A stretch of DNA of 64,000 nucleotides from NCBI RefSeq assembly GCF_025685545.1, contig NZ_JAGSYC010000026.1, forward strand, positions 930,001 to 994,000, written 5' to 3'. Below, in pieces: positions 1-64,000 of this stretch. Each line of letters starts with the position of its first letter. Position 1 is the first letter of the stretch. The stretch is from Granulicella paludicola (GTDB lineage Bacteria; Acidobacteriota; Terriglobia; Terriglobales; Acidobacteriaceae). The notes beneath the pieces are model-generated. The model made no database searches, had not been told where the DNA came from, and saw nothing but the letters and a program-made list of their open reading frames with translations. The position numbers were made by a program, and so were the translations under genes.

Positions 1-1
1 T

Positions 2-475
2 ACGCCGAGCCTGATTGCGGTTTCGCCGTTCCTGAGGACACAGCAGACCGCTGCTCCGACCATTGCTCGATTTCCTGAGGCGCCGGTTGAGACTTGGCCT
101 ATCTACGAGTTCACTTTCTGGGACCCCGCGCATTGGACGGGCGGAGAGCCGAAGGACATGATGCACGAGGTCGACCATTATTGGATGACGGCCGATCCAG
201 ATTTGCGGTATGGCGGCGGGGCGGAGAGCTTTGCGATGATGCTGCATCGGGCGGAGAACACATTCAACCAGCTTGCGGGGCTGGAGGTGACATCACCCGT
301 AATGGTCTTCACGCACGGACATTTCATCCAGGCCTTGCGCCTGACGGTCTTGCACCCAGAGTGGACGCCTACCAAGAAAATGCGCGAATTTCGTGCTTTT
401 GACGACGCCTACTGGGTGCAAAACACGCAGGTCGTAACTGCAGCATTCAATGGAACTCTGTGGAAGATTGATTAG
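2..475 (+). CDS. Histidine phosphatase family protein (5' end outside window)
   Basis: The reading frame is open from base 2 and ends at a TAG at 473-475, so the N-terminus lies outside the window. Visible near the start is SPFLRTQQTA, the usual segment after the first catalytic block (phosphate-binding Arg), and near the end VFTHGHFIQALRL, the second catalytic His block of the phosphoglycerate-mutase-like superfamily. These enzymes transfer or hydrolyse phosphate through a phospho-histidine. The first RHG motif is missing only because of the window edge. Substrate cannot be read from the sequence; a small-molecule phosphatase or cofactor-dependent mutase is possible. It is followed by a palindrome that probably ends its transcript. 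Confidence 0.8.
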   Translation, partial: TPSLIAVSPFLRTQQTAAPTIARFPEAPVETWPIYEFTFWDPAHWTGGEPKDMMHEVDHYWMTADPDLRYGGGAESFAMMLHRAENTFNQLAGLEVTSPVMVFTHGHFIQALRLTVLHPEWTPTKKMREFRAFDDAYWVQNTQVVTAAFNGTLWKID

Positions 476-488
476 ATTTTGAAGGTAT

Positions 489-532
489 TTGGAGAGAGTG
501 TTCGCGATGAGCGCTCATCGCGAGGTCTCCAA
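489..532. terminator. 20-base perfect palindrome with outer stem, likely bidirectional terminator
   Basis: Bases 503-522 form a perfect 10+10 palindrome (CGCGATGAGC and its complement). It is enclosed by TTGGAGA at 489-495 pairing with TCTCCAA at 526-532. It sits between two convergent genes, which fits a shared terminator, although no good U-tract follows. Confidence 0.45.
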
Positions 533-542
533 TTAGGACGCC

Positions 543-713
543 TTAGTGCGTCTGGTGGGCGGGAATCGTCCTGGTGTGCGCCTGCTCCGTGTGATCATGG
601 GCGGTCAAAGTATGCGAGTGCTGGGCACCGAGTGTCGGGCGAGCATACGCAACCACGGGAGCGGCCACCACAGCCAGGGTGATCATCATTGCAAGAGACT
701 TGATGCTCTTCAT
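543..713 (-). CDS. Small secreted histidine-rich protein
   Basis: This is a 56-residue protein of unknown function. The start is chosen at the ATG at 713-711 because a perfect GGAGG lies 8 bases upstream on the minus strand; longer readings lack this. Residues 1-25 form a Sec signal peptide (KSIK n-region, hydrophobic LAMMITLAVVAAPVVA core, cleavage near AYA-RP). The short mature part is rich in His, Thr and Gln, with seven histidines in its last 27 residues (for example HSHTLTAHDH). Metal binding in the periplasm is a guess from composition only. It is convergent with the phosphatase gene and divergent from the trp leader. Confidence 0.6.
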   Translation of the reverse strand: MKSIKSLAMMITLAVVAAPVVAYARPTLGAQHSHTLTAHDHTEQAHTRTIPAHQTH

Positions 714-1003
714 TGTGTGACCTCCTGTGCTACATCCATAGGACGCCACAGGGTACTGACTGGATTCAGAAAATTGCGAAGAGCGAAGCAACTTTTTGTG
801 AACAGAATTCATATCCGCAAACGCATATTGATTGAGGAAAGACTACGGAAATAAGTAGCGCGGGGTGTATTCGCATGTCCTAGCATCGTGTTGTTTACGA
901 GTGTGGTTCGCTGCGGCCCTGATGATTGCCGGGCTGGGATATTTCTAAGCTGGCGTTTCTCTGCTTGCAGCGAAAAGCCAGACGGGTGTAAGGTGGTCAG
1001 GTA

Positions 1004-1078
1004 ATGCAAAACTTCTTCAGCCCGCGATTTACCCCTTCGTTCCGCTACTGGCCTCTCGTAGCGGCATCGGTGGAGTAG
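1004..1078 (+). CDS. Candidate trp-operon leader peptide, 24 residues
   Basis: An ATG at 1004 preceded by AGGTGG (991-996, spacing 7) opens a 24-codon ORF ending in TAG at 1076-1078. It is rich in aromatic residues: Phe at 4, 5, 9 and 13, Tyr at 15 and Trp at 16. The Tyr-Trp codons (1046-1051) lie exactly at the 5' arm and loop of the first hairpin of the attenuator. That position, the upstream location relative to trpB and the short length match leader peptides that sense charged tRNA by ribosome stalling. Only one Trp codon is present, where classical trp leaders carry two or more, so Tyr or Phe starvation may also be sensed. It is too short to be judged by conservation here. Confidence 0.6.
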   Translation: MQNFFSPRFTPSFRYWPLVAASVE

Positions 1079-1165
1079 CATCGCGCGGAACCGAAGTTCC
1101 TAGAGCGATTCTCAAGATTCTCCTCCCCGTGCCGCGACCCCACAAGGTTGCGGCTTTCGTGTTTT
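1042..1165 (+). promoter_or_regulatory. Candidate transcription attenuator upstream of trpB
   Basis: Four arms with mutually exclusive pairing are visible. Arm 1 CCGCTAC (1042-1048) pairs perfectly with arm 2 GTAGCGG (1058-1064). Arm 2 GCGGCA plus CGG (1061-1066, 1068-1070) pairs with arm 3 CCG plus TGCCGC (1127-1135), one base bulged: an antiterminator. Arm 3 (1131-1139) pairs with arm 4 (1146-1154) in a 9-bp stem with one G-U pair, followed by TTTCGTGTTTT: the terminator. A ribosome stalled at Trp codon 16 would mask arm 1 and leave 1061-1070 free to form 2:3. A small separate hairpin with CGAA loop (1087-1100) lies in the connecting loop. The weak point is the imperfect U-tract. Confidence 0.6.
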
Positions 1166-1212
1166 AGCACTCTGTATGTATTTGAAGGCTTTGAAAGAAG
1201 AGGAAGACGGTT

Positions 1213-2472
1213 ATGAGCACCACCGCCCACAGTACGAGTCAACTCACTAGCCCTGCGCCGATGCCCGCGTCCTCCACGCCCGGTCGCTTCGGTGTCTACG
1301 GCGGACGCTATGTTCCTGAGACACTGATGGCCGCTCTGCTGGAGCTTGATGCCGCGTATGAGGCGGCGCAGAAAGATCCAGCGTTCCACGCCGAGCTTGA
1401 TGGTCTGCTGAAGAACTATGTAGGTCGGCCTACGCCGCTGTACTACGCGAAGCGGTTGAGCGAAACGCTGGGTGGAGCAAAGATTTATTTGAAGCGCGAG
1501 GACCTGCTGCACACCGGCGCGCACAAGATCAACAACGCGCTGGGACAAGCTCTGCTGGCGCGGCGCATGGGCAAACACCGCATCATCGCGGAGACGGGCG
1601 CAGGCCAGCATGGTGTTGCGACGGCCACCGTCTGTGCGTTGTTCGGCTTGGAGTGCGTTGTGTACATGGGCGAAGAGGATATGCGCCGCCAGGAGCCGAA
1701 CGTCTACCGTATGCGTCTGCTGGGTGCCGAGGTGCGCGGCGTCAACTCCGGCTCGGCGACGCTGAAGGACGCGATCAACGAGGCGATGCGCGACTGGGTC
1801 ACGAACGTGCGCTCGACGTTTTATATCCTCGGCTCGGCGCTGGGCTCGCACCCGTATCCGACGATGGTGCGCGACTTCCACCGCGTGATCAGCAAGGAAT
1901 CGAAGCAGCAGATCCTAGAGCAGGAAGGCCGTCTGCCCGATGCGATCGTGGCGTGCGTCGGCGGCGGATCGAATGCGATCGGCGCATTTTATGAGTACAT
2001 CCCGGATGCCAGTGTCGCGTTGATCGGCGTAGAGGCTGGCGGGCGTGGCACGGCTCTGGGTGAGCATGCGGCGCGTTTCCAGAAGAACGGCGGCGGAGTT
2101 CCGGGCGTGTTGCAGGGAACGTACAGCTATGTGTTGCAGGACAACGCAGGGCAGGTGGCTACGACGCATAGTGTCTCGGCGGGTCTGGATTACGCGAGTG
2201 TCGGACCGGAGCATGCGATGCTGCATGACTCGGGCCGCGCGACGTATACCAGCGCGACGGATGCTGAAGCTCTGGATGCGGTGAAGGTGCTCTCGCGTAC
2301 GGAGGGCATTATCCCTGCGCTGGAGTCGGCGCATGCTGTGGCCGAGGCGATTAAGCTGGCGCCGACGATGGGCAAGGACAAGATCATTATGGTGAACGTC
2401 AGCGGTCGCGGCGATAAGGACCTTGGGATTCTGCGCGCGGAGATGGATTTGAGTGGGGAGGCCAAGGGTTGA
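1213..2472 (+). CDS. trpB: Tryptophan synthase beta chain
   Basis: TrpB joins indole to L-serine with pyridoxal phosphate to make tryptophan, in a cytosolic alpha2-beta2 complex with TrpA. The protein has 419 residues, slightly longer than the usual 390-400 because of a Ser/Thr/Pro-rich N-terminal tail of about 24 residues. The PLP lysine is Lys105 in [11 protein letters not shown], and the phosphate-binding loop GGGSNAIG is at 250-257. The catalytic Glu in AETGAGQHG (127 on) and the C-terminal [10 protein letters not shown] are present. The gene follows the candidate attenuator by 47 bases and overlaps the next start by TTGA, so translation of the following gene is probably coupled. It belongs to the TrpB1 class, expected to pair with TrpA. 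Confidence 0.98.
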
Positions 2473-2876
2473 CCTCCAAGCTTGTAACTAAAACTCTCTA
2501 TGAAGTGCCAGTTCCTTCAACTGGATTTCTCAAAGAAGCCGACTGGAAGGACTCCAGTTACTGCTTTGTTTATGCGAAAAAGGACACCGGGGAAGTACGG
2601 CATGTTGCAATCAAGTTCACGCGGCCAATGATGATCTTGCGGACTGCCGAATCATTCTGCAACCTCGAACAAATCGAAGGCAGCTATGACAAATTGGTTG
2701 AAGTCGAGCAGTCGGCATGGCGAGAAAAATGGTTCACGCCTAGCGCGCAGAAGCGTTCTCGTGCGACTGAAGTTCATCACTACATGATCTACACGGATAG
2801 TGTGGGTTGCTTTGAAACACTGGCGGAAAGTTGGGAAGTTATCGACGAGCCCATATCACGCAGAGGAAACGAATAG
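2469..2876 (+). CDS. Hypothetical protein inserted between trpB and trpA
   Basis: The 135-residue product is not recognised. The start is a TTG overlapping the trpB stop (TTGA, 2469-2472); the stop is 3 bases before the trpA ATG, so it sits tightly inside the trp operon. The sequence is soluble and lacks a signal peptide; it has several aromatic and charged segments ([35 protein letters not shown]) reminiscent of small immunity-type or SMI1-like proteins, but no motif is decisive. Base composition differs from its neighbours: one sampled 60-base line here (2521-2580) has 26 G+C, against 39 in a trpB line (1501-1560). This suggests a recent acquisition that kept the operon open. An internal start would shorten it slightly. 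Confidence 0.7.
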
Positions 2877-2879
2877 CTA

Positions 2880-3647
2880 ATGCCGATAGACTTCTCAAAT
2901 AAGCCTGGCCTGGTCATCTACTTCACCGCGGGCGACCCAGACCTCAGCACCACGCGCGACATGGCGATTGCCGCTATCGATAGTGGTGCGGATGTTATCG
3001 AGCTTGGTGTGCCGTTCAGTGATCCGCTTGCCGATGGGCCTGTGATTCAGCGGGCCAGCGAGCGCGCCGTGGCGAAGGGCACGCGGTTGAGTGATGTGCT
3101 CGGTATCTGCAAGGAGATTCGCGACGCACGTCCGCAGGCGGGAATCATCCTCTTCAGCTATCTCAACCCTGTCGTTCGATTCGGCATGGAGGCCTTTGCG
3201 AAGGCCGCGAAGGAGGCCGGCGCGGATGGTGTGCTGTTGACCGACTTGATCGTTGAGGAGGCGGGCGGGTATCTGCCGTTGATGCAGAAGTACGATCTTG
3301 CACCAGTCTTTCTCGCTGCGCCAACGTCGCCGGATTCTAGACTGAAGGCTATCGCAGAGGCTTCGCAGGGCTTTGTCTATGCCATCTCGCGTGTCGGCAT
3401 TACGGGCGCGCAGACCGAGCTGGCGAACGATGCGCAGGGGCTGGTCGAGCGCATCAAGCGATTTACAAAGCTGCCGGTTGCGCTGGGCTTCGGCGTGTCT
3501 ACGCCGCAGCATGTGCGGGCGGTGGCGGAGTTTGCGGATGCGGCAGTGGTTGGCAGCGCGATTGTGGCGCTGGTTGAAAAGACTCCTGCAGCCGACGCGG
3601 CCAAGGCCGTGGGCGATTTTGTCCGCAGCCTGAAGTCGGGTTCCTAA
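2880..3647 (+). CDS. trpA: Tryptophan synthase alpha chain
   Basis: TrpA splits indole-3-glycerol phosphate into indole, channelled to TrpB, and glyceraldehyde 3-phosphate. The protein has 255 residues, near the family norm of 250-270, and is a TIM barrel. The catalytic Glu is residue 41 and the catalytic Asp residue 52 within ELGVPFSDPLADGP. The phosphate-binding glycines appear in GITGAQ and ALGFGVSTP, and the C-terminal AVVGSAIV is typical. The RBS GAGGAA lies inside the end of the upstream small gene. Its tight spacing shows it is cotranscribed with trpB despite the inserted gene. Confidence 0.98.
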   Translation: MPIDFSNKPGLVIYFTAGDPDLSTTRDMAIAAIDSGADVIELGVPFSDPLADGPVIQRASERAVAKGTRLSDVLGICKEIRDARPQAGIILFSYLNPVVRFGMEAFAKAAKEAGADGVLLTDLIVEEAGGYLPLMQKYDLAPVFLAAPTSPDSRLKAIAEASQGFVYAISRVGITGAQTELANDAQGLVERIKRFTKLPVALGFGVSTPQHVRAVAEFADAAVVGSAIVALVEKTPAADAAKAVGDFVRSLKSGS

Positions 3648-3743
3648 GCAGATCGGCTGTGAGGTGCGCTGCCGGAAACGTATCATCGTAGGGACCGCGC
3701 GACGAGCGGGCAACGTTCCTACTCATCTTTTGCACGAGGTTTT

Positions 3744-4001
3744 ATGGAGATCGCCGACTGGCGTAACAAGATCGATGACCTGGACGAACAGATTGTTCGT
3801 CTGCTGAATGAGCGAGCGGCTGCGGCCGTGGAGATTGGCAAATTAAAGGCGAAGGTCAGCTCTCCCGTGTATGAACCGAAGCGGGAAGAGCGGGTCTTCG
3901 AGCATGTGCAGCAGGTGAACCCGGGCCCGCTTACCGGCGGACAGGTACGAGACGTATATGAGCGCATCATCGACCTGATGCGCTCGCTGCAAAAGCAGTA
4001 A
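3744..4001 (+). CDS. Chorismate mutase, AroQ type
   Basis: An 85-residue all-helical chorismate mutase that converts chorismate to prephenate for Phe and Tyr synthesis. Family signatures are the opening RNKIDDLDEQIVRLLNERA (Arg near residue 7, the helix-1 active-site face) and a central Lys (GKLKAKV) followed by the conserved VYEPKREERV. The C-terminal helix VRDVYERIIDLMRSLQ closes the fold. RBS GAGG is 5 bases before the ATG. It lies 27 bases upstream of DAHP synthase; in some bacteria the same domain is fused to that enzyme as a regulatory unit, so a physical complex is plausible. trpA ends 96 bases upstream. Confidence 0.93.
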   Translation: MEIADWRNKIDDLDEQIVRLLNERAAAAVEIGKLKAKVSSPVYEPKREERVFEHVQQVNPGPLTGGQVRDVYERIIDLMRSLQKQ

Positions 4002-4031
4002 CGACAAGAGATTAAGAGAGGGAACTTCGTG

Positions 4032-5075
4032 ATGATCGTCGCAATGCAGGACCAGGCAACAGATGAACAGATTCAGAATGTAATCGAGCGCATGGTTGAA
4101 CTTGGTTTCAACGTTCACCGGACGACTGGTGAGACGCAGACTATTCTCGCGGGCGTGGGAACTCCCGGCCACTTCGAGGTGACAGAGTTCCAGGTGCTTT
4201 CGGGCGTACACCAGGCGTATCGCATTTCGTCGCCGTACAAGCTTGCTGGGCGTGGCTTCCGTCCTGAAGGCACACGCATCACCTTCCCCAACGGCGTGGT
4301 GGTTGGCGGTGAGGAGATCGTCATCATGGCAGGTCCGTGTTCTGTCGAAAGCCGCGACCAGATTCGCCTGAGCGCGAAGCAGGTGGCCGCTGCAGGCGCG
4401 CAGTTCCTGCGTGGCGGCGCGTACAAACCACGCAGCTCGCCGTACAGCTTCCAGGGCATGGGCGTCGAAGGCCTGAAGATCATGCGTGAGGCTGCCGATG
4501 AAAACGGCCTGCTCGTCATCACCGAGGTAATGGAGATCTCGCAGATCGAAACCATGCTCCCATACATCGACTGCTTTCAGGTCGGTGCGCGCAACATGCA
4601 GAACTTCAACCTTCTGCGCGAGCTCGGCCATGTCCGCAAGCCCGTGCTGCTGAAGCGCGGTATTGCCGCGACGATTGAAGAGGTCCTGCTGTCGGCGGAG
4701 TACATTCTGAGCGGCGGCAACTATGACCTGATGCTGTGTGAGCGCGGAATCCGCACCTACGAGACGGCGACGCGCAATACGATGGACATCTCGGCGATCC
4801 CGGTGCTGAAGAAGCTGACGCACCTGCCGGTCTTCGGCGATCCTTCGCACGGTGTCGGTATCCGCGAGTTCGTTCCGCCGATGGCACGCGCCGCCGTCGC
4901 TGCAGGCGCAGACGGCCTGCTGATGGAGATGCACCCGAATCCGGACAAGGCAATGAGCGATGGTGCTCAGTCGCTGACGCCGGAGCAGCTGACGAAGCTG
5001 GTAGAACAGCTACGCAAACTCGCTCCTGTGATGGACCGCAGTATCGCTCCGGCGGTCGAAAAAGTACACGCGTAG
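4032..5075 (+). CDS. aroF: 3-deoxy-7-phosphoheptulonate (DAHP) synthase, type I beta
   Basis: This enzyme condenses phosphoenolpyruvate and erythrose 4-phosphate, the first step of the shikimate pathway. The start is taken at ATG 4032, giving the family-typical opening MIVAMQ; an in-frame GTG at 4029 immediately precedes it. Residues 1 to about 95 form the ferredoxin-like regulatory domain seen in Thermotoga-type DAHP synthases. The catalytic barrel shows AGPCSVE, RGGAYKPRSSPYSFQG, QVGARNMQNF, LLKRG and GDPSHGVG, covering the metal Cys, the PEP-binding Arg/Lys and the metal His. With 347 residues it matches the family. It follows chorismate mutase in one transcription unit. The N-terminal domain suggests feedback control by an aromatic amino acid or prephenate. 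Confidence 0.95.
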   Translation: MIVAMQDQATDEQIQNVIERMVELGFNVHRTTGETQTILAGVGTPGHFEVTEFQVLSGVHQAYRISSPYKLAGRGFRPEGTRITFPNGVVVGGEEIVIMAGPCSVESRDQIRLSAKQVAAAGAQFLRGGAYKPRSSPYSFQGMGVEGLKIMREAADENGLLVITEVMEISQIETMLPYIDCFQVGARNMQNFNLLRELGHVRKPVLLKRGIAATIEEVLLSAEYILSGGNYDLMLCERGIRTYETATRNTMDISAIPVLKKLTHLPVFGDPSHGVGIREFVPPMARAAVAAGADGLLMEMHPNPDKAMSDGAQSLTPEQLTKLVEQLRKLAPVMDRSIAPAVEKVHA

Positions 5076-5095
5076 GTACCTCGCCGAATCGGTAG

Positions 5096-5149
5096 GGCGC
5101 GGCTTTAGCCGCGCCACTATCGCACCCTTTGAAGGCGGTTTTAGCCGCT
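5096..5149. repeat. Two GCGGYTTTAGCCGC hairpin repeats after DAHP synthase
   Basis: GGCGCGGC at 5096-5103 pairs perfectly with GCCGCGCC at 5108-5115 around a TTTA loop. A second, diverged copy, GGCGGTTTTAGCCGC, lies at about 5134-5148. They may end the trp/aro transcript, but they look like members of a dispersed hairpin-repeat family rather than a canonical terminator, since no U-run follows. Confidence 0.6.
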
Positions 5150-5189
5150 GCGATATTACCGCATAGGTTCTCGGTTGGAGGCTATAGAT

Positions 5190-5906
5190 ATGAAGATTGC
5201 CACGTGGAATTTGGATCGACCGACAACTTCATCTCCAAAGAACCTGCAACTTTTGCAAGAGTTGAAAGACGTGGATGCGGATATCTTGATTTTGACCGAA
5301 ACAAACTTTGTGATTGATCCGGGCGAGAAATATACTCCACTATTTTCGGACCTGTTACCTGTTCCCGGACTTTACAAGTACACGCATGGAGAGAACCAAA
5401 CTACTATTTGGAGCAGGTATCCTCTCAGTCGTATCCAGACGCAGCATCCGTCAATAACTACTTGCGCAAAGGTGCAAACTCCAAATGGAGATCTGAGTGT
5501 CTATGGCACGGTTATTGGAATTCTTGGCCCAATTGGACGCGCGAAAGACGATTTTCTGCGGAATCTAAGCGAGCAGATACAGGACTGGAAGAAAATCAGC
5601 AGTGAGCAGGGCAATATCGCCGTTATTGGTGACTTCAATGTTTGCTGGAATGGGGAGAAATTTCCTAAGACGGGTAGAGAAGAAATTGACAGATGTTTTG
5701 AAGAGCTAGGAATTCTCAACTTGACCCGCGATGTTGAAAGCAACATCGATCACATCGCGATCTCAGGTTCTTTTCTGGAAAACGCGAGGTACGACGCTGA
5801 TCCAAGAAAATGGAACACGCAGAAAAAGCTTCGGAAACCGAAGCTAAGCGACCATATGGGAGTTTGTGTAACTCTAGAGTTCCCTCAGCTCAATAGAGCC
5901 TATTAG
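5190..5906 (+). CDS. Endonuclease/exonuclease/phosphatase family protein
   Basis: A 238-residue single-domain member of the EEP (DNase I/AP endonuclease-like) superfamily. The start at ATG 5190 is supported by GGAGG 8 bases upstream; an upstream TTG overlaps that RBS. Motifs in order: KIATWNLDRP (N-terminal Asn), ILTETN (metal Glu), VYGTVIG, VIGDFNV (GDFN motif), NIDHIAIS and SDHMGV (catalytic His pair). The substrate, nucleic acid or phospholipid-like, cannot be told. There is no signal peptide, so it is cytoplasmic. One sampled line (5641-5700) has only 24 G+C of 60, much below neighbouring housekeeping genes, suggesting horizontal acquisition between the aro and pro genes. Confidence 0.85.
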   Translation: MKIATWNLDRPTTSSPKNLQLLQELKDVDADILILTETNFVIDPGEKYTPLFSDLLPVPGLYKYTHGENQTTIWSRYPLSRIQTQHPSITTCAKVQTPNGDLSVYGTVIGILGPIGRAKDDFLRNLSEQIQDWKKISSEQGNIAVIGDFNVCWNGEKFPKTGREEIDRCFEELGILNLTRDVESNIDHIAISGSFLENARYDADPRKWNTQKKLRKPKLSDHMGVCVTLEFPQLNRAY

Positions 5907-5930
5907 AAGAAGAGAACGGGGTTTAGTATC

Positions 5931-6761
5931 GTGCGTCGGATTGTCGTAAAACTCGGAACAAACGTCATCATGCGTCAGGATGGCAAGGTGGCTCTGGGCC
6001 TGCTGTGCGGTCTGGTGGAGCAGGTGGCTGCGCTGCGGATGCAGGGCATCGAAGTCCTGATGGTGTCTTCAGGCGCTGTTGGACTAGGCATGGAACGGTT
6101 GGCGCTGACGAAGCGACCGACCGTGGTTGCGCAGGTGCAGGCGTGTGCGGCGATCGGGCAGTCACGACTGATGTCGTTGTATGACGATGCGTTCGACCGG
6201 CTGGGCTGCCCGATTGCTCAGGTGCTGCTGACCGAGGATGACTTCCGTGATCCGGCACGTCATGCAAACCTGCGTGCGACTCTGGATGCGCTGCTGACTC
6301 TGGGTGTGATTCCGATTGTGAACGAAAACGACACGGTCTCGACGGAAGAGCTGGATCGCGCCGCCAATCTACCGCAGCGCGAGCGGATCTTTGGCGACAA
6401 CGATAAGCTGTCGGCGCTGCTGGCCAAGCACATCGGCGCGGACCTGTTGGTGCTGCTGTCCGATGTGGATGGATTGTACGACCGCAATCCGAGCGAGCCA
6501 GGAGCAACGATGCTGCAGGGTGTCGCGGAGATCGACGAGAAGATTCTCGGCCTGGCGCATGGTGGCAATGGCCGTGGGCGTGGCGGCATGATCTCCAAGC
6601 TCGAGAGTGCGCGGATTGTGGTGCGTGCGGGCAAGCCGGTGATTATCGCGAATGGCCGCACGCCGCAGGTGCTGGAGCGGATTGTGGCGGGTGAGGCTGT
6701 AGGGACACGGTTTGCGCCGGTCTCGGTGCAGAGCGCGGCTATGGCGGAGTCGCTGCGATGA
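5931..6761 (+). CDS. proB: Glutamate 5-kinase, short form without PUA domain
   Basis: ProB phosphorylates L-glutamate to gamma-glutamyl phosphate, the first committed step of proline synthesis. The start is a GTG at 5931. The amino-acid kinase fold is complete: VVKLGTN near residue 5, SSGAVGLG near 46, the VNENDTVS substrate loop, FGDNDKLSA and the GGMISKLESA lysine motif. At 276 residues it lacks the C-terminal PUA domain that takes the E. coli enzyme to 367; several bacteria carry this short form. Its last bases overlap proA as ATGA (6758-6761), so the two are translationally coupled. Confidence 0.96.
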   Translation: MRRIVVKLGTNVIMRQDGKVALGLLCGLVEQVAALRMQGIEVLMVSSGAVGLGMERLALTKRPTVVAQVQACAAIGQSRLMSLYDDAFDRLGCPIAQVLLTEDDFRDPARHANLRATLDALLTLGVIPIVNENDTVSTEELDRAANLPQRERIFGDNDKLSALLAKHIGADLLVLLSDVDGLYDRNPSEPGATMLQGVAEIDEKILGLAHGGNGRGRGGMISKLESARIVVRAGKPVIIANGRTPQVLERIVAGEAVGTRFAPVSVQSAAMAESLR

Positions 6762-8119
6762 GTGTGGTCTCGGCGGAGTTCTCGACGCTGGAGATTGCCC
6801 ATGCGGCGAAGGCCGCGTCGCGAACGTTGGCTCCGATGGCGGAGGCGAAGCGGAATGCTGCGCTGGAGACCATGGCCGTTGCGATTGAGGCAGCGAGCGC
6901 GGAGCTATACGCGGCCAATGAAGAAGATTTGAAGCTTGCTATCACGCTAAGTGGAGATGAGGCTTTGTCGGCGGCGACGTTGTCGCGCTTGAAGCTCACC
7001 GAAGGCAAGCTGCGCGAGATGATCGAGCAGATTCGATCCGTGGCTACTCTGGCTGATCCGCTGGGGCGAACGCTGGAGTTGGTTGAGCTCGATGATAAGG
7101 ACGCGAACGGCGTCGTTGTTCCCAAGCACGGTCTGCGAATGCAAAAGATCAGTGTGCCGCTGGGTGTGCTGGCGGTGATCTTTGAAGCGAGGCCCGACGC
7201 GGTGACGCAGATTGCGGCGCTGGCATTAAAGTCGGGCAATGCGGTGATTCTGAAGCCAGGGCGGGAGGTGGAGAAGACGGCGACCGCGCTCGTGAAGGTC
7301 TTACGGGCGGCGCTGGTCGCGCAGGGAATCGCCGAGGATGCGATCACACTGCTGATGGGCCGAGAGCGGGTCGGTGAGCTGCTGGCGATGCAGTCGCTGG
7401 TGGATATGGTGATTCCACGCGGATCGAAGCAATTGGTGGAGTTTGTGCAGGCGAACACGCGGATTCCGGTGCTGGGTCATGCCGAGGGGATCTGCCACAT
7501 CTACGTGGATAGCGCAGCCGACCAGGAGCTAGCGCTCCGCGTCATCGATGATGCGAAGACGGATTATCCTGCGGCGTGCAATGCGGTGGAGACGGTGCTG
7601 GTGCACCGATCGATTGCGCATGAATTTCTACCGAAGCTGGAGAGTCGTTTGAATGAGCGGCATGTGACGATGCACGGAGATCGAGCGGTGTGCGCAGCGC
7701 TGGTGCGCGATGTGAATGCGGTGAGCGACTGGCATACAGAATATGGCGATCTCGGGATCTCGGTGGGTGTGGTGCAGTCACTCGATGCGGCGATGGAACA
7801 TATTCATCGGCATGGTTCGCTGCACACGGAGAGCATCATCACGGAGAACGAAGAGGCTGCAGAACGCTTCCTGAGCGAGGTGGATGCCGCGGGCGTGATG
7901 CACAACGCTTCCACACGATTTGCAGACGGTTTCCGCTATGGTTTTGGAGCAGAGGTCGGGGTTTCAACGAGCAAGTTTCATGCACGGGGTCCGGTTGGAC
8001 TTGAAGGGCTGACGACGTACAAATATGTGGTCCGCGGGCATGGACACGTGGCTGGCGATTATCGTGGCGCGCAGGGGCGGGCGTTTACACATCGTCGTGT
8101 CTCGGGTGAGAGCAAGTGA
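6758..8119 (+). CDS. proA: Gamma-glutamyl phosphate reductase
   Basis: ProA reduces gamma-glutamyl phosphate to glutamate semialdehyde with NADPH. The protein has 453 residues, longer than the usual 415-420 through an N-terminal extension and a basic tail. An aldehyde-dehydrogenase-type fold is clear: the conserved PLGVLAVIFEARPD near residue 130, ALKSGNAVILKPGRE, and the catalytic Cys in YPAACNAVETVLVH. The C-terminal FGAEVGVSTSKFHARGPVGL and LTTYKYVVRG are diagnostic. It overlaps proB by 4 bases and tyrA by 4 bases (GTGA at 8116-8119), forming a compact proB-proA-tyrA operon. Confidence 0.97.
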   Translation: MSVVSAEFSTLEIAHAAKAASRTLAPMAEAKRNAALETMAVAIEAASAELYAANEEDLKLAITLSGDEALSAATLSRLKLTEGKLREMIEQIRSVATLADPLGRTLELVELDDKDANGVVVPKHGLRMQKISVPLGVLAVIFEARPDAVTQIAALALKSGNAVILKPGREVEKTATALVKVLRAALVAQGIAEDAITLLMGRERVGELLAMQSLVDMVIPRGSKQLVEFVQANTRIPVLGHAEGICHIYVDSAADQELALRVIDDAKTDYPAACNAVETVLVHRSIAHEFLPKLESRLNERHVTMHGDRAVCAALVRDVNAVSDWHTEYGDLGISVGVVQSLDAAMEHIHRHGSLHTESIITENEEAAERFLSEVDAAGVMHNASTRFADGFRYGFGAEVGVSTSKFHARGPVGLEGLTTYKYVVRGHGHVAGDYRGAQGRAFTHRRVSGESK

Positions 8120-9000
8120 TCCAACGCATCGTCATCGTCGGAACCGGGCTGATCGGTGCGTCGATTGGGCTTGCCCTGAAGGCTGGTCAGTTTAGCGGTG
8201 AGGTGCTGGGATGGGACGCGAGCGCTGCTGAGCTGAACGAAGCGCTTCGGGGCGGGGCTATCGATAAGGCCTTGGAGAGCCGCGCTGCGGTGCTGGCGAC
8301 GAAAGCGGACGTTTATGTGCTGGCGACGCCGGTGCTGCCCATCCTGGACTGGATGGACGCACTGGCATCGGTAACAGGCGACGGGCAGTTGATCACGGAC
8401 GTAGGCAGCACGAAGGGCGAAATTACCCTGCTGGCGGAGACGCTGTTCAGTGGAAGCGGTAAGGCTGCGTTTCTGCCGGGACATCCGATGGCAGGCAAGG
8501 AATCAGGCGGTGCTGCTCTGGCCGAGCCGTCACTGTTCAATGGGGCGACGTGGCTGTTCACTCCGTTCGGGGAAGAGAGTGCGCTGGAACTGGAGTGGCG
8601 TGACCTTGTAACAGGCTTTGGTGCCGTTGCGCGCGATCTCGATCCGGTGCAGCATGATGAGGTCTGCGCGTGGGTTTCGCACCTGCCACAAATGCTGTCG
8701 ACGGCGCTGGCTGCGCTGCTGCAGGATGCGTTCTCGCACGACGCCGAGGGCATGGCTGCGGTGCAGGCGATCGGCGGTCGCGGCTTGCGAGAGACGACGC
8801 GGCTGGGCTCAAGCCCGTATAGCATGTGGCGCGATATCGCGATGACGAACACGAAGCCGATTACGGAGACGCTGCTGGCGCTGGAGCAGCGACTGGCACA
8901 TCTGCGCGAGAATCTGCGGACGCCGGAACTTCGCGAAGAGTTTGCGACGGCGAATCGCTTTCGCAGCAGCAAGCAGGCGAGCGAGAGCTCGATAGCTTGA
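8116..9000 (+). CDS. tyrA: Prephenate dehydrogenase
   Basis: This enzyme oxidatively decarboxylates prephenate to 4-hydroxyphenylpyruvate, the Tyr branch of aromatic synthesis. The GTG start at 8116 overlaps the proA stop. The N-terminal NAD-binding Rossmann motif VGTGLIGASIGLAL spans residues 8-21. VLATPVLPI, DVGSTKGEI and GHPMAGKESGG are typical of TyrA and include the catalytic His region. The helical C-terminal half contains SHLPQMLSTALA and GGRGLRETTRLGSSP. It has 294 residues and no ACT domain, so feedback inhibition would need another route. Its product works downstream of the chorismate mutase encoded 4 kb upstream. Confidence 0.95.
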   Translation: MIQRIVIVGTGLIGASIGLALKAGQFSGEVLGWDASAAELNEALRGGAIDKALESRAAVLATKADVYVLATPVLPILDWMDALASVTGDGQLITDVGSTKGEITLLAETLFSGSGKAAFLPGHPMAGKESGGAALAEPSLFNGATWLFTPFGEESALELEWRDLVTGFGAVARDLDPVQHDEVCAWVSHLPQMLSTALAALLQDAFSHDAEGMAAVQAIGGRGLRETTRLGSSPYSMWRDIAMTNTKPITETLLALEQRLAHLRENLRTPELREEFATANRFRSSKQASESSIA

Positions 9001-9051
9001 GTGCGGCGGCTGTGTCGGTTAGGATTTAGATGTGCATCAGGAGGAAGATAG

Positions 9052-9162
9052 ATGAGTTCGCATGAGAAGCCCAAGACAATTGACCGTTTTTTCCCGTTGA
9101 TCCTGATCGCGATCGGCGCCACGTTTATCTTTACGGTCGCGCTGTTTCATCCAATGCACTAG
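9052..9162 (+). CDS. 36-residue single-pass membrane peptide
   Basis: A short ORF with a strong RBS (CAGGAGGAAGAT, ATG 5 bases later) 51 bases after tyrA. The N-terminal part is charged (SSHEKPKTIDR), followed by one hydrophobic helix (FFPLILIAIGATFIFTVALF, residues 14-33) and HPMH. This is a typical small membrane peptide, topology N-in by the positive-inside rule. Function is unknown. It is probably cotranscribed with tyrA. The excellent RBS and clean hydrophobic segment support reality; conservation in relatives would settle it. Confidence 0.6.
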   Translation: MSSHEKPKTIDRFFPLILIAIGATFIFTVALFHPMH

Positions 9163-9185
9163 ATTCTGGATTCAGGTGGAAGTAG

Positions 9186-9236
9186 AAGGCCCGATTTGAG
9201 GACATCGCTTTGCGGTGGCTCGAAAATCGGGCTTCT
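9186..9236 (+). terminator. Imperfect inverted repeat after the proB-proA-tyrA operon
   Basis: GCCCGATTT at 9189-9197 pairs with AAATCGGGC at 9224-9232, with extra pairing of flanking GAA and TTC and a partly paired interior. It lies 25 bases after the small membrane peptide and ends in TTCTCTGTT. It is a reasonable operon terminator. Confidence 0.45.
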
Positions 9237-9337
9237 CTGTTCGCGTGGCAGGTGGATCGCGCTGGCATGCGACTTCGATCTCGGATTTGCGCATCCTAAT
9301 GACTGCGTCTGATAGCTACGGGCGACGGGAGAGTGCG

Positions 9338-9844
9338 ATGAAGAAGATTTTGCTGGCGGTAGTGGCTGTAGTCGGAGTGGGGACTGCGCTCACGGTAACA
9401 ACGGGTGGGGTGATGGCTGCGGGTTCGGCTTCGGACGCGGACAAGGCGTTTGTCGGCAAGGTTTCGCAGGGCGGAGCCTATGAAGTTGAAGCCGGAAAAG
9501 TCGCGGCAATGCGCGGGACGACGCCATTTATTCGCGATTTTGGTGTGATGGAGACGCATGATCACATGGGCGTTGGTGCCGGCTTGAAGAAGGCGGCTGC
9601 TGAGACAGGTGTGCCAATTGCGCCGGGGTTGAATGCTGAGTTTTCAGCGCGGCTGGCAAAGTTGAAGAGCGTGCCTGCGGACAAGTTCGACTCGTTCTAT
9701 CTGGATGACATGAAGCAGATCCATAACAAGGACGAAGGCTTGTTTCTGCAGGAATCGAAGGAAGGCACGGATCCTTACAAGGAGTTCTGCCATCAGACGG
9801 CGGTGCTGGTGAAGGCGCATCTTGGTTGGCTGAACACTATGTAA
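9338..9844 (+). CDS. DUF4142 secreted protein
   Basis: A 168-residue protein with an N-terminal signal peptide (MKKILLAVVAVVGVG... cleavage near VMAAG) followed by a DUF4142 four-helix, ferritin-like domain. Family signs are DKAFVGKVSQGGAYEVEAGKVAA near the start of the mature protein, FIRDFGVMETHDHM, and LDDMKQIHNKDEGLFLQE. Acidobacteria and proteobacteria often carry several periplasmic copies; their role is unknown. The start is chosen at the ATG with GGGAGAG upstream because it alone gives a normal signal peptide; a longer reading from 9215 is not convincing. A strong hairpin follows. Confidence 0.88.
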   Translation: MKKILLAVVAVVGVGTALTVTTGGVMAAGSASDADKAFVGKVSQGGAYEVEAGKVAAMRGTTPFIRDFGVMETHDHMGVGAGLKKAAAETGVPIAPGLNAEFSARLAKLKSVPADKFDSFYLDDMKQIHNKDEGLFLQESKEGTDPYKEFCHQTAVLVKAHLGWLNTM

Positions 9845-9880
9845 GGTGGAAATCAAACAGTAGTGATGAGACGGAATGGC

Positions 9881-9917
9881 AAACGCCGCAGCATTGACAT
9901 CGATGGCTGCGGCGTTT
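9881..9917. terminator. Strong hairpin between the convergent DUF4142 and obgE genes
   Basis: AAACGCCGCAGC (9881-9892) pairs perfectly over 12 bp with GCTGCGGCGTTT (9906-9917), loop 13 bases. Because the arms end in A/T runs on both sides it can act for both convergent genes. Confidence 0.75.
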
Positions 9918-9936
9918 CGATTTGCTGCTGTGGTGT

Positions 9937-11082
9937 TCAACCTCGGCGTTTGGCGCTGGGGGCTGGCGGTGGGTAATTGGCCTTGCGCTTGGGCGCTTTT
10001 TCGATCGCGGGCTCTGGTTTGGTGACCGCAGCTGGATCAATGGTGCGGTGGAGTTCTACGGCATCAGCGAGAGCGAACTTCAGCTTTTCGAGACCTTCTC
10101 CGGTGACAGAAGAGATTTGAAAGAACGGCAGCTTCTTGCGCTTGGCGAAGGCTGTCAGCTTCTTGAGCTTTTCGGGATTGGCCGAGTCGATCTTCGAGGC
10201 AACGAGGATAGTCGGCTTCGCGGCGAGAGCCGGGTCGAAGGACTTCAGCTCTTCGGTGATGACCTTGTAGTTCTCAACGGGGTCGGCGGTTTCACCTGGG
10301 GCGAGGTTCTCCTCGGCGGTGATCGCGGTGTCGGAGACGTCGACGAGATGGCAAAGCACGCTGGTGCGTTCGATGTGTTTGAGGAACTGGATGCCCAGGC
10401 CCGCGCCGAGGTGGGCACCTTCGATGAGTCCAGGCATGTCCGCGACGGTAAAGGAGCGCTCGAAGGGGGCGTCGCCGATCTGCACTACGCCGAGATTCGG
10501 TTCGAGGGTAGTGAAGGCGTAGTTGGCGATCTTTGGCTTCGCGGCGGAGAGGCGGGAGATCAAAGTCGACTTGCCGATGTTGGGGAAGCCGACGAGACCG
10601 ACGTCGGCGAGCAGGCGCAGTTCGAGGCGATAATTCTTGGCCTCGCCTGCGCGACCGAGTTCGTGCTCGCGCGGCGCTTGATGCGTCGATGTAGCAAAGT
10701 GCTGGTTGCCGCGACCACCGCGGCCACCGCGAGCGATAACGATCTCGTCATTGGGGCGAGCGAAGTCGTGAATCAATTCGCCTGTGTCGTCGTCATAGAG
10801 CAGCGTGCCGACAGGAACTTTTAGCGTGAGGTGCTCACCAGCAGCTCCGGACATATTGGAACCCAGGCCGTGGCCGCCGCGCTGCGACTTCCATTCCGGG
10901 TTGAAGCGGAAGTGAACGAGGGTGTTGTGGGAGAGCGACGACTGCATGAGGATGTCGCCGCCATGACCGCCATCCCCACCGGAGGGACCTCCGCGGGGTA
11001 CAAACTTTTCGCGTCGGAAGGCCATGGCGCCATTGCCACCGTCGCCAGCCTTGATGCGGATTCGTGCTTCATCGATAAACAT
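9937..11082 (-). CDS. obgE: GTPase ObgE/CgtA
   Basis: Obg is an essential GTPase acting in large-subunit ribosome maturation and stress signalling. The start [18 protein letters not shown] is chosen for its match to the family and a GAGG 5 bases upstream. Residues 1-158 are the glycine-rich Obg fold ([24 protein letters not shown]). The G domain follows: G1 GFPNIGKS at 165-172, switch FTTLEPN, and G3 DMPG at 215-218. The base-specificity motif reads ASKID, a variant of NKxD with Ser in place of Asn. The 381-residue protein ends in a Lys/Pro-rich tail instead of a full OCT domain. Confidence 0.96.
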
Positions 11083-11293
11083 AAGTGCCTCAAAGGTCGA
11101 GGCATGAGGAGCCTCGACAGAGGGCTGCAGCGAGGAAATCGCCAGCCCATTCAAAGTTTTGGGCGCGAGAGTTCGCGCACACTGTTTTAAGTGTACAGAC
11201 TGCGTGAAGAATCATGGGGATGCGCGATATTCAAGGACTATTCACGAAGTGGCCTCATCCAGTTCACGAAAACAGCAATGAATTTGAGGTTTC

Positions 11294-11379
11294 GGCTGAT
11301 AGACTGGGTGCATAACCAGTCAAAGAGCCTGCCGTACAGCCCAGCAAGGACGCTGGGACGACTGTAGATCGAGGCAGGC
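11294..11379 (+). ncRNA. Candidate structured leader RNA upstream of a TonB-receptor gene
   Basis: Two adjacent helical elements can be drawn. Element 1: GGCT (11294-11297) with AGCC (11326-11329), a GATA/AAAG internal loop, then GACTGG (11302-11307) with CCAGTC (11316-11321). Element 2: GCCTGCC (11327-11333) with GGCAGGC (11373-11379), TACAG (11335-11339) with CTGTA (11362-11366), and CCCAGC (11340-11345) with GCTGGG (11352-11357). All named arms are perfect complements. Elements 1 and 2 compete for 11327-11329, which could be a switch. The layout loosely recalls a c-di-GMP-I aptamer but lacks its conserved bases. The remaining noncoding parts of 11083-11491 show nothing else clear. Confidence 0.4.
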
Positions 11380-11491
11380 CAGATCAGCGATCGTGGCACC
11401 GAGACCGCTCCGGGCCGCAGGTCAAGCACCGGACCCGAGTGACACCACACGATACGCCATGCAACCAGTACGGAAACTTCAGGAGACACAC

Positions 11492-14400
11492 ATGACGCGG
11501 ACTCAAACCTTCCGAAAGGCGGTTCTGTTGTCAGCAGCAGCACTGCTGACCGGCTCAGCTTTTGCCCAGTCGACGACGCAGGGTGCCATTTCAGGTACCG
11601 TCAGTGACGTGACCGGCGCTGCTGTTCCCAGCGCCTCGATCACGATTCATAACGATGGCACCAACGCCGAAAAGAAGCTCACCGCAGACGCGAGCGGCAA
11701 CTTTACCGCCCCGCTGGTGGAGCCCGGTGCCTATACGGTCACGATCGAAGCTGCGGGCTTCGGTAAGGAAGTGGATAAGTCCGTTCTGGTGCAGGTCGGC
11801 CAGGCGACCACGCTGATGCCTAAGCTGGCTGCGGGTAGCACGGAGACGACGGTTAGCATCTCCGCCGATGCGGCAACGCTGAACTTCGAGAGCCCGGATG
11901 TTTCGTCCGTCGTTCCGCGCCAGGCAATCGACAATATTCCCGTAGCGAACCGCCGTTGGTCGGCTCTCGCGCTGACGACGCCCGGCGTCGTTGCCGATTC
12001 GAGCGGCTTCGGTCTGGTGAGCATCCGCGGTATGAGCACGCTGATGAACAACGTCGAGATCGACGGTGCGGACGATAACGACGCGTACTTCTCGGAAGAG
12101 CGCGGCCGTACCCGTGCAGCGTACTCGACCTCAGAGAACGCAGTCCAGGAGTTTGAGATCAACACCGGTGTGTACTCGGCGCAGTATGGACGCGCCGCCG
12201 GCGGCGTCATCAACTCGGTCACCAAGAGCGGCACGAACACGCTGCATGGCGAACTGTTCTTCAACGACCTGGATCGCGGCTTCGGTGCGTATGTTCCGGG
12301 ATCGGTCAGCCCGACGGGCACTCCGCTGAAGCCCAAGGATTTGCGCAAGATCTACGGCGGCACCATTGGCGGCGCGATTCTGAAGGACAAGCTGTTCTGG
12401 ATGTACACCTATGATCAGGCAACGCACATCTTTCCGGCGATCGCGAAGGCTGCCAGCTATGGCAATGCGAACACGGTGGGTGGTTTCCTCGAACAGCCGG
12501 ATGCTACGGTGACCAGCTGTACGGCGGCGGCGACGAACGGTGCGGTAACGGTTACTGGCGCAACGAACCACGCGACACTTGACGCGCAGGTGTGTGCCCT
12601 GGCTTACCGCCTTGGCTACGCCCCAACACTGGGAGCAGCGGCTTCTGCGGCTGCCTACACGCAGGCTGTGAATGCATATAACGCTGCTATCAGCGGTACA
12701 GGTGGACTGACGTCGGACCTGGGCAACGTGCCCCGTATCGGCGATCAGGAGATCAACACGCCGAAGCTGGACTACCAGATCAATAGCAAGGAGCGGGTGA
12801 GCTTCCTATACCATCGCCTTCGTTGGGATTCGCCCGGCGGTGTGCAGACGGCCAGCGCGCTGGCGTACGCCGTTGACTCGTTCGGCAACGATTTCGTGAA
12901 GCTCGATTATGGCCTCACTAAGCTCGAGAGCACGTTGACGAGCAGCATCAGCAACGAGGTGCTGTACCAGTACAGCCGCGAGTTGCTGGATGAGACGCAG
13001 CAGCCGCAGAGCGCCTACACTAAGAACAACCTCACGTCCGCTGCAGGCACCGTCCCCTACATCGGTCTGGATACGTCGATCGGCTTCAATCTCGGCGCTC
13101 CATACTACGGCTATCGTCCAGCGTACCCTGATGAACGCAAGTGGCAGGTCGAGGACATCCTGTACTACAACCTGCACAATCACAGCCTGCGCTTTGGCGG
13201 CGATATTCTGCACAACATCGACCTGACCAACCAGCAGCCCTACTACTACGGCTACTACAACTACACGACACTGCCGAACTACGTCAGCGATCTGTTGACG
13301 AAGGCGACCGGCGCGCAGAGCTGTAACTCGGCAGGTACGGGTGTCGGCGGCAGCGCGACGGGCGGCACCACGGGTTGCTACTCGTATGCCTACCAGGACT
13401 TTGGAGCCACGAAGTTTTCGGCTGCAACGTTCGATTACGCTGGCTTCGTCCAGGACAACTGGAAGGTATCCCCTCGCCTGACGCTGGAGCTTGGCGTGCG
13501 CTACGACTATGAAAAGCTTCCGATGGTCTCGAGTGCACTGACGACGGCGGTGAGCTTCTTCACGCCGTATGCAGCTCTGAACAATCACCCGAGCGACAAG
13601 AACAACGTCGGTCCGCGTATTGGATTTGCATATGACGTATTCGGCAGCGGCCAGACGGTGCTGCGTGGCGGCTACGGTCTGTACTATGGCCGCGTCCTGA
13701 ACGGTACGATCATGAGCACGATCTTCGGCACGGGCAGCCCGAACGGCCAGTTCCAGACGGCGCAGACCGCTCCGACAGCGACAGGCGCTCCGCGCTTCCC
13801 GAATGCGTTTGCATCGGCCAGCACCATTACGCCTTCGTCGTACTACTTTGCTCCGAACCTTCAGAACCCTTCGGTGCAGGAGATGACGCTGAGCGTGCAG
13901 CAGGCGCTGGGCAAGGGAACCGTATTGCAGATTGATTACCTGGGAGCACTCGGCCGCACGTTGCCGAACTTCCTCGACACGAACCTTGCACCGGCGCAGA
14001 CGACCGCGACGGTAACAGTGGGTGCTCCGACGAGTGCTGCGGCTGGCTCCGGCCCGCTGCCGGTGGGCACAACCTACCAGGTGCCGGTCTTCGCGACCTG
14101 CACGGCAAGTGCTACCTGCCTGCACCCCACGGGCTACCTGAATCCGAACTTCACCAACATCACCGAGGTGATCAGCAACATCAACTCGAACTACAACGCG
14201 CTGAGCTTCGACATCAGCAACCGTGGCATCCACGGGTTCGTGTTCGATGCGAACTACACCTGGTCGCATGCTCTTGACTACAACCAGAACGCATCAGCTG
14301 CAACCAACACGAACAACTGGCTGGACCCGTACGGCAATCCCCGCCAGAACTACGGCACCTCGCAGTTCAACGTGGGCAACCGCTTTGTGGGCTATGTGCT

Positions 14401-14896
14401 GTACACATTCCCAGGTGTTCGCGATGGCAACTGGCTGAAGTATGTAGCCAATGGCTGGAGCATCAACGACACGTTCCAGATGCAGAATGGTCTTCCGTAC
14501 ACTTCGACTCTGAGCAGCGGAAAGCCAATTTCCACTGCTTTGAACTCGACGTGGAACGGAGCTCCGCAGAACGTGGCGTTCCTGCCGGTGATCGGCCTGA
14601 ATACCAATCAGGTACCGCGTGCGATTGTGGACGATGTTCGCGTTCAGAAGTCGTTCCCGATCAAGGACCGTGCGCATCTGGAGTTGAGTGCGGATATGTA
14701 TAACGCGGCTAACCATGAGAACTTCAGCACGTCGGACTTCAGTGCGGCGGAGTACAAGTTCTCCTCAACGGGCGTTCTTGCGTATCAGTCGAAGACGGCG
14801 CCGTCGGTTGGCTTTGCATCGCACAGCACTGCGAACGACAGCGGATTCCTTTATATTCCGCGTGAGTTCCAGATCATGGCTCGTCTGCAGTTCTAA
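11492..14896 (+). CDS. TonB-dependent receptor with carboxypeptidase-regulatory N-domain (Oar-like)
   Basis: A 1134-residue outer-membrane receptor. The ATG at 11492 has GGAG 7 bases upstream and gives a clear signal peptide (TFRKAVLLSAAALLTGSAFA, cleavage before QST). Residues about 30-110 form the carboxypeptidase regulatory-like beta-sandwich (GAISGTVSDVTGAAVPSASI). The plug follows, with LVSIRGMSTLMNNVEIDGAD and YSAQYGRAAGGVINSVTKSG. A large barrel ends in an aromatic-rich strand (EFQIMARLQF, terminal Phe). In Acidobacteria such proteins are annotated as TonB receptors or Oar homologues for large substrates; the ligand is unknown. It has a long structured leader upstream and its own terminator. 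Confidence 0.92.
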   Translation: MTRTQTFRKAVLLSAAALLTGSAFAQSTTQGAISGTVSDVTGAAVPSASITIHNDGTNAEKKLTADASGNFTAPLVEPGAYTVTIEAAGFGKEVDKSVLVQVGQATTLMPKLAAGSTETTVSISADAATLNFESPDVSSVVPRQAIDNIPVANRRWSALALTTPGVVADSSGFGLVSIRGMSTLMNNVEIDGADDNDAYFSEERGRTRAAYSTSENAVQEFEINTGVYSAQYGRAAGGVINSVTKSGTNTLHGELFFNDLDRGFGAYVPGSVSPTGTPLKPKDLRKIYGGTIGGAILKDKLFWMYTYDQATHIFPAIAKAASYGNANTVGGFLEQPDATVTSCTAAATNGAVTVTGATNHATLDAQVCALAYRLGYAPTLGAAASAAAYTQAVNAYNAAISGTGGLTSDLGNVPRIGDQEINTPKLDYQINSKERVSFLYHRLRWDSPGGVQTASALAYAVDSFGNDFVKLDYGLTKLESTLTSSISNEVLYQYSRELLDETQQPQSAYTKNNLTSAAGTVPYIGLDTSIGFNLGAPYYGYRPAYPDERKWQVEDILYYNLHNHSLRFGGDILHNIDLTNQQPYYYGYYNYTTLPNYVSDLLTKATGAQSCNSAGTGVGGSATGGTTGCYSYAYQDFGATKFSAATFDYAGFVQDNWKVSPRLTLELGVRYDYEKLPMVSSALTTAVSFFTPYAALNNHPSDKNNVGPRIGFAYDVFGSGQTVLRGGYGLYYGRVLNGTIMSTIFGTGSPNGQFQTAQTAPTATGAPRFPNAFASASTITPSSYYFAPNLQNPSVQEMTLSVQQALGKGTVLQIDYLGALGRTLPNFLDTNLAPAQTTATVTVGAPTSAAAGSGPLPVGTTYQVPVFATCTASATCLHPTGYLNPNFTNITEVISNINSNYNALSFDISNRGIHGFVFDANYTWSHALDYNQNASAATNTNNWLDPYGNPRQNYGTSQFNVGNRFVGYVLYTFPGVRDGNWLKYVANGWSINDTFQMQNGLPYTSTLSSGKPISTALNSTWNGAPQNVAFLPVIGLNTNQVPRAIVDDVRVQKSFPIKDRAHLELSADMYNAANHENFSTSDFSAAEYKFSSTGVLAYQSKTAPSVGFASHSTANDSGFLYIPREFQIMARLQF

Positions 14897-14917
14897 CCGA
14901 ATCGTAAAAATAGCTGG

Positions 14918-14955
14918 AAGGGTGGTGGCTTCGGCTGCCACCCTTTCTGTTTGTG
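14918..14955 (+). terminator. Rho-independent terminator of the first TonB-receptor gene
   Basis: AAGGGTGG (14918-14925) pairs with CCACCCTT (14938-14945), extended by four more pairs including two G-U, around a TTCG loop; TCTGTTTGT follows. Confidence 0.85.
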
Positions 14956-15091
14956 CCTAACGAAAAGTCTTCCCAAAGCGGCTGGAGTTCGTTAGGCTGC
15001 GAGGACACGCAAACTGTTGTTGGATGTTGACTCCTGCTGGAACGAGGAGCCCCGGCCTACCTTTCATCTCTCCGGGGCGGAGTGAAGACGA

Positions 15092-18000
15092 GTGTTGCTG
15101 CGAGCACGTGTGGGTTGGGGTGTCGGCGGGGTGCGGCTTACGGGCTGCTTCTTTGTGCTTCTGTTCGCGGTAAAAGCCAACGGACAGAAGAAGCCTGCAA
15201 TACAGAGTGCGCCTGTGATCTCGACCGAGCAACAGAGCTCTGAAGTGGACATGGGCCTACCCTTGTTGGACGACGCCGTGGAGTCTTTGCAGGCGCTGGA
15301 TTCGCAGGCAAATGACGCGGCACTTGCGGGTCGCACCATCGGTGATGCGGATGAAGAGCAGCAGGCACAAAGAAGCACCGTTCGAGACGGCAGTGCGGCG
15401 AGTGAGCTGAGCTATGGCGGTCTGCCGACGACGCTGAACGAAGCCACGCTTGACGGGTTGAGTGTACGACAAAGCTTCCGGGCAGGGCCTCGCGGAGGCG
15501 CTGCCGAGGGCGCGCGTGGGGATTCGATCTACAACCTGCGTGGTTTGCAGGGCTTCGGTCGAGGAGCGCAGCGTGATGGCCTGCACATGTTCTCTGCACA
15601 GTATGGCGGCGCGGGCGGGCGAACGACAGCGATCACCCGGGCTGGGACACCTCAGCTGCGTGGGTCTGTGCAGTGGCTGATGGAGGCGAGTGCGCTGGCG
15701 GCAACGAACCCGTATTCGGTGGTGAGCACCTACAGCAACGGCGTGGAGTCGAGCGAGTTGGTGAAGCCGCGCGGATGGATGAATCAGTTGAGCGTGACGG
15801 CGGGACTGCCTCTCTTCTCGGCGAAGGCGGGCTGGGTGCCGCAGCGGCTGCGCACAAATGCAGTGATTTTTGGCGCGGTCGATCTACAGTTGCACCGCGA
15901 TAGCGTGGTGTCATCGCCGAGCGATCCGCAGTTCTTCACTCTGACCGCGGAGCAGCGGGCGCTGCTGGGAAATCGTGGAGTAGGTGGTGCTGCGACGGTG
16001 GGTGCTCTCGATTATCTCGGCAGCCTGACGGGGACCACGTTGCGCGGCGCATATCGGCTTACGGGAACCGTGCGTGCCGATGCGGACGTGAGCGCGCGGG
16101 ATCAGGTGTCGGTATCGTTCCATGGGAACCGCGTGGACGCTGTGGCTGGAACGGCGCTGGGTCAGGCTTCGGATGCCGTGGTAGCGCGAGGCATAGGGAG
16201 CCTTGGGGACAGTTATGTGAATGTGGAGGCGTTGAGTGCGCAGTGGATCCGGAGATTGACCTCGCACATGGAGAACGAGGTGCGCGGACAGGTTGTGCAC
16301 GACCTGGAGTATGAGGCAGCGCGAGCACCCGCGCCGCAGGAACCGGCGATCAGCGTCGGTGGACTGGCTCCGCAGGTGTCCATTGGGCCGGATGGCTTTG
16401 CGTATGGAACACCTTCGACGCTGGGGAGGATCGCATATCCCGATGAGCAGCGGGTTGAACTCGCGGACACGCTGCGATGGACCCTGGGGCGCAACCTGCT
16501 GACGCTGGGCGGCGACTGGAGTCGCATGCATGACCGCATCGCAAGCATCGATGCGCAGGAAGGGGCGTTCGACTACGACAGCGGCACGACGGGAGGTCAC
16601 GACGGAGGTTTGGTGGACTGGATCACTGACTACACCTTCAACGTGCATGCGTATCCGAACGGTGGCTGTCCGAGCATCAATGCGGCGGTGCATGACTTCT
16701 GCTTTCGAACGTATACGCAGGGCTTCGGCACGCAGCAGACAGAGTTTGTGACGCATGAGTTTGCGGGGTTTGCGGAAGACGAGCTACGGGTGAGGCGAGA
16801 CCTTATGGTGACGATGGGGGTTCGCTACGACTACACGCTGCTGCCGCTGCCGCAGGCTCCGAACCCGGTGCTAGATGGGGCGCTTGCAGCGGCTGGCGTC
16901 ACGGCAGCGACCTCGCGGTTTCCGGAGGACAGGAACAACGTGGGGCCGCGAATGGCGATGACGTGGTCACCGAAGCGTCTGCATGGAGCGACTGTGGAAG
17001 CGGGGTACGGTTTGTTCTTCGGGCGCGTGCCGGGAGGAACCCTGCGTGCTGCACTGGCCGATACGGCGATGGCTTCGACGACTGAGCACATACGCATCAC
17101 GCCAACGACGATTGCGCAGTGCCCGCAGGTGACGACTGTGTCGCAGGGCTTTGGATACCCGTGTGCGTTTACGACAATGCCTCCTGCAGCTGTGGCGCAG
17201 ACGACTTCGGCAACGCTGTTCGCACAGAATTTCCGAGCGCCGATGGTGCAGCGGGGGTCGTTTACAGTATCGGACGAGGTCGCGAGGGGACTGCACGTGC
17301 GGGTAGGGTATGCGCTCTCGTACGGGGTGCAGTTGCCTGCGACGACGGACGTGAACATTGCGCCATCAACCGGGCTGGTGGAGTATGTGCTGCAAGGAGG
17401 GGATGCGGCCGGCGAGCACTATCCGGGGCTCCACACGGGCGAGACGTTCGTGGTGCCGCTCTACACTCAGCGGCGGATTGCGCAGTATGGCGCGGTGACG
17501 GAGGTTGAGTCGAACGCGAATGCGTACATGAACGCGGGCACGCTGGAGATGGAGTGGCGAAACGTCCGCGGGTTATCGTTGCGGGGCAGTTACACGTTTT
17601 CACGAGCGATCGACGATGGGCCACTGCAGGGTGCGACGCCGCGGCTGAGCAGCCAGTTCGATCCCTTTGCGATTGGTTACGACAAAGGCCTGTCCAGCCT
17701 GCAATTTCCGCAGCGGTTTGCGGGGGAGCTGCAGTATGTGTCTCGCTGGCAGCGCGGCTCGGCGCGGGAGCGGAGACTACTGAGCGGATGGCGGGTGGCG
17801 TCGATTGCGACGGCGGGTAGTGGCGCGCCGTACAGTTATGCGATCTTTGGCGGTACGCGGTTGGCAGGCGGACATGAGTCGATCAACGGGGCAGGTGGAG
17901 CGACCTATCTACCGACTGTAGGCAGGAATACGCTGCGGCTTCCTCCGCGCGGAAAGGTGGACATGCGCGTGGAGCGAGAAGTTGCCCTCGGAGGCCGTTT

Positions 18001-18247
18001 GAAAATCCGCGCCTTCGCGCAGACGTTCAACCTGTTGAATGAACGAAATGTAAGCGGGGTGCAGACGCGAGCGTTTCTGCTGGGAACGCCGGCGACGACA
18101 GGTGGGCTGACACCACTGGTGTTTCAGGATGCCGCAGCGATCGCGACAGAAGGTCTGACGACCCGGGCGTTCGGAATTGGAACGTCATCGACTACGGGAA
18201 TGAGCCGGGAGCGGCGTGTGGAGTTTGGCTTGCGGCTGGAGTTTTAG
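15092..18247 (+). CDS. TonB-dependent receptor-like outer-membrane protein without the N-terminal beta-sandwich
   Basis: A 1051-residue protein starting at GTG 15092 (GGAG about 10 bases upstream), with a hydrophobic signal segment (LTGCFFVLLFAVKANG). After a short linker the plug is recognisable: YGGLPTTLNEATLDGLSV, IYNLRGLQGFGRGAQRDGLH and FSAQYGGAGGRTTAITRAGT. The rest is a beta-barrel with alternating aromatic strands, ending in the outer-membrane signature RVEFGLRLEF. The carboxypeptidase-regulatory domain present in the preceding receptor is missing, so it is related in barrel type but not a simple duplicate. Substrate unknown. Codon use is G+C-rich like the surroundings. A start at a later GTG would shorten the signal peptide. 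Confidence 0.85.
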   Translation: MLLRARVGWGVGGVRLTGCFFVLLFAVKANGQKKPAIQSAPVISTEQQSSEVDMGLPLLDDAVESLQALDSQANDAALAGRTIGDADEEQQAQRSTVRDGSAASELSYGGLPTTLNEATLDGLSVRQSFRAGPRGGAAEGARGDSIYNLRGLQGFGRGAQRDGLHMFSAQYGGAGGRTTAITRAGTPQLRGSVQWLMEASALAATNPYSVVSTYSNGVESSELVKPRGWMNQLSVTAGLPLFSAKAGWVPQRLRTNAVIFGAVDLQLHRDSVVSSPSDPQFFTLTAEQRALLGNRGVGGAATVGALDYLGSLTGTTLRGAYRLTGTVRADADVSARDQVSVSFHGNRVDAVAGTALGQASDAVVARGIGSLGDSYVNVEALSAQWIRRLTSHMENEVRGQVVHDLEYEAARAPAPQEPAISVGGLAPQVSIGPDGFAYGTPSTLGRIAYPDEQRVELADTLRWTLGRNLLTLGGDWSRMHDRIASIDAQEGAFDYDSGTTGGHDGGLVDWITDYTFNVHAYPNGGCPSINAAVHDFCFRTYTQGFGTQQTEFVTHEFAGFAEDELRVRRDLMVTMGVRYDYTLLPLPQAPNPVLDGALAAAGVTAATSRFPEDRNNVGPRMAMTWSPKRLHGATVEAGYGLFFGRVPGGTLRAALADTAMASTTEHIRITPTTIAQCPQVTTVSQGFGYPCAFTTMPPAAVAQTTSATLFAQNFRAPMVQRGSFTVSDEVARGLHVRVGYALSYGVQLPATTDVNIAPSTGLVEYVLQGGDAAGEHYPGLHTGETFVVPLYTQRRIAQYGAVTEVESNANAYMNAGTLEMEWRNVRGLSLRGSYTFSRAIDDGPLQGATPRLSSQFDPFAIGYDKGLSSLQFPQRFAGELQYVSRWQRGSARERRLLSGWRVASIATAGSGAPYSYAIFGGTRLAGGHESINGAGGATYLPTVGRNTLRLPPRGKVDMRVEREVALGGRLKIRAFAQTFNLLNERNVSGVQTRAFLLGTPATTGGLTPLVFQDAAAIATEGLTTRAFGIGTSSTTGMSRERRVEFGLRLEF

Positions 18248-18350
18248 TGTCACGAAGTTTTTGCGCAGAGCCGTCTTACATATGAGATGCGGTTTGCATC
18301 CTACCGCTTAGAATCGTTCCAAAAGCAGAAGAACTGGAGTTGGGCACGCG

Positions 18351-19343
18351 ATGGATTTGCTAAGCGCGATCGGACACCATGGCTACGTGGTGACAGCTAT
18401 CGCCTTTTTCATAGGTGCGTGCGGGCTGCCGCTGCCGATGTCGGTGGTGCTTTTGACAGCGGGTGCGGCGGCGCATGGCGGCAGCCTGAACTTCTGGCTG
18501 GTGCTACTGAGCGCGTGGCTGGCTGCGGTGATCGGCGATACTCTGATGTTTTTCGGTGGACGCTACACAGGTTGGTGGCTGCTGGCGGGGCTCTGCAAGG
18601 TGAGTATGAATCCCGATGTTTGCATCTTCAGCTCGGCGCATACGTTTTATGAACGCGGTCCAAAGACGTTGCTGATAGCCAAGTTTGTGCCGGGGCTGGG
18701 AACGGTTGCAGCTCCTCTGGCAGGCAGTTTGAACATGCGGTTGGGGCGGTTTCTGCGGCTGGATGGAGCGGGCGTTGCGCTGTATGTGACGGCGTGGACC
18801 GCTGTTGGATTTGTGTGCGCTCCGGTGCTGCGAACGGTTGTGGGCGTTGTGCAGCAGCTAGGTCATGCGGCGCTGACCGTGGTGATTGTCGCGGTAGTTG
18901 CGTATGCGTGCTGGCTGACGGTGAACTCGCTGCGGGATTCGAAGTATGCGGGCATCTCGCGGGTGGGCGCGCAGGATTTGCTGGATCGTATGGAGATTGT
19001 GCGTGCGGCTTCGCATGAAAGCCTGGTGATCATTGCGGATGTGCGCTCGCATGGTTACTACGATCCGGGAATGCAGAGGATCAAGAACTCGATCCGCGTG
19101 GAGCCGAATCGGCTGCATGAGGAGCTGGTCGCGCTGCGCGAGTTTATGCAGCCTGAGTGCGAGATCTATCTGTATTGCAGCTGCGCGCGCGAGGCTACGA
19201 GTGTTCGTGTTGCAAAGATGCTGGAGCAGGAGAACTGCCAGACGAAGGTGATTCGCGGCGGTTTGAAGGCCTGGGTGAAAGCTGGTGGACCGACTGAGCC
19301 GATTCCGCTGAGTGAGATGGAACATCTACCGCAGTTTGAGTAG
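18351..19343 (+). CDS. DedA-family membrane protein fused to a rhodanese domain
   Basis: The 330-residue protein has two parts. Residues 1 to about 190 are a DedA (VTT/SNARE-associated) membrane domain with GACGLPLPMSVVLLTAGA, GDTLMFFGGRYTG and KFVPGLGTVAAPLAG; these proteins act in lipid flipping and membrane homeostasis. Residues about 203-320 are a rhodanese domain with Asp230-Val-Arg and an active-site loop starting at Cys276 (YCSCAREATS), followed by VIRGGLKAW. Such fusions occur in annotated genomes, but what sulfur chemistry they serve is unknown. The rhodanese would lie in the cytoplasm if the last helix exits there. It follows the second receptor by 103 bases. Confidence 0.9.
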   Translation: MDLLSAIGHHGYVVTAIAFFIGACGLPLPMSVVLLTAGAAAHGGSLNFWLVLLSAWLAAVIGDTLMFFGGRYTGWWLLAGLCKVSMNPDVCIFSSAHTFYERGPKTLLIAKFVPGLGTVAAPLAGSLNMRLGRFLRLDGAGVALYVTAWTAVGFVCAPVLRTVVGVVQQLGHAALTVVIVAVVAYACWLTVNSLRDSKYAGISRVGAQDLLDRMEIVRAASHESLVIIADVRSHGYYDPGMQRIKNSIRVEPNRLHEELVALREFMQPECEIYLYCSCAREATSVRVAKMLEQENCQTKVIRGGLKAWVKAGGPTEPIPLSEMEHLPQFE

Positions 19344-19348
19344 GTGGG

Positions 19349-19363
19349 CCCCCCCTCCCCCCC
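19349..19363 (+). repeat. C7-T-C7 homopolymer tract
   Basis: Seven cytosines, one thymine, seven cytosines lie directly after the DedA-rhodanese stop. Such tracts are slippage-prone and could be a sequencing or phase-variation spot; here they are outside coding sequence. The rest of 19344-19633 is AT-richer than its surroundings and holds only the terminator below. Confidence 0.8.
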
Positions 19364-19468
19364 TTGTTTTGGGCAAAGTACTGAAAAGGTGGGGGTTAAG
19401 TTCGAAAGGTAAGAGAAAGTGCGCTAAAGCATTTATTTTGAATGGTTTAGCGAGAAATTCTTGAAAAG

Positions 19469-19510
19469 AAAGGGTTGGCTGCTTTCCGTAGCCGACCCTT
19501 TCTTTTGCCC
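19469..19510 (+). terminator. Strong 14-bp terminator hairpin
   Basis: AAAGGGTTGGCTGC (19469-19482) pairs with GTAGCCGACCCTTT (19488-19501), including two G-U pairs, loop TTTCC, tail CTTTTGCCCC. It lies 126 bases after the DedA-rhodanese stop, so that mRNA may carry a long 3' region, or a small RNA could end here. Confidence 0.75.
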
Positions 19511-19633
19511 CTATTTAAAGGATAGCAAATGGGAACGGGTAATCGTGCAATTTTTATCGTCTTTTAAATCAAGCAGTTAAGGGTTTTCGGGGCTTGACAA
19601 GAATTGGAGTGGGTTGCGGTGGATGCAGGTTCT

Positions 19634-20938
19634 CTAAACGAACTTTGCCAAGGCTGTGATTAGCTTTGTGTGGGGCAGGCCATCGGCGTAGGTCTTCAGG
19701 ATGAGCGGGCGAAGTAAGGGGTTGCGCATGGCGCGGAAGCCGCGCTCAGGGTTGCGGTAGAAGGCGCGGGCGGCGCGGGCGGAGAAGGCGAGCGTCTGCT
19801 GCAGGGGTTGCAGGTGGCGGGCGTAGGCGGTGGCGATCTTTGAAGCTTCCGAGCCCACCTTGGTCGACGATGAAGCTGTCGGCGAAGATGGGGCACCCAG
19901 TTCCGCTCTTTCCGTTTCTTCGACTTTTTCTATCGACTCCAGGATGGCGGCGGCGGCGGCTTGTCCGCTGACGAGTGCGGAGTGGATGCCTTCGCCTGTG
20001 AGGGGGTCGACGAGGCCGGCGGCGTCTCCGGTAAGGAGGACGCGGCCGTGGGGGATGTAGGCGTGGCCTCCCATGCCGAGGTACTGGCCGGTGATGGCTG
20101 CGCCGAGAGCGGCGAGCGAGACGCCGAGTTTGTGCTGCGTGTACTGATCGAGCAGGTCGCGGGTGACGGACTTCAATTGCGTAGAGGCATCGTCTGCGGT
20201 GGGGGCGAAGGCGCCGACGCCGATGTTGATGTGGTCGCCCTTAGGGAAGAGCCAGCCGTAGCCGCCGGGCAGGGGGGCGAAGTCGAAGACGAGGTCGGTG
20301 GGGGCGTCGCCTGCGGGGAGAGAGGAAGGCAATGCGCTGTAGGGCACGCAGGCTTCGAGCGCGAAGCCCTTCTCGTACCAGTGCGGCGCCGAGGGCGACT
20401 GGGCTTCACCACTGTTGCGGAGAGAGGCTTCGATGCGGCGGGTCTGGCCGTTGGAGCCGTCGGCACCGATGAGGACAGGGGCGGTGAAGGTTTCGGGGCC
20501 GGTGGCTGTCGCTACGGTGAGGACGATATGGGTGGGGTGCTCGTCGATGGAGGTGATGTGTTCGATCTTGCGTAGGGTGGCGCTGCCTCCGTTGCGACCG
20601 GCGGCGAGTGTCTGGGCGAGGCAGAAGGCGTCGAAGCGTTCGCGGACGGCCATGGCGCAGATAGGATTTTTGGCGCGGACCTTGACCTCGCGCTTGCTGG
20701 TGTCGTCGGAGGCCTGCTGCAGGACGATCTCGTAGCAGATGCGCTCGCTGACGGGTTCGACGGAGTAGCGGAGAGCGTCGAGGGTCTTGCGCGTGAGGCC
20801 GCAGGCGCAGGCCTTGGGGCGCGGGAAGGTGCGGCGGTCCACGAGGAGCACGCGCCTACCGGCTTGCGCTAGATCATAGGCAGCAGCGCAGCCTGCGGGG
20901 CCTGCTCCGATGATGAGGGTGTCGTAGTCGAGGTGCAT
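19634..20938 (-). CDS. Geranylgeranyl-reductase-family FAD-dependent oxidoreductase
   Basis: A 434-residue flavoprotein. The N-terminal Rossmann motif DTLIIGAGPAGCAAAYDLAQ (residues 6-25) binds the FAD ADP part. CACGLT near residue 45 and LIGADGSNG mid-protein match the geranylgeranyl reductase group. The GD box near the C-terminal half, LLTGDAAGLVDPLTGEGI, contacts the flavin. Family members saturate isoprenoid chains of quinones, chlorophyll or lipids; here quinone or lipid tail reduction is plausible but not shown. An in-frame dispersed repeat (19854-19898) adds a Ser-rich peptide (about residues 347-361) between the FAD box and the C-terminal helices. No good RBS is seen before the ATG. 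Confidence 0.88.
   Translation of the reverse strand: MHLDYDTLIIGAGPAGCAAAYDLAQAGRRVLLVDRRTFPRPKACACGLTRKTLDALRYSVEPVSERICYEIVLQQASDDTSKREVKVRAKNPICAMAVRERFDAFCLAQTLAAGRNGGSATLRKIEHITSIDEHPTHIVLTVATATGPETFTAPVLIGADGSNGQTRRIEASLRNSGEAQSPSAPHWYEKGFALEACVPYSALPSSLPAGDAPTDLVFDFAPLPGGYGWLFPKGDHINIGVGAFAPTADDASTQLKSVTRDLLDQYTQHKLGVSLAALGAAITGQYLGMGGHAYIPHGRVLLTGDAAGLVDPLTGEGIHSALVSGQAAAAAILESIEKVEETERAELGAPSSPTASSSTKVGSEASKIATAYARHLQPLQQTLAFSARAARAFYRNPERGFRAMRNPLLRPLILKTYADGLPHTKLITALAKFV
19854..19898 (-). repeat. In-frame dispersed repeat, family 2 (SSSxKVG type)
   Basis: This 45-base segment of the flavoprotein gene closely matches 40410-40454 in the GT-C-like gene. Read on the minus strand, both encode GAPSxPTxSSSxKVG in the same frame. 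Confidence 0.8.
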
Positions 20939-21250
20939 CTAGTTCAGTTTATGGCCGGGCGTGAAGGTGTGAGTTGAGGATGTGCAAGTTCTGGCGTCCG
21001 CGTTTAGAGGAGTCATGATGGAAGAGCGATACGGGCCATGGTTGAGGCGTGCATTGGCCCGTAGGTATGAGCGGAGATGATTGGCGAGTCGCTTCCCGTA
21101 AGTCGGCTTCCCGTTACTAATCTGGGTCGGTGAGCGCATTGGCGATTATGCGTAAAGCCAAAAGCGCCATTCTGGGAAAACCGTCACCGGACTGGTGCGA
21201 GACGAGGGCACTCCTCTAACAGTCGTGGCACTTTCAGCACTTGTTCCGCT
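20939..21250. other. Noncoding interval, 312 bases
   Basis: No convincing gene is seen. It separates the flavoprotein start from the end of the TetR gene. It contains short direct repeats (CTTCCCGTAA and CTTCCCGTTA near 21090-21120) but nothing I can assign. Confidence 0.5.
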
Positions 21251-21841
21251 TCAACTTGGGAAAGCGAAGAGCTCGACGAACATTTTCACGCGCTCCTTCT
21301 GGCGGCTGGGTGGAAATCGCTTGGTTCTTGTGAGGTCGGCGATTCCGTGGAGGCCTGCCCAGAAGAGTTCTGTCAGGACCTCCGGTTTCGAGCCCTGTCC
21401 TTGAAACAGCTCCATGAGTTGTGCGAACGCGAACCGGAGCTCTGGAGGTGTGTTAGCGTCAGCGAAGGGAATGCTGAGACTGAGCGAAAACATCGCCTCG
21501 TAGAGTGCCGGTGAGGACGTGGCGAACTCCAGATAGGCGGTTGCGACTGCTTCGACAATCTTCCCTGGCTTGGCCCGTTTGCGTGCCTTCTCCAAGGCCA
21601 GGCCGATCTCCTGGAAGCCTTCGATAGCCACCGCAGCGAGGATGCCTTCGCGGCTTTCAAAGTGACCGTACAGGACGGGCTGGCTGTAAGAGATTTCGTC
21701 GGACAGCCGCCGAACAGTGACGTTAGGCCAGCCCTCCAGCTCCGCGATTCGCCTTGCGGCACTGATAATCTGTGCCCGTCGGACCTCTCTGTCACGTAGT
21801 TTTCGTTCTGCAATGCGGTTCGGTACGGCGGTTGTCTCCAT
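21251..21841 (-). CDS. TetR/AcrR-family transcriptional regulator
   Basis: A 196-residue repressor. The N-terminal helix-turn-helix covers about residues 22-68: AQIISAARRIAELEGWPNVT then VRRLSDEISYSQPVLYGHFE, where YGHF is the usual end of the recognition helix. The C-terminal ligand domain contains the conserved LYEAMFSLSL and LFWAGLHGIADL seen in WHG-type TetR proteins. The gene is divergent from a DUF4267-DUF1772-cupin operon. The shared 125-base interval carries two nearly identical palindromic operators, one inside its own promoter, so it most likely represses both itself and the operon. The inducer is unknown. Confidence 0.93.
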   Translation of the reverse strand: METTAVPNRIAERKLRDREVRRAQIISAARRIAELEGWPNVTVRRLSDEISYSQPVLYGHFESREGILAAVAIEGFQEIGLALEKARKRAKPGKIVEAVATAYLEFATSSPALYEAMFSLSLSIPFADANTPPELRFAFAQLMELFQGQGSKPEVLTELFWAGLHGIADLTRTKRFPPSRQKERVKMFVELFAFPS

Positions 21842-21847
21842 GCACAG

Positions 21848-21873
21848 AGTATAGCACCGCTAGAAAGTCTAAC
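21848..21873 (-). promoter_or_regulatory. TetR-gene promoter with operator 1
   Basis: On the minus strand TATACT (21853-21848) is a good -10 element. The imperfect palindrome GCTAGA-AAG-TCTAAC occupies 21859-21873, between -10 and -35, a position typical for autorepression. The same palindrome recurs 81 bases away in front of the divergent operon. The -35 is weak. Confidence 0.7.
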
Positions 21874-21900
21874 ACGTTGTAAAAATATTTACGGATGCTC

Positions 21901-21954
21901 TTGCGTCGCAGGGCAACGTCGTGCATTATAAATAGCGTTGCTAGATTTTCTAAC
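21901..21954 (+). promoter_or_regulatory. Promoter and operator 2 of the DUF4267-DUF1772-cupin operon
   Basis: TTGCGT (21901-21906) and CATTAT (21924-21929) are separated by 17 bases and form a plausible promoter; TATAAA overlaps it. The palindrome GCTAGA-TTT-TCTAAC at 21940-21954 lies just past the expected start site and matches operator 1 in both half-sites, differing only in the central bases. Confidence 0.7.
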
Positions 21955-21966
21955 AAGGAGATTTTC

Positions 21967-22347
21967 ATGCTCAACACGATTTTGCTTTCTCTCGCTGTTC
22001 TTATGGCGGTGGCGATCCTCGTTATCGGCGGCTTCTACCTCTTTTCCCCGGAACGAATGATTGGATCGTTCGGACTCAAGCTCCCAGCGGCTGATGCTGA
22101 CACTCGTGCCTGGCTGCGCCTGAAGGGGGTTCGGGACATCGCGTCCGGGCTGGTTGTGCTGGCCCTGATGCTGACTACTGGTTCTCGCTCGGTAGGCGTC
22201 GCTCTGCTCGTACTGGCGATCACCCCTTTTGGCGACATGTCGGTTGTTCTGCGGTCGGGTGGGTCGAAGTCGGCGGCGTTCTCGATTCATGGCGTTACCT
22301 GTGTGGCAATGCTTGTCGTCGGCCTGTTGTTGACCCATGCCCTTTGA
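21967..22347 (+). CDS. DUF4267 small membrane protein
   Basis: A 126-residue integral membrane protein with four predicted helices: MLNTILLSLAVLMAVAILVI, GLVVLALMLT, GVALLVLAITPFGDM and GVTCVAMLVVGLLLTHAL. The start at ATG 21967 has AAGGAG 7 bases upstream, and an N-terminal extension would run over the operator. WLRLKGVRDIASGL is typical of DUF4267. Function unknown; such proteins often sit next to TetR regulators and DUF1772 proteins. It is the first gene of the operon governed by the two operators. Confidence 0.85.
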   Translation: MLNTILLSLAVLMAVAILVIGGFYLFSPERMIGSFGLKLPAADADTRAWLRLKGVRDIASGLVVLALMLTTGSRSVGVALLVLAITPFGDMSVVLRSGGSKSAAFSIHGVTCVAMLVVGLLLTHAL

Positions 22348-22400
22348 GAGACGTGCGGCGGTAGTAGCTTGCAAATCCGATTTTTTCTGGAGGAATCATC

Positions 22401-22850
22401 ATGGAAGTTCTGAATGTTGTGGCAATCGTTGTCGCTGGGTTGATGGTTGGATGTGAGTTTTCCATTGCCGCGTTTATCCACCCAACTCTGGATAGGCTTC
22501 CAGAGGAAGTGCATCTGTCGGCAGCAAGTGCTATCGCCCGGGTGATGGGAGCAGCCATGCCGTTTTGGTACGCGCTTACACTCCTACTGACCGTGGTCGA
22601 GGGTGGGATCTATTGGCATACCTCTGGCCACTTACCTATCTGGATCGTTGCATCGTCTGTTTTGTGGATGCTGGTGATTGTGTGTACGGTCACGATTCTC
22701 GTGCCGATCAACAACCGAATTGCATCGTGGGAGACGTCCACGCCGCCTGCCGATTGGAAGCGTTACCGGAGCCGATGGGACCTGCTTCACCGCTGGCGCG
22801 TTTTCGTGCTCACGACAGCTTTAGTGTTGCTCATCGTGGGCATTTTGTAG
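22401..22850 (+). CDS. DUF1772 membrane protein
   Basis: A 149-residue protein with four transmembrane helices. The RBS TGGAGGAA lies 9 bases before the ATG. Family marks are the early GCEFSIAAFIHPTLDRLP, a central charged loop, PINNRIASWE and the WKRYRSRWDLLHRWR motif before the last helix. DUF1772 proteins resemble anthrone oxygenase, so an oxygenase-like role on small aromatics is possible, but this is inference from the family. Second gene of the TetR-controlled operon, 53 bases after the first. Confidence 0.87.
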   Translation: MEVLNVVAIVVAGLMVGCEFSIAAFIHPTLDRLPEEVHLSAASAIARVMGAAMPFWYALTLLLTVVEGGIYWHTSGHLPIWIVASSVLWMLVIVCTVTILVPINNRIASWETSTPPADWKRYRSRWDLLHRWRVFVLTTALVLLIVGIL

Positions 22851-22912
22851 CCAACGTTCTTGCGGGCACGAAGCGTCTGCAGGACCAACTGAACCACAAG
22901 GAGGAGAATCCC

Positions 22913-23449
22913 ATGTCAGAGATCGCAACCACTAACGCTCCACTGCCTGCCGATGATCTTAGCCGCGCGCTGGCGTTTGCCCAGCTAGATAGTCCAACTG
23001 CACAGCATATTGGCCTGGTTGGAAACACGTATACGATCACCGTCGCCGGTAAAGATACCAACGGCCGCTTCTGTGTGATCGACATGCATGTGCCGCCTGG
23101 TGGCGGGCCGGGGCCGCATCGTCACGACTTTGAAGAGACATTCATCCTGCTGGAAGGCGAGGTGGAGATGACCTTTCGCGGGGCGAAGTCCATCGTTCGG
23201 GCGGGTGACACGGTCAACGTTCCGTCCAATGCTTCCCACCAGTTTCACAACGTATCGACAAGCCCAGCCAGGATGATCTGCATCTGCGCTCCAGCGGGCA
23301 ACGAAAGGTTCTTCGTCGAGCTCGGTGTGCCTGTAGCGACGCGCACTACAGCACCACCCAAGCTCGACGCGATGCAGATGGCCGAGTTTGCGAAGAAGGC
23401 GAAGGCTGTTGCAGCGAAGTATGGCACGGAACTTCTGGACCGAGCTTAG
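22913..23449 (+). CDS. Cupin-domain protein
   Basis: A 178-residue protein with AAGGAGGAG 8 bases before the ATG. A single cupin domain spans about residues 40-120: motif 1 PHRHDFEETFILLEGEVEM gives the His-His-Glu metal ligands, and motif 2 GDTVNVPSNASHQFHNVS supplies the last His. The C-terminal helix is rich in Ala and Lys. Such small cupins bind a metal and small ligands or act as dioxygenases; substrate unknown. It is the third gene of the TetR-controlled set, so the three probably handle a common compound. Confidence 0.88.
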   Translation: MSEIATTNAPLPADDLSRALAFAQLDSPTAQHIGLVGNTYTITVAGKDTNGRFCVIDMHVPPGGGPGPHRHDFEETFILLEGEVEMTFRGAKSIVRAGDTVNVPSNASHQFHNVSTSPARMICICAPAGNERFFVELGVPVATRTTAPPKLDAMQMAEFAKKAKAVAAKYGTELLDRA

Positions 23450-23634
23450 AGAGACCAATAGCTTTACGAACAGATGCCATGTGGCTTCGATACGCCGACT
23501 CGGGTTTACCTAACGCGAGCGCCATGAAATCTGGAAGAACGAGAACAGGCCGAAGCACTCATTGAGTCTGGATTACTCCCGACAAACGCTCTTGTCGAAA
23601 TTGATGTTTGCCCGGGGGCTTGGCCTGTTGGACG

Positions 23635-23728
23635 GAGGATGTTCATCGCTTCCGCGAACATCCTCTGTCTTCCGCAAATATCCTCTGTTCCCACAAAAAA
23701 TTCATCATCTGCCGCGAACATCTTCGGC
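23635..23728. repeat. 20-base tandem repeats in a 404-base noncoding interval
   Basis: Units 23649-23668 and 23669-23688 are adjacent and match at 18 of 20 bases (CTTCCGCGAACATCCTCTGT against CTTCCGCAAATATCCTCTGT). A third, more diverged unit sits at 23709-23728, in the same 20-base register. GAGGATGTTC (23635-23644) also pairs with GAACATCCTC (23656-23665). No gene is seen in 23450-23853. Confidence 0.8.
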
Positions 23729-23783
23729 GCTAGGGGAACGTTCGCAATGACGGGCTGTTGGGGTGATCCTGCGAAAATGCAGT

Positions 23784-23810
23784 TTCCTTCGCTTCGCTAC
23801 GGAATGACAA
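23784..23810. repeat. Dispersed repeat, family 1, intergenic copy
   Basis: TTCCTTCGCTTCGCTACGG followed by AATGACAA matches the family also present at 32564, 33702, 40863, 42056 and 44439. This copy is outside coding sequence, just past the end of the LLM oxidoreductase gene. Confidence 0.75.
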
Positions 23811-23853
23811 CGAAGGGGAGGAGGAGGAAGCGGCTTTGCAGTGGGGGCGAGGG

Positions 23854-24918
23854 TTACAGGGACATCGCCTCGGCGAGCAGGGTGTAGCTGCGCAGGCGGG
23901 CTTCGTGGGAGTGGGTGATGGTGTTGACGATAAGTTCGTCGAGTTCGAGTTCGCGGGAGATGCGGAGGAGTTCATCGCGTACTTTGTTGGGCGTGCCGAC
24001 GACATAGCGGGGGAACTCGGTTTCGGGCTGGTCGAGCGAGCCTGCGGTGAAGCCGAAGAGCGGGTTGGGGGCGGTGGCTTTTTCGTTCAGCTCAAGGAGC
24101 GCGGCTTCGGGTGTGGCGACGGGACGGCGGTCGTCCATGCGGATGCGGCGTTGCAGAAGGCGGACGGAGGCGTGGAGGTGGTCGGCTTCTTCCTGGGTGT
24201 CGGCGCAGATGACGCCGATGGCGATGGCGGCGTTGGGAGCGGAGAGGGCGTCGGAGGGCTGGAAGTTGCGGCGGTAGTGCTCGATGGCCTGGCGGGTGCC
24301 TTGCCCTGCGAAGAAGTGAGCGAAGGCGTAGGGGAGCCCTTCAGCGGCGGCGGTGACGGAGGACCACATGGAGGAGCCGAGCAGCCAAATCTGCGGAGCG
24401 ATGGAGGCCTGCGGCGCGACGTGGATTTTGGAGAAGGGGTGAGGACCTTTGACGTCGGCGTGGAGTGCCCAGCGCTCGGGGTGCAGGTAGGCGCGGAGTT
24501 CGGCGAGTTGCTGCGGGAAGTCGTCGGGCACGGGGCCTTGGCGGTTGCGGCGGAGGGCGAAGGCTTCTAGCTGGCCGCCGCCGGGCGCGCGGCCGAGGCC
24601 GAGATCGATGCGGTCGGGGAACATGGTGGCGAGGGTGCTGAAGACCTCGGCGACTTTGAGAGCGGCGTAGTGGGGCAGCATGATGCCGCCGGAGCCGACG
24701 CGGATGCGCTGGGTGGCAGCGGCGGCGCGGGTGATGAGGATCTCCGGCGCGGAGCCTGCCAGCAGCGGCATGGCGTGATGCTCGGAGTACCAGAGGCGGG
24801 TGTAGCCGAGCTTGTCGACGTGCTGGGCCAGCGAGAGGGAGTTGTCCAGCGCCTGCGCGGCGGTGAAGCCGTCGGGGACGGGTGCCTGGTCGAGAACGGA
24901 GATGCGGAGGGCGCTCAT
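23854..24918 (-). CDS. LLM-class flavin-dependent oxidoreductase (luciferase-like)
   Basis: A 354-residue TIM-barrel monooxygenase of the bacterial luciferase family. Features are the N-terminal LRISVLDQAPVPDG, YTRLWYSEHHAMPLLAGSAP near residue 40 (the EHH motif contacts FMN), RIRVGSGGIMLPHYAALKVAE, and RIDLGLGRAPGG; these mark the subgroup named alkanal monooxygenase-like or MsnO8-like. It reduces oxygen with FMNH2 supplied by a separate reductase, not present nearby. The substrate is unknown. No strong RBS is visible. It is divergent from the repeat-containing secreted protein. Confidence 0.92.
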   Translation of the reverse strand: MSALRISVLDQAPVPDGFTAAQALDNSLSLAQHVDKLGYTRLWYSEHHAMPLLAGSAPEILITRAAAATQRIRVGSGGIMLPHYAALKVAEVFSTLATMFPDRIDLGLGRAPGGGQLEAFALRRNRQGPVPDDFPQQLAELRAYLHPERWALHADVKGPHPFSKIHVAPQASIAPQIWLLGSSMWSSVTAAAEGLPYAFAHFFAGQGTRQAIEHYRRNFQPSDALSAPNAAIAIGVICADTQEEADHLHASVRLLQRRIRMDDRRPVATPEAALLELNEKATAPNPLFGFTAGSLDQPETEFPRYVVGTPNKVRDELLRISRELELDELIVNTITHSHEARLRSYTLLAEAMSL

Positions 24919-25042
24919 ACAGTGGATTGGATGAGCGCGGGTAGGGTGGCGACTCTTATGGCCTCTTTGTGGTCCTTCGGGAGCAATAAGGCGTCCAATA
25001 GGCAGAACCGTGATGGAATCGACTTAGGTTCGGAGGCTGACT

Positions 25043-26629
25043 TTGCGCGTGCGGGGAGTGGCGATCGTTTGTGTGGCGCTGGCGTTGGGCAGCGCGATCG
25101 CTCAGAGCGGCGGTGTAAGTGCTGCGTCGACGGAGGCGCCAAGGCCGTGGTGGCAGGTAGCGTTGCAGCACGGCACGCTGACGGTGTGGATGGTTTCGAA
25201 GGCGACGACCGACGATAAGCTGCGGATCGGACGCGATCGGCTGACGGCACAGATTCAGCCGAGCAAGGTGATCGTCGAGAAGACGACCGGAGATTTTGGA
25301 ACGGCTTCGAGTAATGTGGGGCAGACGTCGAGCACCTATGGGCAGACGTCTGGGAGTTTTGGCACGGCGGCGAGCAACACGGGGCAGACGGCAGGCTCGT
25401 ATGGAACGTCGACAAGCAATGTCGGCACGGCTTCGAGTAACTATGGGCAGACATCAAGTACGTATGGTCAGACGGCGGGGAGCTTTGGGCAGACGGCCAG
25501 CACATACGGCACAGCGGCAAGTGATACGAACAAGCTGCAACCTGAGGCGCGGCATGTGCAGGACGCGCAGCAGGATGCGCTGGTTGCGGAGCTGAGCCAT
25601 GCGTTTCCGGGGCTTGTGGTGCATGTTGAAGACGTTACGGATTTGGAGCTGCGGGACAGGCTGACGGCTGCGAAGAGTGCGGGTGGGTATCCCGATGTGG
25701 TGGTAGGGGTGCAGTACACGAACTGGTGGTGGCAGAGCGGGCTAGGGATGACGTTGCTGGGCGAGCGCATGATGTCGGAGGGCATGACGGGGAATGGTTT
25801 TTACGTGCCTGCGACGATCGATCTGTTGCGCAGCGCTCCGCACATGGATGTGGCGAAGGCGTTCTGGATATGGGTGAGTGGAGCTTCGCAGTGCATGGAC
25901 TGTGGCGAGGGCCGAGCGATTGCGACGGAGGTGCCAGTGGTGCTGGCGCAGTCTGCGATGCGACGTGTGCTGGCGGGTGCGGCGCTGGGAGCGGACGCCG
26001 ATGCGGACGCAGCTCCGTTTGGTTTGCAGGAGGCTTCGGGCATGGCGCTGGCATCGTTCTCGCGTGGCGGTGTGAGCGGCAACGATGTGAAGGTGCAGAT
26101 GGAGACGATTGCGGGCTTTGCGTCGGGCAATGTCGCGGCGGTTTCGCTGCGTGCGAATATCTCTTCGTCGGATAGCTATGGGGTGTTGAACGGGTTGGTG
26201 GTCTTGCGCAAGGGAGCGGATGCCCGCTGGCGGGTGCTGCAGGTATCGCCGAATTTGCCTACAGACCAGCGCGGCGCTGCGTATAGTGATCTATCGTCTG
26301 CTACGGCAGGCAAGTCGGACGGGCCGATGAAGCCGGTGACGCTGGCGACGCCGGAGGATGGCGATGTGCGGCCGGAGCACCCGGACCTGTGGTGGGACAA
26401 CAGCGGCTCGGCGCGACTGCAGGTCGTGGAGTGGCAGCGCGCGCTGGCGGGGACGTGGACGGCGAGCCAGTTGATGCCGGTGGTGGATACGGATGCGCAT
26501 CTGCAGACCAGAACGACAGCCATGTTTGCTCGCGATGGCAATCGGTATCGCTGGCGGGTGTGGAGTGTAGGTCGTGGTGGCGTGCTGGTGATGACGGGCT
26601 GGCGCACGTTTACGGTGTCGGGGCACTGA
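25043..26629 (+). CDS. Secreted protein with eleven 7-residue Gly/Ser/Thr repeats
   Basis: A 528-residue protein of unknown function. A TTG start at 25043 is supported by GGAGG 6 bases upstream and by the signal peptide it gives (residues 1-20, cleavage near AIAQ-SGG). Residues 85-161 are eleven tandem 7-residue units of the pattern aromatic/Val/Thr-Gly-Thr/Gln-x-Ser/Ala-x-x, such as YGQTSST and FGTAASN. After them a domain with DVVVGVQYTNWWWQSGLG resembles a periplasmic solute-binding protein segment (residues about 170-330). The C-terminal part contains PEDGDVRPEHPDLWWDNSGS, like a fibronectin-like or carbohydrate-binding fold. The repeats may form a flexible stalk. Lone gene; function not inferable. 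Confidence 0.75.
   Translation: MRVRGVAIVCVALALGSAIAQSGGVSAASTEAPRPWWQVALQHGTLTVWMVSKATTDDKLRIGRDRLTAQIQPSKVIVEKTTGDFGTASSNVGQTSSTYGQTSGSFGTAASNTGQTAGSYGTSTSNVGTASSNYGQTSSTYGQTAGSFGQTASTYGTAASDTNKLQPEARHVQDAQQDALVAELSHAFPGLVVHVEDVTDLELRDRLTAAKSAGGYPDVVVGVQYTNWWWQSGLGMTLLGERMMSEGMTGNGFYVPATIDLLRSAPHMDVAKAFWIWVSGASQCMDCGEGRAIATEVPVVLAQSAMRRVLAGAALGADADADAAPFGLQEASGMALASFSRGGVSGNDVKVQMETIAGFASGNVAAVSLRANISSSDSYGVLNGLVVLRKGADARWRVLQVSPNLPTDQRGAAYSDLSSATAGKSDGPMKPVTLATPEDGDVRPEHPDLWWDNSGSARLQVVEWQRALAGTWTASQLMPVVDTDAHLQTRTTAMFARDGNRYRWRVWSVGRGGVLVMTGWRTFTVSGH
25295..25525 (+). repeat. 21-base coding minisatellite (eleven units)
   Basis: The DNA of the 7-residue repeats has a 21-base period over 231 bases, with units such as TATGGGCAGACGTCGAGCACC in diverged form. 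Copy number could vary between strains. Confidence 0.85.
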
Positions 26630-26647
26630 TTCCGCTATGCTCGGAGT

Positions 26648-27532
26648 GTGAGCTTTGCCGAACAGAGTCGACTGCCGTTATTAGAAGTGCGCGATCTGCG
26701 TATCGCATTCGGTCAGCACGAGGCCGTACGTAGCGTCTCGTTTGCGATCGCGCCGGGCGAGACGCTGGGGTTGGTGGGCGAGTCCGGGTCGGGCAAGTCG
26801 GCGACCAGCTTTGCGATGATGCGGCTGCTACCGCCGAGCGCGACGGTTCAGGGCGAGGTGCGGTTGACGGTCGAGAGTGGTGGTGGTTCTTCCCATGTCC
26901 GAGAGTCTGGACATTGGGCATCTAAAGCGGTGGACCTTCTAACGTTACCGGAGTCGTCCATGCGTCGGCTGCGAGGATCGAGCGTTGCGATGATCTTTCA
27001 GGAGCCGATGACTGCGCTGAACCCGGTGATGACGGTGGGCCGGCAGATTGCGGAGGCGTTGCTGGCGCATGCTCCGAAGACATCGCGGAGTGAGTTGCGG
27101 GAGCGTGTGCTGGCCGCGATGCGCGAGGTGGCACTGCCGGAGCCGGAGCGCCGCATCGACGACTACCCACACCAGTTTTCCGGCGGACAGCGGCAGCGCA
27201 TTGTGATCGCGATGGCGATCATCAACAAGCCGAAGCTGCTGATTGCGGACGAACCGACCACGGCGCTTGATGTCACGGTGCAGGCACAGATTATCGCGCT
27301 GCTGAAGCAGCTTCGGGACGAGCATGGTTTGGCGATGCTGTTTATCTCGCATGATCTTGCTGTGGTGTCGCAGGTGGCGGACAAAGTGGCGGTGATGCGA
27401 CATGGGGAGATTGTGGAGCAGGGCGCGATGATGGATGTGCTGACGCGGCCTGAACATGCGTATACGCGCAGTCTGCTGGCGAGTGTCCCCACCATGATGA
27501 CCGATCGCGCGCGACCCCTCGCGACGCTCTAG
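26648..27532 (+). CDS. ABC transporter ATP-binding protein, OppD/DppD type
   Basis: A 294-residue ATPase of the peptide/nickel import class. Start GTG 26648. Walker A is GESGSGKSA (about residues 45-53), the signature FSGGQRQR, Walker B LLIADEPTTALDV, and the H-loop FISHDLAVV. OppD proteins usually reach 320-330 residues; this one ends soon after HAYTRSLLASVP, without the cysteine-bearing C-terminal extension. Between VRL and the conserved LLTLPESSMRRLRG, where relatives have a short loop, an in-frame palindromic element at 26892-26918 adds about 15 residues (near residues 77-95). No permease or binding-protein gene is adjacent, so its partners are elsewhere. Confidence 0.92.
   Translation: MSFAEQSRLPLLEVRDLRIAFGQHEAVRSVSFAIAPGETLGLVGESGSGKSATSFAMMRLLPPSATVQGEVRLTVESGGGSSHVRESGHWASKAVDLLTLPESSMRRLRGSSVAMIFQEPMTALNPVMTVGRQIAEALLAHAPKTSRSELRERVLAAMREVALPEPERRIDDYPHQFSGGQRQRIVIAMAIINKPKLLIADEPTTALDVTVQAQIIALLKQLRDEHGLAMLFISHDLAVVSQVADKVAVMRHGEIVEQGAMMDVLTRPEHAYTRSLLASVPTMMTDRARPLATL
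26892..26918 (+). repeat. In-frame palindromic element in the ABC ATPase gene
   Basis: CCCATGTCC (26892-26900) pairs with GGACATTGGG (26909-26918), one base bulged, loop GAGAGTCT. It encodes SHVRESGHW, absent from usual OppD sequences, and looks like an inserted hairpin element. Confidence 0.65.
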
Positions 27533-27616
27533 AGATTCGATGTACATGCGATGTGGCAACTGTTTGGGATAGACTGGCGTCCTTGTCCTCATAGTCAGAA
27601 TGCGAGTCATTCGTTT

Positions 27617-28372
27617 ATGCGAGCTCTAGTGATCTCCGACATCCACGGGAACGTCCATGCTCTGGATGCGGTTCTTGCTGCTGCGCCTGCGCATGATGTG
27701 GTTTGGAACCTCGGCGATGTTGTGGGCTATGGTGCTCGACCAAACGAGGTGGTGGATCGCCTGCGGGCGCTGACTGCGCGGCATGTGCGCGGCAATCATG
27801 ACCGGGTGTGTTGTGGCCTGACGCCGCCGCAGGGATTCAATCCGGTGGCGGCTGCTGCTGCTGTATGGACCAAGGAGACGCTGACCGACGAGAACAGAAC
27901 GTGGGTCCGCGCGATGCCCAAAGGTCCGGTGGAGGTGGCAACGAATGTGCTGTGCGCGCACGGTTCGCCGTTGCATGAGGACCATTACATTGTCTCGATG
28001 CGCGATGCGTGGGCTCCCTTGCAGCGCATGGAGGCCGGCGTGACGCTCTTTGGGCATACGCATGTGCAGGGAAACTTTTCGATGCTGGTGAACGATTGGG
28101 AAGAGGAGCGTCCGCGCTACGGGAGGAAGGAAGGAGAGGTGTCCGCTCGCATTGAGTTGACGCGAGGGACACGGCACCTTATCAACCCCGGCTCAGTGGG
28201 ACAGCCGCGCGATGCTGACTGGCGCGCTGCTTTTGCGATCTACGAAGAGGATGAATCTCAGGCGAGCGTGACCTTCCATCGCACGCCGTATGACGTAGCT
28301 GCAGCGCAGGCGGCGATACGCGAGGCGGGGTTGCCGGAGCGGCTGGCGGCAAGGTTGAGTAGTGGGAAGTAA
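27617..28372 (+). CDS. Metallophosphoesterase
   Basis: A 251-residue calcineurin-like phosphoesterase of the YfcE/MJ0936 type. The start at ATG 27617 gives MRALVISDIHGN directly. Metal-binding motifs in order: SDIHGN (residues 7-12), LGDVVGYG, RGNHDRV, CAHGSP and FGHTHVQG. The conserved NPGSVGQPRD after the beta-sandwich is typical of this subgroup, which cleaves phosphodiesters in vitro. No signal peptide, so cytoplasmic. It follows the ABC ATPase by 84 bases. The 3' end runs into a hairpin repeat shared with the convergent patatin gene. Confidence 0.93.
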   Translation: MRALVISDIHGNVHALDAVLAAAPAHDVVWNLGDVVGYGARPNEVVDRLRALTARHVRGNHDRVCCGLTPPQGFNPVAAAAAVWTKETLTDENRTWVRAMPKGPVEVATNVLCAHGSPLHEDHYIVSMRDAWAPLQRMEAGVTLFGHTHVQGNFSMLVNDWEEERPRYGRKEGEVSARIELTRGTRHLINPGSVGQPRDADWRAAFAIYEEDESQASVTFHRTPYDVAAAQAAIREAGLPERLAARLSSGK

Positions 28373-28436
28373 GCAGTGATGAGTGATAAGTGGGTAAGCG
28401 CTTACCACTCATCACTTACCACTCGTCACTTTCTTT
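28373..28436. repeat. AGTGATAAGTG-type hairpin repeat, likely bidirectional terminator
   Basis: GTGATGAGTG pairs with CACTCATCAC around GGTAAGCGCTTACC, itself a perfect 14-base palindrome. A related sequence occurs at 34886-34985. It separates two convergent genes and ends in TTTCTTTTC on the + strand. Confidence 0.7.
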
Positions 28437-28439
28437 TCT

Positions 28440-30866
28440 CTAAAACAGTTTGCCGATCGTAAAAACCAGCTTACGTTCGCCTGCGTTGCCGAAGGCGGGG
28501 GCCACAGAGATGACACCGAGCGGTGTCTCGGCGACGACACCGAAGTAGACATCCTGCCGCTTGATGGTCTGCGTGAAGGGCGCGCGCATCTGTCCGTACT
28601 CGTAGGTGCCGCCAAGGTAGAGGCTACTGCCGAGGGGTGCGGGCAGGGAGTGAATGCGACGCAAGTAACCTGGCGTGACCAGGAAGTAGTCTGTGCCACG
28701 GTACTGGTCGATGGCACTGGCAGCGAGGCGCAGCGGTCCACCCAGAGTGAAGCGGAAGGGCTGAGCTACGTTGCGATCGAAGAGCGTGCCGCCTTCGAGG
28801 TTGGCAAGGAAGACGTTCTTCTTATCCCAGGTGCGCGCAAAGCTGATCTGTGTAGTAAACATCGGTGCGTTGACGCTGCCCGGTGTGTCATAGAGATAGC
28901 CGAAGGTGCTGACTGAGCGGATTCCATACAACGGCACCAGGGCGCGATCCTGCGAGTCGTAGATGTACTGAACGCGAGCGAGCTGCGAGTCGTTGGAATA
29001 ATTGGGTAGATTGTCCGAGCCTGTGGTGACCTGCCAGTTGGTGTAGTGCTGCTGCCAGCCGACGCGAACTTCCTGCGAGCGGCCGTCGCCCCAGCCGATA
29101 TCGGCGCCACCACCGGCGGTTTCAAGCTGTCGTTCGGAGAGGCGAGTGTTGCCGCTGTAGATGTAATACGGCTGGCGCGAAACATCGATGCGCGGAGCGA
29201 CGAAGACGCCGGATTCGCCGATCTTGCGGTAGTACTCGGTATCGAAGTGAGTGAGGAAGCCGACGTCGATCTTGGTGCGAAGCTCGCTGCCATAGCCTCC
29301 AAAATCCTGATACAGCAGGATCATGTCGAGGTTCGCGCGGGTGACACCGCCGGTTTGAGCGGCAAGGTTTACGCCGACATCGAGGAACGGCGGACCGGTC
29401 TTTTTGTCGCTGACGGTTACGAGCAGGATGGGGCGTTGGGCGTAGGCTGGCTGGGAGCTATCGTAGCCTACGGTGTAGTCGGCGTCGTAGCGACCGTCGG
29501 CACGCACTTCAGCCAGGAGCTTCTCGACCTTGTCGGTGTTGATGGGTTGATCGACGAGGGGAGCGAAGTTCTTCTGCACAAAGTGCTTCACGCCGCTGTC
29601 TGATGCTTTCACCTCGACGCGGAGAACGTTATTAACCGGGCCACGTTCGTGCGCGTGGCGATTCGCCATGTAGGCTTGCCACTGCTCGTCGCTGATGGCG
29701 TACTTGAGTAGCGCGTCTTTGTTGGCCTCGGCGGCTTCGTAGCCGCGCTTGGCCAGATCGGTGGCCTTCAGGTAGTCACTGCCACTGAAGCCGTCGATGT
29801 TAGGCATGATGACGACGTTGGCGAAGCCGCGCTCGAAGTTCTCGTTGTTCTCGATACCCACCGAAAAGGCGCGCTGCAGAACGCCGAGGATGGAGTCGAG
29901 ATCGCCCTTACCGACAGGCTGCAGAGGCAGGCTGACGGCGAGCACGACGTCGGCCTTCATTGCCTTGACGTCCTGCGTGGGCAGGTTCTTCAGGATGGCG
30001 CCATCGACGAATTCGTGGCCGTTGAGTTCGAACGGGCGGAAGACACCGGGGATCGATGCGGAGGCGCGAACGGCGTCCTGCAGGCTACCGCGAGCGAAGG
30101 TGACGGACTTGGCGTCGTTCAGATCGGTGGCAGCGCAGCGGAAGGGAATGGGGAGATCGTTGAAGTCGAGCTGGTCGTTATAGCGCAGAAACTCCTTGTC
30201 GAGGAGTTCGTTCAGGCCGGTGTCGGTGAGCAGCGCATTGCGAAAGCTGACGCCGTGCTTGAGGCCGATGGTGATGGCGTTCGGGACATCGCGTGAGTCT
30301 TCGCGGCGGCGGAAGCTTTGCGCGGTGTAGGCCTGCTGAATGCGAAAGACCGAGGTGACGGAGTTCTCATTGAGTACGTGCTCCATCTGGTCCGGGGTAT
30401 GGCCGGTGGAGTAGAGCGCGCTCACGATAGAACCCATGCTGGTGCCGGCGATGACGTCGACCGGGATGTGATGCTCTTCGAACCAGCGGAGGACGCCGAC
30501 TTCACTGAGCGCGAGCGCGCCGCCGCCGCCAAGCGCGACGCCGATTACCGGGCGATCATGCGGAATGTTGGTGGGAGGAACAGAGGGCGCAAGGGGGCCG
30601 AGCTTCAGCTTCGTTGCGCTGGCTGCTTCTTCGCCCGCGCTTGCTGGTTTTGAGGCGGAGCTCTCGTCCTGGCCAGACTTAGGAGCAGCACTTGGCTGAC
30701 CGAGTCCAGGCGCCACGATACTTGTGGGTGGCGCGTTCTGGGCATGGGCGACGGCACTGCTAAAAAGCAGCGATCCAAACGCAAGGCCGCTGGCGAAGAT
30801 GCGAAGCGCCGAAGGGGCCGCGTAGGAAGGGGTGGCGCACGTAGCGTTCAAGGTCGTTCGGTCCAA
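28440..30866 (-). CDS. Patatin-like phospholipase with POTRA and barrel (type Vd secretion, PlpD-like)
   Basis: An 808-residue protein. Residues 1-43 form a signal peptide ending VAHAQ. After a low-complexity Ser/Pro linker, the patatin domain spans about 105-300: oxyanion loop GGGG at 113-116, nucleophile Ser143 in GTSMG, and the catalytic Asp288 in DGA. Residues about 410-495 resemble a POTRA domain (VLRVEVKASDSGVKHFVQ...), and the remainder is an Omp85-type 16-strand barrel ending in a terminal Phe (KLVFTIGKLF). This is the architecture of type Vd autotransporters, which place a phospholipase at the cell surface. The start is a TTG without a clear RBS, so the first residues are uncertain. 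Confidence 0.9.
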   Translation of the reverse strand: MDRTTLNATCATPSYAAPSALRIFASGLAFGSLLFSSAVAHAQNAPPTSIVAPGLGQPSAAPKSGQDESSASKPASAGEEAASATKLKLGPLAPSVPPTNIPHDRPVIGVALGGGGALALSEVGVLRWFEEHHIPVDVIAGTSMGSIVSALYSTGHTPDQMEHVLNENSVTSVFRIQQAYTAQSFRRREDSRDVPNAITIGLKHGVSFRNALLTDTGLNELLDKEFLRYNDQLDFNDLPIPFRCAATDLNDAKSVTFARGSLQDAVRASASIPGVFRPFELNGHEFVDGAILKNLPTQDVKAMKADVVLAVSLPLQPVGKGDLDSILGVLQRAFSVGIENNENFERGFANVVIMPNIDGFSGSDYLKATDLAKRGYEAAEANKDALLKYAISDEQWQAYMANRHAHERGPVNNVLRVEVKASDSGVKHFVQKNFAPLVDQPINTDKVEKLLAEVRADGRYDADYTVGYDSSQPAYAQRPILLVTVSDKKTGPPFLDVGVNLAAQTGGVTRANLDMILLYQDFGGYGSELRTKIDVGFLTHFDTEYYRKIGESGVFVAPRIDVSRQPYYIYSGNTRLSERQLETAGGGADIGWGDGRSQEVRVGWQQHYTNWQVTTGSDNLPNYSNDSQLARVQYIYDSQDRALVPLYGIRSVSTFGYLYDTPGSVNAPMFTTQISFARTWDKKNVFLANLEGGTLFDRNVAQPFRFTLGGPLRLAASAIDQYRGTDYFLVTPGYLRRIHSLPAPLGSSLYLGGTYEYGQMRAPFTQTIKRQDVYFGVVAETPLGVISVAPAFGNAGERKLVFTIGKLF

Positions 30867-30974
30867 AGAAGGAATAGCCGCTTTCTAGCCGCATCAACAA
30901 AGAGCAGGTCTACCTTGCTGGGATGCATGTCAGCTTCTTTGAGTGGTATGAACATCCCTCGACATTGAGAGGGG

Positions 30975-31601
30975 TTAGCGACCGTACTCTTGAAATAAGT
31001 TCGGGAACTGCTGGCCTAACGCTGCGATTTTAGGAATGTCGCACACTTGGATGTAGGGATTATGCGGATTCTTCATAGCGTAGTCCTGGTGGTAATCCTC
31101 GCCCTTGAAGAACTGGATGAGCGGCGTGATCTGAGTGACGATCGGCGCGTGGAAGATGCCCGTTGCATCGAGCTGGCGCACGTAGGCCTCGGCGACCTCG
31201 CGCTGCTGCTCGTCGGTGTAGAAGATGGCCGAGCGATAGCTGGTGCCGATGTCCGCGCCCTGGCGATTGAGCTGCGTGGGATCATGCACGACGGAGAAGA
31301 AGACGCGCAGCAGCGTGCCGTAGCTTACCTTGGCTGGATCGAAGAGAATCTCGATGGCCTCGGCGTGGCCGGTATCTTCGCCGCAGACGGCTCGATAGTT
31401 TGCGGTCTCTGCTGCGCCGCCGGAGTAGCCGACGGTCGTCTGCACGACGCCTTTGACGCGCTGGAAGACCGATTGCACGCCCCAGAAGCAGCCCCCGGCA
31501 AAGACGGCGGTATCAAGCTCGCCAGCCTCCCATCCGCTCTCGGGAGCATTGATGTCGAGTGTGGCGGCGGGAATCGGTTCGCGGCGGGTAGCAATGGCCA
31601 T
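30975..31601 (-). CDS. msrA: Peptide methionine sulfoxide reductase A
   Basis: MsrA reduces the S-form of methionine sulfoxide in proteins. The start at the ATG at 31601 is preferred because AGGAG lies 10 bases upstream; a longer reading to 31712 would add a membrane segment without an RBS. The product has 208 residues. The catalytic Cys38 sits in GGCFWGVQ, followed by VGYSGG, the EAIEILFDP strand and GTSYRSAIF. A further Cys in YIQVCDIP near the C-terminus is a likely resolving cysteine. The conserved YHQDY is present (GEDYHQDY). Cytoplasmic. Confidence 0.94.
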   Translation of the reverse strand: MAIATRREPIPAATLDINAPESGWEAGELDTAVFAGGCFWGVQSVFQRVKGVVQTTVGYSGGAAETANYRAVCGEDTGHAEAIEILFDPAKVSYGTLLRVFFSVVHDPTQLNRQGADIGTSYRSAIFYTDEQQREVAEAYVRQLDATGIFHAPIVTQITPLIQFFKGEDYHQDYAMKNPHNPYIQVCDIPKIAALGQQFPNLFQEYGR

Positions 31602-31778
31602 GGTGCTGGATCTCCTGTTTGTGACGGAACGCCACAGGACGACCGCGACCAGCAAAATGATGCCAAATTCCATCACATGGATCGCAACGCCGAATGGTGA
31701 GCCGAGGTTCACAGAACATTGGACGCGGATTTCTGCCGAACGATGCCTGAGCCTGCCAAGTTGTTGTATTGAGACGGT

Positions 31779-31829
31779 CTACAGAAGAACAAGGGCCACC
31801 GCGATTGCGGTGGCCCTTAGCTTCTGTAG
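31779..31829. terminator. Long perfect hairpin between valS and msrA
   Basis: AAGGGCCACCGC (31791-31802) pairs perfectly with GCGGTGGCCCTT (31807-31818), GATT loop; outer arms CTACAGAAG (31779-31787) and CTTCTGTAG (31821-31829) also pair. It lies just after the valS stop on the minus strand and likely terminates valS. Confidence 0.85.
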
Positions 31830-31852
31830 CTTTGTCGGGTAGGAGACAAAGC

Positions 31853-34855
<3,003 letters not shown>

Positions 34856-34885
34856 GTCGCTTTTAAGGGTAGCAGGGGTGGCAAG

Positions 34886-34985
34886 TGATAAGTGACAAGT
34901 GGTGAGTGATAAGTAAGCGCAAACGCAGAACGGAGAGGCAGGTGGCCTCTCCGTTCGGCGTATCACTTGTCGCTTTCCACTCGCT
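34886..34985. repeat. AGTGATAAGTG-type repeat with terminator hairpin
   Basis: The stretch begins AGTGATAAGTGACAAGTG and is partly complementary to its own end (CACTTGTCGCTTTCCACT). A perfect 11-bp hairpin AACGGAGAGGC (34929-34939) with GCCTCTCCGTT (34945-34955) inside it probably terminates the TPR-protein gene. Related to 28373-28436. Confidence 0.7.
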
Positions 34986-34986
34986 T

Positions 34987-36771
34987 TTAGAACGGGTTCA
35001 GCTTGTCGATGCCCTTCTTCGGCTTCTTCTTGCTGGAGCTCTCGTCGGCCTTGTCGACGGCGGGAGTCTTCGGGTTCTTCTTGCTGCCGGGCTTCTTCGT
35101 CTGGGCGGCTGGCTGGCTGTTGCCTTCCTGCTCGTTGACCTGATCAGGAGCTGCAGCGGCCTTTTCGATCGCCGGCAAGGGGGTGTTGTCCTTCGGGGCC
35201 ACGGTTTTGAGACCGTAGTTGGCGTCGGGTTTACCCGTGGCTGCGGGCATGTCCTTATCGGCTGCCGCGTTGTGGTTGATGATCTCGACGCCCAGACCCG
35301 TGCCGGAACCGCCAGACGGAGTGTCGTCGTGGGTCATGGTGGTGGTGGAGTGGTCGGATGCACCTTCGCCGGGCCCCGGGACATCCGAGAGCGTCGGCGC
35401 GCCTGTGGCTACAGGAACGGCGGGTGCTGCCGGAGCGTCAGCGTCCGAGGTGGATGCAGGCGTGGCAGACTTGGCCGCGAGGGCCGCTGCAGGATTGAAG
35501 GCGGTGAGGTAATCAGCCTGCAACGACTTCACGATCTGCGGAGCCGTGGTCGGCGCGGGGTCTTCGAGCGGCGGCTCACCTACGCCCGCAGCGTTGACGG
35601 TATCAGGCTTGTGCAGCACGAGCAGCTCAAGGCGCTTACGCATGGTGTACTGCGCGCGACTGCCTTCGAGGGCCTCGGATGCGGCGACCTGCTCCTTGGT
35701 CGGAGTGGGAACCTCGAGGTTCATGCCGACGAGGCGTTCTTTCGCGTCTTCAACGTGCGGAGCAGCGTAGTGCTCGAGGACGACCTTGCGGTAAGCATCG
35801 GCGGCCTTGCCGTCATACTCTTCCAGCAGCTTGGCCTTGGGACCTTCGGGCAGGCAGGCGGGCTGAGGGCCGGTACCTTCGCAGGTGCGTTGGTTACGGA
35901 TGATGTTGGCTTCGGCCTCGTAGGCATCGCCGATGCCGATGAGAGCGTCATCCATGTGGCTGTACTGCGGATAGGTGTCGATGACGGTCTGGTAGCGCGC
36001 AATGGTGGCGGCCCAGTTGTTATGCGTGGCGTAGAAGGCACCGAGTTCAGCCTCGCGGGTGGCCATGACTTCCTGCACCTCGCGGAGTTTCTGGCGGGCT
36101 TCGTCGATCAGCTTCTTGGGCGCGTCCGAGTACTGCTTGAGCATCAGGCGGTAGGCTTCCTGCGCCTTGACGCCCTTAGCATAGTCACGGTCGGGAACGT
36201 CCATCTGCTTGAAGTAGATGTCACCAATGCGCATCTGGGCTTCGGCGGCCTCTGGGACGTTCGGGAAGAAGGTGATGAAGTCGTTGTATTCCTGCTCGGC
36301 CTGGGCGAGGGCAGCAGAGCCGCCTTCCTGGTACCAGGAGTCGGCGACGGCCAGCTTGGCGCGCATCTGGTACTGAGAGTCCGGATAGGTGGAGAGCAGG
36401 GTGTTGAGATCGAGACGGGCCACGTCAAAGTGGCCGGACTTCTCCTGCGCGACGGCCTTATCGTAGAGCTGCTTGTCGGGCAGGTTGGTGTCCTTGCCGA
36501 CGAGGGGGTCGATCTTCTTGGCCGCAGCGAGGCGCTTATTGTCGGCCTTGGTGTCCTTGGACTGGACAACCTTATCTTCCTTGGCGACCTTGGGAGCTTT
36601 CCTCTTTTTCTGGGGCTTATCGTTGGAGATCGTGGCCTCAGCGTGAGCAGGCTGCGCGGTGGTCTGTGGCGCTGTAGGCGCGTCCTGTGCACGGAGTAGA
36701 GGGGTGGCGGCGAGGACTACAGACAGTGCGGCAGCGAGGGCGGCGCGATTACTGGGGAAGAAGGTCATCAT
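34987..36771 (-). CDS. BamD-like tetratricopeptide protein
   Basis: A 594-residue exported protein. The start gives a signal peptide (PSNRAALAAALSVVLAATPLLRAQ, about residues 7-30) without a lipobox Cys, unlike true lipoprotein BamD. After a Lys-rich linker, TPR units occupy about residues 105-380: DKAVAQEKSGHFDVARLDLN, QYQMRAKLAVADSWYQEGG, AEQEYNDFITFFPNVPEAAE, MRIGDIYFKQMD. The spacing and DYAKGVKAQEAYRLMLKQYS match BamD outer-membrane assembly components. The C-terminal third is Ala/Pro/Lys-rich low complexity. A role in barrel assembly is inferred and fits the neighbourhood (the OmpH chaperone is nearby). Confidence 0.82.
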   Translation of the reverse strand: MMTFFPSNRAALAAALSVVLAATPLLRAQDAPTAPQTTAQPAHAEATISNDKPQKKRKAPKVAKEDKVVQSKDTKADNKRLAAAKKIDPLVGKDTNLPDKQLYDKAVAQEKSGHFDVARLDLNTLLSTYPDSQYQMRAKLAVADSWYQEGGSAALAQAEQEYNDFITFFPNVPEAAEAQMRIGDIYFKQMDVPDRDYAKGVKAQEAYRLMLKQYSDAPKKLIDEARQKLREVQEVMATREAELGAFYATHNNWAATIARYQTVIDTYPQYSHMDDALIGIGDAYEAEANIIRNQRTCEGTGPQPACLPEGPKAKLLEEYDGKAADAYRKVVLEHYAAPHVEDAKERLVGMNLEVPTPTKEQVAASEALEGSRAQYTMRKRLELLVLHKPDTVNAAGVGEPPLEDPAPTTAPQIVKSLQADYLTAFNPAAALAAKSATPASTSDADAPAAPAVPVATGAPTLSDVPGPGEGASDHSTTTMTHDDTPSGGSGTGLGVEIINHNAAADKDMPAATGKPDANYGLKTVAPKDNTPLPAIEKAAAAPDQVNEQEGNSQPAAQTKKPGSKKNPKTPAVDKADESSSKKKPKKGIDKLNPF

Positions 36772-36882
36772 GCTGATAGTTAAGACTCCAACTGGGCGGC
36801 CGCTGTGAGCAGCGCGCGTGACTCTTATTTTAGACGGGTGAACAGGATTGTGCGGGTCGCCGGAAGGAATCTGGGGCGTCGC

Positions 36883-37557
36883 CTATGCGTTCGAAAGAGC
36901 GGCTTCGCGGGCGATTTTGAGGAAGGCTTGAGCGTTTTCAGCGGTTTTGCCCTTCTCGAAGATGGCTGAACCGGCTACAAGCATGTCCGCGCCTGCCTTG
37001 ACGACCGAGGCGACAGTGTCGTGACCTACGCCGCCGTCGACTTCGATGCGGTAGTCGAGACCCATTTTCTGGCGCAGGTGGACGAGGTGCTGGATGCGGT
37101 CGATGGAGCGCGGCAGGAACTTCTGGCCGCCAAAGCCGGGGTTCACGCTCATGACGAGGACGTGGTGGACCATGGGGAGGACTTCGATGAGGTGCTCGAT
37201 GGGGGTGGCCGGGTTGAGGACGACGGCCGGCTTCATGCCGTGGTCGGCGATCAGCTGCAGGGTGCGGTTCAGGTGACGGCAGACCTCGACGTGGACGCAG
37301 ACCATGTCGGCGCCGGCGGCGGCGAAGTCGGGGATGAACTTGTCGGGGTCCTCGATCATGAGGTGGCAGTCGAGTGGGAGCTGCGTGATGGGGCGGATGG
37401 CCTTGACGACGGGTGGGCCGAAGGTGATGTTGGGGACGAAGTGGCCGTCCATGACGTCGACGTGGACGATGGTGCCGCCTGCGGATGTGGCGAGGGCGAT
37501 CTCATCGGCGAGGTGAGCGAAGTCGGCGGCGAGGATGGAGAAGGCTAGTTCGATCAT
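36883..37557 (-). CDS. rpe: Ribulose-phosphate 3-epimerase
   Basis: Rpe interconverts ribulose 5-phosphate and xylulose 5-phosphate in the pentose phosphate pathway. The start at the ATG at 37557 gives MIELAFSILAADF, the family N-terminus with metal-site Ser; the protein has 224 residues. Motifs: VHVDVMDGHFVPNITFGP (His and catalytic Asp), LDCHLMIEDP, VLVMSVNPGFGGQ, and IEVDGGV with the second catalytic Asp; the phosphate loop is VAGSAIF. Metal-dependent TIM barrel. It lies between the TPR gene and the OmpH gene on the same strand. Confidence 0.96.
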   Translation of the reverse strand: MIELAFSILAADFAHLADEIALATSAGGTIVHVDVMDGHFVPNITFGPPVVKAIRPITQLPLDCHLMIEDPDKFIPDFAAAGADMVCVHVEVCRHLNRTLQLIADHGMKPAVVLNPATPIEHLIEVLPMVHHVLVMSVNPGFGGQKFLPRSIDRIQHLVHLRQKMGLDYRIEVDGGVGHDTVASVVKAGADMLVAGSAIFEKGKTAENAQAFLKIAREAALSNA

Positions 37558-37612
37558 CTGCAACAGTGTAAATGCAGGAGGCGGGGCCCAGAGGTGCATG
37601 TCGGTCCCACGG

Positions 37613-38197
37613 CTAGTTGTGCGGTGCGGGCGCTGATGGCAGGGCGGCCGACGGCGCAGAGGATGCCTTCGAGTTGTAGGCGCCTACGAGATCGGCGGTG
37701 ATGTCGATGCCCTTCGCGGTGTACCAGATTGCGGGCGCTTCGTTGGGCCCACGATCGAGGATGATGGTGTATCCGTATTGTTCTGCGTACTGATTCAGGA
37801 AGCTAAAGAGCTTCTGGGCGACGTTCTGAAACATCTGCTGCGAGGCCGTGTCGGTGTCGTTCTTGAAGTCTTCGACTTCGCGCTGCAGCTGCCGCTCCTG
37901 CGCGTCCAGCGACTTGATCTTCGCGGTCTTTTCAGGCTCGGAGAGCGTTTTGGTGTCATCGCTCAGCTCCTTCTTGAGAGAGCTGATCTGCGTATTGAGG
38001 CTTTCGAGATGGGCCTGTCGCGGGCCGAACTTTGTCTGCATGGCTGCCAATTCGTGCTGGGCTTCCGACGTTTGCAGCACGGCCGCGTTGAACGCTACGA
38101 CAGCGATACGGATATTGGGGCTGGTGGAGGGGGCTTGTGCGAAGGTGGTTGTTGTCATGAGGCAAAGAACGTAAGACGCGAGGGTGCATGAACGCAT
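37613..38197 (-). CDS. OmpH/Skp-family periplasmic chaperone
   Basis: A 194-residue protein with a signal peptide (residues 1-20, ending TFAQA) and RBS AAGGAG 9 bases upstream. The mature part opens with IRIAVVAFNAAVLQTSEAQ, the beta-strand core of Skp, followed by two long charged helices that form the tentacle (QTKFGPRQAHLESLNTQISSLKKEL to FKNDTDTASQQMFQ), then YGYTIILDRG and IDITADLVGAYN. Skp-type proteins hold unfolded outer-membrane proteins. The C-terminal tail is Ala/Ser/Pro-rich. Consistent with the BamD-like gene two positions away. Confidence 0.9.
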   Translation of the reverse strand: MRSCTLASYVLCLMTTTTFAQAPSTSPNIRIAVVAFNAAVLQTSEAQHELAAMQTKFGPRQAHLESLNTQISSLKKELSDDTKTLSEPEKTAKIKSLDAQERQLQREVEDFKNDTDTASQQMFQNVAQKLFSFLNQYAEQYGYTIILDRGPNEAPAIWYTAKGIDITADLVGAYNSKASSAPSAALPSAPAPHN

Positions 38198-38249
38198 GGC
38201 TGCGAACTCCTTTTAGGGGCTGCTAAATCAGGTGAGGAGGTTTGTGGCT

Positions 38250-39011
38250 TTAGGGAGTTATCGGCAGGCGGAAGTGAAGCTGGCGCATGTTCGCTGCAAA
38301 ATCGTGGGGCTGCAGAATGTGCATGTCATCGGGGTATTCAAGCTGCGCCGCGCCGACGGTCAGGTACGACGTGTCCGGGAAGTCGTGGGTGAAGACTGGC
38401 TGAAACGTAGCTACAGACGGCTCCAGAGCGGCAAGAGTTTTGCGACCGGACGCCGTAAGCGGCTGGAATCTGGGGGTGAGGTGAGCAAAGTCCTGCGGCA
38501 GTGTGTCGCGCACCAGCGGGGTGTCAGTCTGCGCGGACGCTGATGCTCTGCGCCGCCGTGTCATGATCCGGATGGGGGTAGCGGTCGCCAGGTTGCCGCT
38601 GGCGGAGGCAGGGCCAGGTGTGTTAGCGGAGGTCTGCTGATGAGAGTCGATGGCTTGCTCATTCGTGGAAGACGGGCGGAGGTTATGCAGATAGGCGAAG
38701 GAAGCGACGAGCAGGACGAGGCAGAGGGACAGCACCACGAGGGAGCGGCTTATATCGGGAGAACGACTTCCTACAAGCACTCCTTCGCGGAGTGCGCGCT
38801 CGCGAAAACGCTTCAGTTGTTCGCTGGAGGAGTCTGCAAGGCTGGCGGCTTTCGCGGAGAACATGAGGCCGCTGATTGAAGAGAACTCCTGAGCCAGTTC
38901 CTGGCATGAAGGACACTCTGCTGCGTGCTCCTCGAAGTCCTGTTGCTCGCGCGGTCCAAGCTGGCCGCTGCTGTGCAGAGCTGCGTAGGTTCCATAGCGT
39001 TCGTGATTCAT
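38250..39011 (-). CDS. Anti-sigma factor with zinc-finger motif
   Basis: A 253-residue membrane protein. The ATG at 39011 overlaps the sigma-factor stop (ATGA) and has GGAGA 7 bases upstream. Residues about 25-35, EEHAAECPSCQE, form the HxxxCxxC anti-sigma zinc motif. One transmembrane helix (LVVLSLCLVLLVASFAYLH, about residues 95-113) separates the cytoplasmic part from a periplasmic domain of about 130 residues of unknown fold. It most likely holds the partner sigma factor at the membrane until a surface signal arrives. Confidence 0.9.
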   Translation of the reverse strand: MNHERYGTYAALHSSGQLGPREQQDFEEHAAECPSCQELAQEFSSISGLMFSAKAASLADSSSEQLKRFRERALREGVLVGSRSPDISRSLVVLSLCLVLLVASFAYLHNLRPSSTNEQAIDSHQQTSANTPGPASASGNLATATPIRIMTRRRRASASAQTDTPLVRDTLPQDFAHLTPRFQPLTASGRKTLAALEPSVATFQPVFTHDFPDTSYLTVGAAQLEYPDDMHILQPHDFAANMRQLHFRLPITP

Positions 39012-39685
39012 TTGGCTTCTCCTTTCGCGGAATGCCGGGGTGTGGAGGCGCACAGGAAATGCCGCATCTTGTCGAGGCCGCGATACAGGTTGTGCCGTAC
39101 TACCCGCACGCTTTCGCCGGTGCGCGACGCGATCTCCTCAGCGGTGAGGCCTTCGAAATAGGTGAGCTCGATGGTGCGTCGCTGATGCGGCTTGAGTTCA
39201 CGCAGCGCCTGCTGGAGGTAAATGCGGTGCTGGAGGTTGGCGTGGTGGAGAGGACTGGTTCCCAGCAGAGACTCTTCGAACGGGTCCGTCGCGAAGAAAT
39301 GGCGGGCCATGAGCGAACGCCTGCAATTCAATGCGCGATGGTAGGCAAACATGAGCAGCCAGGTTTTGAAGGAGGCTTTTTCGGGATTGAACTGGTCGAT
39401 GGAACGAAATACATCGAGAAAGATTTGTTGAACGGTGTCTTCGGCCTCTGCGTCGTTCCGTACGATACGCCGCGCGATCCGGTAGACGAGTTTGTGATGC
39501 CGCTCAAAAAGAACGGCCAGAGCGTCGCCGTCGCCCTGACGAAGCGCGCGCGCCAGTTCCTCATCGGGACGAAGCGAGAGCGGGAGGAGCTGCAGCAGGC
39601 CTGTCCGGGAGAAGACAGACTGGGCGCGGTCCTCGGCTCCCGAGGGGCTCGTGTTCAGAACGAGTTCCAGCAAACGTGAGCTCAC
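39008..39685 (-). CDS. ECF-type RNA polymerase sigma factor
   Basis: A 225-residue sigma factor starting at a GTG with GGAGAA 7 bases upstream. Region 2 spans about residues 55-120 (VYRIARRIVRNDAEAEDTVQ, then FLDVFRSIDQFNP and FKTWLLMFAYHRALNCRR). Region 4 lies near the end: RRTIELTYFEGLTAEEIASR then TGESVRVVRHNLYRGLDKMR, a helix-turn-helix for the -35 element. The anti-sigma gene follows with a 4-base overlap, so the two are made in fixed ratio. The signal is unknown; the closeness of envelope-assembly genes makes envelope stress a fair guess. Confidence 0.95.
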   Translation of the reverse strand: MSSRLLELVLNTSPSGAEDRAQSVFSRTGLLQLLPLSLRPDEELARALRQGDGDALAVLFERHHKLVYRIARRIVRNDAEAEDTVQQIFLDVFRSIDQFNPEKASFKTWLLMFAYHRALNCRRSLMARHFFATDPFEESLLGTSPLHHANLQHRIYLQQALRELKPHQRRTIELTYFEGLTAEEIASRTGESVRVVRHNLYRGLDKMRHFLCASTPRHSAKGEAK

Positions 39686-39772
39686 CGCGATTCTCCATGA
39701 AGCTGAGATCTTTCTACAGGTGTGTGCACGTCGAGTGCAGGGTTTTCCCCAACCGCAAAAAGATTTTTTAAC

Positions 39773-41548
39773 TCAAGGCGTTGGCCCTTCCGGTGCAGCG
39801 CAGCCTCGCATGCTGTCCATGTCGTTGCGGTAGTCGTGGGAGAGGTAGGCGTCGTCGAGGAAGATGTAGGGGTGGTCGCGGATGTCGGCGAGGACGGTTG
39901 TGTAGTCGGGGAAGCCGGGGCGGAGCCAGTAGAGGTGGAGGTTGCACTGGTCGGCTCCCCAGGCGGCGGCTAGGGTGTAGCCGTGGGTGACGGCGTAGAG
40001 GTTGGCGAACTCGGCGTTGTAGGCCGCGCCGGGGTGGGGCGGCTGCGCGAAGCCGTTGGGAAGATATTGCTCGGGGACGGAGCGGTCGATGTGGACCATG
40101 ATGAGCTCGGGGTGGGTGCGGTCGAGGTAGGCGGCGTCGATGTGGTGGTGGTGCGCGATGTAGCTGTCGTTGAGGCCGATGATGTCGACCGTGTTCCAGT
40201 CGGAGTAGAGCGGAAGAGCGCCGGCCTCGGTGACGGCCATGGTGTAGCCGCGGGGAGCGAGCGGGGCTAGGCGCTGGGCGAAGGTGCGCATACCCCAGGC
40301 AGTCTCGGTGTAGTCGGTGATGCGGGAGACGTAGAGGGTGGAGGCGACGATCGCGAGGACGGCGGCTAGTTTGAGGGCGAAGCTGTTCGTCGGGGAGGGA
40401 TTCTGCAAACCCACCTTGGCCGACGATGAAACTGTTGGCGCAGAGGGGGCGCCCGGAGTGGTAAGTTGTGCGAGCCATTCGAGGGGGAAGAGGACAGGGA
40501 GGGTCATCAGGACTAGCGGGACGATAGCGTACTGGAAGCGCGAGAGATGGTTGTTCGCGTTCGAGAGCAGAACCCACATCAGGGTGAAAGGGATCAGGAC
40601 GATGAGCAGCGCGTTGGTGAGGCGGCGCGTGGCGGGGTTGAGCCAGCCGAGGGGAAGCAGCGGGAGCCACGGTAGTAGCAGGGTAATGAGGTTCATCGCG
40701 GCGTGCAGGACGCTGTCGGGATAGAGGTGACCGTCGCCCTTGATGTAGAAGGGGTTTGGCAGGGGATAGCCAAAGTAGCGCCAGCGCCAGGCAAAGTAGG
40801 CTCCGCCGAGAAGACCGAAGAGCAGGAGATAGCTGAGGAGGAGATGGGTGGTGGTTTCAACTGCAGGTCTCTCCGCTGCGCTGCGCTCCGCCTTCGGTCG
40901 AGATGACAGGTCTGTGGGCGTTGGGAAACTGGGGGTGTGGGCGAGGTAGAGGGTGGCGATCAGCAGGAGGAGTGCGATCAGGACGCCTTCGGGGCGGGTG
41001 AGTCCGGCGAGAAGGCCGAAGGCGGCCATTGCGAAGGCGTTGCTCCAGGTGCGAGCTTCGAGGGCATAGCGGAGGCCGAAGTGCCAGCAAGCGAGAAGGA
41101 AGAAGCCGAAGACGGGAGCGCCGAAGCAGGCGTTGGTGAGTCCGATGAAGGGGCCGGTGGTGAGGTAGAGTGCGGCGGCGACGGCGAGCCAGCGGCTGGC
41201 ATTGAGGCGGCGGGCTCCGCGATAGATGAGGGCGACGCTGAGGAGTTGCGCGACGATATTGATCCAACGGCTGGAGGTGACAACATCGAGATGCGTGAGG
41301 CGCGAGACGGCGGCGATGAGCGCCATATATAGGAAGTCGGTGGCGCCGTCGACGGGGGCCTGATTGAGTGACCAGCGGATGCCGTGCCCGGCCGCGAGAT
41401 GCTGCGAGTAGCGGAGCAGCATCGCGGCGTCTTCCATCGGCGTCCAGGGCCAGTGGATGTGGAACGCGGTCCAGAAGGCGGCGATGGCTAGGAGCGCGGC
41501 GAGGATGAAGGTGTCGGCGCGTTGCCAGGTTTTTTGGGGCGTGCTCAT
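39773..41548 (-). CDS. GT-C-like integral membrane glycosyltransferase
   Basis: A 591-residue protein with about ten membrane helices. The start at the ATG at 41548 gives MSTPQKTWQRADTFILAALL; longer readings run into the UvrC-like gene. The first periplasmic loop contains MEDAAMLLRYSQHLAAGHGI, like the DDAxIxxRYAxNLAxGxG segment of AftB-type arabinofuranosyltransferases and related polyprenyl-sugar-using GT-C enzymes. A C-terminal soluble domain (VHIDRSVPEQYLPNGFAQPP) follows. The sugar is unknown. Two in-frame dispersed repeats fall in loops: PTDLSSRPKAERSAAERP (40863-40908) and GAPSAPTVSSSAKVG (40410-40454). Confidence 0.8.
   Translation of the reverse strand: MSTPQKTWQRADTFILAALLAIAAFWTAFHIHWPWTPMEDAAMLLRYSQHLAAGHGIRWSLNQAPVDGATDFLYMALIAAVSRLTHLDVVTSSRWINIVAQLLSVALIYRGARRLNASRWLAVAAALYLTTGPFIGLTNACFGAPVFGFFLLACWHFGLRYALEARTWSNAFAMAAFGLLAGLTRPEGVLIALLLLIATLYLAHTPSFPTPTDLSSRPKAERSAAERPAVETTTHLLLSYLLLFGLLGGAYFAWRWRYFGYPLPNPFYIKGDGHLYPDSVLHAAMNLITLLLPWLPLLPLGWLNPATRRLTNALLIVLIPFTLMWVLLSNANNHLSRFQYAIVPLVLMTLPVLFPLEWLAQLTTPGAPSAPTVSSSAKVGLQNPSPTNSFALKLAAVLAIVASTLYVSRITDYTETAWGMRTFAQRLAPLAPRGYTMAVTEAGALPLYSDWNTVDIIGLNDSYIAHHHHIDAAYLDRTHPELIMVHIDRSVPEQYLPNGFAQPPHPGAAYNAEFANLYAVTHGYTLAAAWGADQCNLHLYWLRPGFPDYTTVLADIRDHPYIFLDDAYLSHDYRNDMDSMRGCAAPEGPTP
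40410..40454 (-). repeat. In-frame dispersed repeat, family 2 (SSSxKVG type)
   Basis: Nearly the same 45 bases as 19854-19898, in the same reading frame, inside a loop of the GT-C-like protein. Confidence 0.85.
40863..40908 (-). repeat. Dispersed repeat, family 1 variant, in frame in the GT-C-like gene
   Basis: Opens GCAGGTCTCTCCGCTGCGCT and ends CGGTCGAGATGACA. Encodes LSSRPKAERSAAERP on the minus strand, in a loop between two membrane helices. Confidence 0.82.
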
Positions 41549-41582
41549 GCTTTGGGGTCTCTGAGGGAGAGTATAGGCGTGG

Positions 41583-43202
41583 CTATTCGAGGACGTCGGT
41601 GGGGGTAATGGCTTTGCGGGCGCGCGTGCGCTTCGGCAACACGGGGACTTCGCGCTCAATGCCTTCACGGCCAGGGTGAAGGATCTTGGTCTTGTGCGCC
41701 TTGGCTGCTTCACGATCGATCGGAGAGGCTTCAGTCGGGGGACCGAGGACGACGCGGGCAGCTCCGTTGAGGATGCGGCGGATGGGCCAGGCAGTAGCTG
41801 GATCGTTTGTGCTGACGGCTCCATTGGGCAGGAAGACTTCTCCGGGGCGCTGCTTTTCGGGGCGGTAGTACCAGCGGCGGAAGAGAGAAAGGGAGTCGCA
41901 CAGTTCGTCGAGGATGGCTGGCTCGCCGGTGCGCTCGGTGAGCTGGGTGATGAGGGCGCGGGTGCGGTCCTCGGGGGAGGACAGAGGAGTGGGAGTAGAG
42001 GAGAGAGGAGAGGGCACGTTCGCACCTTCATCTTTCGCCACAACAAATACTGGGGGCTCTCCACTTCGCTGCGCTTCGGTCGAGATGACAGCAGCACGAG
42101 GCGGGGCCACTGGTTCGTCGAGGGGCACGGGGGCGAGCATCAGCGGCTGGGCGAAAAGGCTGCTGCCGACGGCGGTCTGCTCGCGGACGGCGCGGACGCC
42201 GAGCGTGGAGAGACGTGTGGGAGTGGTGAGGTGACCGTTGGCGAAGAGGAAGACGGCGGCGTCTTCGCGCGAGGAGAAGGACTGCGGCTCGTCGTCTCGT
42301 GGGGCGGCCTCCTGCAGGATGAGGGCGCGAAGTTCGGTGACGGGGCGAACGAGTTCGTCGGAGAGCAGGGCGGCGGCACGAACTTTTTCCCAATGCTTGT
42401 GATGGGCGGCGGCGGACTCGAAGTCCATGGACTCGCTGGCGAGTTCGCGTTGAGCGGCGATTTCGGTGAGAAGGGATTCGCCGCGGGTTGTGAAGAAGCT
42501 GTGGACACGCTGTGCTTCGGCTGTGTATTGCTCGGGCGTGCAGGCTGCGGGGTTAGCGGGTTCGCCTTCCGCCGAAGCACCTTTGCAGGGCATGAGGCAT
42601 TTGTTCATCTCGCCGTAGACACAGCCGGGGTGGTCGGGGTGCGGGGTGAGGTCTTCGTAGCAGCGGCGGAGTTTAAAGAGGTCGAGTACGGCGTCGCAGT
42701 AGCGTTCGGCGGCGGCGCGTGAAGGAAAGGGACCGAAGGATTCTTCAACAGACTTTTTACTGAGTCGATTGGTGACGTAGGCGCGTGGGTGCTCATGCGA
42801 CATGGTGACGCGGATCAGGTATGGAGTGTGCAGGCGGAGGCGTTTGCGGGCCTGCTCGGTGCCGAAGGCAAGACGCGAGGCGTGGTAGAGGAGCAGAGTG
42901 GATTCGAAGTCAGAGCCGGTGCGCGTGTAGGCGATGGTACGGACGCGGTCGCGGAGGTTGAGACGCTTGCTGAGGACAGCGTTGCCCTTCTCGTCGAGGG
43001 CTTCGGGAGGTGCGAGGAGGCGGCGCAGGCGGCGGCGAAGATCGGCGGTGCGGGTGAGGTAGGGTTCGCCGGGCTTGCCGTCCGGGGTATCCGGTCCGCG
43101 CAGAGAGAAGACGCCGGGAGCGGCAGGGATGGAGCGCAGGATCTCGTCGGCGGACTCAGGGGTGAAGTCGAGGTGGTGCTCGAAGATCGGTGGTGCGCTC
43201 AC
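41583..43202 (-). CDS. UvrC-like protein lacking the C-terminal nuclease half
   Basis: A 539-residue homologue of the N-terminal half of excinuclease UvrC. The GIY-YIG region is degenerate (PAAPGVFSLRG, then PYLTRTADLRRRLRRLL). The mid-region carries the four-cysteine cluster of UvrC, which binds an iron-sulfur cluster there: LRRCYEDL, PGCVYGEMNKCLMPCKG. A UVR-like helical hairpin follows (RELASESMDFESAAAHHKHWEKV). The RNase-H-like domain and helix-hairpin-helix repeats are absent. Repair or a repair-derived role is inferred. A family 1 repeat (42056-42090) adds VISTEAQRSGEPP plus a Ser/Pro loop. The GTG start has no clear RBS. Confidence 0.82.
   Translation of the reverse strand: MSAPPIFEHHLDFTPESADEILRSIPAAPGVFSLRGPDTPDGKPGEPYLTRTADLRRRLRRLLAPPEALDEKGNAVLSKRLNLRDRVRTIAYTRTGSDFESTLLLYHASRLAFGTEQARKRLRLHTPYLIRVTMSHEHPRAYVTNRLSKKSVEESFGPFPSRAAAERYCDAVLDLFKLRRCYEDLTPHPDHPGCVYGEMNKCLMPCKGASAEGEPANPAACTPEQYTAEAQRVHSFFTTRGESLLTEIAAQRELASESMDFESAAAHHKHWEKVRAAALLSDELVRPVTELRALILQEAAPRDDEPQSFSSREDAAVFLFANGHLTTPTRLSTLGVRAVREQTAVGSSLFAQPLMLAPVPLDEPVAPPRAAVISTEAQRSGEPPVFVVAKDEGANVPSPLSSTPTPLSSPEDRTRALITQLTERTGEPAILDELCDSLSLFRRWYYRPEKQRPGEVFLPNGAVSTNDPATAWPIRRILNGAARVVLGPPTEASPIDREAAKAHKTKILHPGREGIEREVPVLPKRTRARKAITPTDVLE
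42056..42090 (-). repeat. Dispersed repeat, family 1 variant, in frame in the UvrC-like gene
   Basis: GGCTCTCCACTTCGCTGCGC then TTCGGTCGAGATGACA. It encodes VISTEAQRSGEP on the minus strand, in a different frame from the copies in valS. Confidence 0.85.
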
Positions 43203-43219
43203 AGGAGCGATTGTAGATG

Positions 43220-43257
43220 GTGAGCCACGCGGGACGCAGGTGCCTCGCGTGGCTCAC
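43220..43257. terminator. 12-bp perfect hairpin after the PRISE reductase gene
   Basis: GTGAGCCACGCG (43220-43231) pairs with CGCGTGGCTCAC (43246-43257), loop 14 bases. It lies 20 bases past the reductase stop on the minus strand. No U-tract. Confidence 0.6.
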
Positions 43258-43276
43258 TCGCACGTCAGGGATAGTG

Positions 43277-44341
43277 CTAGGGGATGAGGCGCGCCGAACG
43301 AAGTTGATCGAAGAGTGCGAAGAAGCTGTCGTCGGTGGGCTGATAGTCGAGGAAGCCGAGCTTGCGGCTCTTCGACATATCGGTGACGACCTCGATGGGG
43401 CGACCGAGATCGGCGTCGGTGTGCCAGGGGGAGATGAGGGTGGAGAGGTTGGGCTCGGCGAGGTTGTACTTGGCGGCGATGGTCTGCCAGATGGTTGCAG
43501 CGTCGGCGAGTTGCGTTTCGAGGGGCGTGCCTTCGCCGGGAAAGGGCGCTGGCGTGAGGCCGAAGTATTCGGCGAGGCGCGACCACATCCAGCTCCAGCG
43601 GAAGACGTCTCCGTTGACGATGTTGAAGGCCTGGTTATACGCGGCAGGGGTGGTGGAGGCCCAGCGGAGGTGCTTCGCGAGCTGGGTGGCGTCGGTCATG
43701 TCGGTAAGGCTGTTCCACTGTTTGGCGGAGCCGGGGAAGAGGAACGGGCGACCGGTTTCGCGGCATATGGTGGCGTAGGCAGCGAGGGTGACGCCCATGT
43801 TCATGGCGTTGCCGACAGCGTAGCCAATGATGGTGTGCGGGCGATGGACGGACCAGGTAAAGCCATCGCGGGCGGCGGCGGCGAAGACCTCGTCTTCCTG
43901 TGCGTAGTAGAAGTTATCGACGGGGAGGCGAGGCTGCTCCTCGCGGAATGGCGTAGCGGGGAGGACACCCTTGCCATAACTTTCGAAGGGCCCTAGATAG
44001 TGCTTGAGGCCCGTAACGAGCGCAGTGTGCTGGACGGAGTGGGAGTACGAGACGGCTTCGAGCAGGTTGCGCACCATGGCGGAGTTGACGCGTATGTTTT
44101 CGAGCTCGGTCGGCTGGCGCATCCAGGTCGCGAGAAAGACGTGGGTGGGCGCGATGTCTATCAGCGCGGAGGCTAAGGATTCGGGCGAGAGAAGGTCTGC
44201 AGCGACGGGAAGGACACCGGTCTGTTCGATGGGCCGACGAGCGAGGCCGTAGACGGCCCAATCGCTTTCCACGAGGAGCTTGGAGAGGTTGCGGCCAACG
44301 ATGCCGGAGGCGCCTACGACGAGTGCTGTGTTTCTGGACAT
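43277..44341 (-). CDS. SDR-family NAD(P)-dependent reductase of the PRISE type
   Basis: A 354-residue extended short-chain dehydrogenase with RBS GGAG 5 bases before the ATG. The nucleotide-binding motif is VVGASGIVGRNL (residues 8-19). TGLKHYLGPFE holds the conserved Lys and VDNFYYAQED the conserved Tyr in NFYYxxED; both are specific to progesterone-5-beta-reductase/iridoid-synthase-like enzymes, which reduce activated C=C bonds of enones. HRPHTIIGY follows as in relatives. The natural substrate in bacteria is unknown. It ends at a hairpin shared with the UvrC-like gene start region. Confidence 0.92.
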   Translation of the reverse strand: MSRNTALVVGASGIVGRNLSKLLVESDWAVYGLARRPIEQTGVLPVAADLLSPESLASALIDIAPTHVFLATWMRQPTELENIRVNSAMVRNLLEAVSYSHSVQHTALVTGLKHYLGPFESYGKGVLPATPFREEQPRLPVDNFYYAQEDEVFAAAARDGFTWSVHRPHTIIGYAVGNAMNMGVTLAAYATICRETGRPFLFPGSAKQWNSLTDMTDATQLAKHLRWASTTPAAYNQAFNIVNGDVFRWSWMWSRLAEYFGLTPAPFPGEGTPLETQLADAATIWQTIAAKYNLAEPNLSTLISPWHTDADLGRPIEVVTDMSKSRKLGFLDYQPTDDSFFALFDQLRSARLIP

Positions 44342-44438
44342 GAAGCTCCTTCGGCGCGGAGACGCCTGAGAGTTAGATGAGGGAGTGCTGCGTTGGGTGC
44401 ATGTACGCTTGCGCCTGCGGCTCTCGCAAAATCAGAAG

Positions 44439-44471
44439 CAGGTCCTTCGCTGAGCTCAGGATGACAATTTA
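44439..44471. repeat. Dispersed repeat, family 1, intergenic copy
   Basis: GCAGGTCCTTCGCTGAGCTC then AGGATGACAATTT, differing by about one base from the core of the copy at 33702-33732 inside valS. Confidence 0.85.
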
Positions 44472-44478
44472 AACGGCG

Positions 44479-46023
44479 CTAGTGTTTGAGCGGGCGGCCT
44501 GCGAGGGTGGAGGTGAGCTTGCCGTTGTCGATGGCCAGCTTGCCGTTGACGGTGAGGTAACGGACGCCGCTGGCGAGAAGGGTGGGCTGTTCGTAGGTGG
44601 AGTTGTCCTTGAAGGTGGCGGGATCGAAGACGACGACGTCGGCGAAGTAGCCGGGCTTGAGGAGACCACGGTCCTTGAGACCGAGTGTTTCAGCGGTCAG
44701 CGAGGTGCTGCTGCGGATGGCCGCTTCGAGGGAGATGGTGTGCTTTTCGTAGACATACTCGTGGATTTTCCTGGGGAAGGTGCCGTACTTGCGCGGGTGG
44801 CCGGGCGAGCCGTCCGAGCAGGTCATCATCCAGGGCTGGCGCATGAAGGCGGTGATGTCGGCCTCCTTCATGTTGAAGCTGGCGACATTGGAGCCGCCTG
44901 CCTGGATGATCTGAATCGCGGCTGTGATGGGATCGATGTGGCGCTCGGTGGCGATCTGCGCGAGGTTCTTGCCGACGATGGATTTGTCTTTGGCTGAGGT
45001 CATGAGCAGCGTGTCGGCACCGCCGCGACGGACGAGGTTTTCGTTCATCTCTTTGTAGAGGCGATCATGCAGAGCGGGGTCGGCGACGTTCTGCAGGAGC
45101 TTGCCATCGGTCTCAGCCCAGCGCGGGACGAGCGAAGCGGTAACACTGGTGCCGGAGGCCGTATATGGGTACTGGCTGGCGGTGACGTTGAGGCCTTCGT
45201 TGCGCGCCGCGTCGATAAGAGCGATGACCTCAGAGCTCTGTCCCCAGACGTCCGCTCCGAGGGCCTTGATGTGCGAGATCATGACGGGGATGTGGGCTTC
45301 GCGGGAGATGCGGATTGTTTCTTTCACGCTGGCGAGCAGGCCGATGGTGTAGCTGCTCTCGTCGCGCATGTGTGTGTCGTAGATGCCGCCCTGCTGGGCG
45401 ACGATCTTGGACAGCGCGATGACCTCTTCGGTGGAGGAGTAGCTGCCTGGCGCGTAGTAGAGGCCGGTGGAGATGCCGATGGCACCTTCGTTCATGGCGG
45501 TGTCGACGAGTGCCTTCATGCGGTTGAGCTGTGCGGGTGTCGGCGCTGCGTCGGACATCTGCATCACTTCGCTGCGGACGGTGCCCTGACCGATGAAGAG
45601 AACGGCGTTGGTGCCGATGCCCTGCTGATGCCATTTGGAGAGGGTCGCGCCGATGTCGGTGGGGCTGTCGCCGTCGTTGCCGGTGGCGACGGTGGTGACG
45701 CCCTGCATGAGATACGGAGTGTTCTGTGCGCGCTTCGGGTCGGAGAGGTCGCTCGCGGTGTGCGTGTGGGGGTCGATGAAGCCGGGAGCGATGATGAGGC
45801 CGGTGGCATCGAGAGTGCGGGTGGCCTGGCAGGTCTTTGGCTTTTTGTCGCAAGCTCCGATGAAGATGATGCGATCGCCGGAGATGCCGATGTCGGTGTT
45901 CAGCGCGGGTGCGCCGGAGCCGTCGATGACGGTGCCGTTGCGAAGGAGGAGATCGAGATGTTGCGCGTGAAGGAGCGACGAGGCGACGAGGGCTGCTGCG
46001 AGGCAGAGATGACGGGGCTTCAC
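44479..46023 (-). CDS. D-aminoacylase / N-acyl-D-amino-acid deacylase family amidohydrolase
   Basis: A 514-residue exported metal-dependent hydrolase. The GTG start at 46023 has AAGGAGA 8 bases upstream and gives a signal peptide (LCLAAALVASSLLHAQ). LLLRNGTVIDGSGAPA opens the small beta domain. The catalytic barrel shows APGFIDPHTHT (metal His pair), GVTTVATGNDGDS, THMRDESS, MISHIKALG and the late CSDGSP with the catalytic Asp. The C-terminal GLLKPGYFADVVVFDP is standard. Substrates of the family are N-acyl-D-amino acids and D-peptides, so peptidoglycan or protein turnover in the periplasm is plausible. Confidence 0.93.
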   Translation of the reverse strand: MKPRHLCLAAALVASSLLHAQHLDLLLRNGTVIDGSGAPALNTDIGISGDRIIFIGACDKKPKTCQATRTLDATGLIIAPGFIDPHTHTASDLSDPKRAQNTPYLMQGVTTVATGNDGDSPTDIGATLSKWHQQGIGTNAVLFIGQGTVRSEVMQMSDAAPTPAQLNRMKALVDTAMNEGAIGISTGLYYAPGSYSSTEEVIALSKIVAQQGGIYDTHMRDESSYTIGLLASVKETIRISREAHIPVMISHIKALGADVWGQSSEVIALIDAARNEGLNVTASQYPYTASGTSVTASLVPRWAETDGKLLQNVADPALHDRLYKEMNENLVRRGGADTLLMTSAKDKSIVGKNLAQIATERHIDPITAAIQIIQAGGSNVASFNMKEADITAFMRQPWMMTCSDGSPGHPRKYGTFPRKIHEYVYEKHTISLEAAIRSSTSLTAETLGLKDRGLLKPGYFADVVVFDPATFKDNSTYEQPTLLASGVRYLTVNGKLAIDNGKLTSTLAGRPLKH

Positions 46024-46063
46024 GCGGTGGGTCTCCTTACAGATTCAGATGAGTAAGAAGATT

Positions 46064-47506
46064 CTAGCTGCCAGCGATCGTCATGCCTTCAATGCGGACG
46101 GTGGGGACGGCGCCGGAGCTGAGAAATTCCAGGTCGTTGCCGATGGCGGAGACGTTGCGGAACATATCCTTCAGGTTTCCGGCGATCGTGATCTCTTCGA
46201 CCGGGTAGGCGAGTTCGCCGTTCTCGATCCAGAGGCCGCTGGCACCCTGCGAGTAATCTCCGGTGACGAGGTTGACGCCGAAGCCCATGGTGCTGAGGAC
46301 GTAAAGGCCGTTGGGGATGTCCGCGATGATCTGTTCCGGTGTGAGCATGCCGGGTTGGAGGAAGTAGTTGCCGCCGCCGATGCCGGGGGCTCCGGCGAGG
46401 CCGCGCGAGGCTTTGCCGGTGGAGGGCATGTTGAGCTTGCGGCCGGTGTAGGTGTTCAGCATCAGGTTCTTCAAAATGCCGTTTTCGATGATGACCGTGC
46501 GACGGATGGGCAGGCCGTCGCCGTCAAAGGGCGAGGTGCCGAAGCCGCCGGTTCGGAGGGTGCTGCCGTCGGGGAGAATGTGGTCGAAGACCATGGTGCC
46601 ATCGTCGACCATGGTGATGTTTTCACCGGCGACCTGCTCGCCGAGCTTGCCTGCGAACATGCTGGCGTTGCGGTAGATGGAGTCGCCATCGGCGGCGCTG
46701 ATGAGGTTGTGCATCAGGCTGCGGGCGATGTCGGCGGAGAAGACGACGGGGCACTTCTGCGTGGGAACGCGGCGAGCGCCGAGACGGCGGAGGGCGCGCT
46801 CGGCAGCGATGCGGCCTACCTCTTCCGGTGAGGCAAGCAGTTTGGAAGAACGAGCGGATGAGTACCAGTAGTCGCGCTGCATGGCGCCGTCGGCATCCTG
46901 CGCGATGGGGGTCACCGAGAAGCCGCAGTAGCTGCGGCGGTAGGACCCGGAGAAGCCGCGAGAGTTGACCATGACACGCTGGGCGGTGGAGACATCGAAG
47001 TGCGCGCCGGAGGTGTTTTGAATACGAGCGTCGAAGCCCAGAGCTGCGGCCTCACAACGGCGAGCGATCTCGATGCGCTCGGCAGGAGGAATTTCATCGA
47101 CATCGCTAAAGTACAGCGCGAGGTTGTCGATATCGAGACTACCGAAGAGGTCAGCCTGGGGAAGTCCTGCAAAGGGATCAGCCCCGGTGACTTTGGCGAG
47201 TTCCACTGCTCCACTGACGAGTTTTGCGATGCCGTCGGAGGAGAGATCGGAGGTGGAGGTGCTCGCTGTGCGTTGACCTCCTTCGGCTGCGTGAAAAAAA
47301 ACACGCAGGCCCAGGGCGCGCGAACCGGATTCGGTGAGCTGTTCGACCTGGCCGAGACGAACATTTACAGCGAAGTCGTCGGACTCAAACGCGACGGCTT
47401 CGGCATCGGCGGCACCGGCACGCAGGGCGAGGGCGACGGCTTCTTCGGAGAGGCTGAGGAGTTCGCGATTCGCAGGGGCCGGGGCGTGAGAGGTTGCAGT
47501 CTTCAA
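46064..47506 (-). CDS. pmbA: Metalloprotease-related subunit PmbA/TldE
   Basis: A 480-residue protein starting at TTG (GGAGA 6 bases upstream). PmbA (TldE) is the non-catalytic partner of TldD; together they form a heterodimeric peptidase that degrades unfolded or leader peptides, for example in microcin maturation. Signs are the N-terminal ALRAGAADAEAVAFE and VNVRLGQVEQLTES, the central VVFSADIARSLMHNLISAADG and FGTSPFDGDGLPIRRT, and no HExxxH motif. The partner TldD is encoded 1.7 kb away on the same strand, separated by two other genes. Cytoplasmic. Confidence 0.94.
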   Translation of the reverse strand: MKTATSHAPAPANRELLSLSEEAVALALRAGAADAEAVAFESDDFAVNVRLGQVEQLTESGSRALGLRVFFHAAEGGQRTASTSTSDLSSDGIAKLVSGAVELAKVTGADPFAGLPQADLFGSLDIDNLALYFSDVDEIPPAERIEIARRCEAAALGFDARIQNTSGAHFDVSTAQRVMVNSRGFSGSYRRSYCGFSVTPIAQDADGAMQRDYWYSSARSSKLLASPEEVGRIAAERALRRLGARRVPTQKCPVVFSADIARSLMHNLISAADGDSIYRNASMFAGKLGEQVAGENITMVDDGTMVFDHILPDGSTLRTGGFGTSPFDGDGLPIRRTVIIENGILKNLMLNTYTGRKLNMPSTGKASRGLAGAPGIGGGNYFLQPGMLTPEQIIADIPNGLYVLSTMGFGVNLVTGDYSQGASGLWIENGELAYPVEEITIAGNLKDMFRNVSAIGNDLEFLSSGAVPTVRIEGMTIAGS

Positions 47507-47528
47507 CAGGTCTCCAGTGAGGTTTACG

Positions 47529-48770
47529 ATGCGTTACGGTCGAGGGCGTTGGTCGGCACAGGGTCTCAGTAACGGTCTGCTCAGGTTGATTGTAGTCGTC
47601 GCGGTGTGGTCGCTGGCAGGCGCGATAAGCGGTTGCGGGACTAAGGTGAACCCGCTGGTTCTCGGCGGCTCGACCGAGTCGACGACCCCCACTTCGGGAA
47701 CGCCCTCGACGACGACCACGACGACAACCACTACGACCACGACTACGCCGCCGCCTGCGGCTGCGCCGGGAGTCGCAGAGGTCACAAACTTCGGTGATTC
47801 GATTACCTGTGGGTACTATGCGCTGCCGAACGACGGCGCGGGGTACATGTATTCGAATGAGGGATATGCGACGCTGCTGGATGCAGAGGTGGGCGGCGTA
47901 GCGAAGAATTTATGCCGCGGCGGAGACATGGCAGCGGACATGGCTCGGCTGTGGGTGTATCCGAATGCAGAGCCTGTGTTGGGGCAGGGGCAGTTATATA
48001 CGGTACTCATCGGCACGAACGACGCGCACTTCTGCGGGGGCGGCGCGGGATGCCTAGCGAACTGGAGCCAGGCGCTGACGGCGTCGCTGACCTGGTTGGC
48101 GCTGCCGGTCACGGACAAGATACTCGGCAGTGCGATGACGGCGCAGGGAGTCTGGGCAAGGGACATGGAGTTTGGTGAGTCCACGACGCAAGCCGGGGCC
48201 TCGCTAGGCTTTACTGTGACGCAGGCGGTGGCTGGGCGAGCGCTGCATATTGGGTACCGGGTGTTCGATGCGCTGGTAAGTGGCGGTAGCGCGACAGTGA
48301 GTGTCGACGGAGTTCCGGTGGCGATGCTAAGCGCGAATGTTGCAACGGGGCATGCGATCGCGACACAGAATGGCGGGACGGACACCGTGTTTAGTGCGAA
48401 TGTGCCGCTGGGCGCTGTGGGCGAACATAGTGTGACGATCACCACCGGCACGGGAGGTGGTTTCTTTTCGGTGCTGTGGGCGGGAGTCTCGTCGCAGAGC
48501 TACTCCGGTGTGAGCGGTGCGCCGATGGTGTTGGTCGGTCAACTGACGCCGACTGGAAGCTCTGACTTGAATCGTGTGGTGGGACTTTACAATACCGCAC
48601 TGACTCCGCTAATAGCGGAGCTTGTTGCAGAGGGAATGAATGTGGTGGTGGCGCCGACATCGCAGGCCTTCAATCCGGCCACTGAGATGGCTGATATGCT
48701 TCATCCCAATAATGCGGGGCACGCAAAGCTGGCCGCGGTGTTCGCGGCCGCTCTGCCGGATGTGAACTAG
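47529..48770 (+). CDS. SGNH-hydrolase-like lipoprotein with poly-Thr linker
   Basis: A 413-residue envelope lipoprotein. ATG 47529 is preferred over the GTG at 47517 because GAGG lies 6 bases upstream. The lipobox ISGC places the lipidated Cys at residue 36. Residues 61-73 are thirteen consecutive threonines in a diverged ACN triplet tract (47709-47747), followed by PPPAAAP, a surface spacer. The hydrolase fold shows block I FGDSITCG (Ser91), a block III-like LIGTNDAHF, and a terminal block V-like DMLHPNNAGH. Insert domain of beta type in the middle. Esterase on surface glycans or lipids is likely. It diverges from pmbA. Confidence 0.82.
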   Translation: MRYGRGRWSAQGLSNGLLRLIVVVAVWSLAGAISGCGTKVNPLVLGGSTESTTPTSGTPSTTTTTTTTTTTTTPPPAAAPGVAEVTNFGDSITCGYYALPNDGAGYMYSNEGYATLLDAEVGGVAKNLCRGGDMAADMARLWVYPNAEPVLGQGQLYTVLIGTNDAHFCGGGAGCLANWSQALTASLTWLALPVTDKILGSAMTAQGVWARDMEFGESTTQAGASLGFTVTQAVAGRALHIGYRVFDALVSGGSATVSVDGVPVAMLSANVATGHAIATQNGGTDTVFSANVPLGAVGEHSVTITTGTGGGFFSVLWAGVSSQSYSGVSGAPMVLVGQLTPTGSSDLNRVVGLYNTALTPLIAELVAEGMNVVVAPTSQAFNPATEMADMLHPNNAGHAKLAAVFAAALPDVN

Positions 48771-49087
48771 ACGACCGGAGTTGCGGAGAGGGTGTGCTGA
48801 CGGCCGTCGGTGGCCTGATGAAAGCGCACGCCGGAGACGCAGTGCTCGGAGTCGGACTTGAGCTTGTGCTCCACGTGCGAGAGCACACCAACGGTGTGAC
48901 GGCGGCTGAGCTTGAGGGGGCCGTGGCAGTCCTTGCAACGGAACTCGGTGTCGCCATCGAGCAGCGCATCGGCGAGCGTCTTCACCTTCCAGAAGGGTTC
49001 ATAGCCGGAGCCACCGGCACGGACACGGCGGCGTTTTACTTCGCACTCGTAAAGCTTTTCTGGCGTGCTGACAATCTTGGTAGCCAT
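48767..49087 (-). CDS. Small protein with a CxxC zinc-ribbon-like motif
   Basis: A 106-residue protein not assigned to a family. The ATG at 49087 has GGAAAGAAG upstream. It is basic at the start (YECEVKRRRVRAGGSGYEPFW) and carries FRCKDCHGPLKLSRR with a Cys pair (CKDC) and nearby His, suggesting one half of a zinc site; further Cys and His lie at HVEHKLKSDSEHC. Cytoplasmic. Its 3' end overlaps the end of the SGNH gene by 4 bases, a convergent overlap. Function unknown. Confidence 0.7.
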   Translation of the reverse strand: MATKIVSTPEKLYECEVKRRRVRAGGSGYEPFWKVKTLADALLDGDTEFRCKDCHGPLKLSRRHTVGVLSHVEHKLKSDSEHCVSGVRFHQATDGRQHTLSATPVV

Positions 49088-49231
49088 GGTCTTCTTTCCT
49101 GGTGCGGTTGTATTTAGTTGTAGCGGTAAATCAATTCTACGTGATTAGATGCAGAGTTTGGCCGCTTTATACGCTTTCGGCGGCCTTTAAACACAATGCA
49201 GCACCTTGGATCTTTCGTAAAACGCTTGAAA

Positions 49232-50695
49232 TCAACGCCCCGTGCCGCCGACGGTCATGCGGTCGAGCTTGATGGTGGGCATACCTACACCCACGGGAAC
49301 AGATTGACCGGACTTGCCACAGGTGCCGATGCCTTCGTCCAGAGCAAGGTCGTTGCCGACCATGCTGACGTACTTGAGAGCTTCGGGACCGTTGCCGATC
49401 AACGTTGCTCCCTTCACGGGAGCGGTGATGACGCCGTCTTCGATGAGGTAGGCCTCGCTGGCTGAGAAGACAAATTTGCCATTAGTGATGTCGACCTGGC
49501 CTCCACCGAAGTTGACGGCGTAAAGACCGCGCTTCACGGACTTCAGGATGTCGCCGGGGTCGTCCTGGCCGGAGAGCATGTAGGTGTTGGTCATGCGTGG
49601 CATGGGGATGGCGGCGTAGCTTTCGCGGCGCCCACTGCCGGTGTTAGGCATACCCATCAGCTTGCTGCTGAGCTTGTCGGAGAGATAGCCGCGAAGGATG
49701 CCGTTTTCGATGAGTACGGTCTCCTGCGTGGGATTGCCTTCGTCGTCCACGTTGAGGGAGCCGCGCCGACCGGGCATGCGACCGTTATCGACGACCGTGA
49801 CCTTTTCACTGGCTACCTTCTGGCCAATGAGGCCGGCGAAGGCTGAGGTTTTCTTGCGATTGAAGTCGGCTTCGAGGCCATGGCCTACGGCTTCGTGCAG
49901 AAGGACGCCAGGCCATCCGGGGCCAAGGACGACTTCCATCTCGCCAGCGGGCGCGGCGACTGCACCAAGCTGCAGAATGGCGGTGCGGGCGGCCTCGCGG
50001 GCAAAGTGCTCGGGTGAATGGTCGCCTTCAAAGAAGTCGAGCAGGACGCGTCCACCGCCACCGCTGGTGCCGCGTGCGGTGTTGTGCTCATCCTTGGCGA
50101 TGACGAAGACGTTGAGGCGCGCGAGGGGCTGGGTATCCGAGGCGAAGGTGCCGTCGGAGGCTGCGATGAGAATGCGACGGAGCTCGTCGTTGATCCCGGC
50201 GCGGACCTGGGTGATGCGGGGATCGAAGTCGCGTGCTGCCTTGTTGGCACGCTCGATAAGCTTGAGCTTGGCAGCGATGTCGGCGTCGCTGCTGATGCCT
50301 GTGATGGGGTAGAGCGACTGGCTGTGGCTCTCGGTAAAGCCCTGCACGCGGGCGGTTTGCGGGCCGCTTGCGATGAGTGCGGCGGTGCGGGCGGCTTTCA
50401 GGAGTTTTTCGGGCGAGAGGTCGTCGGTGTAGGCGAAGCCGGTGCGTTCGCCGGAGAGCACGCGAACGCCGCAGCCGACGCTGATGCCCTGCGCGGCGGT
50501 CTTGACGATGCCTTCATCCATGCCGAGGGACGTAGAAGTGACGGCCTCGAAGTAGAGATCGGCGAAATCGCCCCCTGCTGAAAGGGCTTCCCCGAGGCAG
50601 CGCTCGAGAAGGCGCTCCGTGAGGCCGAGGTGCGTGAAGAAGTAGCGCTTGTGGTCGAGGGTTTCGAAAGAGGGCGTGTGCAGGGCTGCGGCCAT
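49232..50695 (-). CDS. tldD: Metalloprotease TldD
   Basis: The catalytic partner of PmbA/TldE in the TldD/E peptidase. The zinc motif HEAVGHGLEAD (HExxxH) is in the middle of the protein. The N-terminal domain contains FADLYFEAVTSTSLGMDEGI and the core FDPRITQV; the end has GIGTCGKSGQSVPVGVGMPT, the family C-terminus. With the ATG at 50695 the protein has 487 residues; an upstream ATG at 50722 would overlap the next gene's end by 11 bases. Two small genes separate it from pmbA, so it is probably made from its own transcript or with the upstream VWA gene. Confidence 0.95.
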   Translation of the reverse strand: MAAALHTPSFETLDHKRYFFTHLGLTERLLERCLGEALSAGGDFADLYFEAVTSTSLGMDEGIVKTAAQGISVGCGVRVLSGERTGFAYTDDLSPEKLLKAARTAALIASGPQTARVQGFTESHSQSLYPITGISSDADIAAKLKLIERANKAARDFDPRITQVRAGINDELRRILIAASDGTFASDTQPLARLNVFVIAKDEHNTARGTSGGGGRVLLDFFEGDHSPEHFAREAARTAILQLGAVAAPAGEMEVVLGPGWPGVLLHEAVGHGLEADFNRKKTSAFAGLIGQKVASEKVTVVDNGRMPGRRGSLNVDDEGNPTQETVLIENGILRGYLSDKLSSKLMGMPNTGSGRRESYAAIPMPRMTNTYMLSGQDDPGDILKSVKRGLYAVNFGGGQVDITNGKFVFSASEAYLIEDGVITAPVKGATLIGNGPEALKYVSMVGNDLALDEGIGTCGKSGQSVPVGVGMPTIKLDRMTVGGTGR

Positions 50696-50711
50696 TGATT
50701 CGATTGTATGC

Positions 50712-51974
50712 CTACTTCGCATCTGCCGGGTCTGCCCAGTATGCGGTGCGTGCCTGAATGTTCAGAGCTTTGTTCCCCGGTATCATCAGCTGCAAAGCAT
50801 GAGGGCCGGCGTGCGGCATCTGCGGCTGAAAGCTGAGCGCATAGCGATTTGGCAGGTGATTCGACATTGCGACCAGAGCCTGTTCGAGCGAGCGCTCGTT
50901 ATTGAATGTGAAAGACTCCCCACCCGTGAGCTTTGCAATTGTTTCGGGAATATTGCGGTGCAGACCATCGGTGGCGGCTATGGCGGCCATCCGTGCCAGT
51001 GCGAGTGGAGGGAGAAGCTGTGCTACGCAGTCATATGCGTGTGATCCCGCGCTTGAACCTGGATCGCTCTGCTTGCTGATGCAGCCGCCAGCAGGATTAG
51101 GCTCGGCGTTTTCCAGCGTCACCAGGGTCATCATTGCGTGAAGCACAGCTTCGGCAGGACTCTCTGGTGGAGTGGCTTCGGCATAGACATGGTCGGAGAG
51201 ACTGGTATTTCGCTTGGTCTGTGTGCTTTTGGTGGGGAGCATGCGGTGTGCGTACTGCGAGGTTCTAGACTTGCCCGTGGAATACGTCGCGCTAAAGATG
51301 GTGGTGTTGGTATTCGTGATCGCTCGTAGCGCATCCGCTAAGGGAAGCTTGCTGCCACTATCGTTTGTTTCGCTGATGAGCAGGATGGCGCGGCGGTAGC
51401 CCGGTGGCTGCGAACGCAGAAGATCGACGGCGAATCCGATGCTATCAAGAATTGCGGCTCCATCATCTCCGTCATTCTGGGCCGTGAAGTCGTCAATAGC
51501 GTCATTTACAGCGTGCTCATTCGACGTAAACCCTTGCAACAGCGTTGGGGAGCTGTCGAAGCCGACGACTGCTACGTGATGCGGCACGTTCCCGATGATT
51601 TGCTGCACGAAAGCAGGCAGGGCATGGAGACGATTCTCTGGTTCACCGCGCGACGCGGGATGCCAACCTGCGGCAGCTTGCGCAGCTCCGCATTCGACTA
51701 AAACGACGATCGCGATCGGCGCATCTCCGTTGTCCGGTTGTAGCGTTATTTTCTGTGGGACGCCGTCATCCGTAAGTGTGAAGTCGTCTGCTGTGAGGTT
51801 ATAAACGGGTTCGCCAGTGCGGTCGCGCACCAATGCCGGTACATATACCAGCGTTGAGTTCACCGTTAGTCTCTGCTGTGAGGAGGTTGCTGGCGTCTGA
51901 GCGATGCTCGCAGTGAGGAACCCGGCGGCAAGAGCCGTAAACAAGAGCCGAAGTGGCCTAAGTTTGTAGAGCAT
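50712..51974 (-). CDS. VWFA-related secreted protein with degenerate metal site
   Basis: A 420-residue protein with signal peptide (residues 1-25, ending SIAQ). The opening LTVNSTLVYVPALVRDRTGE and FTLTDDGVPQKI are characteristic of the VWFA-related proteins abundant in Acidobacteria. The von Willebrand A fold follows (VVGFDSSPTLLQGF, RRAILLISETNDSGS, DALRAITNTNTTIFS). The MIDAS motif DxSxS is not present; the strand IAIVVLVECGAAQ carries Glu-Cys-Gly-Ala instead, so metal binding by the standard site is unlikely. Function unknown. A TldD gene follows with 16 bases spacing. Confidence 0.85.
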   Translation of the reverse strand: MLYKLRPLRLLFTALAAGFLTASIAQTPATSSQQRLTVNSTLVYVPALVRDRTGEPVYNLTADDFTLTDDGVPQKITLQPDNGDAPIAIVVLVECGAAQAAAGWHPASRGEPENRLHALPAFVQQIIGNVPHHVAVVGFDSSPTLLQGFTSNEHAVNDAIDDFTAQNDGDDGAAILDSIGFAVDLLRSQPPGYRRAILLISETNDSGSKLPLADALRAITNTNTTIFSATYSTGKSRTSQYAHRMLPTKSTQTKRNTSLSDHVYAEATPPESPAEAVLHAMMTLVTLENAEPNPAGGCISKQSDPGSSAGSHAYDCVAQLLPPLALARMAAIAATDGLHRNIPETIAKLTGGESFTFNNERSLEQALVAMSNHLPNRYALSFQPQMPHAGPHALQLMIPGNKALNIQARTAYWADPADAK

Positions 51975-52004
51975 CGCCCGTTAGACTCGCATGATTGGGA
52001 ATGG

Positions 52005-52901
52005 TCAGCGGCCGTGCGAGGGGTCGTCGCTATCTGCTGAGTCGAGATCCATAAAGAGGTCTGAGAATCCGGGGGCGTAGCAATTACCGTCCGCGGCGTA
52101 GGTGGCGGCGCAGGACTGGGTGATCTCCGGGCGGCGCGGCGACTGCGCGTATTGCCAGGCGGTGAGGTTCATTTCGCCGGAGGCGCTGAGTGGTTTGTTG
52201 GGATGGAGGCTGCACCCGGGGGCGGGTGGGCAGCTGTCCTGTGCGTCGAACATGGCGATCTCGTGCAGGGTCTTGGCCTTTACCTGCTGGCGAATGTCGT
52301 CGATGGTGGTGATGGTCTGCGGCTTGCCATCAGGTGAAGTGCCGTCCGGAACGGGCTGGCCACTTGCGTAAACGCCGGCGCGGTAGTTGCTGGCGGAGAC
52401 GGCTTCGGTCCATGCGAGCAGGTAGGCGGCTTGTTCAGGAAGCAGACGGCCACCTTCTTCCTGATCGAGAAAGAGGATGGTGTGTGCGGGGAAGTCCTCC
52501 TTCTGCGCGGCGGAGACCGCGAGGGCGGCGTCCTTCTTCGCGAGTTGTTCGGGCGAGGTGCCGGATTTCTTCGCGGCGAGAATCTCTTTGTCGAGACGGC
52601 CGTTGGCGAGGACGAGAAATCCCCAGCCCTGCGTTAGAAGATGCTTGCGCTTGCCTGCCCAGGTGTTGGTAGTCTCTTCGGGCGGCGGGGTGATCCAGTA
52701 GCCGGTGAAGGCGAAGGTGCGGTGAAGCGCGGCCATGGCGGCATCGCCGGGGTAATCGTTGCGATCGAAGCCGATATGCTGTGGCGCCGCCGCCGCAGTG
52801 GTTGGCTGTTGCGTGGGTGTAGCGGTAGAGCGCGAGCAGCCGCACAGGATCGGGAGCAGGAGGGCTATCGAGAGCGAGAGGTACGCGGACTGGCGATGCA
52901 T
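52005..52901 (-). CDS. DUF1906 glycoside-hydrolase-like lipoprotein
   Basis: A 298-residue lipoprotein with GGAGGAA 8 bases before the ATG. The lipobox ends at Cys22 (PILCGC). The mature domain starts with IGFDRNDYPGD and contains WGFLVLANGRLD, ILFLDQEEGGRLLPEQ (likely acidic active-site residues), YRAGVYASG and a late LTAWQYAQSPRRPE. This is the TIM-barrel of the Rv2525c-like, GH25-related group, proposed to act on cell-wall glycans. Substrate unproved. Surface or periplasmic location follows from lipidation. Confidence 0.85.
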   Translation of the reverse strand: MHRQSAYLSLSIALLLPILCGCSRSTATPTQQPTTAAAAPQHIGFDRNDYPGDAAMAALHRTFAFTGYWITPPPEETTNTWAGKRKHLLTQGWGFLVLANGRLDKEILAAKKSGTSPEQLAKKDAALAVSAAQKEDFPAHTILFLDQEEGGRLLPEQAAYLLAWTEAVSASNYRAGVYASGQPVPDGTSPDGKPQTITTIDDIRQQVKAKTLHEIAMFDAQDSCPPAPGCSLHPNKPLSASGEMNLTAWQYAQSPRRPEITQSCAATYAADGNCYAPGFSDLFMDLDSADSDDPSHGR

Positions 52902-53032
52902 TGCGGAGGTTCCTCCCGAGCCTGAAGGTCAGGCGCGATGTAGCGATTTTACGTGGACGATTGGGAGAGCAGCTCAACTACAATTTCGGCAGCTACAGTT
53001 CAACAAGTTTCGATGCGAAAGAGAGAGCGACA

Positions 53033-53572
53033 GTGACCGATATGCCTGAGACACCTGATCCGCGCTACCCCATTGGCCAGCATACGCCGCCGGAGACGGT
53101 TACCAGGCTGGATCGCCTGAAGGCGATAGGAGCGCTCGCCACCATGCCGGAGTTGTTGAACAAGGCTGTGGACGGCCTGGATGAAGAGCAGTTGGACACG
53201 GCGTATCGCGAGGGTGGATGGACGGTGAGGCAGGTGGTTCATCACGTGGGGGACTCGCACATGACCGCATTCCATCGCATCCGGCGCACGCTGACAGAAG
53301 ACACGCCGATGGTGCCGGGGTATGACGAAGGTGCGTTCGCGACGTTGCCGGATTCAGGGGCGCCGACGGAGTGGTCGGTGGCGTTGCTGAAGGCGGTTCA
53401 TGCGCGGATGGTGATGATGCTGCAAGGGCTAAAGGAAGAGCAATGGCAGCGGCAGTACAACCACTCAGAGCGCGGGCTGTCGACGATTGAGTCAGCGGTG
53501 CTGATGTATGCGTGGCATTCGCAGCATCATGTGGCGCACATTACACAGCTGCGCGCTGCGAAGGGCTGGTAA
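53033..53572 (+). CDS. DinB-superfamily metal-dependent protein (YfiT/BstA-like)
   Basis: A 179-residue four-helix-bundle protein. GTG 53033 is preferred because AGAGAG lies 5-6 bases upstream; the ATG at 53042 is an alternative. PRYPIGQHTPPETVT at the start and GGWTVRQVVHHVGDSHMTAF (first metal His) are typical of YfiT-type hydrolases. WHSQHHVAHITQLRAAKGW at the end supplies the other two metal His. Reaction unknown; relatives act as thiol transferases (bacillithiol type) or hydrolases. The next gene begins 4 bases after the stop, so they form an operon. Confidence 0.92.
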   Translation: MTDMPETPDPRYPIGQHTPPETVTRLDRLKAIGALATMPELLNKAVDGLDEEQLDTAYREGGWTVRQVVHHVGDSHMTAFHRIRRTLTEDTPMVPGYDEGAFATLPDSGAPTEWSVALLKAVHARMVMMLQGLKEEQWQRQYNHSERGLSTIESAVLMYAWHSQHHVAHITQLRAAKGW

Positions 53573-53576
53573 GGCC

Positions 53577-54002
53577 ATGAGCATCGTTTTAGCCACGGAA
53601 GCGAAGGACATAGCTGGTAGTTACGAGGTGATGCGGCAGTTGAGGCCGGATCTGCAGAGTGCCGAGGAGCTTGTGGCGCGTGTGCAGCAACAACAGCGCG
53701 AAGGATTTCTGCTGGCGTTGCTGCGCGACGGAGGCGAGGTTGTGACGGCTGCGGGGTTTCGTGTACAGAACACGCTGGCATCGGGGCTGACGTTGTATGT
53801 GGATGACCTCGTGACGAGTGATGCGCATCGATCGAAGGGGCATGGCAAGACGATGCTTGACTGGTTGATTGCGTTTGCGAAGGAGCGCGGGTGCGAAACG
53901 TTTTCGCTCGATTCGGGGACTCATCGACGCGAGGCTCACGCGTTCTACTTCCGCGAGGGGATGCGGATCTCGAGCTTTCATTTTCATCTGCCGCTGAAGT
54001 AG
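53577..54002 (+). CDS. GNAT-family N-acetyltransferase
   Basis: A 141-residue acyltransferase following the DinB gene by 4 bases. The acetyl-CoA pyrophosphate loop is HRSKGHGKTML (R/QxxGxG/A form) near residue 83, preceded by the beta-4 strand LYVDDLVTSDA. The C-terminal EAHAFYFREGM is the usual NxxAxxFYxxxGF element. Substrate unknown. The start at ATG 53577 lies just after the DinB stop with AAGG upstream. Confidence 0.92.
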   Translation: MSIVLATEAKDIAGSYEVMRQLRPDLQSAEELVARVQQQQREGFLLALLRDGGEVVTAAGFRVQNTLASGLTLYVDDLVTSDAHRSKGHGKTMLDWLIAFAKERGCETFSLDSGTHRREAHAFYFREGMRISSFHFHLPLK

Positions 54003-54041
54003 TTCTGTTGCCGAGGTGTGGTGGGTGCTAGTCTTTCGGCT

Positions 54042-55922
54042 ATGACCCCGCCCCGAGCTTCTTCCGCGGAAAATTTTGTGCCTCCGCAAACGCCTGAGCA
54101 GATCGCTGCTGTGTTGGTTGCATTCTTCGAAAGATACGAAGGGTGCGCCGTGCTTGAAGACGGAAAGGTGCTCTTCGAGCTGAGCAGTGCGAAGCATTCC
54201 ATCAAAACAGAACATGGACGCTGCACGCTGCACCTATGGAGCGAGCAGCGGAATCTGGTGCGTCGCGTCGTTTCGACGGTGGAGCGAGGCGGTGTGTTGC
54301 GACTGGCTACACAGCGGTTTGGACAGACACAGCCCAGTCTGCTGGAAGTGGCACCTGAGAAGAGCAGAAGAGCAACGACGACGCGGGAAGGTGCTCGCGA
54401 GCGATATGTGAAGGTTCTGGTGCGTGCGCTGGAGCGGATGTTCGATGAGTGGAAGCCTGAGGGGTTTCGCACATCGATGGATCTGCATAAGAGTTTTGGT
54501 CCGGCGTATGCGCGGGGGTCGCTGGTGAGGGGCAAGCAGGCGTGGGCGGTCGTTGGGGTGAACGAGGAAGAGACACCCGTCACGACGGATGGCGTGCTGA
54601 CGGCAGGGGTGTTGTGGCTCGATGCTTGTCGCGAGCAGTCAGCGGGACGTCGGTTGTATCAGGGCTTGAAGCTGGTAATGCCGCGGGGAATGGCGACGCT
54701 GACGCTGTCTCGGCTGGCGTGGATGAACCATGACGCGGCGCAGTGGGAGCTGTGGGAACTCGATCCGCTTAGCGAGGAGATGGAAGAGCGCGATGCTGCG
54801 GACCAGGGGAATCTGCGCACCCGGCTAGTGCATCATCCCGATGAGACGGCAGCTGCGGAGAGGTTTTCTACGGCGATAGCTGAGGTGATGGCACTGCTGC
54901 CTGCTGGCGAAGAGGAGCGTGTAGAGCAGCGGTTGCGCAGCACGGCGGAGCTGGCGTTCCTGCTGCATGGACTGGAGTTTGCGCGGGCGCGGATCGGGTT
55001 GGCTCCGAACAGCTTTGCGCAGACGCTGGAGATTACGGTCGGTGTGGGCGCGAGTGAAACTCCACTAATAAAGGAGAATCGCGTGGAGCTAATGGAGAGG
55101 ATTGCAGAGCTGTTCGCGCGACGAAGAACGGCGGTACCGACCGTGGATTTTGGAAGGCGTGGAACTTCGCCGATGCGAAGGATCGGCTCAGCGGCTGCGA
55201 CGACGGCGGCGCATTCGCGCATGAACGTGGGCACGGTGGAGCGTTCGCAGCGAGGGAGTACGACGAAGGATCCACTGTATCGCGCGGCTCCGGAGAGGTG
55301 GCTGGAGTCGGTGCTGCGAAAGGATTTGTCGCCTCTGACGCGAAGCCTGGCGCCGAATGTCGTTTCTCCGGCTTCACGTGATGGGGGCGCGTTTGCAAAT
55401 GAGAGAGACCCTGACACGATCGGCAACCGCGCCGATGAAGCATCGGAGGTTTCACTCGGTTATGAGTCGGCTGCAAGTCGCGTTATCCCTCGGCTTGATC
55501 CGCGGCATGTGTACGCGCAGGTGCCAGCGATTGCAGGTGCGAGTGATCGAGGACTGCTCGATCTGCTGGGGGTGACGGCGGATGGTCGGCTCGCGGTGAT
55601 CGAGCTGAAGGTGGAGGAGGACCTGCATTTTGCCCTGCAGGGTCTGGATTACTGGGTGCGCGTGCGGCATCACCATTTGCAGGCTGTGGATGGCTTAACA
55701 GGAATGGGGGAGTTCCAGCAGCATGGATACTTCCGTGGCGTCGAGCTGTCGCCGCTGCCACCAAGGCTTTACCTGGTCGCACCTGCACTGCATATTCATC
55801 CGGCGACAGAGACTGTGCTGCGCTATCTATCGCCGAAGGTGGAGTGGCATCTGCTGGCACTCGATGAACGCTGGCGGCAGCAAATTCGCGTGGTGTGGCG
55901 CAGGAGTGGCGGTACCGCCTAA
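54042..55922 (+). CDS. Uncharacterised protein with putative PD-(D/E)XK nuclease domain
   Basis: A 626-residue cytoplasmic protein. Start taken at ATG 54042; no strong RBS is seen. The N-terminal 350 residues are not recognised (alpha/beta, with LLPAGEEERVEQRL and ERMFDEWKPEG). A low-complexity linker covers about 365-395. Residues about 420-560 contain RWLESVLRKDL, then a pattern matching PD-(D/E)XK nucleases: DRGLLDLLGVTADGRLAVIE with Asp507 and Glu521-Leu-Lys523, and a following helix (HFALQGLDYW). The order of acidic Asp, Glu-x-Lys and helix is a good match to restriction/repair-type nucleases such as NucS C-terminal domains. No partner methylase or helicase is adjacent, so repair rather than restriction is favoured. 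Confidence 0.75.
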   Translation: MTPPRASSAENFVPPQTPEQIAAVLVAFFERYEGCAVLEDGKVLFELSSAKHSIKTEHGRCTLHLWSEQRNLVRRVVSTVERGGVLRLATQRFGQTQPSLLEVAPEKSRRATTTREGARERYVKVLVRALERMFDEWKPEGFRTSMDLHKSFGPAYARGSLVRGKQAWAVVGVNEEETPVTTDGVLTAGVLWLDACREQSAGRRLYQGLKLVMPRGMATLTLSRLAWMNHDAAQWELWELDPLSEEMEERDAADQGNLRTRLVHHPDETAAAERFSTAIAEVMALLPAGEEERVEQRLRSTAELAFLLHGLEFARARIGLAPNSFAQTLEITVGVGASETPLIKENRVELMERIAELFARRRTAVPTVDFGRRGTSPMRRIGSAAATTAAHSRMNVGTVERSQRGSTTKDPLYRAAPERWLESVLRKDLSPLTRSLAPNVVSPASRDGGAFANERDPDTIGNRADEASEVSLGYESAASRVIPRLDPRHVYAQVPAIAGASDRGLLDLLGVTADGRLAVIELKVEEDLHFALQGLDYWVRVRHHHLQAVDGLTGMGEFQQHGYFRGVELSPLPPRLYLVAPALHIHPATETVLRYLSPKVEWHLLALDERWRQQIRVVWRRSGGTA

Positions 55923-55936
55923 CGCTGCGGCGAGAG

Positions 55937-56914
55937 TTAGAGAGCGCAGCGAAAGCCGGTGTTCGAGGTTGAGCTATCCGGTGTGTTAGAACTGCGGGCG
56001 GCGACGCGGTAGCGGTTGCAGTAGGACTTGTGGCAGAGGAACGAGCCACCCTTGACGACGCGATTGGTACCTGTGGGTGGGCCTTGCGGGTTGAGGCCAT
56101 CGGCGGTCTTGTGGAAGTCGGTGCTGAACCAGTCCGCGCACCACTCCCATGCGTTGCCGGTGATGGAGTAAAGGCCGAAGCCGTTCGGCGGGAAGGCGTC
56201 AACGGGGCAAGTGCCTGCGTAGCCGTCGTCGGCGGTGTCGTTGTTGGGGAACTCGCCCTGCCAGATGTTGCAGAGGTGCTTGCCTTCGGGCCGAAGTTTG
56301 TCTCCCCAGGGATACAGTTTCTGCACTAGACCTCCGCGCGCGGCGTACTCCCACTCGGCTTCGGTCGGCAGGCGCTGGCCTGTCCACGCTGTGTAGGCAT
56401 TGGCATCGTTCCAGGAGACGTGTACGACGGGGTAGTTGGCACGCTGCGCGATGTTGGAGCCGGGACCCTCGGGTGCATCCCATTTCGCACCGGGCACCTT
56501 GCACCACCACGGTGCCTGCGCAACGGTGTCTTCTACGAGTTCGGGATAGCGGGAACGGGAGATGTGTTTCCAGAAGACGAAGGACCAGCCGTAGATTTCA
56601 GCTTCTGTCTTGTACCCGGTAGCGGTGACGAAGCGCGCGAAGAGTTCGTTGGTGACGGGATAGCGTTCGAGCGCGAAAGGAGCAACGGTGACCTCGCGAA
56701 CAGGGCCTTCACCGTCGAGCGGGAAGGCGTCGGGGGAGTCGGTGCCCATGAGGAAACGGCCGCCGGGCAGCAGCACCATGCGCTCGAGGATCCCGGATGA
56801 AATCTCCTTTGTCGCGAGCGGTGAGGCGACCGCGCTCGTTACGGATCGGTCAGCGGAGGGTGTGCAGCAGCTGCCGTCTTTCTTGATCACTGCTTGTTCG
56901 GAGATCGATTTCAT
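55937..56914 (-). CDS. Formylglycine-generating enzyme with both catalytic cysteines
   Basis: A 325-residue SUMF1-domain protein starting at ATG 56914. It converts a cysteine of sulfatases to formylglycine. FMGTDSPDAFPLDGEGP, RYPVTNELFARFV and GQRLPTEAEWEYAARGG are family marks. Near the end Cys294 and Cys299 in FLCHKSYCNRYR match the active-site pair of true FGE, and SSNTPDSSTSNTGFRC is nearly the same as in the human enzyme. Many bacterial SUMF1 proteins lack these cysteines, so this one is likely a genuine FGE. No sulfatase gene is in the window. The N-terminal 45 residues carry a Cys-Cys pair and no signal peptide. Confidence 0.93.
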   Translation of the reverse strand: MKSISEQAVIKKDGSCCTPSADRSVTSAVASPLATKEISSGILERMVLLPGGRFLMGTDSPDAFPLDGEGPVREVTVAPFALERYPVTNELFARFVTATGYKTEAEIYGWSFVFWKHISRSRYPELVEDTVAQAPWWCKVPGAKWDAPEGPGSNIAQRANYPVVHVSWNDANAYTAWTGQRLPTEAEWEYAARGGLVQKLYPWGDKLRPEGKHLCNIWQGEFPNNDTADDGYAGTCPVDAFPPNGFGLYSITGNAWEWCADWFSTDFHKTADGLNPQGPPTGTNRVVKGGSFLCHKSYCNRYRVAARSSNTPDSSTSNTGFRCAL

Positions 56915-57024
56915 CACGACTTTTAGCTTAGCGCGTTGGCGCCGCGACTTGGAGCGCATGGAAGCGGATGGGAGTCGTCCCGGTCAGAGCGTGCATCCAA
57001 CTGAGGCGAGGAGATTCTTGAATC

Positions 57025-57885
57025 ATGGCAACTACGACGGAAGTTTCGAAGACATTCAAGCTGGGCGGCGAACTGGAGATCAACCGGCTCGGATATGGCG
57101 CGATGCGCATTACGGGCGAAGGCATCTGGGGCGAGCCCAAGGATCGCGAGGCAGCAAAGAAGGTTCTGCGGCGTGCGGTCGAGTTGGGTGTAAATTTTAT
57201 CGACACGGCTGACAGCTATGGTCCAGCCGTGAGCGAGCGCTTGATTGGTGAAGCTTTGGCTCCGTACAGCAAAGGTACGGTGATCGCAACGAAGGCTGGA
57301 TTGACGCGACAAGGGCCGAACAAGTGGCTACCTGTGGGGCGACCGGAGTATCTGGCGCAGCAGGTGGAGATGAGCCTGCGTTGGCTGCAGACTGACAAGA
57401 TCGATCTATGGCAGCTGCATCGCATTGATGCGAAGGTGCCGGTGGAAGAGTCGCTGAAGCCTATCAAAGACTTCCAGAAAGCAGGGAAGATTCGTTTCAT
57501 CGGTCTGAGCGAAGTGACGGTGGAGCAGATCGAGCAGGTGCGCAAGTTCGTCGATGTGGTGAGCGTGCAGAACGAATACAACCTGTCCACACGAAAGAGC
57601 GAGGCGGTGCTGGACTACTGCGAGAAGGAAGGCATCGCGTTCATTCCCTGGTATCCGGTGGCGTCCGGCAAGCTGGCGGCTCCGGGCGGCAAGCTGGATA
57701 CGATTGCGAAGAACCACAATGCGACGACTTCGCAGCTTTCGCTGGCATGGCTGCTGCACCGCTCGCCGGTCATCCTGCCGATTCCGGGCACGTCGTCGAT
57801 TGAGCATCTGGAGGAGAATTTGAAGGCTGCGGATATTACGCTGACCGAAGACGAGATTCAGGAGCTGGAGAAGGCAGCAAAATAG
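57025..57885 (+). CDS. Aldo/keto reductase
   Basis: A 286-residue NADPH-dependent oxidoreductase with AGGAG 10 bases before the ATG. The catalytic tetrad is visible: Asp60 and Tyr65 in FIDTADSYG, Lys90 in VIATKAG, His132 in WQLHRID. The coplanar IRFIGLSEVTVEQIEQV and VVSVQNEYNLSTR are typical, and the cofactor-binding end PIPGTSSIEHLEENLKAA is complete. It belongs to the YakC/AKR13-like group of general aldehyde reductases; substrate unknown. It is divergent from the FGE gene and ends at a strong bidirectional hairpin. Confidence 0.95.
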   Translation: MATTTEVSKTFKLGGELEINRLGYGAMRITGEGIWGEPKDREAAKKVLRRAVELGVNFIDTADSYGPAVSERLIGEALAPYSKGTVIATKAGLTRQGPNKWLPVGRPEYLAQQVEMSLRWLQTDKIDLWQLHRIDAKVPVEESLKPIKDFQKAGKIRFIGLSEVTVEQIEQVRKFVDVVSVQNEYNLSTRKSEAVLDYCEKEGIAFIPWYPVASGKLAAPGGKLDTIAKNHNATTSQLSLAWLLHRSPVILPIPGTSSIEHLEENLKAADITLTEDEIQELEKAAK

Positions 57886-57902
57886 CTGTCAGGCATCACG
57901 AA

Positions 57903-57936
57903 AAAGGCCGCCATGTGATGGCGGCCTTTCTTGTTC
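57903..57936. terminator. Bidirectional terminator between the aldo/keto reductase and Dus genes
   Basis: AAAGGCCGCCAT (57903-57914) pairs perfectly with ATGGCGGCCTTT (57918-57929), loop GTG, tail CTTGTTC. A-run on one side and T-run on the other serve both converging genes. Confidence 0.9.
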
Positions 57937-57950
57937 CAGATGCAGATCTT

Positions 57951-59210
57951 TCAGCCCCAGCTTGCGGGCGTCGCAGCAAGTTCTTCGTCAGGTTCGAGGA
58001 CAGCGTAGCGGTCCGTGGGCTCATTGTCGTGCCGAGTGGTGAAGAACTCCTCGATACGACCCATGACGTCGGCGCCGCGTTTGGCGTCGAAGATCTGGCG
58101 GCGGAGCGTGGCACCGCCGGGAACGCCGTGGGTAAACCAGCTGGCGAACTGCTTCATGCGGCCAATGGCATCGCGCTGAGCGGATTCGTGATCGCGCTTG
58201 AGGCGTTTTTCTGCGTCGGTTTCGGCGGCACCTTCGAAGCCGGGGTGCTCGGCTACCTCGTGCAGAAGGCGCTCGAAGTAATCGCGGATCATGCGGTACC
58301 GGTCCATGTCTGTTGGCTTGTCGTAGGTTCCGACACCGGTGGCATGCTTGCTGGCCGTATGCTGTGCGATCTGGCGGAAGATCCAAGGGTTCGCGGGTGC
58401 AGCACGGCCGATCATCACCGCGTCGCAGCGTGTCGCTTCGACCATGGCGGCGGCGTCTTCCGGGGTCCGGATGTCTCCATTGCCGATGACGGGGATGCTG
58501 ACGGCATCTTTCACAGCGGCGATCCACTCCCAGCGAGCCTCGCCGGCGTAACCCTGCTCGCGGGTGCGTGCGTGCAGAGCGACGGCGTTCAGGCCGCAGT
58601 CCTCAGCCATCTTGGCCAATTCGACGCAGACGATGTTGCTGTCGTTCCAGCCCATGCGGAACTTGACGGTGAAGGGAATCGTGACGGATTTACGGACGGC
58701 TTCGAAGATCGTCTTGATCTTGGGGAGATCGCGCAACAGACCGCTCCCGCCATTACAGGCGACGACGCGCTTAGCCGGGCAGCCGAGGTTGAGGTCGACG
58801 AGATCGAAGCCCCAGTCCTGAATGATGCGCGCGGAGTCGGCGAGCGTGTCCGGGTTGGAGCCGAAGATCTGCGCGGAGATCGGGTGCTCGTCCTCGTAAT
58901 AGGTGAGGTAGCGCTTGCGCTTGGTCTCGCGCATGCGGGAAAGGCCATCGGCGGAGGTGAACTCCGTCATGATGAGGCCGCAGCCGGAGGTCTCGTTGGT
59001 TGTGGTGCTGTCGACGTCACTGGCGGTCTTGTCCGCAGCGTACATGCTGGCGTTCTTGATGAACCGGCGGAAGACGGTGTCGGTGACGCCGGCCATGGGG
59101 GCGAGGACAGTCGCGGGCGCGATGCGGACGCCGCCGATGTGAAGTTCAGCGGGGACGCTGGCCTCCGGGCTGAGCGGGCGTTCGAGCGTGGATGTCCATT
59201 GCTTGTCCAT
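57951..59210 (-). CDS. tRNA-dihydrouridine synthase
   Basis: A 419-residue flavin enzyme that reduces uridines in tRNA D-loops. LAPMAGVTDTVFRRFIK opens the FMN-binding barrel, SAQIFGSNPDT follows, and the catalytic Cys is in DLNLGCPAKRVV. VKFRMGW, ALHARTREQGY and VIGNGDIRTPEDA complete the set; the FMN loop reads MIGRAAPANPWIF. It is longer than E. coli DusB (321 residues) through an N-terminal leader of about 25 residues, an insert after the first helix (ADKTASDVDSTTTNETSGCG) and a C-terminal extension. Subgroup DusB-like. Confidence 0.94.
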   Translation of the reverse strand: MDKQWTSTLERPLSPEASVPAELHIGGVRIAPATVLAPMAGVTDTVFRRFIKNASMYAADKTASDVDSTTTNETSGCGLIMTEFTSADGLSRMRETKRKRYLTYYEDEHPISAQIFGSNPDTLADSARIIQDWGFDLVDLNLGCPAKRVVACNGGSGLLRDLPKIKTIFEAVRKSVTIPFTVKFRMGWNDSNIVCVELAKMAEDCGLNAVALHARTREQGYAGEARWEWIAAVKDAVSIPVIGNGDIRTPEDAAAMVEATRCDAVMIGRAAPANPWIFRQIAQHTASKHATGVGTYDKPTDMDRYRMIRDYFERLLHEVAEHPGFEGAAETDAEKRLKRDHESAQRDAIGRMKQFASWFTHGVPGGATLRRQIFDAKRGADVMGRIEEFFTTRHDNEPTDRYAVLEPDEELAATPASWG

Positions 59211-59575
59211 AGGGTGATTGCGGAGCTACAGGGCTTTCTGTTCAAAGGGTTAGCGCGATAACGGTCGGCGGCGCTCTGTCTATTCTAACGTTTCTGCAAA
59301 ATAATTTGGATTTTCGCGAAACCTCTCATGCTGAGCCGTGTTTATGCCGACGTATTCCTCTAGGACTGTTTGCAATCGTTTGGCTTTGTTCCTTTCCGGT
59401 CTTCAGACGTTCGCGACGCGTTTTTTTTGCGTTGACGACGGCGAAGAACTGGGTATGCTGATGATCTTCGTCAATCGTTGGTGCCTTGGCTCGTCGAGAA
59501 GGCACCGAGCGTCGCTTGGACGTTGAGTGCCGCTATTCCTCCACGGCAATACTTACCGAGTCTCCCGGAGGGACC
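59211..59575. other. Noncoding interval, 365 bases
   Basis: It separates the divergent Dus gene and the exported Pro/Gln-rich protein. It is AT-richer than its surroundings and contains an 8-T run near 59423-59430. A small palindrome TTTCGCGAAA lies near 59313. No gene or clear promoter could be assigned. Confidence 0.5.
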
Positions 59576-60454
59576 ATGCGAGCTAGACTTCTGCTTCCGT
59601 TGTTGCTGTTGATTGCGCCGATGTCTGCGCTTGCAGACCAGCTTGTGCCGGCGGGTTCGATCGTCGGGTGCACTGTTGCCGAAGGTAAGATCTCGTCGCA
59701 GACCATGGCGATCGGCGATCCCGTGATGTGTACGCTGAGCCACACTGAAAAATATGGGCGCGCCTCGTTCCCATACGGCAGCTACCTGACCGGACGGTTC
59801 GTTGAGTTCAAGGATCCCGGCCACTTTGTAGGCAAGGGCTACATGGAGATCCACTTCGATCGCCTGATTGTGCAGCCAGATACGATTGTGCCGATCAACG
59901 CTCGCGTGATCGCAACGACGGGCTACAAGGTCGATATGAACGGTCGCATCCTGGGCAAGGGCCATGCGACGGCGGACACGGTGGAGTGGCTGATTCCGGT
60001 GCTATGGCCGATCGATCTGATCAACCTGCCGCGCCGTGGGCCGCGGCCGGTGCTGAAGCCCGAGACGCAGTTGACGTTGAAGATCATCGACGACTTCGGG
60101 ATTCCAACGCCGATGGAGAACGCTGTGCGGACACCTGCGCTGGTATCTCGCATCACCCAAGATGAGCCGACATACCAGAGCTACCGTGCTCCTATCGAGC
60201 GTCAGGAACCGCCGGTGCAGCAGGCCTATGCTTCGCAGTACCAGCCACAGCAGCAATATCAGCCTCAGTATGCTCCGCAGCCTCAGTATCAGCAGCAGAG
60301 CTACAATCAGCCGCCCCAAGTGGTGGTGAATGTGAACCAGCAGCCTCAGTATCGGCCACGCCCGGTGATCGTGCCGCCTCCGCCGATGTACTATCCAGCG
60401 CCGGTGTACGTGCCTTACGGCTATTACCGCAGAGGTCCGTACGGGCCGTACTAA
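59576..60454 (+). CDS. Exported protein with Gln/Pro/Tyr-rich tail
   Basis: A 292-residue protein of unknown function. CGGAGG lies 4 bases before ATG 59576, and the signal peptide (RARLLLPLLLLIAPMSALAD) is clear. The N-terminal domain of the mature protein (about residues 22-170) has LVPAGSIVGCTVAEGKIS and GDPVMCTLSHTEKYGRASFP, and VPINARVIATTGYKVDMNG, resembling a TrbI/TraB-like beta-barrel found in acidobacterial hypothetical proteins. Residues about 200-292 are a low-complexity tail of QPQY and QYQP units with poly-Pro, ending in Tyr/Gly/Arg. It may be an envelope structural protein. An 18-bp terminator follows. Confidence 0.8.
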   Translation: MRARLLLPLLLLIAPMSALADQLVPAGSIVGCTVAEGKISSQTMAIGDPVMCTLSHTEKYGRASFPYGSYLTGRFVEFKDPGHFVGKGYMEIHFDRLIVQPDTIVPINARVIATTGYKVDMNGRILGKGHATADTVEWLIPVLWPIDLINLPRRGPRPVLKPETQLTLKIIDDFGIPTPMENAVRTPALVSRITQDEPTYQSYRAPIERQEPPVQQAYASQYQPQQQYQPQYAPQPQYQQQSYNQPPQVVVNVNQQPQYRPRPVIVPPPPMYYPAPVYVPYGYYRRGPYGPY

Positions 60455-60470
60455 TGGCGTTGAGCCAGGC

Positions 60471-60514
60471 AAACAGAAAGGCCTCCGCGCTTGCGGAGGC
60501 CTTTCTGTTTGGTG
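60471..60514. terminator. Perfect 18-bp terminator hairpin
   Basis: AAACAGAAAGGCCTCCGC (60471-60488) pairs without mismatch with its complement at 60493-60510, loop GCTT. Flanking A and T runs make it usable for the converging rpmE gene too. Confidence 0.92.
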
Positions 60515-60523
60515 CGAACTGAT

Positions 60524-60769
60524 TTACTTCGAGGAGTTGGCAGCGATCTCGGCCTTCTTGGCGTCGGTCGCGGCGAACTTGCGGCGGAAGCGATCGATAC
60601 GGCCGGCCGTGTCGACGAGCTTCTGCTTGCCGGTGAAGAAGGGGTGGCAGGCGGAGCAGATTTCGAGAACGATAGCGCCCTTGTGGGTGCTACGCGTCTG
60701 GAAGGTGGTGCCGCAGGCGCACTTGACGGTGGTGTCTTCGTAAACGGGGTGAATTCCAGTCTTAGGCAT
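60524..60769 (-). CDS. rpmE: 50S ribosomal protein L31 (zinc-binding type)
   Basis: An 81-residue ribosomal protein. The zinc ligands Cys17 and Cys19 (KCACG) and Cys38 and Cys41 (CSACHPF) mark the C+ form. [15 protein letters not shown] and [20 protein letters not shown] are conserved. A C-terminal Ala/Lys extension of about 12 residues is slightly longer than in E. coli (70 residues). RBS weak. C+ L31 is often replaced by a C- paralogue under zinc limitation; no second copy is in the window. Confidence 0.97.
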
Positions 60770-61011
60770 GTTGTTGCTTTCTAGCTCTCCTGCTGCAGAA
60801 CGGTTTCGCTTGCATCGGTCGCTGTGCGGGTTGAACCGCGGGACTCGATACGTCGATGTACCTGACGCGCTGCGGCTTGGGCCCCGTCTCCCGGGGCTAT
60901 AGGCGCTCTTGTTAGTTTACCACTTTCTGCGGACACGCCATTGTCTTTGGCCGTTTGAGCTGACACTATCAGAGGTATTCAGCTTGGCATTTGCACATCT
61001 AAAGGAACCCC

Positions 61012-61782
61012 ATGCATTTCGCGCTCCGGGTACTCTCTGGCTTGGTCATTTTGGCGATGACCCTCTACTTCGTTGTCTGTGTTGCCCTGTTCGTCTATCA
61101 GCGCTCGCTAATCTACTATCCGCAGCCCATGGCTGATCGAACCTCTGGCGAGGTACTGAATCTCCAGGTGGGTACACAGACGGTCGCGATCTCGACGAAC
61201 CCCCGACCCGGGCCGTCGGCGGTGATTTACTTCGGTGGAAACGCGGAAGATGTTTCACAGGAGATTCCTGGCCTCAGCAGAGCCTTTCCCCGCAGTGCCA
61301 TCTACTCACTCCAGTACCCCGGCTATGACAGCAGTTCTGGAACGCCATCAGAAAAGGCCATCTTTGCCGACGCTCTTGCCCTTTTTGATCGCGTCAAGGT
61401 CGAGCATCCTGACGTGGTTGTGATCGGGCGCAGCCTGGGTTCAGGCGTAGCCGTCTGGGTGGCCAGCCAGCGGCCCCTCAAGCGACTTGTTCTGGTTACG
61501 CCCTTCGATAGCCTCGCAGATGCTGCAGCGAACCAGTTCCCCTATCTGCCGGTTCGCTGGCTGTTACGCGACCGGTATGAGTCTGGGAAATATGCACCTG
61601 CGGTGATGGCTCCAACAAATATCCTCGTGGCTGGGGATGACGAGATTATTCCGCGCGCCAGCTCCGATCGACTTCGCGATCGGTTTCGAGCGGGTGTGGC
61701 CTCGTACGTCGTCCTCCCAGGATTCGGGCACAACACTATTCAAAACAGCCCTATGTATTGGCGGTTAGTAAGTGCTGAGTAA
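61012..61782 (+). CDS. Alpha/beta hydrolase, membrane-anchored (BEM46/YfhR-like)
   Basis: A 256-residue hydrolase with an N-terminal membrane anchor (residues 5-28, LRVLSGLVILAMTLYFVVCV). VIYFGGNAEDV forms the oxyanion region and the nucleophile Ser is in VVIGRSLGSGVAVW (GxSxG). The acid is in ILVAGDDEIIPRASS and the His in LPGFGHNTI. YQRSLIYYPQP before the core is a hallmark of the YfhR/BEM46 group. Substrate unknown; the active site faces the periplasm if N-in. AAGG precedes the ATG by about 8 bases. Confidence 0.92.
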   Translation: MHFALRVLSGLVILAMTLYFVVCVALFVYQRSLIYYPQPMADRTSGEVLNLQVGTQTVAISTNPRPGPSAVIYFGGNAEDVSQEIPGLSRAFPRSAIYSLQYPGYDSSSGTPSEKAIFADALALFDRVKVEHPDVVVIGRSLGSGVAVWVASQRPLKRLVLVTPFDSLADAAANQFPYLPVRWLLRDRYESGKYAPAVMAPTNILVAGDDEIIPRASSDRLRDRFRAGVASYVVLPGFGHNTIQNSPMYWRLVSAE

Positions 61783-61808
61783 CAATGGCCGATGGTTTGC
61801 AGGCGGAA

Positions 61809-63617
61809 TTACCAAGCTGCGGGTTTTGTTGCCGAAGACGTTGAACTTGCGGCTGTCTGCGGCGTGTCATCGAGCGACTTCAGGTATTCGATGAGCTGCC
61901 AGCGTTGCTCGTCGGTGAGGGCTCGGCCGATCACGCCCTTGCCGGGAGTGTTCGAGAACTCGTGGCCGGCGTTGGAGTTGCCGGTGGAAGCGGTGTCGAA
62001 TAGAAAGCCGCCGGGTAACTTGCCGGTGTCGTAGCCGACCTTGACCGGGTCGAACTCGCGGCTGCCGGTGTAGAACGTCTTGCTGCGCTGAGAGACAGGG
62101 ACCAGCAGTTCGTAGAGGTTCGGTACCGAACCGTTGTGCAGGAACGGCGGCGTCGCCCAGATGCCGCCGAGTGGGCGGGCGCGGTAACCGAGGTTGGCGG
62201 TGGCGTTGTCGTCGCGATAGCCGTTCCACTCGATGCGCTGCTCGGGTGTGAGGCTCATCTGGTCGTAAATGAGGTCGCGCACCTTGACGGTGACTGTGTT
62301 GAGGCCGGGGGCGGCGGGTACGGTGCCGAGGCCCATCGCCGGGCCTGTGATGGCGGTGCGGGTGGCGAAGTCCGTGGCTTCGTGGGGATCGGTGCCGATC
62401 TCTTCGAGCAGGTTGACCGTCAGCTTGAGGTACTTGTGGCCTTCGAGACCGTCTTCCCATCGTGCTGGGTCTCTAATCTCGGCGGAGTTCAGCGCGGGCT
62501 GATGGCAGCGTTCGCAGTACTGCTTGTAAAGCGCGGCTCCTGCGTGGGCTTTCTGCTGGTCGATTGGACCGAAGACCTCGCTCGGCCATGCTGGCTGCTG
62601 CAAGCCGCCGAACATCGTCGGCCCGGCAAGCTGGTTTTCCATCTCCCATAGGTTTTTCACGTTGACGGTGGATTGATAGAGCCGTGCGGGGTCGGTGAGG
62701 TTGACGCTGGCGCGGACGCCGAGAGCTTCGCCGATGTTGCGTGTCATCGGTTGCTGGATGGAACTGTTGTACTGCACACGCGAGAACCAGCTGGTGTACC
62801 AGAGGGGTGGCAGCTTCACGGGTCCGGTGGCGACGCGGAGGTTCGCATTGTCGAGCTCGGTGCCGAAGACGTAGTTCCCGATGCGAGCGAGGGCGTCGGT
62901 GCGGCCGAAGCCTCCGGCGTTGACGTAGAGATTGTCTTTCGCCGCGAGCTGGCTTTCGTCGAGGCCGGTCTTCAGGAAGGCGTCGAACTGCTCCTTGAGC
63001 TGCTTCTTCTGCTCGCTCGTAGCGTTCGGGCCCAGCACCTGTTCGGCGAAGCGGTTGAAGCGCCAGGGAATCTTGTCGGTAAACGCGACAGCGTAGCCCA
63101 GCTCGGTCTGAAAGTATTCGAGGTTGGCGGTCGCGGTGCCTCCATCGATGCGGATGCCCTGACCCTTGTAGTTGAGTTGTCCGGTGTGGCAGGCGGCGCA
63201 GGTGAAGCCGATGGTGTCTTCGCTGGCTCCGGTGTGGGGATCGGTGACACTCCCGCGCGCGAAGCCGACGGGCAGGCTATCCGGATTGCTGGCGTCGGCG
63301 TCGTTCGGAAGGAAGCCGAAGCGAGCGAGGTAGTTGGCATCCGCGAACCGGTCGACGTGGCCAAGAAGTTTCGGTTGTTCCAGCGCGAGGAACCATTTGT
63401 AGGGCATCAGAATGGAGCCCTGGCTGGTGTGATAAAACCACTGCCGCTGCTGCTGCGACCAGTTCTGCCCGGAGTAAGCGACCTTCACCGGCGTGTAGGC
63501 GGGCAGGTGCGCACTGGGGCGGTCGAGCAGCATCTTGATGTCTCGGCAGCCGGTGAGCGCGGTGGTGGCTATTGCGAGAAGGGGCAGAGCAGCGACAGAG
63601 TGCAGGCGCAACCGCAT
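61809..63617 (-). CDS. Di-haem c-type cytochrome lipoprotein, RoxA/cytochrome-c-peroxidase-like
   Basis: A 602-residue exported protein with lipobox ALTGC (Cys24). Two haem c motifs are present: CAACH at 140-144 in GFTCAACHTGQLNY and CERCH at 368-372. The end has ATPPFLHNGSVPNLYELL, shared by RoxA-type rubber oxygenases and large di-haem peroxidase relatives; WKFLA-like regions in between (residues 150-350) match that family. A true RoxA acts on polyisoprene, which cannot be claimed here. The 3' part ends in a Ser/Thr/Ala-rich tail. It is convergent with the hydrolase gene, 26 bases apart. Localisation is outer membrane or periplasm, with haem attached there. Confidence 0.85.
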   Translation of the reverse strand: MRLRLHSVAALPLLAIATTALTGCRDIKMLLDRPSAHLPAYTPVKVAYSGQNWSQQQRQWFYHTSQGSILMPYKWFLALEQPKLLGHVDRFADANYLARFGFLPNDADASNPDSLPVGFARGSVTDPHTGASEDTIGFTCAACHTGQLNYKGQGIRIDGGTATANLEYFQTELGYAVAFTDKIPWRFNRFAEQVLGPNATSEQKKQLKEQFDAFLKTGLDESQLAAKDNLYVNAGGFGRTDALARIGNYVFGTELDNANLRVATGPVKLPPLWYTSWFSRVQYNSSIQQPMTRNIGEALGVRASVNLTDPARLYQSTVNVKNLWEMENQLAGPTMFGGLQQPAWPSEVFGPIDQQKAHAGAALYKQYCERCHQPALNSAEIRDPARWEDGLEGHKYLKLTVNLLEEIGTDPHEATDFATRTAITGPAMGLGTVPAAPGLNTVTVKVRDLIYDQMSLTPEQRIEWNGYRDDNATANLGYRARPLGGIWATPPFLHNGSVPNLYELLVPVSQRSKTFYTGSREFDPVKVGYDTGKLPGGFLFDTASTGNSNAGHEFSNTPGKGVIGRALTDEQRWQLIEYLKSLDDTPQTAASSTSSATKPAAW

Positions 63618-63746
63618 AAAGGCTTCCTTACAGCCGAAGGTCGGCGGGGAATGAAAAAGCTGGCCCAGATACTGATGCGTAATCGTTGCGGGTAATCATA
63701 CCGCGCCGCTATGGGCAGGGAAGAGCTTTTTCTGTGACGAGAAACG

Positions 63747-64000
63747 TCACACGCCCTTGTCGAGTTGCGATATTTTCTCGGGGTCTTTCAGCGCAATGCC
63801 GGTGGTTCGGAGCTTGAGGGACTGATCGACATAATGAGCGATTCGATGTGCAGCTTGGTTGTAGCCGAGGCCTTCGGCACGGATGTTGGAGATGCAGTTG
63901 CGCTCGGCATCGGTGCGACCTGGTTGCGGGGCATAGGTGATATACGCACCCAGCGAGTCTGGCGAGCTGAGACCGGGGCGCTCGCCGATGAGCAGCAGCG
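63747..64000 (-). CDS. eutC: Ethanolamine ammonia-lyase small subunit (C-terminal end only)
   Basis: The minus-strand frame is open from the window edge and ends at TGA (63749-63747); the start lies outside the window. Visible residues match EutC: LLLIGERPGLSSPDSLGAYI, TYAPQPGRTDAERNCISNIR, GLGYNQAAHRIAHYV and TGIALKD, near-identical in pattern to the family's LIGERPGLSSPDSLG and RNCISNIRPEG. EutC with EutB splits ethanolamine to acetaldehyde and ammonia using adenosylcobalamin. EutB is expected upstream of it on this strand, beyond 64000. Only about 84 residues are seen. Confidence 0.92.
   Translation of the reverse strand, partial: LLLIGERPGLSSPDSLGAYITYAPQPGRTDAERNCISNIRAEGLGYNQAAHRIAHYVDQSLKLRTTGIALKDPEKISQLDKGV

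Follow-up and report, generated by a model that had tools for sequence, protein, structure and literature searches.

Introduction

The pheA leader of Escherichia coli is rich in Phe codons and precedes the gene for chorismate mutase/prephenate dehydratase. In the trp attenuators (E. coli trpL and the trp leaders of Corynebacterium and Streptomyces; PMC1262725) the control codons lie in strand 1, the 2:3 and 3:4 pairings are mutually exclusive, and a terminator stands before the biosynthetic genes; in Streptomyces, a trp-type leader is also found before trpB2A (PMC1262725). The trpL transcript of Sinorhizobium meliloti is leaderless and begins at the leader ATG (PMC7298713), and leaders that respond to several amino acids are known for branched-chain operons (PMC10272879).

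The window analysed here is a stretch of 64,000 nucleotides from Granulicella paludicola (contig NZ_JAGSYC010000026.1, positions 930,001 to 994,000), in which a leader with the same predicted features as the trp attenuators lies upstream of trpB. This leader very likely acts by ribosome-mediated attenuation of transcription, with charged aromatic tRNAs as the signal. The mechanism is known; for this phylum, an aromatic family that mixes Phe, Tyr and Trp control appears to be new. As the original prediction had supposed, no description of an acidobacterial leader-peptide attenuator was found in the open-access literature, and searches of the window and eight related loci against Rfam, including its amino-acid leader and T-box families, gave no match at the curated threshold. 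At a permissive threshold the only Rfam match was an unrelated, weak one to a CRISPR repeat (E = 2.7).

Results

The leader ORF (1004-1078, plus strand) was read directly from the sequence as 24 codons and TAG, with the product MQNFFSPRFTPSFRYWPLVAASVE, and relatives keep both the reading frame and its aromatic codons. Substitutions in the relatives are biased towards the third codon position; in codons 2-12 of the closest same-genus leaders there were 66, 50 and 142 at the first, second and third positions, respectively. The 21 same-genus leaders that were read through, the host's included, differ in length by whole codons, and in all 21 an RYW precedes the stop codon, which comes 8 or 9 codons past the Trp (24 nt past the Trp codon in the host). 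The trpB leaders share the sequence FRYWxxVAASAE before the stop codon, with a nearly fixed length after the Trp, and Phe, Tyr and Trp make up 14.8%, 6.4% and 5.5%, respectively, of the residues in 56 of these leaders.

The putative control codons are Phe-Arg-Tyr-Trp (TTC CGC TAC TGG, 1040-1051, plus strand), whose aligned aromatic positions are kept in the trpB and aroK leaders and which overlap strand 1 (1042-1048) of hairpin 1:2. Four Phe codons had been counted towards a general aromatic sensor. Only the last of them (1040-1042), together with the Tyr (1046-1048) and Trp (1049-1051) codons, is well placed for a stalled ribosome to cover strand 1. Each aromatic amino acid has one well-placed codon, which counts against the attenuator reading; on theoretical grounds a single control codon per amino acid gives weak sensitivity (PMC1183508).

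A promoter is predicted upstream of the leader ATG, with TTGCAG at 965-970 as the -35 box and TAAGGT at 989-994 as the -10 box (both plus strand). The motif TTGnnn-N17/18-TAnnnT precedes 85 of 95 homologous leaders, compared with 1-10 of 95 in shuffles, and its -10 box usually ends 9-10 nt ahead of the leader ATG (9 nt in the window). The ribosome binding site that had been assigned to the leader (AGGTGG, 991-996) overlaps this conserved -10 box and was not upheld: Shine-Dalgarno motifs occur at chance level before the leaders (9/95, 7.3 in shuffles) but are present before 11 of 31 structural genes. At the usual spacing the predicted 5' end of the transcript is a few nucleotides at most from the ATG. 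Since the -10 box is so close and Shine-Dalgarno motifs are at chance level, the mRNA from which the leader is translated is probably almost leaderless. A transcription start downstream of 1078, raised earlier as an objection to the attenuator, is not what the conserved motif predicts. Upstream ATGs, considered as starts of some trpB leaders, were rejected because the -10 box contains them.

Hairpin 1:2, antiterminator 2:3 and terminator 3:4 were all read in the sequence and recovered by folding where they had been placed originally, the terminator also by a terminator scan. Strand 1 (CCGCTAC, 1042-1048) pairs with strand 2 (GTAGCGG, 1058-1064), a pairing that is also seen in the alignment. 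Strand 2 in its antiterminator use (GCGGCATCGGTGGAG, 1061-1075) lies opposite the strand 3 side at 1120-1135, with GCGGCATCGG (1061-1070) paired to the core CCGTGCCGC (1127-1135); folding of 1059-1141 places a further hairpin (1080-1109) within the antiterminator loop. The intrinsic terminator (1131-1165) is formed by GCCGCGACC (1131-1139) and GGTTGCGGC (1146-1154), followed by TTTCGTGTTTT, a U tract whose interruption counts against the attenuator reading. All of these elements lie on the plus strand. In agreement with the predicted distance of 47 bases, the terminator runs through 1165 and the trpB ATG is at 1213; ending about 50 nt upstream of that start, it cannot hide the trpB ribosome site.

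Fold energies in the window were -33.3 kcal/mol for 1059-1141 as 2:3, -17.5 kcal/mol for the terminator and -31.2 kcal/mol for 1020-1092 with hairpin 1:2 re-formed. The fold of the 202-nt region had a z-score of -2.66, and 4 of 200 dinucleotide shuffles were equally stable; much stronger evidence than this fold comes from the conservation among relatives.

The genes behind the leader are, all on the plus strand, trpB (1213-2472, the first structural gene; TIGR00263), an ORF of 135 amino acids with no Pfam match (2469-2876), trpA (2880-3647; TIGR00262), an AroQ-type chorismate mutase gene (CM; 3744-4001; TIGR01807) and a DAHP synthase gene (DAHPS; 4029-5075; TIGR01361), each TIGR match being above cut-off. 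The operon therefore does run on to chorismate mutase and DAHP synthase as predicted. A diverged copy of the 135-aa ORF (36% identity) is present in the same-genus relative L029; in many other relatives trpA directly follows trpB. The trpC and trpF genes lie upstream of the leader, outside the window, and a histidine-phosphatase-family gene (window 2-475; L244:4868-5476) is located between trpF and the trpB leader. Near the leader there is also a small divergent ORF (window ~543-714, minus strand) that begins MKSIKSLAMMITLAVVAAP and is signal-peptide-like; L011, L019 and L021 have similar divergent starts next to their leaders.

The host genome carries a second copy of the attenuator before aroK (G000:C21:73162-73300; locus L061:363-501), with the leader MTMFSSYARFTYGYWWQPAASRSSARLRTT. 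Examination of its trpE, hisG, ilvB and pheS genes revealed no comparable leader. For trpE, which is on another contig, the lack of an aromatic leader upstream counts against the attenuator reading. At trpE (L243 ~3565-3600) there is an inverted repeat, GTGAGACGGGCAT / ATGCCCGTCTCAC, overlapping the gene's start codon.

In a DNA search of 61 relatives, 22 gave a match, and these 22 all belong to the same genus as the host. A covariance model (R1) built from 20 same-genus copies was used to search 349 genomes of the class and identified 110 places; these are spread over 65 genomes, many of which have two. About 100 are homologues in the family Acidobacteriaceae, with a few outside it. Among the carriers are a metagenome-assembled genome of Granulicella and one of Acidobacteriaceae. 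There were 99 R1 matches at E ≤ 1.6e-4, and 98 of them precede an aromatic biosynthesis gene as identified by sequence match; for the other one the contig ends inside the gene. The genes concerned are trpB(-trpA-CM-DAHPS), aroK (its shikimate kinase identity was confirmed by Pfam), CM(-DAHPS) or DAHPS. A broader model (R2), with which 396 genomes of the phylum were searched, added Phe/Tyr leaders such as MRKSFNNFSFYFYFSGKAAEVCVRIG in other acidobacterial families (L221, L222, L223, L224, L226), followed by genes for chorismate mutase or prephenate dehydratase and for DAHP synthase. Weak matches driven by the terminator (E > 0.01 in the host's own genome; L225, L227, L231-L240 in other families) were discarded as chance hits or other terminators.

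The control codons vary with the genes behind them. A Trp codon is present in 56 of 56 distinct trpB leaders and 38 of 38 aroK leaders, compared with 8 of 18 CM/DAHPS leaders (Fisher p = 6e-8, kinship among the leaders being ignored). The aroK leaders read F-x-(F/Y)-x-Y-W, and the CM/DAHPS leaders often contain Phe and Tyr only. Leaders of operons without trpBA often have no Trp but retain Phe and Tyr. In genera with the leader on CM-DAHPS or DAHPS, trpB usually comes directly after a trpF-like gene, and no leader was seen ahead of trpB where it stands directly behind trpF and CM-DAHPS has the leader. The simplest history would be that trpBA moved in between the leader and CM-DAHPS in one clade, whose leaders now all contain Trp codons.

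These data bear on whether the same attenuator might sense tryptophan only, with a regulatory single Trp codon and incidental Phe and Tyr codons. The invariable Trp of the trpB leaders fits such a device, as does one Granulicella relative (L142) that reads FRTW, having lost the Tyr and kept the Trp. It is nevertheless unlikely: at the control positions Tyr and Phe are conserved like Trp, leaders of the aroK type carry the mixed motif and those of the CM/DAHPS type often Phe/Tyr alone, and all three amino acids are fed by the operon. The proposal of a general aromatic sensor has instead gained support, from the copies before aroK and from the frequent lack of Trp, with Phe and Tyr present, in leaders without trpBA.

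Covariation was counted over 100 aligned copies, in an alignment fitted to a model that included the terminator and with kinship ignored. Under these terms the terminator had 41 cells in which both sides had changed, against 8.6 in shuffles, and hairpin 1:2 had 13 against 3.9; neither value was reached in any of 500 shuffles. At the Tyr codon within hairpin 1:2 the pairs were TAC/GTA in 44 cases and TAT/ATA in nine, with no crossed pairs; in one Granulicella relative CCGCACCTG is paired with CAGGTGCGG. RNAalifold applied to the genus alone gave no support for hairpin 1:2 and found a single compensatory pair, which lay in the terminator, hence the need for the wider alignment.

For 2:3, column covariation was not significant because the five G-C pairs of the core (GCGGC/GCCGC) are nearly invariant. 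The flanks of this core do co-vary in a strand-swap test. The cognate duplexes averaged -16.6 kcal/mol, compared with -16.1 kcal/mol for swapped partners and -10.2 kcal/mol with strand 2 shuffled, and the observed mean was reached in 0 of 500 swaps overall and, when partners were swapped only within a gene class, in 1 of 500 (kinship ignored). Of the three helices for which covariation had been proposed as a check, the terminator and the Tyr-codon pair of 1:2 were borne out, and the core of 2:3 was nearly invariant.

The conserved RNA core also weighs on a TnaC-like arrest, in which a nascent peptide with Trp and the C-terminal VAASxE would stall the ribosome upon binding a free ligand. The C-terminus common to the trpB leaders and its near-fixed distance from the Trp would be expected of an arrest peptide, but the stretch after the Trp also encodes strand 2, and in the aroK and CM/DAHPS leaders the C-termini differ or use another frame (WYCVRGRRNLRMYL, RYHFTGSGYADLC); the RNA motif GCGGC persists nonetheless. 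As the peptide varies by operon class and GCGGC does not, the constraint is on the RNA, and peptide arrest is very improbable. Still less credible is a riboswitch or protein-binding leader with an accidental ORF; the leader is highly conserved and structured, as such an RNA would be, yet it has no Rfam match, and an aptamer would not be expected to show in-frame length changes, third-position bias and, whatever the operon class, aromatic codons. A constitutive terminator between the upstream unit and trpB, beside a chance ORF, would account for the terminator being the strongest feature, but is already contradicted by the retention of the ORF, control codons, promoter spacing and 2:3 complementarity over about 100 loci and can hardly be entertained.

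Discussion

The trpB leader of G. paludicola combines an ORF with aromatic control codons, three helices and an upstream promoter motif, and it stands before aromatic biosynthesis genes. For the attenuator that senses charged aromatic tRNAs, we infer stalling, termination, readthrough and the relevance of all three amino acids as follows. RNA polymerase would start just 5' of the leader ATG, with a ribosome trailing it. If tRNA-Trp, tRNA-Tyr or tRNA-Phe were short, the ribosome would stall at Phe-Arg-Tyr-Trp (codons 13-16) and cover strand 1, leaving 1061-1075 free; strand 2 would then pair with strand 3, no terminator would form, and trpB-trpA-chorismate mutase-DAHP synthase would be transcribed. 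With all three tRNAs ample, a ribosome at the stop codon would cover strand 2, or its release would let 1:2 re-form. Strand 3 would in that event bind strand 4, ending transcription about 50 nt ahead of trpB.

For the Acidobacteriota as a whole, we lean towards a family of nearly leaderless attenuators that acts as a general aromatic sensor, with one RNA scaffold and codons matched to the operon. Such a family would control the DAHP synthase/aroK trunk of the shikimate pathway and the Phe/Tyr branch, and in one clade trpBA as well; wherever the leader acquired trpBA, Trp codons would have become fixed. This would give the Acidobacteria, which are abundant in soil, a concrete and testable regulon, and the natural series of leaders on one RNA scaffold would allow the amino acids sensed to be compared with the genes controlled.

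Several differences separate the element from its closest counterparts. The trp attenuators have two or three Trp codons, whereas here a single Trp stands beside Tyr and Phe; chorismate mutase and DAHP synthase are in the operon, trpE has no such leader, the phylum is another one and Rfam has no match. S. meliloti trpL resembles it in the near-leaderless start, which is predicted here for most leaders, but has consecutive Trp codons and controls trpE(G). The Phe/Tyr leaders of other acidobacterial families are like the E. coli pheA leader in codons and genes; the codon mix at the present locus differs from pheA in including Tyr and Trp. The Corynebacterium ilvB-II uORF motif (PMC10272879) likewise has a terminator, an antiterminator and a leader peptide rich in several related amino acids that its operon produces, but it concerns branched-chain amino acids and one locus per genome, whereas the acidobacterial element is aromatic and stands before two operons in many genomes.
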